The notes under the pieces: model-generated | The model's input: the letters and a program-made list of their open reading frames with translations, nothing else | Database searches by the model: none | What the model was told of the DNA's origin: nothing | DNA from: Aspidapion aeneum | Taxonomy: Eukaryota; Arthropoda; Insecta; Coleoptera; Brentidae | Assembly: GCA_963576565.1 (NCBI GenBank) | Contig: OY755047.1 | Location: forward strand, 31,912,851 to 31,976,850 | Reading direction: 5' to 3' | DNA: 64,000 bases | Part shown: piece by piece, positions 1 to 64,000 of the stretch | Layout: every line of letters begins with the position of its first letter | How positions within the stretch are numbered: position 1 is the stretch's first letter | Made by a program: the position numbers and the translations under genes

Positions 1-600
1 ATTGATGTGTGGACCCTGTACCGCAAATAAACAGTTTGTACCAAAGTTAGTTGATTGATGACAGCAAAGGAAAGAAAACTCCAAACTTTTTGATGATATT
101 ATCTTGCCAGTTATTTTTATTCCAAGTAATCTCTACTAATTTTTATATCTCGGCGTCACTCCCCATTTTTTTCAATTTTCTCGATAAGAATTTAATTTTA
201 CCACGCCTCTTACATATACAGTGGCGACTTTTAATAGAACGCTACTCCTAGCGGGTTATTATGTAGTTTAAAAAAACACGTCAACAGAGTTTTTTCGTGG
301 GTTTGATTTCTGATGCAAAACATTTTTGGTCGGAACCCCGGAAATGGGCCTACTCATATACAACTTTTTTTTCAATGGGATGACCCCCCTTGTAGTACCT
401 CATTAGAAAGGTTATAAAAAAAATAACGGAAGAATTTGTTTTACATAATTATGTATGTCAATTAATATTTTTAAAAATTATTTGTCGATCTTTTCATCGA
501 TCGATATATATATATATAGCAGTTTATACTCGCCTGCACTTGTTCTAGTTTCTCTCGTATCCCGGTAGATGGCGCTTCTTGCGAGGGTTTTCTCACTATA
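1..600. other. AT-rich stretch, nothing recognised
   Basis: No convincing coding region, RNA or transposon end is visible. There is a short (AT)n run near 505-520, next to a GATC-type repeat. Small open frames here have no recognisable composition or motif and are treated as chance. Confidence 0.5.
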
Positions 601-614
601 TACATAGGACGAGA

Positions 615-721
615 GACTGTCTGATTAATTTCGCAAGGGTGTCACATTGACCAAGCAGTGTTCTGAGGAGTCCCATAAGGACGAAACAGTCAACACTTAT
701 TAGGTGTCCATTAGATCTTGG
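615..721 (+). ncRNA. Hammerhead-ribozyme-like motif
   Basis: The order CTGAGGA (663-669), a GTCC/GGAC stem with a CATAA loop (670-682) and GAAA (683-686) reproduces the hammerhead core: CUGANGA, helix II, then GAA plus A15.1. The variable core position 7 is G here. Helix III can form as GACTGT (615-620) with ACAGTC (686-691), six perfect pairs in the correct register, with C621 as the predicted cleavage base. In that fold helix I has no good closing pair. A type I alternative uses GTGTC (704-708) and pairs CCAAG (651-655) with CTTGG (717-721), but leaves helix III weak. Hammerheads of this kind are known in Penelope-like elements and animal SINE-like repeats. It may be a decayed copy. Confidence 0.5.
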
Positions 722-829
722 AGCCCTGTGAGGTTAAGCTTTCGAGCTACCCACGGAAAAATATGAGAGAAAAAAAACTTATTTTTACCCGATTAGCCAT
801 GAAAACTTGTTTGATTTATAAAATATACA

Positions 830-1100
830 TTTAAAGTGGCGGATCCAGGATGTTTGGTGGTGAGGGACCAAGAAGGCAATAATTTTTTTTTAATGGTTTT
901 AATAAGTTTGAACTATAAACTTAAGAACCAGATGAAAATAAAATGCGCCTGTCCCAAAGTAATTCTTAAAAGCTTCTCACCTATTAAAGGACGAGAAAGA
1001 AATCCGAAATATGAATGTATATAACAAAGATAGCTAGAATTTTTCTAGATTTTTTTCGTGACAGACCCCGACTTTTAAAAAATTATCTCTACCAAAAGTC
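830..1100. repeat. Possible hAT MITE end fragment
   Basis: The sequence AGTGGCGGATCCAGGA at about 835 matches the terminal sequence of the intact MITE at 1385. No matching opposite end or target duplication was found downstream, so this looks like a solitary or decayed end. The 62-codon open frame over it is chance. Confidence 0.3.
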
Positions 1101-1376
1101 GGCGAAATCGGGGATGACTTGCATCGTCGCACGTCCTCTTTAAAAGGCTCCGCGCCGGACCTGCAAAAATCGATACCAACTTCTCCCTAACGAATCAAGG
1201 GTAGAAATAAAACAAGTGCTCTCGCAGCTGCGTGGCTTATCGAAAGTATCATTTGATCCAATAGAATCTATTAAAGGCGATGTACAACTTTGGCTTTTAA
1301 GAATCGCTTTAGAACACCCGGTATGTTTTCCTGCTTAAAGCAGAAACACTACACTGTCTCCCCCAGTCTCTGCGGT
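1101..1376. other. No recognised feature
   Basis: Unique-looking sequence with moderate GC around 1120-1330. Nothing could be assigned. Confidence 0.4.
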
Positions 1377-1384
1377 TAACTAAC

Positions 1385-1650
1385 CAGTGGCGGATCCAGG
1401 AGGGGGGCACTAGGGGCACCTGCCCCCCCCCCCCCCGAGAATTTTTTGAATATACAAAAAATGAGTGAAAAGTAATGTTTTTGCCAATAAAAATTCAAAA
1501 TTTTTGCCTGCGGCGCATGAAAGTGTCTATTTTTTTTATTATCGAAATTACAACCACTGACTAATTCAATAAAATATATACCGTTTTTTACCAACAGAGA
1601 ATGTCACCTAAAGTGCCCCCCCCCGAGAAGCACCTCTGGATCCGCCCTTG
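1385..1650. mobile_element. hAT-type MITE
   Basis: This is a 266-bp non-autonomous element. Its left end begins CAGTGGCGGATCCAGG and its right end, read inverted, gives CAAGGGCGGATCCAGAGG. C/G-homopolymer tracts follow both ends. It is flanked by a perfect 8-bp duplication, TAACTAAC, at 1377-1384 and 1651-1658. The CAGTGG-type terminus and 8-bp duplication are diagnostic of the hAT superfamily. There is no coding capacity. Confidence 0.85.
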
Positions 1651-1689
1651 TAACTAACTTGATTTAAAAACGCAATCCACCTGTTCAAA

Positions 1690-3385
1690 AACCTCCATTT
1701 TGCATTTTGATAAAAATAACTGTGTTACAAAGTTCCCGACTCAGTTTAAAAGTAAACAACTTTTACCACTTTTTAATACCGTTCGTTCCTTCGTTTTGGA
1801 GCAGCTTTAAAAATAAAAAAAAATTAAATAGCCACTTTTAACTCTCTTTTTGGAAACCTAAAATTAAAACTCTGCATTATATTAATGTTGCCTCATTTGG
1901 CGTTCTGAAAAAAATAACTATTTTACAACTTGCCCCGGACTCACCTACTTGAAAGAGTTCTCAACACATTTTAAAAATAAACAATTTTTACCGCTTTTAA
2001 AGACCCCTTCTTCTTCCTTTTTCCTGCAACTTTAAAAATAAAAAAAGTTAAATGGCCACTTCTAAATTTTTTTTCGGAAACCTAAAATTAAAATTCTGCA
2101 TTACATCAATGTTGCCTCATTTTGCGTTCTGAAAAAAATAACTCTGTTAGAACCTGCGTCGTGTTAGAGCCTGCCCCGGACTCCACTACTTGAAAAAGTT
2201 CCAGGCTCATTTTAAAAATAAATAATGTTTTACCGCTTTCAAAGACCGTTTGTTCCTCCGTTTTGCTGCAAATTTAAAAATAAAAAAAGTTAAATAGCCA
2301 CTTTTAATTCTTTTTTCGGAAACCTCAAATTAAAACTCTGCAATATATCAATGTTGCCTCATTTGGCGTTCTGAAAAAAATAAATTTGTTACAACCTGCT
2401 CCGGATTCCCTTACTTGAAAAAGTACCCCACTTATTTTTTTATTTTGCGTTCTGAAAAAAATAACTCTGTTAGAACCTGCGTCGTGTTACAGCCTGCCCC
2501 GGACTCCCCCACTTGAAAAAGTACCCGGCTCATTTTAAAAATAAATAATGTTTTACCGCTTTCAAAGACAGTTTGTTCCTCCTTTTTTCTTTAACTTTAA
2601 AAATAAAAAAAGTTAAATAGCCACTTCTAAACCTTTTTTCGGAAACCTAAAATTAAAACTCTGCATTATATCAATGTTGTATCATTTGGCGTTCTGAAAA
2701 AAATAACTGTGTTACAACCTGCCTTGTGTTACAACCTTCCCCGGACTCACCTACTTGCAAAAGTTCCCGACTTTCCGACTCATTTTAAAAATAAACAATT
2801 TTTACAGCTTTTAAAGACCCTTCGTTCCTCGGTATTGCTGCAACTTTAAAAATAAAAAAAGTTAAATAGCCACTTTTAACTCTTTTTTCGGAAACCTAAA
2901 ATTAAAACTCTGCAATATATCAATGTTGCCTAATTTAGCGTTCTGAAAAAAATAACTTTGTTACAAACTGCTCCGGACTCCCCTACTTGAAAAAGTTCCC
3001 CACTTATTTTAAGAATAAAAATTTTTTACCGCTTTTAAATGCCGTTTCTTCCGCCGTTTTGCTGCAACTTTAAGCATACAAAAGTTAAATAGCTACTTTT
3101 AAATCTTTTTTCGGGATCCTCAAATTAAAACTCTGCATTATATCAATGTTGCCTCATTTGGCGTTCAAAAAAAAATTACTATATTACAACCTGCCTCGTG
3201 TTACAACCTACCCCGAACACCCCTACTTGAAAAACTTCCCGACTCATTTTAAAAATAAACAATTTTTACCGCTTTTAAAGACCCTTCCTTCCTCCGTTTT
3301 GCTGCAACTTTAAAAATAAAAAAAGTTAAATAGCCACTTTTAACTCTTTTTTCGGAAACCTCAAATTAAAACTCTGCATTATAAT
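1690..3385. repeat. Tandem array, ~220-250-bp unit
   Basis: The landmark CTCTGCATTATATCAATG or a close variant recurs near 1869, 2093, 2336, 2660, 2909, 3131 and 3371. This gives spacings of about 222-250 bp plus one of about 324 bp that includes a partial extra unit. Each unit also carries GGCGTTCTGAAAAAAATAAC, a CCCCGGACT segment, a TTTTACCGCTTTTAAAGACC segment and an AAATAGCCACTT segment. Units are diverged, so the array is not recent. No open frame runs through it. Confidence 0.85.
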
Positions 3386-3984
3386 TTCATCGCAAGCTAA
3401 TTAAAGGTAAAAGCAGGTTTAAAATTTTGTTACGTGGTAAAAATTAAGAGGCAATTTTAACTTTCCATTACAGACCCTTATAAAGGAGTTAGAAACATTC
3501 ATTCCTTCTTTTAAGAAGATTTATTATACAGAGATCGTTTTAAAAGTTTCCACGTTCAAGATATTTGTCTTCAATTGACAAGGCTTTGGCAGGAATTACA
3601 CCACCAAAGATTCTTATTAAAGAAATAAATCTTCTTATGTTGAAATAGGGTGATTTCGAGAAACACATTTCACACTGTCGTGACCTGTCACTTCGTTATC
3701 TATATTTAATAACTAGAATTAACATTGTTATTAGATAGTTTTTAGTCATACCTTGACACTTGATATTTGAACACATGTAGCTAACGGCTTCCGTGGAACC
3801 CCGCAAACTCATGGACGTTTAACATAAGAAGCGAGCTTCCATTACATTTCGCGCCATTTCCGATCGGCTGGCGCTGGCTGCACTGGGAAGATGGGAGAAT
3901 AAGAAACAGAGGTAATAGGAAATATATTTTGCTACTCTTGCATTTTTTCTTTTGTCATTTGAGATATCTGAAAAAAACCTTTGA
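3386..3984. other. No recognised feature
   Basis: AT-rich sequence after the tandem array. The region near 3840-3900 is somewhat richer in GC. No motif or repeat was recognised. Confidence 0.4.
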
Positions 3985-4257
3985 AGGTAAAGAAACAGCG
4001 AGTATCAAAATAGCGATGTATCAAAATAGCGTTTGTAACAAAACAGCGATGTATCAAAATAGCGACTATCAAATTAGCGACAACCAAAATAGCAATGTAT
4101 CAATATAGCGACAATCAAAATAGCGTCAATCAAAATGGCGATGTATCAAAATAGCGATGTATCAAAATAGAAAATAGCACCCTTTAAAATCCCGGGAAAA
4201 AAGTCAGGAATATTTTTTTTTTAATACGCTATTGTGTTCCATCGCTATTTTGTACCG
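3985..4257. mobile_element. Foldback minisatellite element, AGCG core
   Basis: The left arm has about a dozen ~16-bp units of the type TATCAAAATAGCGATG (3994-4170). The right arm holds reverse-complement units ending ATCGCTATTTTGTACC. Both ends begin GGTA when read inward. Between the arms is a segment, ATCCCGGGAAAAAAGTCAGG (about 4189-4208), that recurs inverted in the foldback element at 27342-28234. No target duplication was identified. The structure resembles Drosophila FB elements, whose inverted repeats are tandem arrays. Membership in one family with the 27-kb element is inferred. Confidence 0.65.
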
Positions 4258-4764
4258 GAGCCATATGGTATATAAATAAAATTATTGTTATTACCACCCC
4301 ATTTAGATGAGTAGAGCAGTAGACCAATAATAATTATACTAATTATAATTAGTACTTATTTCAGTCTGTTTTTCTTCTCCCTTGACTCCCGTTTATCTTA
4401 ATTCTTAACTTCCATTACGTTTTGCCGCAGTAATTATTTAGATCGCCTCATCACATGTGCTAAATGAACGCAAGTTACCTTCTTGAAAGTGGGCCGGCTA
4501 ATTTTGTTTCCTTTTTCAGTCTTCCAACCCCCTAAGGAGTTTTTTTACCAAAAATGTTCTTTTAGGAAAAAATGTTTGTAACGTTGAAAAGAAAGCGTTT
4601 TTCGCTTATGTCGACTTGTTTAAACTCAACTTTATACTGTTTGTGCCACGTCCACCGACGGAGCTACAGGGGCCTGGAGGCCATGCCCCTCCCCCCCAGA
4701 GCTCTCCAGGTACCTACTCCAGAAAAATGTGGCAACAAAATATTGAAAAAGCTGACGTATATAA
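4258..4764. other. No recognised feature
   Basis: AT-rich sequence. A short C-rich patch at 4660-4710 resembles a MITE terminus, but no partner end was found. The 89-codon open frame at 4572-4841 runs into repeat sequence and is not supported as a gene. Confidence 0.4.
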
Positions 4765-5665
4765 AACCCATATTTGACCTATCTATAATTCTACTTCGGA
4801 ATGAGCTACGAAACTCAAACCAGCTCAGTCGTAGAAATTGACAGATTTAACAATCCCTCCAAGTTTAATAGACTTCCATAAAGCAGTAAAGTAGTTACGG
4901 AATTTTAAAAAACGTCGAATTTGCCACTCACTCACACTCATGTACTCATGTATAGATCATCAAAATTCAACTCTACTTCCAGACACGGTACAAAGCTGAA
5001 ATTGGGCAGACTGATAGAATATATCAGCAAACCCTTGAAAAAAAAAAAAAAAAACATTTTTTTATTTATCAACGTCTCCTATACATTTAAAGTTATGAAA
5101 TACATGTAAAGTTTTGTAAAATTAATACCGACCAGAAACGCTAAAGGGCTGGGTTTTGGCAGACTGATAGAAACTATGATAAAACTATAGGAAAAAATTA
5201 AAAAACACCCAAAATATTTATTTGCTCCCCCCCCCCTAACATGTAAAGTTATGAAAAAGTGACATTGCCCACTTCCAGAAACGCTAGAGAGCTGAGCTTT
5301 GGCAGACTGATAGGAACTGTACAAAACTATAGGAAAAAATTAAAAAACACCTAAACTTTTATTTACTTCCCTCCCTATTCATGTTAAGTTATGTCAAACG
5401 ATTATTGCTGGTATTCCATAAAAATAATTGAAATAAGTATAGCCAGGTTCTCCAATAAAAAATTTCAAAATTAAAGGTTTTTACTAGTGTGGAATTAAAC
5501 ATAAACAAGTTTGGCTGTAATAGCAAAGTATAAGAAAACATATCCAAACTAGTAAAAACCTTTGATTTTGAAATTTATATCCGCGAACTCACTTATTTTT
5601 ACGGAATACCATTTTTGCGTAACTTTTTTCGGCTTGGCTTTTTTTACATGTGATGTTTATGTTAT
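4765..5665. repeat. Composite dispersed repeat, copy 1
   Basis: The repeat opens with a segment containing CTACTTCGGAATGAGCTACG. Units of roughly 150 bp follow, each with CACTTCCAGAAACGCTAGAG and GGCAGACTGATAGGAACT. It ends in an inverted-repeat module (about 5410-5665) containing TTTGGCTGTAATAGCAAAGT and closing in GGCTTTTTTTACATG. The same order of parts recurs at 20690-22505 and 35250-36440. Nothing in it is coding. Confidence 0.75.
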
Positions 5666-5762
5666 AATATATTTTTATATTAAATAAATATATATTTATG
5701 TTGCTATATTTACAGCAGGTAAGGAAGTTTTTAAAAATTAAGAAGAAAATTATACCAAATTT

Positions 5763-5920
5763 CTGAATGGATAAGAAATAAAACAAAAGTAAAGGATGTA
5801 GGAGGAGAAGTAGCAAAATTAAAATGGACATTTTCCGGTCATAATATCAGACAGAAAGGCAATCGATGGAACAAATGTATTGTAAACCTTGGGAAAATAG
5901 AAGTATCTAGAGAATCAATT
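5763..5920 (+). pseudogene. LINE ORF2 C-terminal fragment
   Basis: Plus-strand translation gives EWIRNKTKVKDV followed by VAKLKW and GHNIRQK. This aligns with the corresponding part of the larger LINE relic at about 27085-27180. Such segments belong to the C-terminal tail after the reverse transcriptase in this type of LINE. It is a short fragment without RT motifs. Confidence 0.6.
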
Positions 5921-7210
5921 CTAGATCTCTCGCCAACTCAGCCCTCTATGGCAGATAACCCAATCCATTTTTATAAGTAGGTTTCCAGAAACGGGTGAGA
6001 GTGAGAATGAGCATCTTCCCACGTCAGGACCAATACAGATGCGGAAATCAAGTGAGATCGCATGCGCACTTTGGCTTTCACCCGATTCACGTTTTAGCCA
6101 TAAAACTCAAAAACTTCTGCGCCAATAATAACGAAATTTTAATTAATTTTAAGCTTATCCTCATTACACCTTTTAAATTTACCCTCTAAAAACTTCCTCC
6201 CTAAAAACTCTATAAAATCTTAGTTTAATAGCGCGAAAATTTATATAATTACAACTAAACTTTGCATTTGTATAACCTGATGCTAGAAAAATGGGAATAG
6301 GAAATTTTTTTTGTATTTTTGATAGGGTTTTTGAAAAACGCTTGGGCATGTCGATATTCGAGGACACTTTTTGGTGGCTTAAGTAAGGTTATTATCCTAA
6401 TAATTATCTTCGTTCCTCGTGGATCTGATAATTTAAAATAAAATCGTTTTATTTCAAAGCTTTTCTTACCTATTTTTATTCATCATTAGGTTTTTCATTA
6501 TATCCTTATTTTGTTAAGTAAATAAAGTTCCTTACCGGGAACTGGCTATTGAGTATAAAATAATTAGAAAGGCGAAGCAAATAAAAACGTAAGTACTCAC
6601 GCCATTAAGCAAAACGGTTGGCTGGTTTTTTCTATAGACCCTAATTGAAATTGCGTTTATTAGTTTTAAGAGAAGTTTTGTTTTATAATGCAAACATTTA
6701 AAATTTTATAAGCTGCAGATCATTAATACAAAATCATAAAAAAGCTCTCCCTCTACTTTTAAATTGTAATGCAACCCCCCTAAGTAGAAGTAGTAGTAGT
6801 GTGAGGTAGGCTCTGGGCCTGGCTACAAGGCATATGAAGCGCTTTTTTCGCCAACCCCCGGGCAACCCCCTACTGTGTCCTTCCTTGGCTGAGAAATCTT
6901 TCCGTCTTCTGTACAAAATCCAGCATATCGGGCCATCTCAGATTTAGAGGGTGTTCCGTCTTAAAGGCTTTCTCTTCTTGCCTATTTGTATGCTTCACGT
7001 AATGTGTGCGCTGAGGTCTCGCCCTCGGTTCAACATCGTTTGAACGTCGCTTCCTTCACTTGCCTCTTCGCCAAGTGTCCTTGTAGCACGCAGTGTCTGG
7101 TAGGGACTCCCACTATGAATCCTACCTTTCTTCGTGTTCACTGGAGGAGGGAGTCCGTACGAGACTTGCTGTATTCGGTGACACGGTATCGAATTAGATC
7201 CCGGCGATAG
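5921..7210. other. Unassigned; GC-richer segment at 6820-7205
   Basis: The first 900 bases are AT-rich and featureless. From about 6820 to 7205 the composition shifts to noticeably higher GC and looks transcript-like, but neither strand gives a long or recognisable protein. It abuts the 5' end of the Penelope-like element and could be its decayed upstream part or an unrelated fragment. Confidence 0.35.
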
Positions 7211-8585
7211 ATTTGTAAGTTTTGATGTAGAAAGTCTCTACACCAACGTGCCAATAAATGAGTCACTCAGTATCATCAAAAACAAATTACAAACTGATGA
7301 TACACTTCACGAGAGAACAACGCTATCGGTGAAGGGGGTGATGGATCTTTTGGAGCTCTGTCTCCGTAACTCTTACTTTCAAGTGAAAGATAAGTTTTAC
7401 GCGCAAAATGATGACTTCCAATGGGTGCATCTCTTTCGCCAGTGGTAGCAAACATCTACATGAAGTGGTTCGAGGACAATGCGATCAACACAGCAAGAGT
7501 CAAACCAAAACTATGGCTACGATCATGGATGACACATTTATAATATGGCCGGAAAATGATGAAGAACTACAGAATTTTCTACACCATTTAAACGGTATTC
7601 GACCAACAGTCAAGTGCAACATGGAAATTGAAAAATATTCGGCCTTATCTTTTTTGGATGTTCTTGTCAAACGATTAGACAGGAACATTCAAACCACTGT
7701 ATATAGGAAACCTACACACACGGGACAGTAGCTAAATTTTAAGTCTAATCATTCTGTTGCTACAAAACAAGGAGTTATAAGAAATTTGTATTTAATAGCC
7801 GTAAATATTTGTAGTAAGAATGAAGAATTAACCACAGAAATTAACAACATTAAAAAGGACTTACAACAGAATGGTTATTCCGAGAAATTAGTAAACTCAA
7901 CGATATTTAAATTTAAAAACAAACTAAATGTACCAAATTCTCAAAATAATAATCCATTAGGTGTTATTAACATACCATATGTTCAAGGGATTTCAGAAAA
8001 CATATGGCTAAACACTATAATATAAAAATAGTATTTTCTTCGGGAAATACGATAAGAAGTTTTGTAACTAAAACAAATCCAGACAATCCCTCAAATAATA
8101 AGGAATGTATTTACCAAATCCCGTGTGAGTGTGGTAAATCATATGTAGGTGAAACGAAATGCCCTCTTCAGGTTAGAGTAAATGGACATCTAAAACGTAC
8201 CCAATTAGGGGATATTCAAAAATCCGGTTTAGCAGATCATGCATGGTCAAATGATCACAGGATTCAGTGGTACGAAGCTAAAGTTTTACATAAGCAGTCG
8301 CATTGGCGAAAACTAAAGTTTATTGAAGCTGCGTTTATAATGCAGAATAAAGAAGTTTTCAGTCAACCAAGCACGGACATACCAAACATATGGAAACCAC
8401 TCCTTAAGGAAAACAGGCTTAAAAAGGAGGCGGGCCGTCACACCTGACTGCACACCAAGTAGTATAAGTGGTAGCCTAGAGACTAGATTGTTTAGTTTAC
8501 AAATAACGGTTAGAGATACTTACTAACCGAAAGGTCGTGTTTTAAAATAAATAAAGACAATGGAAGTCCGACATTTTATTTCTAC
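7211..8585 (+). pseudogene. Penelope-like retroelement, 5'-truncated, frameshifted
   Basis: The reading starts FVSFDVESLYTNVP, a reverse transcriptase motif of Penelope-like elements, and runs to about 7405, where a one-base shift interrupts it. The RT continues in another frame (7408-7731). Its catalytic region reads MDDTFIIW, with the first residue of the usual YVDD lost at an altered site. A linker (7786-8025) follows, then an endonuclease segment (8004-8447) with CECGKSYVGE, fitting the GIY-YIG domain of Penelope elements. The tail to about 8585 recurs at 59824-59950 (inverted) and 61350-61501. Stop codons and shifts make it non-functional. Confidence 0.85.
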
Positions 8586-9764
8586 TTTTTTTGCTAGGTT
8601 ACAAACAGCACCTCTTCATGCTGATTTTGAAAATATGAATTCCAAGTTTTAAATTTTTTTGCCCCCCCCCAGGCAGTAGATGAGTAGGTATATCGACCGG
8701 AAGTTTCGATTTTAATACAAACATGGTTAAAGCAAAAAACAATTTATTTGCTTATGCATGCATGTTTGTAGTACGTGTATAGTACTTCAAAATGTACCTC
8801 TTATATTTGGAGTCCTCTAGAAAAAAAAGGTGATTGCCGCCCCTCCCCTTCGATCAAAACCCCTTTTTACAAACAAAGAGTTAAACAACATATTTGTACT
8901 TAGTCAGCATCCACAACACAAAATAATAGTTGCAAAATACTATAGAAGTCAAAAAAATTAATTCCTAAATTTTAAAATTACATTTTTTATATTTAAAATC
9001 GACGAAAAAAGCACAGCCTGAAACGTAAACAAACCGTCCAAGACTGCAAGCGAAGTCAACTGTATCAGCTGTGTGGGCAAAAACTGATGAATGTATATTG
9101 TGAGGATGGGCACTCCTGTCTGTTTAGGTTCTTGGGTTAAAGGAAATTCCTGTTTGCTTAAATTACGTAACGCAAAAATCATTACGCATCTATATTTAAC
9201 TTTCGCTTAGTGCGTTACGTATTTAAGAACAAGCCATAAAAACACCCAATCACGGGATTAAAGAATACGGGTGTAGGTCAGGTTGGATGATTAGGGGGGG
9301 CATGGCCTTCATGACCCCTCTCTTAGGTGCTCCGGCTGGTGCTAACAAACTTTAGATAGCCACTATTAAATTCAAGACCCGAGGGATTGATACGGGCGTA
9401 AGTTTACGATTCAGTTTTGCCCGGTGTGTATTGTGTTATCTAATTTGAAATTTATATAGGACTGCAACTAGGTTTAAAATAAAAACATTATAAAAATATG
9501 ATAAAATTCCCCGGCGATTCCTAAAGCAACATAAGGTACGGTTACTACGGATATTATTATCTAAATATAATTAATTTTAATATAATACTCAAAAGACTTT
9601 GACAAATGTATTTGTATTTTTGCGGGTCAAAAAGGAAATAATAAAATGTACACCTTAATCTACATTCTAGCAAAAGTGGAAAGTAAAAAATGCTTTTTAG
9701 AGGTGACAACTTTTGATTACTTTTTTATTTAAATATTTTTTATATTTCAATTTGAAGCTGGTGG
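8586..9764. other. No recognised feature
   Basis: AT-rich sequence. A G-rich run near 9290 followed by a C-rich stretch resembles a MITE end, but no partner was found. No coding signal. Confidence 0.4.
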
Positions 9765-11078
9765 AGTTCAATTTTATTATTTGGCGACCATGACAGGACA
9801 TTCGTCGGTTAAATGAAACTCTTTACAGAAGACGCAAGTAAACTTCTTTTTCTGCTGATTAACCAAATCTGTAGCCGTAGGTATTTTATCTTGAAATATA
9901 TTATCTTTCTTCTTTCTGCTTGGTTAAAACCCAGAAACAGCAAGTCTAATTTTCCCTTCATTCTCAACTTCTCGAGGTAGAAATTCCATAAGCTTTTTCA
10001 AAATTCACGGTGTCAAGCCAATCAAAAGTTCTAAGGTGTCTTCAAACGATTCAATTTTAGGCCCAGAACTGATGACAAAAAGTTTTTATTAGGTAGGTTT
10101 TCTTTGTTAAAAATTGTAGTTTCCCAACCACGTAAATCAAATTGTCCTTTTTCCATAACAGCTTTAGATTCGCATATAAAGTCGGAAAATTCTTTTTCAG
10201 TGTTGACACTAGTGACACAGTTATCAACGTAAAAACTTTTCGCTAATTTGGAGATAGTATCTTTGGAAAAACTTGAAGATTTATTGGTCATGTTCTTTAT
10301 TTCCTTAGACAAATGATATTGGATTAGAGCACCCAGATGAAAAGGGCTACAGGTTAATCCAAAAACGCCTCTTGCATGGCGAAAGTAGACTAAATCACCT
10401 AATTCCGTGTACCAAAGAAATCTTAGAAAATCACTGTTGGATTTTGAAATACTAATTTGCAGAAATGCTTTCTTGATATCAGATATTATCCCAATTTGTC
10501 CTAGTCTAAATTTCAATAAAATAGATGGAATAATTTCGATGAAATTCGTTCCTTTTTCTAAGTACTGATTCAAGGACGGATGGCTTTTCTCATGTGCTGA
10601 TGCATCAAAAAAATCACCGCCAAATTTCTTGAATTCAGTTTTGGGGTATTTCAGTTGGGTATTTGAGGTAGATTGTACGCTTATGTTACTCAAACGATCA
10701 CTCAATACCAGCTGTTCTATTCTGCATTATATCGTATTAAATTTCGACAAAAATGAGTCAGCGATTTCAATTTGGGAGCCAATATCATCAGGAGAACAAT
10801 CAGAATCTAACATACAGTCTAACATCTTTCTATTAGGCTCCATCATCTCATCATTTTTAATTGTTAGAACATTAAAATTAGCTTGTACGAAACTAATATC
10901 AGGATTTATTCCATCAAGTGTTTTCACAATTTCATCATAAAATCTCCCAAATGATAGACGGAAAACCTCCAAAAGTTTCTGAATTCTTTCCATATCTTGA
11001 AGTGTACGGTCCTGTCACGAATAATATATATTATAATCTATAATCTTGGGTATCACGGTCGCCAAATAATAAAATTTA
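9765..11078 (-). pseudogene. BEL/Pao LTR retrotransposon fragment, rearranged
   Basis: Reading the minus strand: 11077-11050 resembles a primer-binding-site region (TTTGGCGACCGTGA). A gag-like N-terminus starts MERIQKLLEVFRLSFGRFYD (10993-10727). Next comes a Pao-type reverse transcriptase (10705-10031) with DIKKAFLQIS, FRHARGVFGLTCSPF and the catalytic YVDNCVTSV, which is normally YVDD. The last part (to about 9775) is a gag C-terminus with a zinc knuckle, CVFCKEFHLTDEC (CX2CX4HX4C). The order gag-RT-gag is not that of an intact element. Protease, RNase H and integrase are missing. Confidence 0.8.
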
Positions 11079-12390
11079 TAATCACAATGACTTTTTGGTC
11101 AACCTTCAAAAATTAAAAATAAATAGAAATACAGGAATGTATTTCTAACATGTGGCACTAGTAAGACCCGTTTTAGATGGGACCTAATGATGCCATGTAT
11201 AAGTTTGACTCAGAGGTTTAATGATTTAATTAGAAACACATAAATTTAGTTAAATTTGACACATTTATTAAAAATAAGTTAGCCATACGGTTTAAATGTT
11301 AATTACGAATGAGCGACACTTTTGGTTGGTGTTATCGCAGACCCGGTTCTTAGCAGACTTAGACTTAAGTATAAATTAAGATTAACTGTCTATTATAAGG
11401 AGTTAAAAAAATTGTACCAATTTTTGACGATATTGTGTAACATCTGGTTTTTTATGAAATAAATCAAACTTCTGAGCGAGAAAAAGCTACCCTTTCTTAA
11501 ATTGGATATACTGGGCATTCTAAAGTAACAGGAAGGTCCAATGAGCTACCAGGATATCATTGTTACCCTGCTTCTACTGACGTTTAGTTAACTTCAAGGG
11601 CAGTCAGTCCATGTAAGCAATATGAAAGCATATGTTCCCTTAAAAAATCACAAGTGTTAAAGAAAAACTACATTGTTAATACCTCTGGTCTACTTTGCGA
11701 GAAAAAAAAGTTATGAATTTTTCAACGGCGCCATGCCAAATAGGTAAAGTATAACAACCTTAGAAGAGCTTGCGCCGCACGAGGGACAAACAAGTCCAAT
11801 ACCTTTTTCTCTCAATTATTTAATACAAGATGGGCAATCAAGCTGAACTAAGCAAGAAATTACTTATGAATCCAAGTGAATTCTATATTTTTTGTTAAAA
11901 AAATTAAGTTTAGGGCAAGCTTTGAAAAAATTATTCCTCATTTTACAGCACGCCCTAAAGGTAAGTATATTTTGTTGTGACAGCCGTCAAGGGTATCAAA
12001 AAGAAAAAAAAACCGACCGTACTTTTACTTAAAAAACAACAACTGCGTAAAGTTTTTCGTCTTTTTTTGACGTTTGATAAACCCAAATTAAAAACCTTCC
12101 GAAATTTTTACCTTAAAAATAAAAACATGTTAACAAGCTTAATCCCTGAATAAATTTACGTCTTGAAAAAAAAATGTTTCCTCCTTTTGAAATGAAACGA
12201 AAATAAATATTTTTCAAAGATTGCTTTTCGGGTAAAAGGAGATTGCCGTGTTTTTTTAAACGCGAGATATGATATAGAATGGTTGACAGTTATAAACGAT
12301 GTTTATCTGCTTGAGTAACCACTGCCAGCACCGTAACGGAGTGATTTTTCCCTTTTCCCTTAGGACAAGATTAACATTTGCCTCACCCCA
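11079..12390. other. No recognised feature; may include decayed LTR
   Basis: This lies directly upstream (on the minus strand) of the BEL/Pao primer-binding-like site, where an LTR would be expected. No second LTR copy is present for comparison. The rest is AT-rich and unassigned. Confidence 0.3.
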
Positions 12391-13957
12391 TATAGTTCAG
12401 GCCCTACGGGGTCCGATACTGCGTTTAATAATATATACAACACACTTGGTATGGATAGACATAAGACTCGCCCGAATATTTTACAAAAGGGAACCTCTCA
12501 ACCATGGCAGGGGGGTGGTTCCCCCACCTTAAACGTGCTTTTTGACGGTTTTTTGCTAATAACTCGAAAACGATAAACTTTTCTAAAAAATTTTAAAGAT
12601 CGTTTTGCAAGCGGATAAAATTTTCTTTTTAACCATGTACCTTAGTGCCCTCTACAGGCGGAAAATATTTAAAATATGTTTTTTTTATTTTTCTTGTGGC
12701 ATTTTGTATCCTTAACACATTCTTTTTTTCAAAAAAGTATTTTTGTTCAAAAACCCATTGTATACAGTTAAATATTTAATAAGTTATACATAACTTTTTA
12801 AAGTAGCCGCCTTGAAATAAAAATAAATGTGTTTGTAGAAATCCTCAAATCAAACAAAAACTTTAATCGTTCACTTTTGTAACTAATAATAAACAAGGTA
12901 AGTAAAACAATATTTTTAATTAGTATTAACTTAAAACTTTATTTTTCGAGTTAAATTCATTTAAATTGGGGGAAGGGGACATCCCCCCATCTGGCCCCCC
13001 TCAAAAGTGATATTTTACAGTATTTTTCTAATTGTTTGCAAACTTTTAACTTGACCAAAAACAACTATGTAATGGTTATTGAGGCTGACAAAAAGTCCTC
13101 TCTAACAATGTATAACACGCCCCGATTACATCAGTGGCGCACCTTTCATAGGCATTTAAATAAATGGTTAAAGGTGCGACACTGATATAAGAGGGGCCTG
13201 TTATACATCGTTAGAGAGTACTTTTCATCAGCCTCAATAATTGTTACTTAGTTGTGTTTTGCCAAGTTAAAAATTTGCAAATAATTGGGAAAATACTGTA
13301 AGAGCACTTTTGAGTGGGGGAATGCCCCCCACCTCCACTTTAAAGAAGTTCAACTAGAAAAAGTCAGGTTTAAGTTATTACTAACCAAAAATAATTTTTT
13401 ACTCACTTTCATTTTTATTTACTGAGTTACAAAAATGAATGTTCAACATTTTTGTTTAATTTAAGGATTTGTACAAACACATTTTCTTTTATTTCAACGC
13501 GGCTATTTAAAAATTATATGTCAAGCTTAATAAGTGTTTAACTGTATACAATGGGCTTTTAACCAAAAATATTTGAGAAAAAATAGTGTTAAGGATAAAA
13601 AATACCATAAAAAAAAATATAAAAAAATATTTTAAAAATTTTGCCCTTTTTTCGTACGCTAATAAACCGTGCACCACTGCCGTCAGAGCGTACTTAGGTT
13701 CAGAGGGTACTTAGGTACATCGTTAAAAAGGAAATTGTATCCACTTGGAAAAGTTGACTGTTTTCGAGTTATTAGCAAAAAACTATCAAATCACGTTAGC
13801 ACGTTTAAAGGGGTGAACCATCCCCCTGCCAGGGTCGGTGGGTGGTTCCCTTTCGTAAAATGTTCGGGCGAGTCTTATGTCTACCCAAACCAAGTGTGTT
13901 GCTTCTATCATTAAACCCAGCATATCGCTTAAATCTCGGATGTAGGGCCTGAACTAA
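12391..13957. repeat. Large palindrome, ~780-bp arms
   Basis: The sequence from GTTCAGGCCCTAC (12397) onward is mirrored by GTAGGGCCTGAAC (13942-13954). Matching inverted blocks include the AGACTCGCCCGAA region, the GGGTGGTTCCC region and, near the centre, TATTGAGGCTGA and CTCTCTAAC. The centre lies near 13170. The arms have diverged by substitutions and small indels. It could be a foldback transposon or a very long-TIR element. No transposase or clear target duplication was found. Confidence 0.8.
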
Positions 13958-14040
13958 TATTAAAAAACCACTCTCAAGAGATTGATCAAAACGCTATATC
14001 GCATTACAAAAAAAAACAAGAATCAGCGGCGGGTGACAAG

Positions 14041-14238
14041 GTAAAGCAACCGTACATGGTACAGCAGTTGAAAGGGTAAAACCGTACGCGCCTCGGCAAA
14101 AAGTCCCATTAAAGCCGAAACTACCGGGCAGTATACGAGGTGAAGCAGCCGTACATAGTACAGCAGTTGAAAGGGCAAAACCGTACGTGCCTCGGCAAAA
14201 AGTCCCAGTAAGGCCGAAACTACCGAGCAGTATACGAG
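14041..14238 (-). repeat. 99-bp direct duplication, open on the minus strand
   Basis: Two adjacent 99-bp units start at 14041 and 14140. The length is exactly 33 codons. The minus strand is open across both (frame 14260-13994), giving a repeated peptide with GTFCRGTYGFALSTAV and GTFCRGAYGFTLSTAV. The segment has clearly higher GC than its surroundings. No protein family was recognised. It may be a fragment of a repetitive coding sequence or simply a duplicated non-coding segment. Confidence 0.45.
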
Positions 14239-14260
14239 CTACCTTTGAGGATCTGCCCAC

Positions 14261-15540
14261 AAACTTGTTTTTTGATACAATTTAATTTAGCAGAAAGGTT
14301 GGCGTCCTTAGATTTCTACGGTAGAAATGTTAGCGAGAAACGAGGACAATGTAAGAGATTTAACCCTTTTTAGCTAACACAGGCGGGTTTTATTGAAAAT
14401 CGGGCCAAAACCCACACACAATTTGGGAGACGTTTGAAATGATTTTAGTTGTGTTCAAATATGTTTAAAAAATATTAAAATGTTAAAAACAGTAATTTCG
14501 TTACTCTCTTACAAAAAAGACTGAAAATTGTTTTCTGAAAAAATAAAATTTGTGATTTTACCGGAAATCTTTAAAAATTAAAAATTTTAAAGTAAGTATC
14601 TATCAAAATGAAATTTTTTGCCTTTACCATTAGTCTGTTACTAAATTCACAGGGTTGTATCCTTTTTAAGAAAGCATAACTGCTCTAATCTAATCTAACG
14701 ATCGATATAAACTTATAGAGGTAAATATGTATTAATACCCACAATGTATAGCATTGTTATCTTCTTTAAACCAATTAATATTATGAGGTTTTGGCCAAGT
14801 TTCAAATCAAACCCGCCTGTATGTACCGCAGGTATGGAGGGTTAACAATACTTTTTTTATCTTCACTAGTTATTTGGGCAAAAAAAGGACTAACTACCAA
14901 ATCTTGTGATGGTTCGGTTTGTACCTGTCCCGTCTGTCGGTGTCTGTTTGTGTGGGACACAATAACTCAAAATTCGATAAACCGATTTTAGCATCAACAT
15001 TTTTTGGTACAGTCGGGGACTTTTTAAATTGCCGTTGTATTTTTTTCTGTCAAAATTAACCATTTAAAGAAATCAATTTTTTTTAAATATGTATGTATAC
15101 AGACAGAGCTTTACAAATTTTTTGTTTTGGTTCAAAATACTTTTCCGAATTTCAAATAGGAATATTTTTTATTTTCGACGGCGGCAATTTAAAAAGTTCC
15201 CGAATGTACCTGTGAATAAGGCTGCAATGGGGTAGTACGGGGGTTCAAATGTTTAAAAAATTCATTAGTCAAGAACCATAGCAGCGAGCAAAACGCTGTT
15301 TTCAAAGTTATATTAAGAGTTATATCTTCAACAACAAAATTTGCCATAAAGTGATTTCGTCAGAGTTGCAGTTTTAAAAATATAAACATTTAACTTTAGA
15401 ACCACAGCAAAAATGCGATTTTCAAATTTAAATTGAGAATTACATTCTAAACAAAATTTTTCATTGCGTCAAAGTTTATGACAATTCTTGAAAAAAAAAA
15501 TTGTGTGTGTTTAAGACCACCATCCCATGGTGTTAGTAGT
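14261..15540. other. No recognised feature
   Basis: AT-rich sequence. Around 14910-15000 there is a CTGTCNGT-rich stretch followed by AACTCAAAATTCGATAAACC, similar in style to the internal part of the Helitron-like family here. The similarity is too short to call a copy. Confidence 0.35.
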
Positions 15541-15551
15541 AGCTCGGTAAT

Positions 15552-15633
15552 TTGCGAATAGATGGCGAGACGTTTTTGTTCATAGCAATGGCGATTAAGG
15601 CCACTAAATTTTCAGCGCCATCTATTCGTGAAC
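15552..15633. repeat. Imperfect hairpin
   Basis: TTGCGAATAGATGGCG at 15552-15567 is mirrored by CGCCATCTATTCGTGAA near 15616-15632, leaving a loop of about 48 bases. This is probably a small MITE or a remnant. No target duplication was noted. Confidence 0.5.
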
Positions 15634-15879
15634 AACTGAAATACAGAAATTTCCCATATGGGATATCACGTTAAGGAGACTATGTACATTTTAATCGTAT
15701 GCAGTCTTAATTTAACAAAAAAAATCGTATGTGATCAGGCCCACTGGGTGTTATGGATGGCTATAAGTGCCTGCTGGGGAGAATTTTTATTTTTCGGCCG
15801 ATAAATAAAGAGGGTTAAATTTCTTACGTTGACCTTTTTCTCTCGCTGGCCTTTTTACAAAATAAAATACTTTTTACCC

Positions 15880-16817
15880 AAGTGCAGCACGGCAACAGGA
15901 AGGGTAATATTTTTCGCTTGGGATATGTATGTATGTATCTATGTATGTATGTATGTATATATAATGTATGTTTGTGTCGCGGTAGAGGATAAAAGGCTGA
16001 ACTGACCTGACGGATTTTGACAAAAAAGGTGTCGTTAAATTGGTAGTGATTCCAGGGGTGCTATAGGCTATATATTTTTCAACATGGCGGTCGTCAGACG
16101 CCATTTTGTCACATGATGTAGGGTTTAAGGCATAAAAATTACCTAAATTTCAGGCGATTTAATTGAAATTTCTTATTTGATCGCCCATTGCAAATGTCCT
16201 CTAGTTTTCTGTAATTCCTTTATAGTCCTCCCTACTCTCACCCAACACCCTCCTGTCATTCCCGTTCACCCTCTTCACAAACCATATTCGCATTATTTTA
16301 TCAAATATAGGGCGATTTAAAAATTCTTTCTGCACACGCTTTAAGATTTTTTTTCCAACACCATTTTACTAGTTCATCCCTCTCTCTCCCTCACTCCTCC
16401 CCACCGCCATTATTAGTAATAGTTGTAGCTAGCTATAAGTTTCACAAATTTAGAGCGATTTCAAAAATTCTTTCTGCACACTCTTTAATAATTTTCCAAC
16501 ACCATTTTACTAGTTCCCCCTCCATCTCCCATTGCCCAATTCCACCTATCTACCCTTTGGGCATGGTTCAATGTTTGACACAATGCATGATTAAGGTAAT
16601 CATTAGGTAGGTGAAATGAAACCTAAAAGTGGGAAATAAAAAAAAATTAAATAAAAAAACACCCAATTGCTAAAACTATTTGTACCTACTAGTCGCAGTT
16701 GGGTACAAAATTCCCCAATAACCTGAGTCATGAATATACAAAACTGTATAATTTCGTAAGTGCGCTTTGGGCATCAACACTATTAGTTGAAGCATGTCGC
16801 ACATTATAGGCATACTT
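15880..16817. repeat. Dispersed repeat family B, copy 1
   Basis: The copy runs from a TATG-type microsatellite (15925-15970), through ATGGCGGTCGTCAGACGCC, to two internally duplicated segments with TTCTTTCTGCACAC and CCAACACCATTTTACTAG. It ends in a module starting near 16667 with CACCCAATTGCT and CGCAGTTGGGTACAAAATT. The same order is found at 57900-58975. Copy 1 ends abruptly at the 16818 palindrome. No open reading frame. Confidence 0.75.
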
Positions 16818-17100
16818 ATCAATTTTGTTGGTTGTTAGTGTTTTTTTTATTTATTTATTTTTTATTGTAAATATCTTGCATTCGCAACAGCTCGCAGATA
16901 TACGCTTCCGTCCTTACCTTAATGCAAGTTTCTAAGAAATAACTTAATTTAGTAAAGACTTTACTTGAAAATTAAGTTCTTTTTTAGAAACTTGCATTAA
17001 GGTAAGGACGGAAGCGTATATCTGCAAGCTGTTGCGAATGCAAGATATTTACAATAAAAAAAAAATAAATAAAAAAACACTAACAACCAACAAAATTGAT
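16818..17100. mobile_element. 283-bp near-perfect palindrome
   Basis: Arms of about 130 bp start ATCAATTTTGTTGGTTG (16818) and end CAACCAACAAAATTGAT (17100). They include a matching pair CGTCCTTACCTTAATGC and GCATTAAGGTAAGGACG. The centre is near 16960. The arms are almost identical, so the structure is young or maintained by conversion. It interrupts dispersed repeat family B. This fits a foldback-type MITE. Confidence 0.75.
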
Positions 17101-17916
17101 AGGTTCAATATTTCTTCATGTACGCTACTTCATTAAACAAAGAATTCTTTACTTAATTCTTTATAAAACTTTTTTTCAGCGGGTAATTTTCGGCAAGACT
17201 TGAATTTTTATTATCTCGAGAAAATAAAAATTTAATACTACTTAAACATGCCTTAAGAAATACTTTTTAGAAAGTTACAGGGAAATTTTTTTAAAATTCT
17301 AAAACTTTTCAGATTGTTCGCATTGAAGAAGGAATTAGTGAATGGGGTGAATAAAGTAGCTAGGTTTACAAAGAGCATTTCGAATCAAATTTAAAAGATC
17401 CTATCTACTTATTCTGTAATTATAGTGTTTTATAAAATTGGGGCACGATAGTCGTTGTTGCCAGCTAAAAAGATCAAACTGTTTTTAAGTGTAAAGGTTG
17501 AAAACTTTATAAAAAAAATTATATAACACCAACCAACTTTGACGTATCTCATATAGTTGGTTCAGAAATCTGTGTAAGAAAAACATAGATTTACCAAAAT
17601 CAGAAACTGAAGCTATAATGGCTACTAACTAAAAACAGTAAGTTGTGATATATAAAACAGGCCAACAAAATAAAATAAAAACTATTGGTGCCTGAGATCT
17701 AAGAACTGATTTTAGATATACTTAATTTGCTGATTCTAAAGCTGGCAGCAGATTTATTCTATCAGCTCTACTTTTTGAGATAAATACTAATTGAATTTAG
17801 TTCTAATAAAAGGCAAAAATAAATAAATCTACATCTCTTTAAAATTCAAAATAGAAATTCGGTATTCAAAACTAGGATCTAATTAGCCAAATATACCTGA
17901 AATTGTCAGTAAACCA
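17101..17916. other. No recognised feature
   Basis: AT-rich flank upstream of the decayed gene copy. No promoter motif or exon was recognised. Confidence 0.4.
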
Positions 17917-20185
17917 ATGCTCCTTAAAACTAAAACAATGCGATCCACAAGCAGGCGTAGCTGTATAAACCATTCAGATGTTTTTTGTTATGTATGTGGC
18001 GAATACACTTTGAGAGAAAGTAAAAAAACTATTTCTGAATTTGTGAAAAGGTCTTATCTTGCCTATTTTGGCGTTCATTTGGGATATCAAGATAAATCTT
18101 GGCCTCCACATGTCATGTGTAAAACAGGTGTTGAACATTGGACAATTGAAAACAGACAGTGCCTGAAATTTGGTGTACCTATGGTTTTGAGGGAACCACG
18201 TAACCATTATGATGACTGCTATTTTTGTCTCGTTAATATTAAAGGCATAAATAGGAACAATCGACATAAATGGACATATCCTGATCTAGATTCTGCAAGC
18301 AGACCTGTACCGCACTCCAAGGAAATACCCAGTCCAACCTTCAGCAGTCTTCCTAAAATCCCGGAAGATGATACAGAAACATCAACGTCTGATGAATTTA
18401 AAAGAATGTAATCAGAAAACGACATTGAATTTGAAGCAGATTTAACAACTCCTGAGCGTTTTAATCAACAAGAACTGAACGATATCGTGAGAGACCTATA
18501 CCTCTTAAAGGAGTGTCCTAAATTACTTGCATCCAGATTAAAAGAAAATAACCTTCTTTATCCAGGCACTAAAGTTACATATTATCGTATGAGAGAAAAG
18601 GATCTGCTGTCTTTTTTCACTCAGGAAAATAAGCTGGTATTTTGTAACGATATAAAAGGACTATTAGAAAAAATGGGTTTGCCAGAATACAGTTAAAACG
18701 ATTGGTGCCTTTTCATTGACAGTTCAACACGTAGTTTTAAATGTGTCCTTTTACATAACGGTAACAAATATGCCACAATTCCTATTGGACATTCTACTAC
18801 CATGAAAGAGGAGTATAAAACAATATCACAAGTTTTAAAACAAATTAAATACGAAGAACATCAGTGGGCAATTTGTGTTGATTTGAAAATGGTGAACTTT
18901 CTCCTTGGACAGCAAAGTGGATATACAAAATACCCCTGTTTTTTATATCTTTGGGACAGCAGAGCTAAAGATCAGCACTGGGTTAAGAGAAATTGGCCTT
19001 TAAGAGATACTATCGTTCAAGGAAAACAGAACGTAGTGAATGAACCTTTAGTTACGAGGGAAATACCCTGCCAATCTATGGGCACCTAAGCTCACACTAG
19101 GTACTATAGTTATAGTGTACGTGTGAGCTAATATAACTAAAAACTGAAATATATTTTATTGAACTCCAGACTCAATTACCTTTCGTTTGATACCACACAC
19201 GCCATGTTTTGACTTAAACTTTAATTTTTCAAATCTACCCCCACCTTTTTTTTTAACTAAAATGTATTTTGTTTAACTCCATACTCAATTACCTTTCGTT
19301 TGATATCACACACGCCATATTTTCACATAAACTCTAATTTTTGAAATATACCCCCACCCTTTTATTTGGCTTGTGTTCGGTGGATTTTGTTCATTTTTAA
19401 ATGGGACCATCTCGAACCAAACCCCAGCGTAGGTACTAAATTTCATTAAAATCGGGCAAGCGGTTTTTGAGTTATGCGCGTTGGTCGCTACAGACAGACA
19501 GACAGACAGACAGACAGACGGCGCAACAAAAAAGTTTCAAAATCTAGATGATTTATAAAAGATATATAAAAATTTTTGAAATCGGAGCAACTTTTTTTTT
19601 CTCGAAAAAATTAGGATCACCATAGCTCGCACTACTATAGTATAGTAGTAGTGTGAGCTAAAAATCTTACTACCACCCTTGCATATCAAGTTGGGGCTTA
19701 TGAAGCAGTTTGTAAAAGCATTAGATCGAGATGGAAATTGTTTTGGGTACTTGTCACGTAAGTTTCCTGGGATTAGCACGGAAAAAACTAAATGGTCCTC
19801 AAATAAGGCAACTTATTAAAAATCCACAGTTCACGACATCAATAAATGAGACTAAATCTAACGCTTGGGTTTCAATTGTTCAAGCAGTTAAAAAATTTTT
19901 TGGAAATCATAAAGCAGACAATTACATAGAATTAGTGGAAACTATGCTTTCAAATTTTCATATTCTCGGTTGTAACATGAGTATAAAAGAGAGAAAGATC
20001 AGCATATTAAAATTATGGAAGATCCATATCAAAGACGATGGGATAGCCATCATGTGGGCGACTACTGTTGGAGCCTTCAGCGAGACTACACCAGTAAACT
20101 CCATGCTAGAAAGTCGTATACAAGAAGATTTGTAGGTGATAGTGACAAATATGAGTATGAATGTATGCTAAGCCACTTTTTATAA
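17917..20185 (+). pseudogene. Decayed copy of multi-copy insect protein family
   Basis: The copy starts at 17917, or more likely at the ATG at 17938. It begins with a Cys-rich segment (CYVCGEYTL, then CYFC). In one frame it continues through RDLYLLKECPKLLASRLKE, FIDSSTRSFKCVLLHNGNK and a conserved core, ICVDLKMVNFLLGQQ. TAA stops interrupt it at 18409 and 18694. At 19064-19661 a Helitron-like element splits it. Beyond that the frame resumes with KILLPPLHIKLGLMKQFVKA, then GPQIRQLI in a shifted frame. The tail, YQRRWDSHHVGDYCW, is in another frame after a deletion near 20000. I recognise the family only as uncharacterised, intronless and multi-copy in insect genomes. Its function is unknown, and it may belong to a transposon. 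Confidence 0.75.
19064..19661 (+). mobile_element. Helitron-like non-autonomous element, copy A
   Basis: This is a 598-bp insertion in the decayed gene. It starts TACCCTGCCAATC. A hairpin at about 19090-19125 follows (AGCTCACAC...GTGTGAGCT). Inside are two ~115-bp repeats with CAATTACCTTTCGTTTGAT and a CAGA microsatellite (19492-19519). It ends with a second hairpin and CTAA. Flanks are GGGAAA and AAATC; joining them restores an in-frame GAA AAA ATC, so no target bases were duplicated. A 3' hairpin followed by CTRR and duplication-free insertion are Helitron traits. The 5' end is not the canonical TC. Confidence 0.65.
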
Positions 20186-20689
20186 TTAATATTTAATTAT
20201 ATTACGTTTTTGTTTTGTTACTGGCAATAGTTATAGTTATAACGTAAAATATATATATAGGTTAAAAAAAAGTAAATAATTTCTATTTTAAAAACTAAAT
20301 CTAAAGACAAAATCTGATGGCTATTTCGGATTCTCCACCCAAAAATTACCCAGGAACAGTTAAAAAATGGCCGGCACCAAAATGTGTTGGTCAGTGTTAT
20401 TTTTTGAAGGTCTTAATTTATACAAGATTGATTTTTACCAGCTTTTTGGAGAAACTTATGGTTTTTGAGCAAAATGGTTTACCAAATCACTTTACTTTTA
20501 AGAAACTACCCCGCACTTGACACCCTGTAAATGGGATATTTTTGGGACGACATGGATAAGCAATACACTGAATTAAAGCTGTAATCCTATACTTTTGGGG
20601 GCGACTTATAAACTTAAAAAATCTGGGGCACGGTAGTGCGCCGGCAAGTTCGCGCAAATGCTGTATCATCTTATCTTGAAACATTTCAG
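20186..20689. other. No recognised feature
   Basis: AT-rich sequence downstream of the pseudogene. CACCCTGTAAATGG near 20521 resembles the inverted end of common CAGGGTG MITEs, but no partner end was found. Confidence 0.4.
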
Positions 20690-22505
20690 CCCATATTTGA
20701 CTTATCTATAATTCCACTTCGGAATGAGCTAGGAAAGTCAAGCTTTGCACAGTCGTAGATCTTTATAGAGCTAATTTCATGGACTTCCATAAAGTAGTAA
20801 AGTGGGTACGTCGAATTTACCACTCACACAGTCACTCATGTATAGATCATCAAAATTCTACTGTACTTCCAGACATGATACAAAGCTGAAATCATGACCA
20901 AATTTTTGGAAAAAATTCCTCCCCTATACATGTAAAGTTATGTATAGGGTAAAAATAAAATTGCTCACTTCCAGAAACGCTTTGGCATACTAATAGAAAC
21001 TAATAAAATTATAGAGAAAAATTAAAAAAAGTCAAAATTTTAATTTACTTTCCTCGCCTATACATGTTAAGTTATGTAAAACTATTATTGTCCACAGAAA
21101 TGCTAGAAATCTGGGATTTGGCAAACTGACAGAAATTATAGACAAGTTCTTAAAAAAAGTCCAAATTGCCCCCCTCTCTTTTTCTCGTAAAAGCATGTAG
21201 GTATTTATTATCAAATCAGCATTACCGCAATTATGCGCAATAGATAGAAAGGTAGGTATAACAAGTTTATTAAGAAGAGTATTAAAATCTAACGATTGCA
21301 AAAAAATGACCCTCACTCCTCCTCTCATTTCCAGTATGACTTATCGTTAAAAGACAGTAATATTTTGCAAAATATGAACAATCAAAAGAAAAAGCGGTAA
21401 TTTTAAATATTTATCGTAACTACAGTTAAGAAAAATATAAAAAATAGCAATTTTCCTTCTAGTTTCCATTATTAAATTTAATTAGTAGAAATCGGTTATT
21501 AACAGAAACCTACTTAAGCATAAATTGGTCTCAACTATAAGTAAAACCCGCACGCAAATCCACTGACAGTCGGTTACTTTGATTCGCTTCTCGAAAGCTT
21601 TATTGATGTCGAGCGTAAGGGATTTTTTAAAGCAAGGCAACTATACTACAGATAACTTTATTCTATTCGTTAGGATAAAAATTGTAGAGTGGCCAGGCTT
21701 AATGATCTAAGTGCCAAAATATACAAATTTTAGAATGTCCAGCCAAAATGATGTAGGTGTCAAGACCAATACGGGGCTATTAGATCAGTGTGTCATTTCC
21801 CCACCTTATGCTCTATATGGCATATTTAAAATGACGTTATCCGTAAGTCCGCTTGCATAAATTGTACAGTTTTTTTTTTAGATTCCCACAAAAATGCTTT
21901 TTGGCACTTAGATCAATTAGCCTTTCCACTCTACAATTAATACGAAAAATACGAATATAACAAATTAAAAAGTTTAGAAATTTACATACCCACCCCACCA
22001 AGGATAGAATTGCAATGCAGGAATTATACTAATGCACAAATTGGTCGGAATATAAATTTATTCATTTCAAAAGGAAAATTAAAAACGGGGAAAAGCTATC
22101 TGAATAAGGCATCGCAAAAGTTTTGAACAATATTCCGCATATTTTACTACTTTAAAACTCAAATATTATCCAAATCCTTTAAAAAAAATGAAATCATAAA
22201 AAACATTATATGTAAAAAAAAGCCAAGTGCACGAAAATGGTATTCCGTAAAAAAGATTGATATAAAAGTATTTCAATACAAATTTCAAAATGAATTTTTT
22301 TTTCTAGTTTGGTAATGTTTTTTTAAACTTGGCTATTACGGCTGCAATTTGAATTTTGGCACAGTGTAAAGCGCACATTTGGCTGTAATAGCAAATTTTT
22401 AAAACATTTCCAAACTAGTAAGAATCTTTCATTTTGAAATTTGAGAACTTTTTTGTTACGGAGTATCATTTTCGCGCATTTGGCTTTTTTTTACATGATA
22501 TGTTA
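20690..22505. repeat. Composite dispersed repeat, copy 2 (interrupted)
   Basis: The opening segment with CTTCGGAATGAGCTAGG (about 20715) and the ~150-bp units (20820-21320) match copies 1 and 3. The shared sequence then breaks off and resumes near 22105 with GCAAAAGTTTTGAACAATATTCCGC, as in copy 3. It ends in the palindromic module 22210-22505, bounded by GTAAAAAAAAGCCAAG and GGCTTTTTTTTACATGA-type ends. The ~750-bp interruption contains the MITE at 21682-21936. Confidence 0.7.
21682..21936. mobile_element. MITE with ~40-bp terminal inverted repeats
   Basis: The left end, TTGTAGAGTGGCCAGGCTTA, is followed by GATCTAAGTGCCAAAA. The right end carries TTTTTGGCACTTAGATCAAT and CCACTCTACAA. The element is 255 bp with no open frame. 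The target duplication is ambiguous in the surrounding A/T-rich flanks, so I do not assign a superfamily. Confidence 0.65.
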
Positions 22506-22509
22506 CGAT

Positions 22510-23370
22510 ATTTTGATTCCGTTTTTTACATCTATTTTGGGAGTTTAGATGGTCAAATATAAAAATACTGAAAATACTCGATTTTAAAAGCCAAAGTGAA
22601 ACAGACTCAAATTTATTTTTGAAAAAAACCTCCCTTACTCCCTGGGTGGGGTGCAGAGTGGTTATGCTCTATATGCTAGATCGTCGCCATAGAAATTCAT
22701 ATTCTACGAGTTTTATTTCCGAAAATATTGGTGTATTACCCAATATTCTATCACTAATAGGCAAGCTACAGCTAAAAACGGTATATTTCAAACCTGACTA
22801 TCATGAGAATTTTTTTAATGGCCAAAATGCTAAATTTCATGTTACTCAAGAAAAAAAATTATTTGTTTTACTTTTAGAAGCACAATTTGGAAAATGATAA
22901 GCACGATCCATTCTAGAGCCACTGAAAAATTTAGTTGCATGAAACGGTGTCACTCGGATTTATTTTAAATTTTAAACCTTTAAATCTATAGGTACATTAA
23001 ATTAAACCTTAAAGTTTTTAGAATTGTAAATTACAAAATTTTAACTTGACATTCTAAAACTAACTTCAGTATAAAAATAAATGTTTTGTTACCAAGGTTT
23101 TGTAATCATCCCAAACTACAGACTTTACTCTAAATAAATTAAAACTGTAAAAATAACAATGAGTTTTAGTTAACTTGAAGCTTTTCATGTGAACATAAAA
23201 TGTTGTCAATTTTGCCAGTAAGTGGCGGTTTCCTTTGTAATATAACTACATATTTAAAAATAAAAAATAAAGAAGACAAGTGAAACGAAAAATTTGTAAT
23301 GTCCAAGACGTAAAATTTCTTTGATAGTGTGCGAAATAAACAAGAAAATCACTATTCTATATATCACCTA
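22510..23370. other. No recognised feature
   Basis: AT-rich sequence. The 92-codon open frame at 22619-22897 has no recognisable motif and is not supported as a gene. Confidence 0.4.
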
Positions 23371-23492
23371 ATATAAAATGTAGTTACTGTAATCGCCTGA
23401 AGCACTCCAGAAACCGTCCGAAAAACACTAAAATTGATGTTTCGAACGTTTTCTAATGTGTTTCAGATGATTACAGTAACTACATTTTATAT
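23371..23492. mobile_element. Short MITE hairpin
   Basis: ATATAAAATGTAGTTACTGT (23371-23390) pairs with ACAGTAACTACATTTTATAT at the other end (23473-23492). Pairing continues inward through AATCGCCTGAA. The total length is 122 bp, almost all stem. TA repeats flank both ends, so a TA target duplication is possible but cannot be separated from the ends themselves. Confidence 0.6.
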
Positions 23493-23639
23493 AACTTTTC
23501 TTTATTTATGTTATTAAATAAAAACTTATTATTGTCTGTTTTTATTATGTGTAAGATAAAAAACACCAATTATTGTTACTTACGACTACATACTTGCTGT
23601 TGTAGCTTTTGATCTAAAAGTTTGATGTGGTTTTATCTG

Positions 23640-24680
23640 ACAATAAAAATTATTTATTATGAAATTTTAATTTAGTGATATCGACAGATTGGGTTAGGTT
23701 TGAAATAAATATTTTAAATCATTTTAATATCCTACCGGTATTAGCTCACACTACTACTATACTATAGTAGTGTGAGCTATGGTGATCCTAATTTTTTCGA
23801 GAAAAAAAAAGTTGCTCCGATTTTAAAAATTTTTATATATCTTTGCGTTTCAGATGATTTTGTCTCTCTGTCTGTCTGTCTGCCTGTAACGACCAACGCG
23901 CATAACTCAAAAACTGCTTGCCCGATTTTAATGAAATTTAGTACCTACGCTGGGTTTTGGTTCGAGATGGTCCCATTTAAAAATGAACAAAATCCACCGA
24001 ACACAAGCCAAATAAAAGGGTGGGGGTATATTTCAAAAATTAGAGTTTATGTGAAAATATGGCGTGTGTGATATCAAACGAAAGGTAATTGAGTATGGAG
24101 TTAAACAAAATACATTTTAGTTTTAAAAAAAAGGTGGGGGTAGATTTGGAAAATTAAAGTTTAAGTCAAAACATGGCTTGTGTGGTATCAAACGAAAGGT
24201 AATTGAGTCTGGAGTTCAATAAAATATATTTCAGTTTTTAGTTATATTAGCTCACACGTACACTATAACTATAGTACCTAGTGTGAGCTTAGGTGCCCAT
24301 AGATTGGCAGAGTATTTTTTTATTTAAGGGCTTAAATGTGCAAAATGTACAGTACGCGCCATATAGCGTCCAACAAAATATCGCCTATGATCAAAAATAG
24401 CGCAGCATATTACCTGGCAAATACAGTAATATAAGTAATAATAAGTAAAAAAAAGGCGCAAAAAAATACTGGGCAAACAAATACCGCGCAAGGTTTTAAC
24501 CCCTCAAGATAAAAACTGCGTAGCCCATAACCGCGCAAAAAATACTGTGCAAGGCTTTAACCGCGTAAAATAGTAAACCGCGCAGCCCATCACCGCGCAA
24601 TGATTTAACCGCGCAAATACAAAAATCGCGCAACAAAAATAAAGCCCTCAAACAGAAACCGCTTCATTAATGCGCCAATA
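23640..24680. repeat. GCGC-core minisatellite element, copy 1
   Basis: A leader containing GACAGATTGGGTTAGG is followed by a degenerate array of roughly 14-base units around the core CCGCGCAA (24318-24655). The array is bounded by AAGGGCTT (about 24328) and AAGCCCT (about 24645) in opposite orientation. The leader and array recur at 28620-29000 without the Helitron-like insertion, which supplies an empty site for it. The pattern resembles the other foldback minisatellites here, but the array has only one orientation. Confidence 0.65.
23741..24314 (-). mobile_element. Helitron-like non-autonomous element, copy B
   Basis: Reverse-oriented relative to copy A and 574 bp long. On the minus strand it runs from TACTCTGCCAATC to a terminal hairpin plus CTAA. 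Its flanks are an A-run on one side and TACCGG on the other. The related locus at about 28730 is continuous across this point (CCTACCGATATTTTTTTT), showing that the insertion added no duplicated bases. It contains two of the ~115-bp internal repeats and a TCTG microsatellite. A 99-codon open frame from 23772 has no family match known to me. Confidence 0.65.
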
Positions 24681-25395
24681 ATACAAAAATATATATTGTT
24701 TATTTAATAGGGACACCAAACATCGTTTCTAAATCAAGATCTGATTTATTATACCTAACATATGAATGAAAAATAAATAATTTAATGAGAAACAATATTG
24801 GTTCAAATAAAATCACAATGTTTTCATATTTTCTTCAATCTTTCTTTGAACTAAAATGTTATTTTTTACATCCTTCCAGTATTATCAGATATATGCTTAC
24901 GTAATTGTCCGAAACATATGTGTAATTGTGCTGTTAGTATATTTGTAAATATATTAAATCGGATTTAGTAGACATTAAGAAGTAAAATAGACATGTTTTT
25001 TAACCACAATCTGAAGTCTAAAAAATGTACAAATGATTTAAATATTATTATGTTTTTTGGCCAATAATTCATGTACCTTTAAAGAAAATGCTCTTTAAAT
25101 TTTATTTACAATGATAAGGGTTCGACTTTATTTTAAACACCTGTGGAAGACTAAATGCATATTTATTATTTTTCTACGGCGACAAAATAGAGGTAAAAAA
25201 AAAACAAGAAATTTTCTCAGAAAACTGATTCTCAACCAAAAACAGCAAATAGCTATTAGGGGCCTTTGGTTAAATTTGTATTGTTAAAGCTTTAATAACA
25301 CTGAAATCATCATTAATTTTGCTTGATTTTAATTTAAATTTTTTGAGGTAAAATTTCTTGAGTTAGCCATTTAAAAAAAACACTCTTATGCCCCT
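24681..25395. other. No recognised feature
   Basis: AT-rich sequence between the minisatellite element and the LINE relic. No motif recognised. Confidence 0.4.
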
Positions 25396-25589
25396 GGCTT
25401 TAGAACAGTTGACCACGTATTAAGCATGAAAATTCTAATAGAGCAAGCCAACGAATACAACATTACACTGTATATATTGCGTTTATAGACTTTGAAAAAG
25501 CTTTCGATAGCATTAAGCACTGGGCAGTGAAAGCATCTTTAATTAACAGCCGAATAGATCACAGATACACAGATTTAATAGCCAATATA

Positions 25590-26279
25590 CAGGGTGTCCC
25601 ATAGTTTCGGGGTCATAGGCCAACAGGTGATCGGGGAGGTTATGCCTGATAAAAAAGTTCCTATAATGCAGGGGTCAAAACTCTTTCTTTGTCGAGATAC
25701 AGAGCATCAAAGTTGGCGATTTATTAAACTTTTTTAATAATAACTTTAAAAAAAAACGCAGTAAAAATATGAAATTAGGTAAAGTTGTGTATTAGAACAA
25801 GAGCAACACATTGAAATAAAAATAATTTTTAAAACAATTAGTTGGCCAATTTTTTTTAGAAAAAACTATTTTATTGGTATGTCCATTTTTATGAATGCCA
25901 TATTAAAAGCAATGTTTTTTTATATTTTTTTGTAATAAAAACAAGTTTCTAGCGAGACAGTAATAAAATAATATTAATATTTTTTAAAAGAATAAGTAAG
26001 CAAAAATTATTATTTTTTATACATTTGTGGAGGTTATTTTGACAGCCTGTCTAGACATATTCTCAACTTATGATTTTATCAAAAAAAAAGAATAACACAT
26101 TTTTGAATCCCAATTAGCTGAGTATTTAGCTGGAGGCGACAGATTTTCTTTGTTTTCTAAAACTCTTTTTCCCTCACTCCTCTAACTTTAAAAATCCTAT
26201 ATCTTAAAATAGATGTTTTCTCGGAAATCACCTCCTCTATCACCTACTGCACTATGGCCCTAAGTTATGAGATAGTCTG
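25590..26279. mobile_element. 690-bp element with CAGGGTGTCC end, TA target
   Basis: It starts CAGGGTGTCCCATAG. The other end, read inverted, is CAGACTATCTCATAACTTAG, an imperfect terminal repeat of about 30 bases. TA flanks both sides. Removing it joins ANI and YSKATT in the LINE frame, allowing for one or two TA repeats. CAGGGTG ends with TA duplication fit Tc1/mariner-type non-autonomous elements. No transposase is visible. Confidence 0.6.
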
Positions 26280-26640
26280 TATATATAGCAAAGCAACAAC
26301 ATCAATCAAAATCCATGAAGGAAGCAAGCCAAGCCGCATAAGAAGGGGTGTCAGCCAGAATTACACAATATCCCCTAAACTATTTAACCAGGCCTTAGAA
26401 GATGTTTTCAAAAACTAAGATTGGGAAGAAATAGGCATCAAAGTGAGCGGACAATACTTGAACCACCTAAGATATGCTGACGATATCGCCTTAACAACAG
26501 ATAAGAAAGAAGAACTCATCAAAATGCTGGAAGAAGTGGATACAGCAGCTAAAAATATAGGCTTGAGTATGAACTACACAAATAAAGATATTACGATCAG
26601 AATAAACCAAGAAAAAATAGAACAAGTAGAGGAATATATA

Positions 26641-26820
26641 CAAGGTGACAATTTAAAAAGGATCCACCTGGATTTTCTCGAAAATTATCACGAAATTAAA
26701 AAAACGCCGAAACACGTCGATTTTGTTTGCAAGGGGGCACTTTTTGGCTATTTTAAAATTTTTGTAGCACGAACCCCCTTCGAGAAAATCCAGGTGGATC
26801 CTTTTTAAATCGTCACCTTG
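26641..26820. mobile_element. 180-bp MITE, Tc1/mariner-like
   Basis: The terminal inverted repeats are about 42 bp, starting CAAGGTGACAATTTAAAAAG on the left and, inverted, CAAGGTGACGATTTAAAAAG on the right. They continue through GGATCCACCTGGATTTTCTC. A TA duplication flanks the element (26639-26640 and 26821-26822). Removing the element with one TA restores the LINE codons for VEEYIYLG. The terminal repeats are almost identical, so the insertion is fairly recent. It creates a misleading hybrid open frame, 26443-26808. Confidence 0.85.
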
Positions 26821-27341
26821 TATATCTGGGACAAATTATTACACTTAAAAAAGAAAACCAAACAGCTGAATTCAAGAGACGAGTAAGATTGGAATGGGCA
26901 GCATTTCGTAAATTAAGCTACATATTAAAAAATAAAAAATATCCTCAGTACCTCATAACGAAAGTGTATAACCCATGTATACTTTATGTATTTACCTATG
27001 AATCTCAGACCTGGACACATACAAAATAAAAACATGGATAAAACAAACAAATGTTACATATAAAGCTAACAGATAGAAAATGAAATGAATGGATAAGAAA
27101 TAAAACAAAAGTAAGGGATGTCAGAGGAGTAGCAAAATTAAAATAAAAATTTGCCGGTCATATCAGACAGAAAGACGATGGATAGATTGTAGACTGGAAA
27201 CATTGGGAAAATAAAAGAAGTAGGGGAAGGCTCCAAATGATTTGGGCAGACGATTTCAAGAAACATGCAGGGAATAGATGGATAAACACAGCGACAGACA
27301 GAGAAGAGTGGAAGATATTGGGGGAGGCCTATGTCCAAAGA

Positions 27342-28234
27342 GGGTGGCGGAACAGAGATCGAAGGACAAAAGATCGAAAGACAAAAGATCGAATACAAAA
27401 GATCGAAAAACCAAAGATCGAAAAGACAAAAGATCGAAATACAAAAGGTCGAAAAGACAAAAAATCGAAACCCCAAAAGATCGAAAAACAAAAATCGAAA
27501 GTACAAAAGATCGAAAAACAAAAGATCGAAAAACAAAAGATCGAAAAACAAAAGATCGAAAAACAAAAGATCGAAAATGCAAAAGATCGAAAATACAAAA
27601 GATCGAAAAACAAAAGATCGAAGGACAAACGATCGAAAGTACAAAAGATCGAAAATAGCGCGTTTCAAAATATCGCTATTACATAGTTTTAAAAAAAAAA
27701 CTTTCCTGACTTATTTTCCGGGATCCTAGAGGGTGTGTAACTAAACCGAACTGAGCAGAACCGGTTCGACTATGGGGTCTCTTTCTAACATAAATAATTT
27801 CAAAAAAAAACTTTCCTCAAATGTTTTATATGATTTATGTTAAGTATGACAAGCCATTGGTTTATTTAACGGTTAGGTAATTTTACCTTACCTGACCTTG
27901 CTTAAACTGTTTATGTGAATATACCTAAGCAAACATGAAACGCGTCATTTTGTATATTTCGATCTTGTCTACTTGCGATTTTTTTTCGATCTTTTGTCTT
28001 CTGATATTTTGTTTTTTGATCTTTTGCCTTTCGATGTTTTGTCTTTCGATCTTCTGTATTTTCGATCTTTTGTTTTTCGATCTTCTGTATTTTCGATCTT
28101 TTGTTTTTCGATCTTTTGTATTTTCGATCTTTTGCCTTTTCGATCTTTTGTTTTTCGATCTTTTGTATTTCGATGTTTTGTATTCGATCTTTTGTCTTTC
28201 GATCTTTTTTCTTTCGATCTTTGTTCCGCCACCC
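27342..28234. mobile_element. Foldback element with GATCGAAA minisatellite arms
   Basis: This 893-bp element has ends GGGTGGCGGAAC / GTTCCGCCACCC. The left arm (27357-27657) holds about 20 units of the type GATCGAAAAACAAAA. The right arm (27957-28221) holds a similar number inverted. A perfect 9-bp duplication, GTCCAAAGA, flanks it (27333-27341 and 28235-28243). Its removal restores the LINE end AYVQRWIAEG plus stop. The core contains an inverted match (27702-27724) to the core of the element at 3985. A 9-bp duplication and minisatellite arms are features of Drosophila FB elements. Open frames over the arms on all strands are low-complexity artefacts. Confidence 0.85.
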
Positions 28235-28339
28235 GTCCAAAGATGGATCGCAGAAGGCTAAATAGATAGACCCTGTACATTCGATGCATAAGTCCATTAT
28301 AAGTCAATATATTTTACTGCCCTTGATGGCGTGACCGAC

Positions 28340-29255
28340 CTCCGCATCGTTCGGTCAGCATCTGTCGGCAGCGTGGGTTAACTACGAGGTTAACTATCAT
28401 TTTCCGCACTTATTAGGAAATAATATATTTTAGTTCTGTGGTGAATTTAATTCCCATTTAGTCGCCTGAAATTCAATCCACTGGTATTTATGTTAACTAT
28501 TGATGACCGTCGAAGCGACACAATACCCGTAAACATAAACTTGGATCTAATTGATGCCTACTGGTCATTTCTGGTGCACTCTTGCAGTGTTTATTGCTGC
28601 TTGCATCTTTGAAGATTTTCTTTTGTCTTACAAAAAAAATAATTTATGAACTTTTAAACACTAAAATTTAGTGATATCCACAGATTGGGTTAGGTTTGAA
28701 TTAAATATTTTAACTCCTTTTAATCTTCTACCGATATTTTTTTTTATTTGAGGTTTTAAATTTGCAAAATGTACATTACACGCCATAACCGCGCGGCTCA
28801 ATATGGTCCCATAAAATACCACGCATGATCAAAAATAACGCAGCATATTACCTGGCAAATACATAAATATAATAAATATTTTTACCGTGCAAGTATAAAT
28901 ACAGCGCAAACAAATACCGCGTAAGGATTTAACCACTCGAGATAAAAACCGCGCAGCCCATAACCGTGCAAGGCTTTGACCGCGTAAAATAGTACAAAAC
29001 TAATTTTTGCGTTTAAAGAAAAACACCCTTATGCAACTTTTATAAAACTTTTTGTAAAGGGCTTGCTAGTGGAGATAAAGGAGGGTCATATTTATAAAAG
29101 AACTCCGAATCGTTCAGTCAGCAGCCGTCGCGTGGGTTAACTACGAGTTTAACTAGTATTTTCGAAGCGACACAATACCCGTAAACATAAACTTGGATCT
29201 ACTGGTCATTTCTGTTAACTCTTGCAGTGTTTATTGCTGCGCCATCGCCACTGAA
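28340..29255. repeat. Direct repeats flanking GCGC minisatellite copy 2
   Basis: A segment at 28340-28610 with GTGGGTTAACTACGAG, GACACAATACCCGTAAACAT and CTTGCAGTGTTTATTGCTGC recurs, with deletions, at 29105-29255. Between them, at 28620-29000, lies the second GCGC-core minisatellite copy with its GATTGGGTTAGG leader and no Helitron-like insertion. The direct repeats may be terminal repeats of one element or a local duplication. I cannot decide between these. Confidence 0.55.
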
Positions 29256-30320
29256 AATGGTCAATTGTCAAGTAGGCATAAAATTTAAAAAAATAGTAAT
29301 TTAAACATCTTTGAATATCTTTTTTTAAAAGAATCACCAAAAAACAAATCTAGAAACTAGAAGTTATGAACTCTTAAGCTATTATGCTTCATTACACTCT
29401 CCATATACTAATGTTAATATTATCTTTTCTAACTTCAAATCGAGTACATTTTGTTTTTGAAGGGAAGTAACTTCAATTTCTCTTTCCTTGATTTTTTGTT
29501 TGTAAACACACAAACAGAAAAAAAGGCAGAGAAAAAGTATATTTGACAGAAAACACAGAACAGAGAAAACTTAAAAATAAACAAAATGATGACTTTGCGC
29601 ATCAAAAGAAAAATTTTTAGCAAGAGTTTTTGACAAAAGGCACCAGGATACGTATTCTTGAATTTTTGGGAGGAGAAAGTGAGTAGTCCTCACCGTAAAA
29701 AGGTGAATGCTCTATTCCCGAAAGCACACTCTCGTGAATTCAAGTTCACCACCTCTCACGAGGTGAAAACGAGTTCCCGGGAAAGTTTCTAACCTCACTT
29801 TTTTGTTTTGTGATTTGTTTTTTTTTGCAGTAAGTAAAAATAGAGTTTTTAGGTAAAGCCCTATTTAGATATATGTATGTATATGCATTAAAACTAAATT
29901 GCTATACTGCGGTGCATAGGTTAAAAGCAATATCTCCACTCTCAGACCCAATTGAGTGAGAGTATTTAATTAATGCATAATATAAATGTGTACCTATATA
30001 ACATATTATATTACATCTTAGAAGCAAGAAAAGCCGCGTGTTTATTAATTTGACACTACAGAGAAACGTTTATCTGAACCTAAAGGCGGTTTGAAATAAT
30101 GTATAATATAGTGTTCTAACAACTACATTTTTAAACTGTCCTTATATAAAAGCACTTTAATAGGCCTCTATAAATAAAGTGTTAAACATTAATAATCATA
30201 ACTCCATTTGGCCTGAAATAACTGACAGAAATCAGTGGGAGTTATGTTTATGTAGACATAGGCGCACCTAGGGGAGGGTCTCGAGCCAGGGCTCTCTAAA
30301 GCTACAATTTTAGATAATTA
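29256..30320. other. Unassigned, with TTCCCGGGAA and TATTCTTGAA motifs
   Basis: Near 29650-29790 are GTATTCTTGAATT, CACGAGGTGAAAACGAG and GTTCCCGGGAAAG. Related motifs recur in the opposite orientation near 30735-30915. They may be remains of one old inverted repeat around the MITE at 30321. No coding sequence was recognised. Confidence 0.35.
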
Positions 30321-30590
30321 AGGACTTATTGCAATAAAGCCAGGCACTAATTGTGCACTATTCGAGAGTTTCCCATTATAAGAACAGCTGTCTTCTTTCA
30401 AAATTAGGCCTTTGTGTATTATAAGAGCCGGAATTAATAGTGCCGTCATTATTAATGAAAAATAAACTACTGGATTTATAAATTCGACTTTGGTATGCCA
30501 ATTTTGAAAGATCAACTGTTAGTTTTCAATGGAAAACTGTCAGAATAGTGCCCGGCACTATTACTGTCCGGTTTTATTTGCAATAAGTCC
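30321..30590. mobile_element. MITE with ~35-bp imperfect terminal inverted repeats
   Basis: The left end is AGGACTTATTGCAATAAAGC. The right end, inverted, is GGACTTATTGCAAATAAAAC. Both continue through a GGCACTAAT- or GACAGTAAT-like segment. The element is about 270 bp. Flanks read TTAA on the left and CTAA on the right, compatible with a decayed TTAA duplication of the piggyBac or Kolobok type. That is inference. Confidence 0.6.
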
Positions 30591-31149
30591 CTAATTTTAA
30601 AAAAACTTCCTGAATTCAAAAATAAAATGGTATAAAACGCATTTTGGTTAGTTGCGAGATACGCGGCAACGTTGTGCACTGGAGTTGCACGGCGTGATTC
30701 TAAACCCTGCACTCACAAACCGCTTCGAGCGTTCAAGAATACGACATTTTCAATCCCGGGAGAAAAAGTGAGTTTGATTTCCCGGGAACGTTCCCTGGAG
30801 CACTCCCTTCACAAACTTTGAAGAATACGGCTCCAGGTCGGCACCTATCGAGATCTCCCCGGTGTGAAGTCACCAAAATGTCACACGTTTCTCGGGTGAG
30901 AGTTTCAAGAATGCGATTGAGGAAACACCCACTTTCGCTTCAATTTTAAGGCGTATAAGTTCTACAAAAACGGTAAACATTTGCAGACTTTGATTCGCAT
31001 TTAAGTTGGCAATAAATAGAAAAAAGTTCATTAGGTATCTGATTCCGTATTTAAAGAAACCACAAACCAAGTTATATAAAATAACGCAAAATAAGTAACT
31101 TGTAAAAAAAAGGTGACAAACGGCACGCAAAACCTACCAGACAAAAAAT
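30591..31149. other. No recognised gene
   Basis: The GC-richer part, 30650-30920, holds repeated AAGAATACG and CCCGGGA motifs related to 29650-29790. The 86-codon minus frame, 30870-31130, has no recognisable motif. Confidence 0.35.
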
Positions 31150-31155
31150 ATTTCT

Positions 31156-31835
31156 AACTTAACACTAGGTACTATAGTTATAGTGTGAGGTAATATAATC
31201 AAAAACTGAAATATATTTTATTCAACTCCAGACTCAATTACCTTTCGTTTGATACCACACAAGCCATGTTTTGACTTAAAATCGAATTTTTTAAATCTAC
31301 CCCCACCATTTAAAAAAAACTAAAATGTATTTTGTTTAACTCCACACTCAATTACTTTTCGTTTGATATCACACACGCCATATTTTCACTTAAACTCTAA
31401 TTTTTGACATCTACCCCCACCCTTTTTTTTTAAATAAACTAAAATTCATTTTGTTTAACTCCAGACTTAATTACCTTTCGTTTGATATCACACACGCCAT
31501 ATTTTCACATAAACTCTAAATTTTGGAATCTACCCCCACCATTTTATTTGGCTTGCGTTCGGTGGATTTTGTTCATTTTTGAACGGGACCATCACGGCCC
31601 AAGACCCAACTTAGGTACCAAATTTCATTAAAATCGGACAAGCGGTTTTTGAGTTATGCGGGTTGGTCGTTACAGACAGACAGACAGACAGACAGACGGC
31701 AAAATAAAAAAGTTTCAAAATCATCTGAAACGCAAAGATATATAAAAATTTTTGAAATCGGAGCAACTTTTTTTTTCTCGAAAAAATTAGGATCACCATA
31801 GCTCACACTACTTATATAGTAGTAGTGTGAGCTAA
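31156..31835 (+). mobile_element. Helitron-like element, copy C (5' end altered)
   Basis: The copy begins within the first hairpin (AACACTAGGTACTATAG) and lacks the TACYCTGCC end. It has three ~115-120-bp internal repeats (near 31219, 31334 and 31455), where copies A and B have two. The CAGA microsatellite is at 31674-31697. The terminal hairpin ends with CTAA at 31835, followed by T. Unit-number variation among copies is typical of DINE-1/HINE-type elements. Confidence 0.65.
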
Positions 31836-32184
31836 TAAATAAATAAATTTTTAGAAAAATAAAATAATGCGTCTGTTGCAATAAAGAGTATTTTGAAAGT
31901 TATCAATTTTCAAAATTATATTCAATGTCCTTTTATTTTTCCGGGCGAGTCTGGGCAATTGTGGGAGGTCAATAAATAGGTTGGAGGCCTTACCCAAATT
32001 ATGAAATACAATGCAATTTACTCTCCAAATAAGTTATAAAGGAGCATGCACACCTTAATGGGATTTTAAAAAATCCATGATTTTGATGAAATTTTTTAAA
32101 TGAACCAAATTGCAAATAATGCAAGGACCCAGAACTATAAACAACAAGTGAAATTAAAGAAAGAAAAATAAAAAAAAGTTTTCT

Positions 32185-32255
32185 GCTTTGGCCGGGGATC
32201 GAACCCGGGATCTCTTGCTATTTAGGCAAACATTCTACCACTGAACTACCGAAGC
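32185..32255 (-). tRNA. tRNA-like pseudogene (tRNA-Gly-like body), minus
   Basis: The 71-nt minus sequence starts GCTTCGGTAGTTCAGTGG and contains the T-arm CCGGGTTCGATCCCCGG. Six of seven acceptor pairs form (GCTTCGG with CCAAAGC). D- and T-arm sequences resemble arthropod tRNA-Gly, but the anticodon loop reads CTAAATA, giving AAA, which does not fit glycine. Its position inside a mobile palindrome argues for a tRNA-derived repeat rather than a working gene. Confidence 0.55.
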
Positions 32256-32305
32256 CATACCTAAATTTTCGGAAAACTTCTATCTATGCAGGCTGCGGTG
32301 TCTCA

Positions 32306-32376
32306 ATACGGGTAGTTCACTGGTAGAATGTTTGCCTAGATAGCAAGAGATCCCGGGTTCTATCCCCGGCCGAAGC
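32306..32376 (+). tRNA. tRNA-like pseudogene, plus
   Basis: This is the mirror partner of the minus tRNA-like sequence. GGTAGTTCACTGGTAGAAT begins the D-arm, the anticodon loop is CTAGATA, and the T-arm reads CCGGGTTCTATCCCCGG, with the invariant TTCGA changed to TTCTA. The 3' acceptor half CCGAAGC is intact but the 5' half is degraded. It is not expected to be functional. Confidence 0.5.
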
Positions 32377-32808
32377 AGAAAACTTTTTTCTTATTTTACT
32401 TTCTTTAATTTCACTTGAAATTTTAGTATGTTGTAGATCTCGATCTCCTGATCAAAAGTCCTCAAGGGCTTAAAACGATCCTATGACTGGTGTCCGAGAT
32501 ACAGTGCCGGGTATGGGGCTCCCCCAAAATACGAATAAATTAAAATTCATTTATAAAACTTAAACTAATACAAAAACATTATAAAAATCATTGACTCTTA
32601 TATATGACAACCATGCTAGATGTCACGCGACAATTTTGATGTACATTGTATACTCGAAAAGTACAATATTTTCATTTAATTCATACTTTTATTTAAAGAA
32701 ATGGATACATGATGGACCTGATACCTTCTTAGCCTATTAGCATGCACACTCCAAGTGTACACACTATTTTCACGTTTAAATTATGCGGTTTCTGCATCTC
32801 CATGGTAA

Positions 32809-32902
32809 CAATTCTGTGGTAGGTTGGGTTCAAAAGGGGGTAACTCAGGCTTTGCGACATCTGAGTTACCCCCTTTTGACTTCCTACCATAGAATTGTTT
32901 TC
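32809..32902. repeat. 94-bp hairpin
   Basis: AACAATTCTGTGGTAGG and CAAAAGGGGGTAACTCAGG pair with CTGAGTTACCCCCTTTTG and CCTACCATAGAATTGTT. The arms are about 42 bp with a loop of about ten bases. It lies in the left arm of the 1.75-kb palindrome without a counterpart in the right arm, so it is probably a small MITE. Confidence 0.6.
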
Positions 32903-33785
32903 ATAAACTAACCGGCTCACTATTATTTTGCAAAATACTCAATAAACACCCCCTGAAGACCGATCAACTCCTTTCAAGCTAGTAGATACCCTTTCACCTA
33001 CCGTAGTGTCTATTTTTCTCGTGAATGTTCGTTTTTTTACCTTCCTGACCCGCACCGAAAATGTGTTATTTGGGTGTATGTTGACCATATACGTAGGAAT
33101 ATTACGTATATGATGTTGACCTGTCTTAGCAATATCGTCATAACGTCTGTCCATGTGTGTGTATGTCTGTCCGGCCCACGATATCTTCTAAATCACTGAA
33201 CCGATTTTTATGAAATTTTTAGCTAAAATAGTGTACAATACTATAAAGAGCGGATTAGCTTTTACTCAAAATCCAGTAATGCTAATGACAATTTTTTGTC
33301 AGTTTAAAAATTGAAAATATACCAACTCTTTAACGGAGCCTAGCTTCAATATGTGGTTTTCGGAATATAGTAGAACGTTTTTTTTAATAATTAATATTAA
33401 AACTAAAAACGTCGTAGGATCTTCCATTTCTGAGATATTTATTTAAATAAAAGTATGAATTACATAGAAATATTGTACTTTTTGAGTACCCCTTGTACAT
33501 AAAAATTGTCACGTAACATCTAGCATGGTCACCAAATATATGAGTCAATTATTTTTATCACTTTTTTGTATTAAAGTTTGAGTTTTATATAATAATTTTA
33601 ATCTATTCGTATGTTGGGGGAGCTCCATACCCGCCACTGTATCTTGGAAACCAGTCATAGGATAGCTTTAAGCCCATTAGAACTTTTGATCAGGATATCG
33701 AGGTCTACAACATACTAGAACTTTTTTAAAAATCGTGGATTTTTTAAAATTTCATTTAAGGTGAGCCTGCTCCTTTATAAATATA

Positions 33786-35249
33786 CGATGTTGACAGGGA
33801 CTCATTCTATATTTAATTAAAAGCTTAAGGATAACATTTGTTTATTTTAATTAGCGAAATCTAAATTTTAAATGATACCGGAAAATGAAGCTATTCTAAA
33901 TATAGCTTTATTTACAGCCCTCTCAAATTAACAAGCCTGGTCGTACTTTGAATGGTAACACTTGAATATTGACATTTTTTATTACTTTTTTGTCTGCCTT
34001 TTATTTTTTTTGGCAGATTGCCAAAATGAAATACTTTAATCCCGTGGCGGTTAATCAGTAAGCGGTGCGGGGCTGCAGCACCGGCTAATTTTAAGTACAG
34101 TAATATATTTTTTTTTACTACAGAATATTTTTGTCCCTTTTTTTCTCACTAATTAGGAAGGTACATGCCTACAACATTTGTATAATTGTTACGAAGTGCA
34201 AGGTGATCCGTGGTGCAAGCCTGCATTTTTAATATCGTTGTTTGCTATTCGGTCTCTTGTCGTGGTGTGGTGTGCGTTGTGCGCTGTGTAGAAGCGCGGT
34301 AGATTTTGTCGGGTCTGCTAAACAAACTCCCCCGAATAAACGACGGATGAATACAGATTGTGCCAGATATTAAAAAGGATAGAACTATTCAACTGACGGT
34401 ATGCAAAATTTTAGAAAATTGGGGTAGTTTCCCGTTTATATTAAAGACAGATGGAAACTGCAAATTTGTACCTAGTTGAGTGTTGACACAATTTACGGTA
34501 TTACGGTACTTTTATAAGAGAATATTTATTTTAGTGTTTGCCAAAGCAAAGGCATTTTTAATGTAATATTAGGTTTATAAGTGCGGTGTGTGGTACAAAA
34601 AAACTAAAATAAGACATGGAAACTACCGAGGATATAGTATATGTACAAAGTATTAATATAATAAACATCAATAAATAAAAGTGTACTAATAAACAAATTA
34701 TTCGACCACTTTAAAAATAGAACTTAAAATCTGTGTTTTACGCTGGATTAATGTGATTTCACAAAATCTTAAAAATGGGTAATAGGTAGTTTTTATTATT
34801 TCTAACACTTTTTTAAAAATTTGACAGTAGACAGAATTTAAGCCCTGATCCATTTACGGGGGCTCTAATTTATTCCAAAATAGATATAATTTTTAATGAA
34901 ACACTTAAATAAAATCGGAAAAAATCGTTTTTGTTTTGCTTTAAATAAAATGTACTCTAATAGTATTGACGAAGGAAAAGATTAAGCTTGATTACCTAAC
35001 TAAAAGTCATTATGGTAAGTTCAGCTATTATCGCCCTATATTTGGAAAATTAGAGTTTGAGTTGGAAAATTAAGGTAAATTTGGAAACTTTAGTTTTTTT
35101 TTGTTTAGTTAACTAGGATTTAATGTGTTAGAAAATAATAAAAATGGAACTTTTTCTATTACTATCCTAAAAAACTATGGATTAATAACGCCCTCCGGTT
35201 TGTCAAAAACCGGCCTCGTTTTTATTTAATTATAATGAGAGATATTTAA
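33786..35249. other. No recognised feature
   Basis: AT-rich sequence. A locally GC-rich segment at 34040-34085 (GGTGCGGGGCTGCAGCACC) forms a short hairpin and looks like a transposon end. The segment at 34250-34345 is also GC-richer. Neither has a partner or coding signal. Confidence 0.35.
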
Positions 35250-36440
35250 TCTTTCCTTGAAATATTTGAGCCCGTATTTGACCTATTTAAAACTCTACTT
35301 CGGAATGAACTACGAAACTCAAACTTTGCACAGTCGTAGATCTTCATAGAGTTAACAACCCCCCAAGTTTCATAAACTTCCATAGAGTCGTAAAGTAGTT
35401 ACGAAATGTCAAAAAACGTCAGAGATGCCACTTACTCACTCATGTATACATCAAAAAACCCTAAAATTCTAATTTACTCTTCTCCCCTATACACGTAGAG
35501 TTATGTAAAAGTAATATTGTTAACTTCCAGAAACACTAGAGAGCTGAACTTTGGCAGACTCATAGGAAATGTGATAAAACTATAGGAAAAAATTTAAAAA
35601 CTCCAAATTTTAATTGTTTCTCTCCCCTATAAATTTAAAGTTATGTAAAAATAACATTGCCTACTTCCAGAAACGCTAGAGAGCTGGGCTTTAGAAGGCC
35701 GATAGGAACTTTGATAAAAATATAGAAAAAAAAATTAAAAACCCAAAATTTTAATTAACTTCCTTCCCCTATTAATGTAAAGTTACGTAAAAGTAACATT
35801 GCCCACTTCCAGAAACGCTAGAGAGTTGAGCTTGAGAAGACTGGATAGGAACTATGAAAAATCTATAGGAAAATATTTAAGAACACCAAAATGTTAATTT
35901 ACTTTCCTCCCTTATACATGTAAAGTTATGTAAAAGTAATATTGCCCACTTCCAGAAACGCTAGAGAGCTGAGCTTTTAGAAGGCTGATAAGAACTATGA
36001 TAAAACCATAGGAAAACATTTAAAAAAACATCAACATTTTTAATAAGACATTGCAAAAGTTTTGAACAATATTCCGCGTATTTTACTACTTTAAAACTTA
36101 AATATTATCCTAATCCTTTAAAAAAGGAGTGAAATCATAACAAAAACATTTTATGTAAAAAAAGTTCTTCAATACAAATTTCCAAATGAAAGGTTCTCAC
36201 TAGTTTGGAAATGTTTTTCTGAACTTGGCTATCACGGCTGTAAATGACTCTTAGGCACACTGCTAAATTGAACATAAAGAAGTTTGGCTGTAATAGTAAA
36301 GTTTAGAAAAAGCATTTTCAAACTAGTAAGAACCTTTCATTTTAAAATTTGTATTGGAGAATATGGCTTTACTTTTTTCTCAATTCTTTTTACGGAATAC
36401 CATTTTCGGGTACTTGGCTTTTTTTACATGAAATGTTTTT
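35250..36440. repeat. Composite dispersed repeat, copy 3
   Basis: This is the longest copy. The opening segment, with CTACTTCGGAATGAACTACG, is followed by four to five ~150-bp units (about 35470-36030) carrying CACTTCCAGAAACGCTAGAG. Then come GCAAAAGTTTTGAACAATATTCCGC and the inverted-repeat module ending GGCTTTTTTTACATGAAATG. Unit number differs among the three copies, which indicates expansion and contraction. Confidence 0.75.
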
Positions 36441-39400
36441 GTTATGATTTAATTTTCCAGTAACATCTTTACGCAATATTCTAAATAAAGTAAAATTTAT
36501 TTTTATTTTATTTAATTTAAATATAAATCATAAATGTTAAGCTTTGTATTTCAAGAATTTATAAATAAATCAAGAAACAAAAAACTATAAATATTTTAAT
36601 TTTATTAAACAAAAGTGCACGATTTTACATGAAATAAAGCCCAATTAAACCCAAACCCAAGTCTTACGAGATTTAAAATAGTTTATAGAATTTTACAAAA
36701 GAAAAATACACCAATACAGTACAAACGTTTGCAGAATCTACAAAATTTCACAAGAATTTATAAGATGGAATAAAATGCACAATTTAAAACGGCTTATAAT
36801 CATAACTTACAAGATTTCACCAGAGGATAAGATTTAACAAGACTTTTACCTACAAGGTTATACAAAGTTTCAAAAGGTTTTAAAAAGCTTTATAAAATGT
36901 GTAAAAATTTTACGAAAGTTGAATAAATGAGATTACTGCCCTCTAGCGCAGCGGCGAAGCTAGCCCGATTTTGTTTTATGTTTTCCCCGAACTCCTAGCT
37001 GTAGTAGCTTCTGAGATAAATACAGCCGTCGTCCTTAATGTGATACCCTGTACAATGCATCTATCTTTGAAATAAAAATAAAAAAAATCTAAAAATGTAT
37101 TTTAGTTCGGGGCCTAAGACGGGAATTTAAGGGCTTGTCTGCATTTTCGCGTACCGTCACGAAATTTGGCACAGAGGTAGCAGACATCTAGATATGCCAT
37201 TTTAGAAGTGGTGCTCCGATGGAACCCAGTGCAGGGCCAGGATACAGAAGCGTATTTGAGGTGGGACAGCAAAAATTGATAAATTAAATATCACATTAGT
37301 TTCGAGTAGAACTTTATAGCTATGTAGCGTATTAATTCAAAAAATATATAAAAATTAAAGATTGAAAATAAGGTTTTTTTTGAGGGGGAGAGGGAGCAAA
37401 AAAGGTAGGAGGATAAATTATTAAAATCTTATTTCGTCTAAAGTGGTCGTGTGGGGTATCGATTTCTAGGTAATTTAGAATTCTAAAGCAAAATAAAAGT
37501 CAATACGTCAACTGTTCACATGATATGTCAAAAACTGACACCTCAATCAGCCAGGGATTATTAAAAATACCTGACCAAGCCTAACTTAATAAAATTTGAC
37601 AAACTTAGTGTAGTAAAAGTAAAAGTAGAATTAAATTTGTAGAATTTTTAATTTTTAACATAATCTGCCAATTCTTGGGTACAAAAGCATACACTTTTAA
37701 TAAAATTACATATTTGCATCCTGTTTAAGACTGGTTGTCAGAAGTGATAATTAAATAGATATTTAACAAATAATGATAAAGCATATTATGTAAAAAATAT
37801 TTTGTATACAATTAAAATTGCTGTATTTCATTAATAACTTTTTACTTAAGAAGAAAAAGTCATAAGACAGATTTTATTTATATGTAATTTTTTATGGATT
37901 GCTGGTACTGTATACTATGAGTATCTTTTAAAAATCATTTTTTTACTATAACTCACCTACGCGTCGTTTAATTTTGTTCTTGTTCCACCAATTTTGTTAA
38001 AAAATATTAAAATTTTGCCTAATTAACCGATCTTGTAGTTTTGATGAGAACAAAGTTAACAATATTGCCGACTTTAATTTGAATACCCTGTATATTTTAA
38101 AGTATCTAACTAACAGCTACATAGTTGATTAATAGTTTAGCTCTCTACTGTTTATTTTCTAATTTTATAACTGCTAGGAATAACGTTTTATGTATTAAAA
38201 AGAAAATATATTGACAAAATAAACTTTACAACTTTTACAATTACAAAGCTGGGTAAAACTAAGATGGTACCTTAAACTGTCCAACCGGTATAACCAAAAG
38301 TTTGAGACTACTACTTTTTACATGATTTTTTTAATATCACCTTGTATCTTTCAGCACATTACGAAATTTCACAGACCTAAATTTTTGTGTCATAGCCTGT
38401 AATAAGCCAATAAATTGTGCAACGTTTCATTGCAAAATTCTTATTAACGCAGTAGCTACAATAAATAATGTAAAAAAACAGTATATACGTTCAGGAAATG
38501 GCAATGATGCAGCACTTATTACAAAAATAGAGTCCGATCATTAACGTATTAAATACGTTAATGAGTCCGATAAATGGTTTATAACGGAGAATATAGAATT
38601 TTCAGCACTAAAATAAAAAATTACGAAAAACTTTATTGTATAGTTACTTTTTAACACTCTGTATAAAATTTTTTATCTAAGAAAATAAAAGCTGTACTAG
38701 TATTGTTGTAAAGTGCTGACTTTAGGTTTTCCATAGTGATTTGTAACGTCGTCATAAGAAAAACTACTTAAAATGATCATAAAAATTTTACTTATTTTTA
38801 AAGACAGCCTGTAGTTTTAACAGTTCAAACTAATTTTTATTTTCTTTTCGTAAAATATAAATAAAAGCTAAGTATCTTTTATTTGGTATATATTTTTTGA
38901 AAATATCTTTACGTCTCAAAAATCCACATACTTTTCCATCTTTTTAGATTTTTTAATTTAGAAGAAGAATTAAATATAACCCCCCTGTACTCCGAGCCTG
39001 TATATGTCACACCCGTCCAGCAAGAGAAATAACCTTTTAATGTCCACAATCAATTTTAACACTTGCATTACTAAGCTCCTGGAATTTTTTTTCCAACTCA
39101 ACACCCACAACATAAATTTCTAAAAAAAAAAGAATTATTTTTTATTTCTTGGAAGAAAATAAAGCAATATAAGTTTTATTTATCATTTAAAATAAAAGTA
39201 TATATGTTCTTATAATCGGTGACAAGTTTCGTTGCTCTGGCTTTACATTTGAATTTTATACAGAATTTTAATGAGATGCAATTAAGAATAAAACATCCTG
39301 TATCTTTGCTCTGCACTGGGTTCGGGATGAGCACCACTTTGTGAAATAATACTATAGTGTTGTACTATAATCGTGTCAAGTAAAAATGCAGACAAAAGTG

Positions 39401-39580
39401 GCTTAAACTCCGGACTATTTGAATTACAGGATATTTCGGTTAAAATAGGAAATCTTCTGACAAAACTTGACATTTATTACTTTGTTGACAATTTCGACTA
39501 AAAATGTTTGTATTTACTATATTTTGATATTTATTCAAATAAACTCTTCAGATATTGATGGAATATATACGGGAATACCC
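36441..39580. other. Long AT-rich stretch, nothing recognised
   Basis: About 3.1 kb without a recognisable coding or structural feature. 36640-36910 is rich in imperfect ACAAGATTT / TTTACAAGA motifs. Isolated CACCTTGTAT and CCCTGTA motifs (for example near 37055, 38085 and 39570) resemble mariner-type MITE ends, but no pairs could be matched. Confidence 0.4.
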
Positions 39581-42514
39581 TGTAGTTCAATGAATAGAGG
39601 CCAAAATAGGGGGGTTACCCTACAAAAGGTCCGGTAGTTCTGAATTTTGGATATGTTGTTAGGCTCAGGAGGGTAGTTAAAAATCTGAGTTTTCGTCACC
39701 CCCACCCCTGTGCTCCCTCCACCATCTTGAAAAAATCATCAAAAATTGGCACTTTTTATAGTTTTTTGCCTTTAATTTCGTTCCAATACACTAAATCGCA
39801 AAAAGAGTTATATGAAATTTTTTAGAGGATATAATTATCTACAATTGGGTGGTACTATGGTTGTTTTGCGAGCAGTAGTAACGGAGCTAAGTGATTTCCA
39901 AAAATGACTAAAATCACGTGCTTGGGCAAATTTTCAGATTTTTTCTAATTTAGACGGCATAAGCTCCGAAATACTTTGTTCTAGGGTAAAAGTTCTAAGA
40001 AAATATCTTGTAGAGAATTTTATCAGCTACCAAATTCATTCTTTAAATGTATTTTTAAATATTGTAATGGAGTGAGAGTAACTTTTAACTTAAAGTAAGT
40101 AAATTAGAAAATAATATTTTTTTTTAAATTTAGTGCTTTAAACGGCACGTTTTTTATTTATTTTTATTTTTTTGTGTACATTTAGTGGCGTATAAAAAGG
40201 TAAAAGAGTTTAGGGGTCAAACACCTCCTTAAACTAACCACTTCTTCAAAAACCCTCCCCCATTTCCTTTTAAAAAAGGTACAACTCGATGGGGGTCATC
40301 TATTTATAAACTCTCCAGCGACGTCCGTTAATTGAAGTAATTTAAAAAATAAAAAAATATCCATATTTTTTCCATGATTTATTTGATTTTTTTTTAACCA
40401 AAGTTTATAGAACAAAATGTGTTATACATTATTGTAGCAAATAAAATTTCCTTTAAAATGCTGTACAAGAAAGTCGGATTGGTTTCATGGTTATAAATTC
40501 AGAGGCGCCCGTAAATTTAACCAATTTTAAAAAATCACAAATTAAAATATTTTTGTTACAATTTTTATCTATTTTTTTCAAAAACTAAGCCTAATTTTAC
40601 AAAACGCTATGATGCACTTTATTGACAGTAAAATTCTCTATTCAACGGTGTATAACTCGATGGGGTTTGACTTACAACGAACCCGCCAGCGACGTCCGTA
40701 AATGGGAGCCATTTAATTAATTTTTTTAAAAATTATGTTTTGCACAGGTTTTATTTGATTTTCTGAAAACCATACCCTTTATCAAAAAAGTTGTTTTTTA
40801 CTTCGTTGTAAATAATAAAATTTTCTTTTAAACGTTGAGTAACTTGGTAAAAAATATTTCATATTTACCGCTCCAGTAGTGTGCTTAATGAAAAAAAAAA
40901 TTTAATCACAAATTTTTTAAAATTGGTTTAATTTACGGGCGCCTGTGAAGTTATTACCATGAAACCAATCCGACTTTGTTACACACCATTTAAAAGAAAA
41001 TTTTATTATCTACAATAAAGTATAAAACACATTTTTTGATAAAGGGCTTGGTTTTTAAGAAAATCGAATAAAATATGTAACAGAATTAATTTTTTTGGTG
41101 ATTTAAAAAAAATTGTTTTAAATTAAGCACACCACTGGAGCGGTTAATATGAAATATTTTTTACCATATTACACAACGTTTAAAAGAAAATTTTATTATC
41201 TACAATGAAGTAAAAACAATTTTTTTGATAAAGGGCATTTCAGAAAATCAAATAAAACCTGTGCAAAACATAATTTAAAAAAAAAATTAATTAAATGGCC
41301 CCCATTTACGGACGTCGTTGGCGGGTTCATTGTAAGTCAAACCCCATCGAGTTAAACACCGTTGAAAAGAGAATTTTACTGTCAATAAAGTGCATCATAG
41401 CATTTTTTTTAAATTAGGCTTAGTTTTTGAAAAAATTAGATAAAACTTGTAACAAAATATCTTAATTTGTGATTTTTTAAAATTGGTTAAATTTACGGGC
41501 GCCTCTGAATTTATAACCATGAAACCAATCCGACTTTCTTGTACAGCATTTTAAAGGAAATTTGATTTGCTACAATAATGTATAACAAATTTTGTTCTAT
41601 AAACCTTGGTTTAAAAAAAAATCGAATAAATCATAGAAAAAACATGGATATTTTTTGACTTTTTTAAATTACTTCAATTAACGGACGCCGCTGAAGAGTT
41701 TATAAATAGTTGACCCCCATCGAGTTGTACCTTTTTCAAAAGGAAATGTCTGTCTACAATAAAGTGTCTTACATATTTTTCTCTTAGAAGCGTATTTTTT
41801 GAGAAAATTTGAGAAAACCTAAATATGTTAGATTTTGGGGGGTCTGAGGGGGTTTTGGAAGAGGTGGTTAGTTTAAGGAGGTGTTTGACCCCTAAGCTCT
41901 CTTACTTTTTTGTACTTCACTAAATTTACACAAAAATATAAAAATAAATAAAAAACGTGCCGTTTAAAGCACTAAATTAAAAAAAATTATTATTTTCTAA
42001 CTTTCTTACTTTAAGTTAAAAGTTACTCCCACTCCATTACAATATTAATAAATACATTTAAAGAATTGATTTTGTAGCTGATAAAATTCTCTACAAGATA
42101 TGTTCTTAGAACTTTTACCCTAGAACAAAGTATTTCGGAGCTTATGCCGTCTAAAGTAGAAAAAATCTGAAAATTTGCCCAAGCACGTGATTTTAGTCAT
42201 TTTTGGAAATTACCTAGCTCCGTTACTACTGCTCGCAGAACAACCAGAGTACCACCCAGTTGTAGATAATTATATCCTCTAAAAAATGGCATATTACTAT
42301 TTTTGCGATTTAGTGTACTGGAACGAAGTTACAGGCAAAAAACTACAAAAAGTGCCAATTTTTGATGGTTTTTTCAAGATGGCGGAGGAAGCACAGGGGT
42401 GGGGGTGACGAAAACCCAGATTTTTAACTACTCTTTCGACTTTAATCATATATCCAAAATTCAGAACTACCGGACCTTTTGTAGGGTAAAACCCCTCTAT
42501 TCATTGTACTACTG
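39581..42514. repeat. 2.9-kb palindrome built of diverged ~230-bp monomers
   Basis: GTAGTTCAATGAATAGAGG (39583) is mirrored by CCTCTATTCATTGTACTAC (42494-42512). The arms are about 1.45 kb with the centre near 41050. Each arm carries a unique outer part (AGTAGTAACGGAGCTAAG, CACGTGCTTGGGCAAATTTT) and inner diverged monomers. Each monomer has a GC-rich kernel such as CTCCAGCGACGTCCGT or AGAGGCGCCCGTAAATT, and an AACCAA...CTTTATC-type segment. No transposase was found. The same monomers build the palindrome at 55118-57720. Confidence 0.85.
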
Positions 42515-42849
42515 TATCTACCGCCAAATGCGAGTAGTGTGAAGTCTGCTCCAAAAGTTCTAGCTCCAGAAAGTTTTACGAACGCAGCTAAGCGCTACGT
42601 CGCTTTACATACAAGGTGCGTAGCGGTGGCCAAAGACACTGATCTCAATACCTACTATTAAGTCGTCTAAATCGTTTAGCGCGTAAGAACACACCTACAA
42701 AGCAGAGTAGTGTTTGTTTGGACTCTTTACTAACCTAGTCGAAATAGACAATTTTTCAATACCGTGTTTTCAAAAAATAATTATTTTATCAAAAAATCTA
42801 ATTTTACACTTTGAAGTTTTTTAAACTGGTCGTATATTGTTGTTACTTG
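42515..42849. other. No recognised feature
   Basis: A short flank between the palindrome and the satellite. 42560-42720 is somewhat GC-richer, with no motif recognised. Confidence 0.35.
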
Positions 42850-45800
42850 TTAAAGGACACTTTAATATAATCCATTGAAAATAGGCCAAATCTTAATCTT
42901 GTCAATTTTACAATCTGTTCCAAAAAAAATATTTAGAAAAAAACGGATAAAAATCAGTATTTTGATTTAGCCTTAAGGAGGACAGTAGAGCTAATTTAAG
43001 GGAAAATAAGTTTAATTAGGAAGCTCGCCGAAGATTTATTTCTCAAATTTCAATATATATTATTTATTTTTTTAATAAAAACGCATTTTGACATTAATTT
43101 TTGGCGCATGCTCATATGATGGAATTCATCTCGGTCTTTAACGCCTCGTCAGCTGTCAGCTGATCAGTGTTAGTTTGATGATTGCCTATACGATGCACAT
43201 ATTTTTAGACGGATCAATAGAAGAGGCCGATTTTTACATAGTGGCGTGGGGCTGTAAAGGATCTTAAAATGCTACCGGTATCTGTACACATGTTAAAGCT
43301 CATCAAGAGTACTTTATTATAAGCCAGTTGAAGTAGAAAAAATCCGACTAAAAATGAGTTATTGTTAATTTTGAAACTGTTCCGAAAAAACTTTCCAACA
43401 AAAAATGAATAGAAAATAGTATTTGGCTGTCAACATGTCAAAGCGCATAGGGGGCATTTTAATATAACCCAGTTAAAATGGAAAAAAACCGATAAAAAAT
43501 TAGTTTTTCTTAATTTTAAAACTGTTCCGAAATTTTTTTTTTTACAAAAAATGGAACAAAAGTAGTATTTTGCCGTTGGCTGTGTTAACATGTCAAAGCG
43601 CATCAAGGGCATTTTAATATAACCCAGTCAAAATGGAAAAAACCGATAAAAATGAGTTTTTCTTAATTTTAAAACTGTTCCGAAAAAACTTTTATTCAAA
43701 AAAATAAATTAAAAGTAGTATTTTACCGTTGCCTATCAACATGTCAAAGCGCATCAGGGGCATTTTAATATAACCCAGTTAAAATGGGAAAAAACCGATA
43801 AAAAATGAGTTTTTCTTAATTTTGAAACTGTTCCGAAAAAAACTTTTATTCAAAAAAATAAATTAAAAGTTTTATTTTACCGTTGCCTATCAACATGTCA
43901 AAGCGCATTAGGGGCATTTTAATATAACCCAGTCAAAATGGGAAAAAAACCGATAAAAAATGAGTTTTTCTTAATTTTGAAACCGTTCAGAAAAAACTTT
44001 TATTCAAAAAATAAATTAAAAGTAGTATTTTACCGTTGCCTATCAACATGTCAAAGCGCATCAGGGGCATTTTAATACAACCCAGTCAAAATGCGAAAAA
44101 ACCGATAAGCGCATCAGGGGCATTTTAATATAACCCAGTCAAAATGCGAAAAAACCAATAAAAATCGAGTTTTTCTTAATTTTAAAACTGTTCCGAAAAA
44201 ACTTTTCTACAAAAAATGAATTAAAAGTATTATTTTACCGTTGCCTATCAACATATCAAAGCGCATTAGGAGCATTTTAATATAACCCAGTCAAAATGGG
44301 AAAAAACCGATCAAAAATGAGTTTTTCTTAATTTTGAAACCGTTCCGAAAAAAACTTTTATTCAAAAAATAAATTAAAAGTAGTATTTTACCGCTGCCTA
44401 TCAACATGTCAAAGCGCATCAGGGGCATTTTAATATAACCCAGTCAAAATGGGAAAAAACCGATAAAAAATGAGCTTTTCTTAGTTTTGAAACCGTTCCG
44501 GAAAAAGCTTTTATTTAAAAAATAAATTAAAAGTAGTATTTTACCGTTGCCTATCAACATGTCAAAGCGCATTAGGGGCATTTTAATATAACCCAGTCAA
44601 AATGGGAAAAAACCGATCAAAAATGAGCTTTTCTTAGTTTTGAAACCGTTCAGAAAAAAACTTTTATTCAAAAAATAAATTAAAAGTAGTATTTTACCGT
44701 TGCCTATCAACATGTCAAAGCGCATCAGGGGCATTTTAATATAACCCAGTCAAAATGCGAAAAAACCGATAAGCGCATCAGGGGCATTTTAATATAACCC
44801 AGTCAAAATGCGAAAAAACCAATAAAAATCGAGTTTTTCTTAATTTTAAAACTGTTCCGAAAAAAACTTTTCTACAAAAAATGAATTAGAAGTTTTATTT
44901 TACCGTTGCCTATCAACATGTCAAAGCGCATTAGGGGCATTTTAATATAACCCAGTCAAAATGGGAAAAAACCGATAAAAAATGAGTTTTTCTTAATTTT
45001 GAAACCGTTCAGAAAAAAACTTTTATTCAAAAAATAAATTTAAAGTAGTATTTTACCGTTGCCTATCAACATGTCAAAGCGCATCAGGGGCATTTTAATA
45101 TAACCCAGTCAAAATGCGAAAAAACCGATAAGCGCATCAGGGGCATTTTAATATAACCCAGTCAAAATGCGAAAAAACCAATAAAAATCGAGTTTTTCTT
45201 AATTTTAAAACTGTTCCGAAAAAAACTTTTCTACAAAAAATTAATTAAAAGTATTATTTTACCGTTGCCTATCAATATATCAAAGCGCATTAGGAGCATT
45301 TTAATATAACCCAGTCAAAATGGGAAAAAACCGATCAAAAATGAGTTTTTCATAATTTTGAAACCGTTCCGAAAAAAACTTTTATTCAAAAAATAAATTA
45401 AAAGTAGTATTTTACCGTTGCCTATCAACATGTCAAAGCGCATCAGGGGCATTTTAATATAACCCAGTCAAAATGGGAAAAAACCGATAAAAAATGAGCT
45501 TTTCTTAGTTTTGAAACCGTTCCGGAAAAAGCTTTTATTTAAGAAATAAATTAAAAGTAGTATTTTACCGTTGCCTATCAACATGTCAAAGCGCATTAGG
45601 GGCATTTTAATATAACCCAGTCAAAATGGGAAAAAACCGATAAAAAATGAGTTTTTCTTAATTTTGAAACTGTTCCGAAAAAAAGTTTTTTTCGGAACAG
45701 TTTTAGAATTAAGAAAAAGTTATTCTTTTCGATTTTTTCAATTTTGACTGGGTTATATTAAAATGCCCTTGATGCGCTTTGACATGTTGAAAGACAACGG

Positions 45801-45985
45801 CAAAATACTACTTTTAATTCATTTTTTGTAGAAAATTTTTTTTGGAACACTTTCAAAATTATGAAAAACTCATTTTTTATCGGTTTTTTTCCATTTTGAA
45901 CAGGTTACATTTTAACGCCCTTGTTGCGCTTTGAAATGTTCACAGGCAACGGCAAAATGCTACTTTTATTCCATTTTTTTTGTAG
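42850..45985. repeat. ~155-bp satellite array with higher-order order and inversion
   Basis: TCAAAGCGCATYAGGGGC recurs about every 150-158 bp, near 43437, 43595, 43747, 43899, 44051, 44258, 44408, 44565, 44715, 44923, 45075, 45282, 45433 and 45590. ~56-bp truncated units lie at 44106, 44770 and 45130. Units share ACCGATAAAAAATGAG, AACTGTTCCGAAAAAA and GTAGTATTTTACCGTTGCC. Variants repeat in the order B-C-D-E-F at 44051 and again at 45075. At about 45686 the array turns into the opposite orientation (to about 45985). The units before 43400 are decayed. Confidence 0.9.
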
Positions 45986-46221
45986 AAAAACCACATTACT
46001 TATTATTCCTAATAATTAAAGTTTTAATTAACTTTAATGAACATCTTTGGGAAGGATATTTAGGAAATTTTTTCTATTTTGACTGGGTCAATAAGTTTTT
46101 TATGAATCCCTTATTATATCTGAGAAAACGTTGACACTTGTTGTGTCAAAAATTTTCAACAACAGGCAACCATAACAAAAGAGATAAAGCTTGACTGAAG
46201 ATATTGAGTTTCGTTGAGTAT

Positions 46222-46302
46222 ATCATCGCTTGAGAGCAGAACTAGCTATCTACTATGTATTTTAAATACCAGATACGCTAGTTCTGCTCTCATGCGACGA
46301 TA
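46222..46302. repeat. Hairpin
   Basis: ATCATCGCTTGAGAGCAGAACTAGC pairs (with small mismatches) with GCTAGTTCTGCTCTCATGCGACGAT. The arms are about 25 bp and the loop about 30 bp. It could be a small MITE. No target duplication was recognised. Confidence 0.5.
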
Positions 46303-46559
46303 TATAGATTCATAGATATTTTTCTACTTTTGATTGAGATCAGTGGCCCGGTTCGCTCTGCTTCCTGGTAAGCACAGAGGCACCGGCGTGGGAAGTAGCA
46401 CAATGCGGGTATCAGGAAAGCAAAAATCTAGATAATCCCAGCATATTATAGTTATGAGTATGAAGGGCTACAATTATAAAAAAAAACCCAAAGAATTTCA
46501 CCCAGAATAGCATAATAAGCAAAAGAAACTCGTTTTCTTTGAAGATTGACGGACAATGG

Positions 46560-47340
46560 TTTGCATGCCATAAATTATGTGTGCGAGTATAAATTACAGA
46601 CATTTTTTATATAAATGTTGTTTTTTATTAAAAAAATATATTTAAGGAGAAGAAAATTAATTTGTAAAATTATTAAAGCTTTATCCCGAAGTATAGATTT
46701 AGAAGAATAATAATTAAGACCGCTAATTAGTTTGATTTAGATTTTTGTGAAAACCAACAAACATGTTTGCCTATCAGGATGATATTTCGTCAAAATCGGA
46801 AAAATTCTTTTGAGTTATTTTATAACTTACGACAATGGTTTGCATGACATTTTTGAAGTGTAAACTTCTTTAGGCGCGTTTAGCAGTTTTTGTGGGTAGT
46901 GAATTGAACTGAGCCGTCAGGCTCGGCTATGTAACGCTCATTCAGGTGAAATCAGCTCGAGTCAACTAACTGTGAGAAACATTCAGCGAGCGATATGATG
47001 ATGCAGATGAAGGCCAGTACACAGAAGAGATCGGTTCGGTCCGCTTTGCAGAATATGTTATGGGCCAGTATTATTAATTTCGCCTTGTTGAAGTTTACAC
47101 TTCTGCCGTGTGGTCTTAAGCACACATAATAATTTTTTTTATATAAATTTTGTTTTTATTAAAAGAAATATACTAAAGGAGCCGAAAATTAATTTATGAG
47201 ATTTATAAAGCTCTATCCCAAAGTACAGATTTAGAACTAAGACCGCTAACTAATAGTTTGGATTGAATTTTTGTCAAAAACTAAACATGTTTGCCTATCG
47301 TTGATATTTCATCAAAATCCGAAAAATTATTTTAAGTTTT
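46560..47340. repeat. Direct repeats around an inverted-repeat insert
   Basis: A ~270-bp segment (46560-46830) containing GACCGCTAATTAGTTTG and AACATGTTTGCCTATC recurs at 47105-47340. Between them, 46854-47104 is bounded by GAAGTGTAAACTTC and GAAGTTTACACTTC with GGCGCG/CGCC just inside, as in a MITE with short terminal repeats. CAATGGTTTGCATG precedes both the first direct repeat and the insert. This may be a local duplication followed by insertion. Confidence 0.5.
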
Positions 47341-49811
47341 ATAATTTTATTTTTGATTGTGTACAAAATTAAATTTAAAAACACCCTGTATGGTATAAAG
47401 CAAAATCTGGCTTGACATATTGAAAACAAAATTATGTGCCTGTTTTGAAACGGCCAAAAATAGCAAATTCGTAGCATTTTCCTACAATTTCTGTTGAGAA
47501 AATTCATTTAGCTCAAAGTTTCGTAAATACCCAAAGACTTGGTGATCTATATTAAAGGGCAAATAAGACTATTTTTTATCTATGCCGTCCTCGATCTACG
47601 AATAAAAACCGCTCTCGAGTGAACCGAAATCAATCTCGAAAATATTTATTTTGTATGTTCAATTTTGTCGAGAATTGAGATGTTCAAGAGTGTTTTTTAA
47701 TTGATTGATGGAATGAGTAATCTATTAAACAGTTTAGATTGAATTTAAACCGAAGAACTTTTAAATATAAGGAAACTTAAATGGATTTTTATTCCAGCTC
47801 CTTGGTGAGATGGATTTTGACTGATCGGATTAGTAATATACTTAAAGAGGTAAAAAACAATTTGGACGTAAAAAAATTGTTATATGAAGAATTATGTACA
47901 ATAATCCGTGACATTCAAAATTGTTTTAAATAAAATACCTTTCACTTACATTAGAGACCCTGTATGTAATGTATTTTTTAAAGACTTAGAGAGGTGACAA
48001 AATTCATTGGCGTTTCACTTAAATAATGTATGTTGTTAGTGCTAAAAGCTAAAAAAACGTTTATTTTTATTTTCCGAAGAATGACTTAACAAGGACGGAA
48101 GGTACGTCTCTCTTTAAACAAGACTAGAGCATAGAGGACCGATATTTCCCTCCTTTGATTTTGACTTAAATAAATTGGACTTTAAGTTTGTCGTGTCTCT
48201 ATTTTCTTAGAATATGTCATACAGTCCGATACATTTTTTAAAGAACTCAAACGGTAGTAAAGACTATGTATTTAACAACTGAAGATAATTCATAATAGGC
48301 ATTGTTGAAAGGAAGCATTTGATCAAACGAGTAAATTATAAACAGAAGAGAATTTAAAAGAAGTATAAGCAAACCTAGTTCACGTCGAGAAGCATTGAAG
48401 ACCCAAAGATTTGAAGGTGAGTTGAAGTGGTTTTGGTCAAAATCGAAAATTATAGAAGAATTTTGTGGAATATGGGAATTATTTTATAACTCATAACAGG
48501 AAGGGATGATGATCAGAGGAAACCCGGTATTTTTGTTAGACTATTTTCTAGCGTCTTTATCATTTAGAGCTCTATGATAACGATTGGAAAGATCAGTTGA
48601 CAATCAATACATTAGAAGAAGTTACTAAAATAAATACTGATAGAGATAACGTAATATTAATAAGGGACAAAATTTAAAGACGTGATAGAAAACTAAAAGA
48701 AAATAGAAGACAACGGGACTAGGTCAAGAATAAAGATGTTATAACATTGGTATCTTGATAATCAAGACTGTCTGTATAACGTCTATTTAACTGTAAGCAG
48801 ATCTCGTTTCCATTGCCCAAACAGATTTAAGATAGAGCGTCGCTGGCGCTAATATACGCCTTTGTCAGCTAAAATTATTAAGCTTTTAAACTTGTCAACT
48901 GACATGATAACCAATACATGTTAAAAATCAGCTTAACTTGTAAAGTTTGGTTGAAGAAGGAGTCAGTTCAATAAAAGAAAAATGTAACTTTCATTTGCCG
49001 ACGTTTTTTTTAATCATCCTTAGGACCAAAACTCAATAAACACCAACCTAACAGGACTAAACGCTAAAACATGTAAACTGATAAATATATAGAAATTCTT
49101 AAATGCACCACTATATATTTGATACTTTATGCAGTTGGTAGGATTTTCATTCATATAATTTAATAGGGGTTGCTTTCATTTTGTCTGACACTGTAAGTCT
49201 TGCTATTTTTTCACAGATTGAGCAAGGCCAACTTTGATAGGCATTGGACTAAACTCATGGTAAAACATTGAAACCATTAATCTCATTTAAATTTCAAATA
49301 TTTGACGAATGAGTTTGGGAAGGTCGGCTGCTTGTTTAGCGCAACCTAGAGGTGGTGATGGTTTGTACTATGCTTGTTAATCATAGGGACCTCTAGCGGT
49401 AACGGCTTGAACTCAAAATCTTAGAAAAAAATGGCCGCCAACGTTCCGTCGTCTCTATTTGATAGATAAGTCTACATTGGGAATAGAACTATGTGCTAAA
49501 AGTATTTGTACCCATTTCCCCCAAATCCTGGAGGAAATATCGAAGAGAGGTGGAAATGCGTGTTCCATCCAGTCGCCCCTCGCGGAAATACTGGAGGAAA
49601 TATATGGAAATGTGTCGGCAGAAAATGCTAACCAATTGGGCTTAAATTGATAACATGTTCGATACATGTGTTTCCATGTATGTGTGGAAATTGGAATCCA
49701 GGGACGTCCGATCGAAGGCAAAACTGCAGGGGCGTTCTGGGGGATCAGATCATCCCTACCATTTAAAAAAGATTTCGTATGGTTTGTAAAACATCACTTT
49801 CTAATGTAATA
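47341..49811. other. Unassigned stretch
   Basis: About 2.5 kb, mostly AT-rich. A stretch from 48400 to 48780 reads like decayed coding DNA in places but has no recognisable protein. The 88-codon frame at 49455-49721 has no family signature. Nothing is supported as a gene. Confidence 0.35.
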
Positions 49812-51990
49812 ATTTTTTTATTTAGTCGGTTTAGAACGTTTTTCTACGTTGTCCGATGCCTATTCTCCACCTCCTTCGATCCTGACAATCATCTTCTGTC
49901 AGATTTTTTTGACTCATTGATCTTTGGATTGACTGTTGTCATTGCCATTCTAGGACCTGCTTTGGTAATCTTTCGTCGTTCATTCGTTGAACATAGCCGT
50001 ACCATATCAGTTGTCTTTAAGTGATATCATCCGTTATGCTTCCCTCGATTCCCATTCTTTCTTTTATGACCTCATTTCTTATGTGATCTGTTCTAGATAT
50101 TCTCATTGATCTTCTTATTGCATCAATTTCGACACTTTCCATTTTTGTTTTGTATTTTTCTGTTACGCGACAAGTCTCTATTCCATACAACAGCGTGCTT
50201 TTCACCATTGTTTCATATATATTAAATTTTACATTCTTTTTTTATCTCTCTGCTCCATAAAATACTGTTAAGACATCCAATAACCTTTTTAGCTTTTACT
50301 ATTCTTTTTTCCAGTTCTTTACAGTCTGTTCCTGTCTTATCAAATGTGACACCCAAGTATACATACTCATTGCATGGAGATATTACTTGTCTATTGTCTA
50401 GTTCTAACTCACTGGATTCGTTTCCAATACATAAGTACTGTGACTTGTCCACGTTCACTGTTAATCCGCACTTTTGGTATTATTCCATTAACTTTCTCAT
50501 CATATACTCCATGTCTTCTTTATCATTAGCTACAATTACTTGGTCGTCAGCAAACTGTAGTGTGTATATGGTAAATCGGTGGTTAAGTTGTATTCCCATG
50601 CCGTGCACTTTACGTTTCCAGTTTTTTAGAGCTACTGCGATATATATTTGAAAAAGAGTTGGAGAGATGTCTTAAGCCTTTTGTTACCAGGAATTCTTTT
50701 GAAAGTCGATTTCCAATTTTAATTTTTGATTTTGACCCTTTGTATAGTTCTTTCATCGCTTTTATGTATGTATGATTAATATTAGCCTGCTCTAACACTG
50801 TCCATAGTTTTTCTACTGGAACGGTGTCATATGCTTTTTGTAGGTCCACAAAGGTAACATGAGTCTCTATATTTCTGGCGCTCCTTTTCTCAATTACTCG
50901 TTTAAGACAAAAAACATTATCACTACAAGATCTGCCTGCACGAATCCCACTTTGCTCTTCTTCTTCTTGTTTATGAAAATCATTCTCTATTGGATCTCTA
51001 AGAAACCCACCGGACAATCTACTTAGAGTACTGGTTACTGAAATTCCTCTGTAATTGTTGCAATTCAGCTTGTTTCCTTTTTTATGTATTGAGGATATGA
51101 ATGCAATTTTTCAATCATTAGGTACTGGATGTCCGTTCATGCATTGATTGATAATATATGTGTGATTTTTGATTAATTTCTCTTATCTATATTTGAGCAT
51201 TTCAGCATATATTCCTCCAGGTTCGCTAGCTTTTCCGGATTTAAGCTTTTTAATACTATTCTTTATCATTTCTTTTTCGATGATTACTTCCTCTCCGTGT
51301 ACTTCTATGTCTCTCCTCGAAGAGGCTGCCAGATATTTGGGTATCGTTTCCTGCAGCAGTCCCTTGTAGTGTTCTGTCTATTGTTCTGGTTTGATGATCT
51401 GGATGTTTACTTTTTCTTTTGTTGGGTTTTTTATTTTAGAAATGAATTTCCGTACTTCAGAACTCTGCCTACCTCCTATGTGTGTATTTATACCGTGGCA
51501 TTTGCGCTCGAACATTTCATTTTTTTCTGTGCCTATCCAATTTCTTAGCAATCTTCTGGTTTCTTGTAGATTTCTAGGTCTCTTTGTTCTTTAGTACTGA
51601 GCCATTTCAAGTATGTGCGTTTTTTCTCTTTGAACATTTCCTGTATTTTTTCCGTCCACCACATCTTCCTGTTACTTCTATTATCTTGGTATCCAAGAGC
51701 TTCGATGCTTGCTTCCTTCAAGCTTTTTATTATGTTTGTATATATATCTTCAAATGAGTGTTCTGTGTATTATTTTTATCTAATCGGTTCTGATACAATC
51801 TTTGAGTACTTTCGATTTCTAGACTTCTAAAGTTGTATTTTTGATTGTCTTCGATGCATTCTAGGTTTTCATTTTCTCCAATACTTTCGTCCTTTTGCTT
51901 TTACCAGATGGTGGTCGGATCCACAGGTACATCACCATCATACCACTTTAATTGCGAGTATTGTCCACCTATAGCATAATCAATGATTGA
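49812..51990 (-). pseudogene. LINE family 1, copy 1 (EN end + RT, decayed)
   Basis: On the minus strand, from the 5' side, is the endonuclease C-terminal motif SDHHLV (about 51905-51930). RT follows (51017-50610) with EEEEQSGIRAGRSCSDNVF and THVTFVDLQKAYDTVPVEK. A later segment gives DKSQYLCIGNESSELEL and NEYVYLGVTFDKTGTDCKEL (50458-50222), then MVKSTLLYGIETCRVTEKYK (50208-50017). The catalytic FADD region is degraded by shifts. The 3' end is marked by an A-rich tail (TTTATTTAGTCGG on the plus strand at about 49821). It is longer at the 5' end than copy 2. Clade is not resolved (RTE/CR1-like). Confidence 0.8.
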
Positions 51991-54900
51991 TTAAGGATTG
52001 ATTAAGGATTTCTTGTTGGCTGAATCCATATGCTACATTTTCCAACTGACTTCCATACTTTCCAACTGAACGACCAATTTCCCAACTACCCACCAACATT
52101 GGAGGGAGGGCTCCCCCTCTATCTTACCCCATCGTAACGCCTGTGACAGGGAATTTTGGATATGGTATAGCGTAATTCACTATAAATCTTTCTCCCCCTC
52201 TCTTAATTCGATTACTATGACAGCTAGAGAAATACTTTAAATATCAAGCTTGTCTATATCTTGTCTATATTTATTTAAGCTTTTAGATGGTGAAATAATA
52301 AGATATGAAATATACTACTAAAGTCAAATTCTGCCTGTGATTCTAAGAAATTTCATTCCATTCACGTGTAAATACAAAAAGTCAACCCTTATATTGTGTA
52401 ACCACTGTGATGAACGGTCGAACGTTAATAAAAAATTAAAATGTTTTGGTCAGCACATTTCTCACTTCGATTGTGGTTATCGTTATTATAAGTCGATCGC
52501 AATAGCGTCACGCTGTTATGTTTAATATATTACGCTAAGGCAAGCATTGATTTTTTTTTGGTAGAAAGCAGTCTAAACGTAGTTTTGAATTTCACGGATC
52601 TTTGTTATTTTTAACTTAAAAAAAAGTCAAAAACTAATTTTGTTTCGAATTTAAAGACTTATTTACGAAATGATACGAACGTGCACAATAATAAACTTCT
52701 ATTGATATGGCAAGAATTCATTTAGGAATATAATAAAAACGTGCTAGGAATAATCCTATTTTTCACATTCCTTTTAAAGCATAATAATAACTTGAAAAGA
52801 ATATACCTTATATTCACATTCTTTAAGGAATGTGATTAGAATATAAATGTTTTAATGGTGTTTGTTTACTGGGGAATATTTCCAAATCTTGCAGCCGAGA
52901 CGACAGACACTTGCCTCTTGTCTCGTCTCGCCCTCCCTCAACTAGACGAGAGAGATATTTTCTCTCAAATGAAAGCTCGAGACTAGACGAGAGAAAGACC
53001 CTCTCTCGTCGAGAGATTCTCGATTCTCTCGTTCTCGCGAGCAAAAACGTTTGGTTTTATAAATTTTTATGATTTACTATCTGTTCGTAGTGACCTATTG
53101 TAGAGTTAAACTGATATTTATGTACTGTTTTTTTTTAAATAAAATGTATGCAAAAACAGTCATTCCTTGACAACATGTACTGTGGCTTACCTTTCGTTTA
53201 CTTGAAATCTGATGGAGAAAATCCAAAAGTGTAAATAAATTATACTGTTACTGTTGATGCTTATTAACGTACTGTACATTTTTTTTTGGAAATTATTCAT
53301 AAGCGGGAAATTTTAATTTTCTTTTCTAGCGTGAATTTTTGTTATTTAGAAATCTGTTGATTTAAAAAAAATGTTTTTGGACGATCTTTAAAGAGCTAAA
53401 ATTCTGAAAATCAAATAATTTTCTTGCGGAAATTAGAAATATATGGAAAATTCAGATAAAAAATCTGCTAGTTAAAAAAAGTTTAAAGGTATTGTGCCTT
53501 TATTAAAAAAAAAACATATAAATTTCGTGCAAAAACATGTTTTTCCCTAAAAAATAACGAAAAATTAAAAGAAAGTTATTTAACAAAAAAGTTTTGCTTA
53601 GTTTTGAGAAAAACACATTTCCGCTAGGAAAATCTGTGGTTTCCAGAATCTGATATTCCATAGAGATCTTAAAGACCCAAGTATTTTAAATAATATAATT
53701 ATTGCTTTATTTTTAAGGTTTTATATTATTGGCAAAACACAAAATAATCTTATATCAACGAACACTTGGGATTTTAGGTACAGTTTTAAATAAATAAAGC
53801 GATGCAAAACTTTTCCACATTTTTTATTTCATCGGCATCAATGAGGTATTTTAGTACATGTATTGTATTTATTGCTTTTTTTATTGTAATAAGATTCACC
53901 TTGAAAAAACACTTTTACACAGGGTTCGGTTCGGTTCGGTTAAAAAAAATAAACACTGGTTTAGCCACTCGTTTTACAACAAAGTGAAAGTTGCATTGTT
54001 TTTTAACGGTTACTTTTGGCGAAGAAACTCTTGCTTCCCAAAAATATGCAGTTTTTTTTCTTGGAAATTTCTATGTCAACGTTTAACTTAAAACCCTTAT
54101 TTTGTTAGAGAATTTATCGTAAATCAGAATACGAAATGCTTAGGATTTATTAATTTAATAGATATCTTTACAGCTGATTGCACCATTCGATGTTGCGTCG
54201 CGACGATAACAAATGCAAATTCAAAGCCTGCTAAAATTAATTTAAAATTTCACTATTTTCGGACACACGAGCTGAATTTATAAAATATATAAATTTTCTA
54301 TGAACACTTCTACCACATAAATCATGAACTAAAATGTAGTGACATTGGAAAAAAAGCCCACGGAAAAACACTCATTGTGTATTTCGAAATAAATTTGTGT
54401 GTATTCAGTCTTAAGAGGGCAAACTTTGCCTGAAAACTTACCATCTGACAACACTGATATCCCATTTTTTAGCAAATCTCTGTCCTAATAGAAATAGAAA
54501 ACGAGAAACCGGAATGGGTGGAAATTTTACGGGCTTTGTTTTTAAAGCATTTTTAACAAACCTATCTTAGCAGTCTTTCGCCAATTCATCTTATTCAAAA
54601 AATAAAATAAAAACTGTTATAGCTAAAACACAACAAATATTTCAAAACAAAGTTTGACATTTTCGTTGCCTAGTTGTGTTATAGAAAATTGTTTCGTTTT
54701 TTGTATTTTTTGAAAATATACAAACGAAAATCAAAAATCTAACAAGACATATTTGGCAGTTTTAAAAAAATCTTTTATTTGAACAGAAACCATGTTTCAA
54801 TTGCCTTGTTATAGAAGAGATCTATTAGGATTTATAAAAGCCTGGTCAATTTTATATTTGCTGCAGGACACCAAATCAGACCTCCTGACTAAAGCGCCAG

Positions 54901-55117
54901 AAAATTTAATTAAGATCGCGTGACTCAGATTTCAAGATTATTTTCAGTTATTTTAAACAAAAAAATGTTTTAATATAAGTTAGGTATTTAAAGACATACA
55001 ATTGTTTGTATTTGCAAAAAGTTTTTTGAGGGCCACTGGCCACTAACAAGTGCGATAGAGGCACTAAACACACGCGTTAGGTATGTTAGTTCAGGCAAGA
55101 TTCGGGAAAATCCACTT
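51991..55117. other. Unassigned stretch with CTCG-rich island
   Basis: Mostly AT-rich with no gene recognised. 52880-53045 is an unusually GC-rich island of repeated TCTCGTCTCG, CTAGACGAGAG and CTCTCGTCGAGAG motifs, self-complementary in several places. GGTTCGGTTCGGTT occurs at 53925-53940. The small open frames have no recognisable content. Confidence 0.4.
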
Positions 55118-57720
55118 TCTAGAAGCATTTTATATTACTTTTTGGCAAATGGGCAATTCCCCCTATTTTGACCCCGCTGAATCCGAATATCCCTGTTGAC
55201 AACTCGAAATATTGACAGGGGCTGAGATATTCAAGATGGCGGCCAAAATGGCGGCGGAATTTTAAATTGCCGCTGGATAGCCGAAATTGTCACAGGTGTA
55301 CATTCAAAATATATATTTGTATAATTAAAAAATAATAACATATTTTTTTTTTAGTGGCTGCAAAAACCTTTAAAAACCCCCCCAGACCCCCAAAATCTGA
55401 AAGTTTGAGGTTTTTTCAAATTTTCTTTTAAAAAAAACTAAGCTTCTAAGAGAAAAATGTATAATATACTTTATTGTAGACAATAAAATTCCCTTTTCAA
55501 CATGGTATAACTTAATAAAGTTAGACTAATAACAAGCTCTCCAGCGGCGTCCTTTAATTGAAGTAATTAAAAAAAGTTGAAAAAATACCTATGTTTTTTC
55601 CAAGATTTATTTAATTTTTTTTAAAACTAATTCCTACAGAAAACCATGTATTACCATTTGGTATACTTAATAAAATATCCTTCAAAATGACGTATAACAT
55701 GGTTAAATCGGTTTTATAAATAAAACTTCAGGGGCATCCGTAAATTAAATTAATTTTGAAAAAACAGAAAATAAACCATTTTTGTTACATGTTTTATCTA
55801 ATTTGCTCAAAAACTAAGCTTAACATGAAAAAACTTATTCTACACTTTATTGTAGACAGGGAAATTCCCTTTTTAAAAATGTGAAACTCGGTGGGGTTTG
55901 ACTTACAGCAAACTCTCCACCGACGTCCGTCAATGTCAATTTCAACAAATCATTAAAAAAAAACATGTTTTTCGTAGGTTTTATTCAATTTTCTTAAAAA
56001 CCAAGCTCTTTATCAAAAAATGTGTTCTTTACTTCGTCATAGCCAATAAAATTTCCTTTCAAACGATGTATAACAAAGTGGAAGTTATTTCATATTTACC
56101 GCTCCAGTGGTGTTCTTAATTTAAAGAAATTATTTAAGATCAATCCAAACTAATCAATTTTGTGTCTTATTAGCTTTTCGATGGATAATAAAGGGCGGCG
56201 GATAAAAGGTCGAAAGTACGAAAGGTCGAAAAAATAAGGTCGAAAGTACAAAAGGTCGAAAGTAGAAAAGGTCGAAAGTACAAAAGATCAAAAAACAAAA
56301 GGTCGAAAGTTCAAAAGGTCGAAAGTACAAAAGGCCGAAAGTACAAAAGATCGAAAGTACGGCCGCGGGTCCACATCAACTACACAGGTCAATTCGACTT
56401 GATACGGTAAATTTGTATTTTTAATATTTTGTTTTGTCGATTTTTTTCGACCTTTTGTACTTTCAACCTTTTATGACTTCGGCGGCGGGCCCGGTATTAA
56501 ATTGTTTTTTTAAACAGTGTGTCACAAAATGTGACCCATAGTATAGAAAACTCTCCAGGGGCGTCCGTAAATTGCAAAAATTCTCAAAAAATATTATTTT
56601 TGTTACGGGTTTCATTCAATTTCCATCAAAATCTCAATTTCAATTTCAATTTCAGTGTGGCGCGGCGAAGCTAGTGGATCAGTGAATAATACTATGGGAC
56701 CTGTTCATAAATTGCATAAGTATGAGGCAAAAAAATATCTAACTCTTCCTAACAGGTTGACAGGTTGGTTGGAGTACCTAATTATGATTATGCCCCCCCC
56801 CCAAACCGTTGCATAAGATTCACCACTTTATTTTTAGTTCCATATGCTTAAAAAAATAAACAAAAACACCTGTGTCAAAGTTACTACTGTTACTTTCTGC
56901 ACAAAAATATTGCTTAGGGGGGGTCATGGCCCCTATGCCCCTTCCCCTTATAACCACCGGTGTTTTTTTGCTTTAAAGAACTTATTTAGATAAATCAAAA
57001 TATCTAATCTAATCAAAAAACAGTTTATTTTAATTTGGAAACATTTTATTTTAGTAGGTATAAATTACGAACCTTTTTAAAGTATTTATCATAACATTAA
57101 CCTCACTTTGTAATATATCATCTAAAAAGAAATTGTCTTATCCTCAATAAAGAATAAAGGCACATTTTTTTCTGAAAATCTTAGTTAGAAAAAATATTTA
57201 AATATGCAAGAGAAACTGATTATTTCAGTTATTTTTGAAAATAAGTTTATATTAGTACGCTCCTGAAGCCCTAAATATGGCAACAACCCGACATTTTAAT
57301 AAAGTTTTTAAAATAAAATGTTATGTTCTACAATAAAGTATACTACATATTTTTTCCTAAAAAGAGTAGTTTTTGAGAAAATTTTGAAAAACCTATAATA
57401 AACATGTTTTTTCTAAATAATCCCATTTTACGTACGCCACTGAAGAGCTACTTGCTTTTCCTAAGCTTATTGACCAATACATCGTTGGAAAGGGAATTTT
57501 ATTCTCCACAAAAAACTGTTTTTTGCAATTTTTGATAAAAAGGTTAGTTTTCGAGAAAATTGCATAAAACTAAAAAAGATACAGGTTTTTGGGGGTTTGG
57601 GGGGGATTTTCTCCGTCCCTGTCGATTTTTCGAGTTGGCAACAGAGAAATTCGGATTCAGCGGGGTCAAATTAGGGGGAAATGGTCTGTTGCCAAAAAGT
57701 AATATGATTTGCTTCTAGAA
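55118..57720. repeat. 2.6-kb palindrome related to 39581-42514
   Basis: The ends TTCTAGAAGC (55118) and GCTTCTAGAA (57720) are inverted. Pairing continues inward through ATATTACTTTTTGGCAA and TTTGACCCCGCTGAATCCG. A second inverted pair is the ACCCCCAAAATCT and TTTTTGGGGGTTTGGGG segments. The interior is made of the same diverged monomers as the 2.9-kb palindrome (CTCCAGCGGCGTCC, CCGCTCCAGTGGTG). A foldback minisatellite (56193-56492) interrupts it. The left arm contains AAGATGGCGGCCAAAATGGC without an obvious counterpart. Confidence 0.8.
56193..56492. mobile_element. Foldback element with GGTCGAAAGTAC arms
   Basis: The ends GGGCGGCGG (left) and, inverted, GGGCCCGCCGCCG (right) are both followed by ATAAAAGG. 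The left arm has about ten ~16-bp units of the type GGTCGAAAGTACAAAA (56208-56360). The right arm has a few inverted units to about 56475. Flanking nine-base words GATAATAAA (56184-56192) and GGTATTAAA (56493-56501) match at seven of nine positions, consistent with a decayed 9-bp duplication like that of the 27342 element. The unit sequence is close to that element's GATCGAAA unit. Confidence 0.7.
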
Positions 57721-57899
57721 CGAAAACGGAAAGCCTTTTAAAATAATATGCTCTGACTATGTAGGTACAATATATTTTCTACGAGGTTGCGGAAACAAAA
57801 ATAGATGCAAATGAATAATAGCCAGTGGTCGAAATAAAAAAAATGTACATCAAAAAAGTGTCTTGATAAATCGAAAGCTTGTACCAAATTTTACAAAAA

Positions 57900-59205
57900 T
57901 ATCTAGAAATATGTACATATATAAATAAAAAAGAAGACAGACAAGAAAACACCCCGTATCTCAAAAGTTTATACATTATGGACAATTGGTTGTATAAAAA
58001 ATAAGACTTATGCTTACATATTACTGAGGGTATGTGAAATAAAACTAAATCAGAATAAGTAGGTATGTAAGTAAATATGTATGTTTGTATTGCGCTAGAG
58101 GCCAAACGGCTGAACCGATTTTGATTTAAAAAAAAAGGTGTTAAATTGCTAGTGATCCCGAAGGTGGTATAGGCTATATTTTTTTAAACAGGAGTAAACA
58201 TAGCGGTCGTCAGACGCCATTTTGTCACATAACACGCACACAGCTTTAAAGCATACAAATTACCTAAATTTCAGGCGATTTTATTGACATTCTTTTGATC
58301 ACCCATTGCAAATGCCCTCTAATTTGCTGTAATTCCTTTGTAGTCCTCCCTGCTCCCATCCAACTTCCCTCCTGTCATTCCCCCCCCCCTTTTCCAAAAC
58401 CGTATTCGCATAATTCTATCAAATATAGGGCGATTTTAAAAATTCTTTCTGCACACGCTTTAAGATTTTTTACAACACCATTTCACTAGCTTCCCCCTCC
58501 CTCGCCCTCCCACCGCCACAGCCTTCTTATTAGTAATAGTTGTAGCTATAACTTTTACAAATATAAAGCAATTTCAAAAATTCCTTCTGCACACACTTTA
58601 AGATTTTTTTCAACACCATTTAACTTCTTCCTCTCCTCCCACCTTCCTCTCAATGTTTGTAGAAATACACCTATCTGCATATTCCAATGTTTGACAGAAA
58701 TGCATGGTTTAGTTAAGAATTAGGTACTTTGATTTAATTAAATTAATTACTGATTAACAATTAAACCTAAAAGTTGAAAATATAAAAATACTAAAAAAAA
58801 ACACCCAACTGCTAAATCTACTTGTATCTACTACTTATTCGCAGTTGGGTACAAAATTACCCAATAACCTGATTCATGCAAATACAAAATTCTATAATTT
58901 CGTAAGCGCGCTTTAGGAATCAAAACTAAAAGTTGAAGCATGTCGTAGGTACCTATCAATTTTGTACCCAACTGCCAGTGGCGTGTCGTATAGGGGGCCA
59001 GGGGGGCGAACGCCCCCTCCTCGCCCCTCTGCGCTTGGCGCCCCTTGCGTCCTTTGAGAAAAAAGTAGAAAAACTAAATTTAACGCAAAAACAAATGGTG
59101 CCCCCCCCCCCGCCCTTTTATCCACGACAGGCTACTGCCAACTGCGACCAGTAGGTACAAGTAAATTTAGCAGTTGGGTGTTTTTTTTATTCAATTTTTT
59201 AAATT
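57900..59205. repeat. Dispersed repeat family B, copy 2, with MITE insert
   Basis: The copy contains GCGGTCGTCAGACGCCATTTT (about 58203), duplicated TTCTTTCTGCACACGCTTT segments, and an end module with CACCCAACTGCTAAATCTAC (58807) and CGCAGTTGGGTACAAAATT. The module is mirrored at 59140-59190 (GCAGTTGGGTG). Once the hAT-type insert is removed, the module is a ~230-bp inverted-repeat element of its own. Copy 1 (15880) lacks the right half of this module. Confidence 0.7.
58976..59137. mobile_element. hAT-type MITE, 162 bp
   Basis: The ends are CAGTGGCGTGTCGTATAGG on the left and, inverted, CAGTAGCCTGTCGTGGAT on the right, followed by G/C homopolymer tracts. A perfect 8-bp duplication, CCAACTGC, flanks it (58968-58975 and 59138-59145). 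Removing it restores the mirror arm of the surrounding family-B module. The C-rich interior has no coding capacity. Confidence 0.85.
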
Positions 59206-59823
59206 ATTTATTTTAACATCAAAAATTAGAAAGAGAGAAGAATTAAGAAATATCTTCAAAAAAATATTTCAAGATCTAACGCTTTTTACATTATTTCCTC
59301 AGAGTAAGAAAAATTTAACACTGTAAGATTATTTCGTTTTGTTTAATTTAAAGTCTTTCCTGTATAAACTTGAAGGTTCAAGTTGAAGGTAAACACAACT
59401 GACCTTTACATCCTGTTTGATTATTTACGTGGAATATCCACAGGCGCGTGGTAAAATTTCTCCCTCAAAATTTATATAAATTTTATACCGAAAGCACAGC
59501 TTTTGTTGCTCTATATTTCGTGACAATGTAGTCAGTCGTGCTCTATATATACAGAGGCGCAGCTAATTGTTTTGGAATCTGTCAACCTTTTTGGTAATTT
59601 TAGCACATGACTAAAGTTTGATAATTTGTAACTTTACCTATGCAAACAACTATAGTCTACCGAGAAATTGGTAGGATAAACTTTGTTTTATTTGTCCAGT
59701 CATCAGGATAAAACCTTGCGCCAGTAGTAGCCACAATGATATAATCACGGATTACCATTTATGATTCGTGGTATAATAATATTCCAAGTAGTTTGTGGAC
59801 GAAACTCGTAGAAAATTATTGAG
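59206..59823. other. No recognised feature
   Basis: AT-rich sequence up to the Penelope-like copy. Nothing identified. Confidence 0.4.
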
Positions 59824-61343
59824 TAGAAATAAAATTTCGGACCAATGTCTTTATTTATTTTAAACACGTTTCGTTTAGTAAGTATCTCTAACCGTTTTTA
59901 AGTGCAAACTAAACTGATACTAATACTACTTGGTGTGTAGTCAGGTGTGACGTCCCGCCCCTTTTTTAATCTTAAGACGCTTGCCTGTTTTCTTTAAGGA
60001 GTGGTTTCCATATCTTTAGTATGTCCGTGCTTGGATGACTGAAAACTTCTTTATTCTGCATTATAAACGCAGCTTCAATTAACTTTCGTTTTCGCCAATG
60101 TGACTCCTTATGCAAAACTTTAGCTTCAGACCATTGAATCCTGTGATCATTTGACCATGCATGATCCGCTAAACCGGATTTTTTATTATCCCCTAATTGG
60201 GTTCTTTTTAGATGCTCATTTACTCTAACCTGAAGAGGGCGTTTCTTTTCACCTACATATTATTTACCACACTCACACAGGATTTGGTAAATACATTCCT
60301 TATTATTTGAGGGATTTTCTGGTTTTATTTTAGTTACAAAACTCCTTATCGTATTTCCCGATGAAAATAGTGTTTTTCTTTTACATTATGTTTGGCTATT
60401 CGTCGTATATTTTAATAATAATACCCACTGGATTATTATTTTGGGAATTTGCTACATTTTTTTTGTTTTTAATTTTATGGATCGTTGAGTTTATTAATTT
60501 CTCGGAATAACCATTCTTTAGTAAGTCCTTTTAAATGTTGTAGCTTTCTGTGGTAAATTCTTCATTATTTATTAGAATAATTAGACTTAAAAATTAGGTA
60601 CTGTCCCGTGTATGTACAGATTCTCTATATGCAGTGGTTTGAATGTTTCTGTCTATTCGTTTGACCCGAAAATACAAAAAAGGCAAGGCCGAATCTTTTT
60701 CAATTTCCATTGTGCATTTGATTCTTGGTCGAACTGGAATGTTAATTACACTCAACGGATTATTATTATTTTGAGAATTTGTTACATTTGGTTTGTTTTT
60801 AGTTTTAGAGATCGTTGAGTTTATTAATTTCTCAGAATAACAATTCTGTTGTAAGTCCTTTTTAATCAAATACCAAATTGCAAATAATGCAAGGACCTAA
60901 AACTATAAACAACAAGTGAAATTAAAGAAAGAAAAATAAGAAAAAAGTTTTTTGCTTCGGTCGGGAATCGAACCCGGGACCTCTTGTTATCTAGGTGGAA
61001 TGTTTGCCTAGATAGCAAGAGGTCCCGGGTTCGATCCCCGGCCGAAGCAAAAAAATTTTGTCTTATTTTTTTTCGTTCTTTAATTTCACTTGTTCCTTTT
61101 TAATTTTGTAAATTTCAGTTGTTAATTCTTTATTATTACTACAAATATTTACGGCTCCTTAATACAAACTCCTTGTTTTGTAGGAACATAGTGATTAGAC
61201 TTAAAATTAAGATACTATGCCGTGTGTGTAGGTTTTCTAAATACAGTGGAAAGAACAAGAAAATCCCAAAAATTGATTGTTGGACGAATACCATTCAGAT
61301 GGTGTAGAAAATTTTGCAGTTTGTTATCATTTTCCGGCCATAT
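59824..61343 (-). pseudogene. Penelope-like element, copy 2 (rearranged)
   Basis: The minus strand carries the same 3' tail as copy 1 (59824-59950), then the GIY-YIG endonuclease region with many lesions (59950-60360). The linker region is present twice in part (60400-60600 and 60730-60870). RT fragments lie at 60600-60725 and 61170-61343. The tRNA-like foldback element (60867-61094) interrupts the linker. The ends of the unit are two 3' tails in opposite orientation (see 61350-61501). It is decayed throughout. Confidence 0.75.
60867..61094. mobile_element. tRNA-like foldback element, copy 2
   Basis: This is a 228-bp insertion flanked by a perfect 10-bp duplication, CCTTTTTAAT (60857-60866 and 61095-61104). 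The uninterrupted Penelope sequence of copy 1 confirms the site. It opens with ACCAAATTGCAAATAATGC, as in the 32-kb copy. It has inverted AACAAGTGAAATTAAAG and CTTTAATTTCACTTGTT segments and two facing tRNA 3' halves (60954-60993 minus, 60994-61048 plus) with GGTTCGATCCCCGG T-arms. A 10-bp duplication fits either SINE/LINE-type integration or a Mutator-like transposon. Confidence 0.8.
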
Positions 61344-61349
61344 AACCTG

Positions 61350-61501
61350 ACTGCACGCCTGACTGCACACCAAGTAGTATAAGTAGTAGCCTGTAGACTG
61401 GATTGTTCAGTTTACACTTGAAAACGGTTAGAGATACTTACTAATTGAAACGTCGTGTTTAAAATAAATAAAGACAATTGAAGTCCGAAATTTTATTTCT
61501 A
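61350..61501 (+). repeat. Penelope 3' tail, inverted relative to copy 2
   Basis: The plus strand repeats the copy 1 tail: CTGACTGCACACCAAGTAG, GGTTAGAGATACTTACTAA and ATAAATAAAGACAATTGAAG, ending GTCCGAAATTTTATTTCTA. Together with the minus tail at 59824 it gives the inverted-end arrangement known from Penelope-like elements, whose copies often carry partial terminal repeats in direct or inverted orientation. Confidence 0.75.
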
Positions 61502-61828
61502 GTTTATGGACGTTGACTTTAAAAGACATTATACAGGGTGTCTCTTTTACAACAGCTGACCAGTTATTGCTGAGTTTAAAATAAGCCGATTTAACGCAAC
61601 TTATCGAAGTCCGAAATTGCTCCGTTTCCGACACACAAGCTAATAGGGTTAAAAAATAAAAATCAGTTTCTTAAATACTAAGAACATCTTATAACATATT
61701 TCTTTCAAAATTGGTATCAGGAGGTTTCTCAGACACATTTTTACTGTGCCCATTAGAGGTCGCATCACACTGTACTTCTGAAGGCTTAAAATGACCATAA
61801 CTTTTTTCTCAGTGTAGTTTTTTTTTAT
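61502..61828. other. No recognised feature
   Basis: TACAGGGTGTCTCTTTTAC at about 61532 resembles a mariner-type MITE end, but no opposite end was matched. The rest is unassigned. Confidence 0.4.
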
Positions 61829-63539
61829 TTAGTCGGTTTAGAACGTTTCTCTCCGACGCCTATTCTCCACCTCCTTCGATCCTGACAATCACCTTTTGTC
61901 AGATTTTTTTGACTCATTGATCTTTGGATTGACTGTTGCCATTCTAGTTTAGGACGCCTTCTTTTTCTGCGCCCTAGAAAACCCGAACCTGCTTTGGAAA
62001 TCTTTCGTCGTTCATCCGTTGTACATGGCCGTACCATATTAGTTGTCTTTTAGTGATGTCATCCATTATGCTTCCTTCGATTCCCATTCTTTCTTTTATG
62101 ATTTCATTTCTTATGTGATCTGTTCTAGATATTCTCATTGATCTTCTTATTGCGTCCATTTCGACACTTTCCATTTTTGTTTTGTATTTTTCTGTTACGC
62201 GACAAGTCTCTATTCCATACAACAGCGTGCTTTTCACCATTGTTTCATATATGTTAAATTTTACATTCTTTTTTACCTCTCTGCTCCATAAAATACTGTT
62301 GAGACATCCAATAACCTTTTTTGCTTTTACTATTCTTTTTTCCAGTTCTTTACAGTCTGTTCCTGTCTTATCAAATGTGACACCCAAGTATACATACTCA
62401 TTGCATGGAGATATTACTTCTCCATTGTCTAGTTCTAACTCACTGGATTCGTTTCCAATACATAAGTACTGTGTCTTGTCCACGTTCACTGTTAATCCCC
62501 ACTTTTGGTATTCTTCCATTAACTTTCTCGTCATATACTCCATGTCTTCTTTATCATTAGCTACAATTACTTGGTCGTCAGCAAACTGTAGTGTGTATAT
62601 GGTAAATCGGTCGTTAAGTTGTATTCCCATGCCGTGCACTTTACGTTTCCAGTTTTTTAGAGCTAGTGCGATATATATTTTAAAAAAAGTTGGAGAGATA
62701 CAACATCCCTATCTTAAGCCTTTTGTTAACAGGAATTCTTTTGAAAGTCGATTTCCAATTTTAATTTTGAATTTTGACCCTTTGTATAGTTCTTTTATCG
62801 CTTTTATGTATGTATGATTGATATTAGTCTGCTCTAACACTGTCCATAGTTTTTCTACTGGAACGGTATCATATGCCTTTTGTAGGTCCACAAAGGTAAC
62901 ATGAGTCTCTATATTTCTAGCGCTCCTTTTCTCAATTACTTGTTTAAGACAAAAAACATTATCACTACAAGATCTGCCTGCACGAAACCCACTTTGCTCT
63001 TCTTCTTCTTGTTCATGAAAATCATTCTCTATTAGATCTCTAAGAATCCTACCGTACAATCTACTTAGAGTACTGGTTACTGAAATACCTCTGTAATTGT
63101 TGCAATCCAGCTTGTTTTCTTTTTTATGTATTGAGGATATGAATGCAATTTTCCAATCATCAGATACTGGATGTCCGTTTATGCATTGATTGATAATATA
63201 TGTGAGATTTTCGATTAGTTTCTCTGATCCATATTTGAGCATTTCAGCATGTATTCCTCCAGGTCCTCTAGCTTTTCCTGATTTAAGCTTTTTAATACTA
63301 TTCTTTATCATTTCTTTTTCGATTATTACTTCCTCTCCATGTACTTCTATGTCTCTCCTCGGAGAGGCTGCCAGATATTCGGGTCTCGTTTCCTGTAGCA
63401 GTCCCTTGTAGTGTTCTGTCCATTGTTCTGGTTTGATGATCTGGATGTTTACTGTTTCTTTTGTTGGGTTTTTTACTGTAGAAATGAATTTCCATACTTC
63501 AGAACTATGCCTACCTCCTACGTGTGTATTTATATCGTA
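61829..63539 (-). pseudogene. LINE family 1, copy 2 (RT nearly intact, 5' truncated)
   Basis: The minus strand gives an almost continuous RT. KSGKARGPGGIHAEMLKYG and NYRGISVTSTLSRLYGRIL come first, followed by EEEEQSGFRAGRSCSDNVF and THVTFVDLQKAYDTVPVEK. A single TAG stop at about 62707-62709 falls just before GCCISPTFFKIY. Next come LQFADDQVIVAND with the catalytic FADD (about 62575), NEYVYLGVTFDKTG and STLLYGIETCRVTEKYK. The C-terminal GRRKRRRPKLEW is in another frame (62037-61825). The 3' end is A-rich and identical in position to copy 1. It ends abruptly at 63539 (5' truncation), typical of LINEs. The endonuclease is absent. Confidence 0.85.
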
Positions 63540-64000
63540 GTTTTTTATTTATTCTAATAAGAAAGTAATTTCCTAGACAGTTTTAGAGACATATCGATTT
63601 GGTTCGCACGGGAATATTTAAATTATTTTGAATACCATTTTATTTGTTATGGACAAAATTTGGTTAAAGAATTAGAACTCAATAATTTGATTATTATCTA
63701 TGATGCGGCATCGAATACTAAAAACCCAAATATTTGATTTACCTACTTTAAGCAAATTCTAACAGAAGTAAATTTTTACCTCAAAATGCAGTGGAGTATG
63801 CAGAAATAGATCCTGGGGTAGTGGGCTTGAGCGCGAATCGATTTGCAGAAAAGGAAAAGTCTTTTGCACATTTGTGCGGAAAAAATTCTGCACTCGAGTG
63901 AAATTTAACGTTTTCTGAGGATGCAAATCATATGAAATCTATCATTTTAATATGTGGTCGTAAGAAAAAAAAATTACACGCACGCAATGGTTAAGTATTA
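63540..64000. other. No recognised feature
   Basis: The AT-rich end of the window. No motif, open frame or repeat recognised. Confidence 0.4.

What the first reader, a model, noticed from the sequence alone, without database searches (positions are those of the whole stretch)
27342..28234. FB-like foldback element with GATCGAAA minisatellite arms and a clean 9-bp target duplication
The ends GGGTGGCGGAAC are followed by about 20 short GATCGAAA units in each arm, in opposite orientation. GTCCAAAGA flanks both sides, and its removal restores the LINE C-terminus. Drosophila FB elements share tandem-repeat arms and a 9-bp duplication (established), but this unit and these ends are not ones I recognise. 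It may represent an undescribed FB-type lineage.
Basis: partly seen in the sequence, partly recalled or inferred. Interest (0 to 1): 0.75.

Follow-up and report, generated by a model that had tools for sequence, protein, structure and literature searches.

The report
Foldback transposon with minisatellite arms
A short, gene-less jumping DNA with mirror-image repeat arms sits in an older mobile element of what looks like a beetle genome; it has hundreds of copies, belongs with a known class of Mutator-like transposons, and its mixed arms hint that such passengers can change the enzyme that moves them.

Summary
The 893-bp element (27342-28234) has perfect 12-bp ends, inverted arms of 20 and about 16 units of 15-16 bp, and a 9-bp target duplication; 39 of 40 listed genome matches show the empty site. 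The genome (1.29 Gb, beetle-like) holds 855 matching termini (reversed control 0). All 19 two-ended copies examined have 9-bp (15) or 10-bp (4) duplications. None of the 19 encodes a recognisable MULE transposase.

The same genome has Mutator-like (MULE) transposase loci, several with an upstream FLYWCH finger; 11 of 15 read loci of that group carry a 15-16-bp array 3' of the gene, with differing units, and one transposase lies between inverted arms. That architecture is published for Muta1 (Aedes) and Tm1 (nematode). So: a new non-autonomous family of a known kind. Its own transposase was not found; only part of the candidates could be read.

Possibly new: near-constant unit spacing with changing unit sequence, and composite arms. 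In 15 of 19 copies one arm keeps inner AATAGCG units typical of another MULE clade, suggesting arm replacement and a change of transposase.

The parts
27333..27341 (.). target site duplication, left (GTCCAAAGA)
   Evidence: empty site in 39 of 40 listed matches
28235..28243 (.). target site duplication, right (GTCCAAAGA)
27342..28234 (.). non-autonomous foldback element, 893 bp
27342..27353 (+). terminal block GGGTGGCGGAAC
   Evidence: 855 genome matches of the 22-bp end GGGTGGCGGAACAAAGATCGAA at <=1 mismatch
28223..28234 (-). terminal block GGGTGGCGGAAC, inverted
27356..27655 (+). left arm, 15-bp unit AGATCGAAAAACAAA, about 20 units
27957..28222 (-). right arm, same unit inverted, about 16 units; TRF array 27984-28222, one further unit at 27957
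27652..27660 (+). single inner unit AAAATAGCG, typical of another MULE family (L032, L033)
   Evidence: present in 15 of 19 copies, on one arm only, inward of the GATCGAAA array
27656..27826 (+). middle, side A
27686..27735 (+). inner domain, 84% over 50 bp to the AATAGCG-armed relic at 3993 and 88% over 49 bp to MULE locus L046
27827..27983 (+). middle, side B; a probe of 27826-27965 has 1337 first-look candidates in the genome, the 40 scored at 96-100%
26340..28261 (+). 3' part of a decayed LINE interrupted by the element; stop codon at 28259-28261 (start approximate)
56193..56492 (.). older relative: left end GGGCGGCGGATAAAAGG, unit AAAAGGTCGAAAGTAC, flanks GATAATAAA / GGTATTAAA match at 7 of 9
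   Evidence: ends and flanks by reading
3993..4262 (.). decayed relative with AATAGCG units; right end reads GGCTCCGGTACAAAATAGCG inwards, left end unclear

Best explanation
The element is a non-autonomous foldback member of the MULE (Mutator-like) superfamily, moved in trans by a FLYWCH-type (Phantom/Muta-like) transposase. Shown: termini, arms, 9-10-bp duplications, copy number, no recognisable MULE transposase of its own in 19 copies, and the same arm architecture on MULE loci of the same genome. Inferred: the transposase's zinc finger binds the CG-centred unit repeated every ~15.5 bp (about 1.5 helical turns), many weak sites raise occupancy at each end, the DDE domain cuts at the 12-bp terminal block and inserts at a staggered 9-10-bp cut. 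Arm length then drifts by unequal exchange or slippage.
For: 855 termini (414 forward, 441 reverse, <=1 mismatch in 22 bp; reversed-pattern control 0 and 0). 19 of 19 two-ended copies (of 21 places read) have a 9-bp (15) or 10-bp (4) duplication with <=1 mismatch, 16 exact; pairing flanks of different copies gives 214 of 36043. First base purine in 15 of 19, last base pyrimidine in 17 of 19. PF10551 (MULE) matches 66 places (99 of 99 candidates scored). Of 20 MULE loci read 3' of the DDE domain, 15 are in the group that the L031 transposase piece finds: 11 of these 15 have a 15-16-bp array (or its 31-bp dimer, L029) starting about 1.0-1.5 kb downstream; 0 of the other 5 do. Of 7 further loci of that group read in short pieces, 5 have one. 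One MULE match (C6:101094871-101095326) lies between inverted arms at C6:101093841 (+) and C6:101096115 (-). FLYWCH (PF04500) lies upstream on the same strand at 7 of the 15, in the same 407-aa frame at L031 (150 of 301 candidates scored). Two decayed MULE loci have AAAGATCGAAA-type units at the expected distance: L055, L056. D, D, C-x2-H and E residues conserved among relatives.
Against: No copy joins GGGTGGCGGAAC ends to a MULE transposase. By eye, none of 40 scored middle-probe hits (of 1337 candidates) and none of the 100 listed termini (of 855, on C1 and early C2) lies within 10 kb of a MULE match. In L055 the units form a small separate foldback beside the MULE, so it may be an adjacent insertion; in L056 a second terminus faces away. 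The two-armed C6 element shows no target duplication (GCCCCCCAT / GTTTATCAC). 4 of 15 loci of the group (L043, L044, L047, L048) lack a 15-16-bp array within 1.6 kb; L044 has one at 3 kb. Of the 7 short pieces, L051 and L054 show none. FLYWCH was not listed for 8 of the 15. Transposase binding to the units is untested.
Confidence: 0.85

Rival explanations
1. [quoted passage not shown]
For: 9-bp duplications and minisatellite termini; Rehavkus-1_TC is from a beetle and has short tandem arrays in its inverted termini (passages of PMC6446971, and PMC10218199).
Against: MULE loci here with comparable 15-16-bp arms have an upstream FLYWCH finger (7 of the 15 loci of the group), not reported for Rehavkus in the passages seen. 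The Rehavkus-1_TC repeat is 164 bp. PHD was not searched for here.
Confidence: 0.06
2. It is a true relative of the Drosophila FB element, moved by an FB/NOF-type transposase.
Against: The architecture arises in several superfamilies (passages of PMC4079207, and PMC3169594). MULE loci with similar ends and unit spacing are present in this very genome. FB sequence was not compared.
Confidence: 0.06
3. The arms are ordinary minisatellites that expanded around a short MITE; repeat sequence and spacing have no role in transposition.
For: Minisatellites expand by slippage; unit number varies from 9 to 21 per arm, and the alternation of 15 and 16 steps is weak (0.574 against 0.527 in permutations, 56 of 2000 reach it).
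Against: Arms sit at both ends, inverted, in 19 of 19 copies. TRF, free to choose any period up to 500, gives 15 or 16 for 10 of the 11 MULE arrays near the gene and a 31-bp dimer for the other. Agreement of 7 family consensus units is reached by 29 of 5000 shuffles (families are related, so this is not a clean test). In Aedes, 10 of 12 long-TIR MULE families have such repeats (PMC5225508).
Confidence: 0.1

Closest known systems
Muta1 and Muta5, Aedes aegypti MULEs (PMC5225508, passages seen)
   Same: MULE with FLYWCH finger (13 of 14 Aedes families); TIR of a short terminal motif plus subterminal tandem repeats (12 bp with 3-4-bp spacers in Muta1, i.e. 15-16-bp steps; 15 bp in Muta5); 8-9-bp duplications; over 300 non-autonomous derivatives of Muta1 with variable middles; called a type 2 foldback.
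   Different: Longer arms here (median 17 units against 9), other unit and terminal sequence, 9-10-bp duplications, composite arms with a second unit type, autonomous copy not found.
Tm1, Meloidogyne Mutator/foldback family (PMC3169594, passages seen)
   Same: Composite arms of 13-15-bp tandem repeats, mostly 9-bp duplications, FLYWCH-MULE transposase of Phantom type, non-autonomous copies.
   Different: Asymmetric 7-bp terminal motifs in Tm1; inverted 12-bp ends here; different unit; host nematode.
Drosophila FB foldback elements
   Same: Tandem-repeat inverted arms and 9-bp duplication.
   Different: Kinship not tested; unit and ends not compared.
Rehavkus (PMC6446971 and PMC10218199, passages seen)
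   Same: 9-bp duplications, minisatellites near termini, insects.
   Different: PHD-finger transposase and a 164-bp unit reported there; FLYWCH-type relatives and 15-16-bp units here.
Tetris, Drosophila virilis (PMC4079207, passages seen)
   Same: Non-autonomous foldback with tandem repeats in arms, 8-10-bp duplications, autonomous partner not found, arms seeding satellite arrays.
   Different: ~220-bp units and an outer flanking domain.

Membership tests
MULE superfamily, FLYWCH/Phantom-type, non-autonomous | 8-10-bp target duplications | tested here: met
   19 of 19 two-ended copies, 9 bp (15) or 10 bp (4); mixed-flank control 214 of 36043
MULE superfamily, FLYWCH/Phantom-type, non-autonomous | long TIRs with short subterminal tandem repeats | tested here: met
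   15-16-bp units in both arms of 19 of 19 copies
MULE superfamily, FLYWCH/Phantom-type, non-autonomous | ends shared with an element encoding a FLYWCH + MULE transposase | tested here: inconclusive
   No transposase between GGGTGGCGGAAC ends found. Nearest armed MULE ends: L031 GGGCGAGGGCCAAAACATCG and L041 GGGTCGCGGTTCGTTTGTCG; decayed MULE loci L055 and L056 have AAAGATCGAAA-type units
MULE superfamily, FLYWCH/Phantom-type, non-autonomous | DDE catalytic residues in the related transposases | tested here: met
   Alignment A1 of 10 rows (4 local pieces, 6 database proteins): D24 in all but L030 (E), D87, C108, H111 and E217 invariant
Rehavkus | PHD finger in the transposase | tested here: inconclusive
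   Relatives carry FLYWCH upstream at 7 of 15 loci; PHD itself was not searched, and the partner transposase is unknown
Drosophila FB | sequence similarity of ends, unit or transposase to FB/NOF | not tested
Drosophila FB | inverted tandem-repeat arms and 9-bp duplication | tested here: met
   shared with several superfamilies, so not diagnostic
Galileo / P superfamily foldback | 7-bp target duplications (length recalled) | tested here: not met
   9 or 10 bp in 19 of 19

The most novel reading that the evidence does not exclude
In this genome a radiation of FLYWCH-MULEs conserves the geometry of its transposase-binding arms (the CG of the first unit at bases 19-20 in 6 of 6 ends with a set boundary, then one site every ~15.5 bp) while the site sequence changes with the transposase: TCGAAA-type units in one transposase clade, AGCG-type in the other. 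Non-autonomous foldbacks can change masters: this family kept an inner domain and a few AATAGCG units from an AGCG-type ancestor but was overgrown from the termini by GATCGAAA units, switching to a TCGAAA-clade transposase.
Probability: 0.3. Interest if true: 0.62.

Novelty: new member of a known kind. Interest (0 to 1): 0.4.

Why it matters
Why some transposons carry long arrays of tandem repeats in their arms is an old question. This genome offers sister families whose repeat units differ in sequence but hardly in spacing, next to their own transposases: a natural series in which a recognition code (finger against unit) could be read and tested. The composite arms suggest how a gene-less element could escape the extinction of its transposase. 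The element also shows how MULE arms feed minisatellites into a genome.

Tried and rejected
Looked for a transposase inside longer copies. L017 (2506 bp) is long because of a (CGAAC)n microsatellite of 1.37 kb; L027 (3222 bp) because of inserted sequence with a 199-aa frame that resembles a Tc1/mariner-type transposase (motifs recalled; no Pfam family at E<=0.001). Neither is taken as the element's own enzyme.

Looked for a MULE with these arms. The flanks of 27 MULE loci were read in part (20; 7). Only L055 and L056 have runs of AAAGATCGAAA-type units (scan of the 20, the 7 by eye); the L041 group has GATCGAAA in another context (TTTTGATCGAAAATC). The 17-mer terminus seen in L055/L056 (GTGGCGAAACAAACATC) occurs 3 times in the genome, against 1 for the reversed control. 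A probe for side B of the middle gave 40 scored of 1337 candidates, none near a listed MULE match.

Tested strict 15/16 alternation of unit steps: weak (56 of 2000 permutations reach it), not used. Outer steps look fixed by position across 38 arms, but copies were chosen by similarity to one end; on 16 arms not used for selection the pattern is weaker, so it is not claimed. The mean steps come from chains that allowed only 13-18-bp (or 28-33-bp) steps, so they are bounded by construction; TRF is the free test. A resemblance of the middle to the C-terminal coding end of L046 (77% over 48 bp, partly low complexity) was not relied on. An earlier count of seven ends with the first-unit CG at bases 19-20 included L046 on an assumption that its sequence does not bear out; L036 and L046, single copies without a set boundary, are now left out.

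A search of the held papers for the end and unit sequences returned 0 papers; listings for beetle/foldback/MULE and Phantom/FLYWCH/subterminal terms show no paper that names such a family in a beetle. Repbase and Dfam were not available, so 'undescribed' means only this.

Full report
What is there. The window lies in an unnamed 1.286-Gb genome, G000:C10:31912851-31976850. The best-scoring named relatives of a LINE reverse transcriptase in the window are from beetles (Sitophilus, Coccinella, Harmonia, Dendroctonus, Cylas), so the host is probably a beetle; this is inference, and the named relatives of a MULE transposase of the genome are from a shrimp and thrips, which says little, since MULEs may cross species. 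Folded as one strand it is far more stable than shuffles (-262.8 against -100.1, sd 4.8, 20 shuffles).

The insertion is clean. The host sequence is the 3' end of a LINE. With the insert and one duplicate left out, the frame is open over the 150 bases checked and ends ...EEWKILGEAYVQRWIAEG*. The 160-bp joined site matches 39 other places across the junction among 40 listed (40 of 1104 candidates scored); the fortieth is the window's own right flank.

It is a family. The 22-bp end GGGTGGCGGAACAAAGATCGAA with <=1 mismatch occurs 414 + 441 times, the reversed control 0 + 0; if each copy has two such ends that is about 430 copies. A first DNA search scored 40 of 1093 candidates, the 40 places at 95-100%. 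I read 21 of these places (L001 and L009-L028; L002-L008 repeat seven of them). Nineteen have both ends; L010 and L024 show one end only and were left out of the counts. All 19 have a duplication: 9 bp in 15, 10 bp in 4, 16 exact and 3 with one mismatch; mixing flanks of different copies gives 214 of 36043. The duplications prefer purine at the first base (15 of 19) and pyrimidine at the last (17 of 19; combined binomial p = 2.4e-5). Lengths run from 604 to 3222 bp. A protein comparison of the 19 with the 20 local MULE pieces gave no hit better than E = 0.28; L027 contains a foreign transposase-like frame.

Which transposase class. PF10551 (MULE) matches 66 places, all 99 candidates scored; the L031 transposase piece gives 119 matches (150 of 174 candidates scored). 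I read about 3.7 kb 3' of the DDE domain at 20 loci. Fifteen of these are matched by the L031 piece; I call them the FLYWCH-type group. Eleven of the 15 have a 15-16-bp array, or its 31-bp dimer (L029), starting about 1.0-1.5 kb from the DDE start: L029, L030, L031, L032, L033, L034, L036, L041, L042, L045, L046. L044 has one at about 3 kb; L043, L047 and L048 have none in what I read. The other five (L035, L037, L038, L039, L040) have none within 1.6 kb; L040 has a short 14-bp array at about 2.3 kb. L037 is an IS256-like transposase (Transposase_mut, 230 bits), L035 also matches Transposase_mut (22.6 bits, cut-off 21), L040 matches a ZSWIM RNase H-like model above its cut-off and L038 below it; L039 was not scanned. 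FLYWCH (PF04500) lies upstream, same strand, at 7 of the 15: L029, L030, L031, L036, L041, L042, L043 (150 of 301 candidates scored); it was not listed for the other 8. Of 38 database relatives of the L034 piece, 36 carry PF10551 and 21 PF04500. Conserved residues fit a DDE enzyme.

An element with a transposase between two arms. The L034 arm as a probe hits C6:101093841-101093960 (+) and C6:101095996-101096115 (-), on both sides of the MULE match at C6:101094871-101095326. The left piece starts GGCGCTGGTACAAAAGAGCGCAGGTCAAAAGAGCGC. No target duplication is visible there. So arms of this kind belong to MULE transposons, not merely to short derivatives.

Link to the window's unit. The nearest armed ends are those of L031 (GGGCGAGGGCCAAAACATCGAAACACAAAATGTCGAAAG against GGGTGGCGGAACAAAGATCGAAAGACAAAAGATCGAAAG) and of the L041 group, whose arms hold TTTTGATCGAAAATC. 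Two decayed MULE loci, C6:107547424 (L056) and C4:81722804 (L055), have AAAGATCGAAA-type units 1.1-1.3 kb from the DDE start. In L056 some units have the orientation expected of a 3' arm, followed by a terminus facing away; in L055 they form a small foldback with its own terminus, so an adjacent insertion is possible. No intact partner was found.

Geometry and turnover. TRF, free in its choice of period, gives 15 or 16 bp for 10 of the 11 MULE arrays near the gene and 31 bp for L029. In 8 arrays read from the end inwards (window element, window 56193, L031, L041, L032, L034, L036, L046) the mean step is 15.00-15.64 bp, but that script allowed only 13-18-bp or doubled steps. Five of the 8 consensus units read CAAAA-N3-CG (window element, 56193, L031, L032, L034); L046 has TAAAA-N3-CG, L036 fits with another gap, and L041 has T where others have A. 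Agreement of 7 of these consensuses (56193 left out), outside the CG anchor, is reached by 29 of 5000 shuffles; the families are related and n is small. In the 6 ends whose boundary is set by a duplication or by flanks that diverge between copies (window element, 56193, L031, L041, L032, L034), the CG of the first unit is at bases 19-20 by reading; L036 and L046 have no set boundary and are left out. A tree of 14 transposase pieces (L029 too short, 5 outside the group dropped beforehand) splits L030, L031, L041, L042 (TCGAAA-type arrays) with L043 and L047 (no array) from L032, L033, L034, L045, L046 (AGCG-type) with L036, L044 and L048, support 95/98; L036 and L044 are long branches. Nineteen copies of the window's family were checked for AAAATAGCG, the unit of L032 and L033: 15 have it, on one arm only, always inward of the last GATCGAAA unit. 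The inner domain is 84% identical over 50 bp to the AATAGCG-armed relic at 3993 (no hit in the random window pieces compared, at most 300) and 88% over 49 bp to L046. The reading I favour is replacement of arms from the terminus inwards; recombination between two foldbacks is the alternative.

Comparison with the literature. I saw passages, not whole texts. Muta1: 9 copies of a 12-bp repeat with 3-4-bp spacers, 8-9-bp duplications, classed as type 2 foldback; 10 of 12 long-TIR MULE families of Aedes have 9-15-bp subterminal repeats; 13 of 14 families have FLYWCH (PMC5225508). Tm1: 13-15-bp repeats, mostly 9-bp duplications, FLYWCH-MULE transposase (PMC3169594). Table 1 of PMC6446971 notes none, FLYWCH or SWIM, and a minisatellite after the ORF in aphids, for Phantom, and a PHD finger with minisatellite for Rehavkus. 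A 2026 survey reports 322 complete MULEs in arthropods (PMC13359780, abstract start and passages); whether this family is among them I could not check. The element works like, and by architecture belongs with, FLYWCH-type MULE foldbacks; formal membership awaits the partner transposase.

Verdict. The element is a new non-autonomous family of a known kind. The wider pattern, near-constant spacing with changing units and composite arms, is the part worth following.

Noticed in passing
window 56193-56492: An older relative with end GGGCGGCGG and unit AAAAGGTCGAAAGTAC; flanks GATAATAAA and GGTATTAAA agree at 7 of 9 bases.
   Followed up: partly
window 3993-4262: A decayed foldback relic with AATAGCG units whose inner domain resembles that of the main element.
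   Followed up: partly
window 24360-24660: Degenerate CGCGCAA-type units similar to the arm unit of MULE locus L036 (by reading).
   Followed up: no
window 25590-26286 and 26641-26821: Two other short insertions inside the same decayed LINE, the second with inverted ends (read by eye, limits approximate).
   Followed up: no
window 43288-45989: Satellite-like tandem array with 153-bp unit and higher-order periods of about 205 and 359 bp.
   Followed up: no
G000:C3:137117167-138396435: About 118 of the 150 listed FLYWCH matches cluster in 1.3 Mb, reminiscent of an expanded mod(mdg4)-type locus (recalled, not tested).
   Followed up: no
G000:C97 (L037) and C118: An IS256-like transposase on C97 (Transposase_mut, 230 bits), and frames of the same length on C118, suggest that these small contigs are bacterial, perhaps from a symbiont.
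   Followed up: no
G000:C10:6984497-6988668: Seven termini of the L041 arm family in the same orientation within about 4 kb: arms seeding a satellite-like array.
   Followed up: no
L017:7923-9294: A (CGAAC)n microsatellite of about 1.37 kb inside one copy of the element; shorter pentanucleotide arrays occur in the middle of 8 other copies.
   Followed up: partly
L027:7867-8466: 199-aa frame of a transposase-like protein inserted in the middle of one copy; no Pfam family at E<=0.001.
   Followed up: partly
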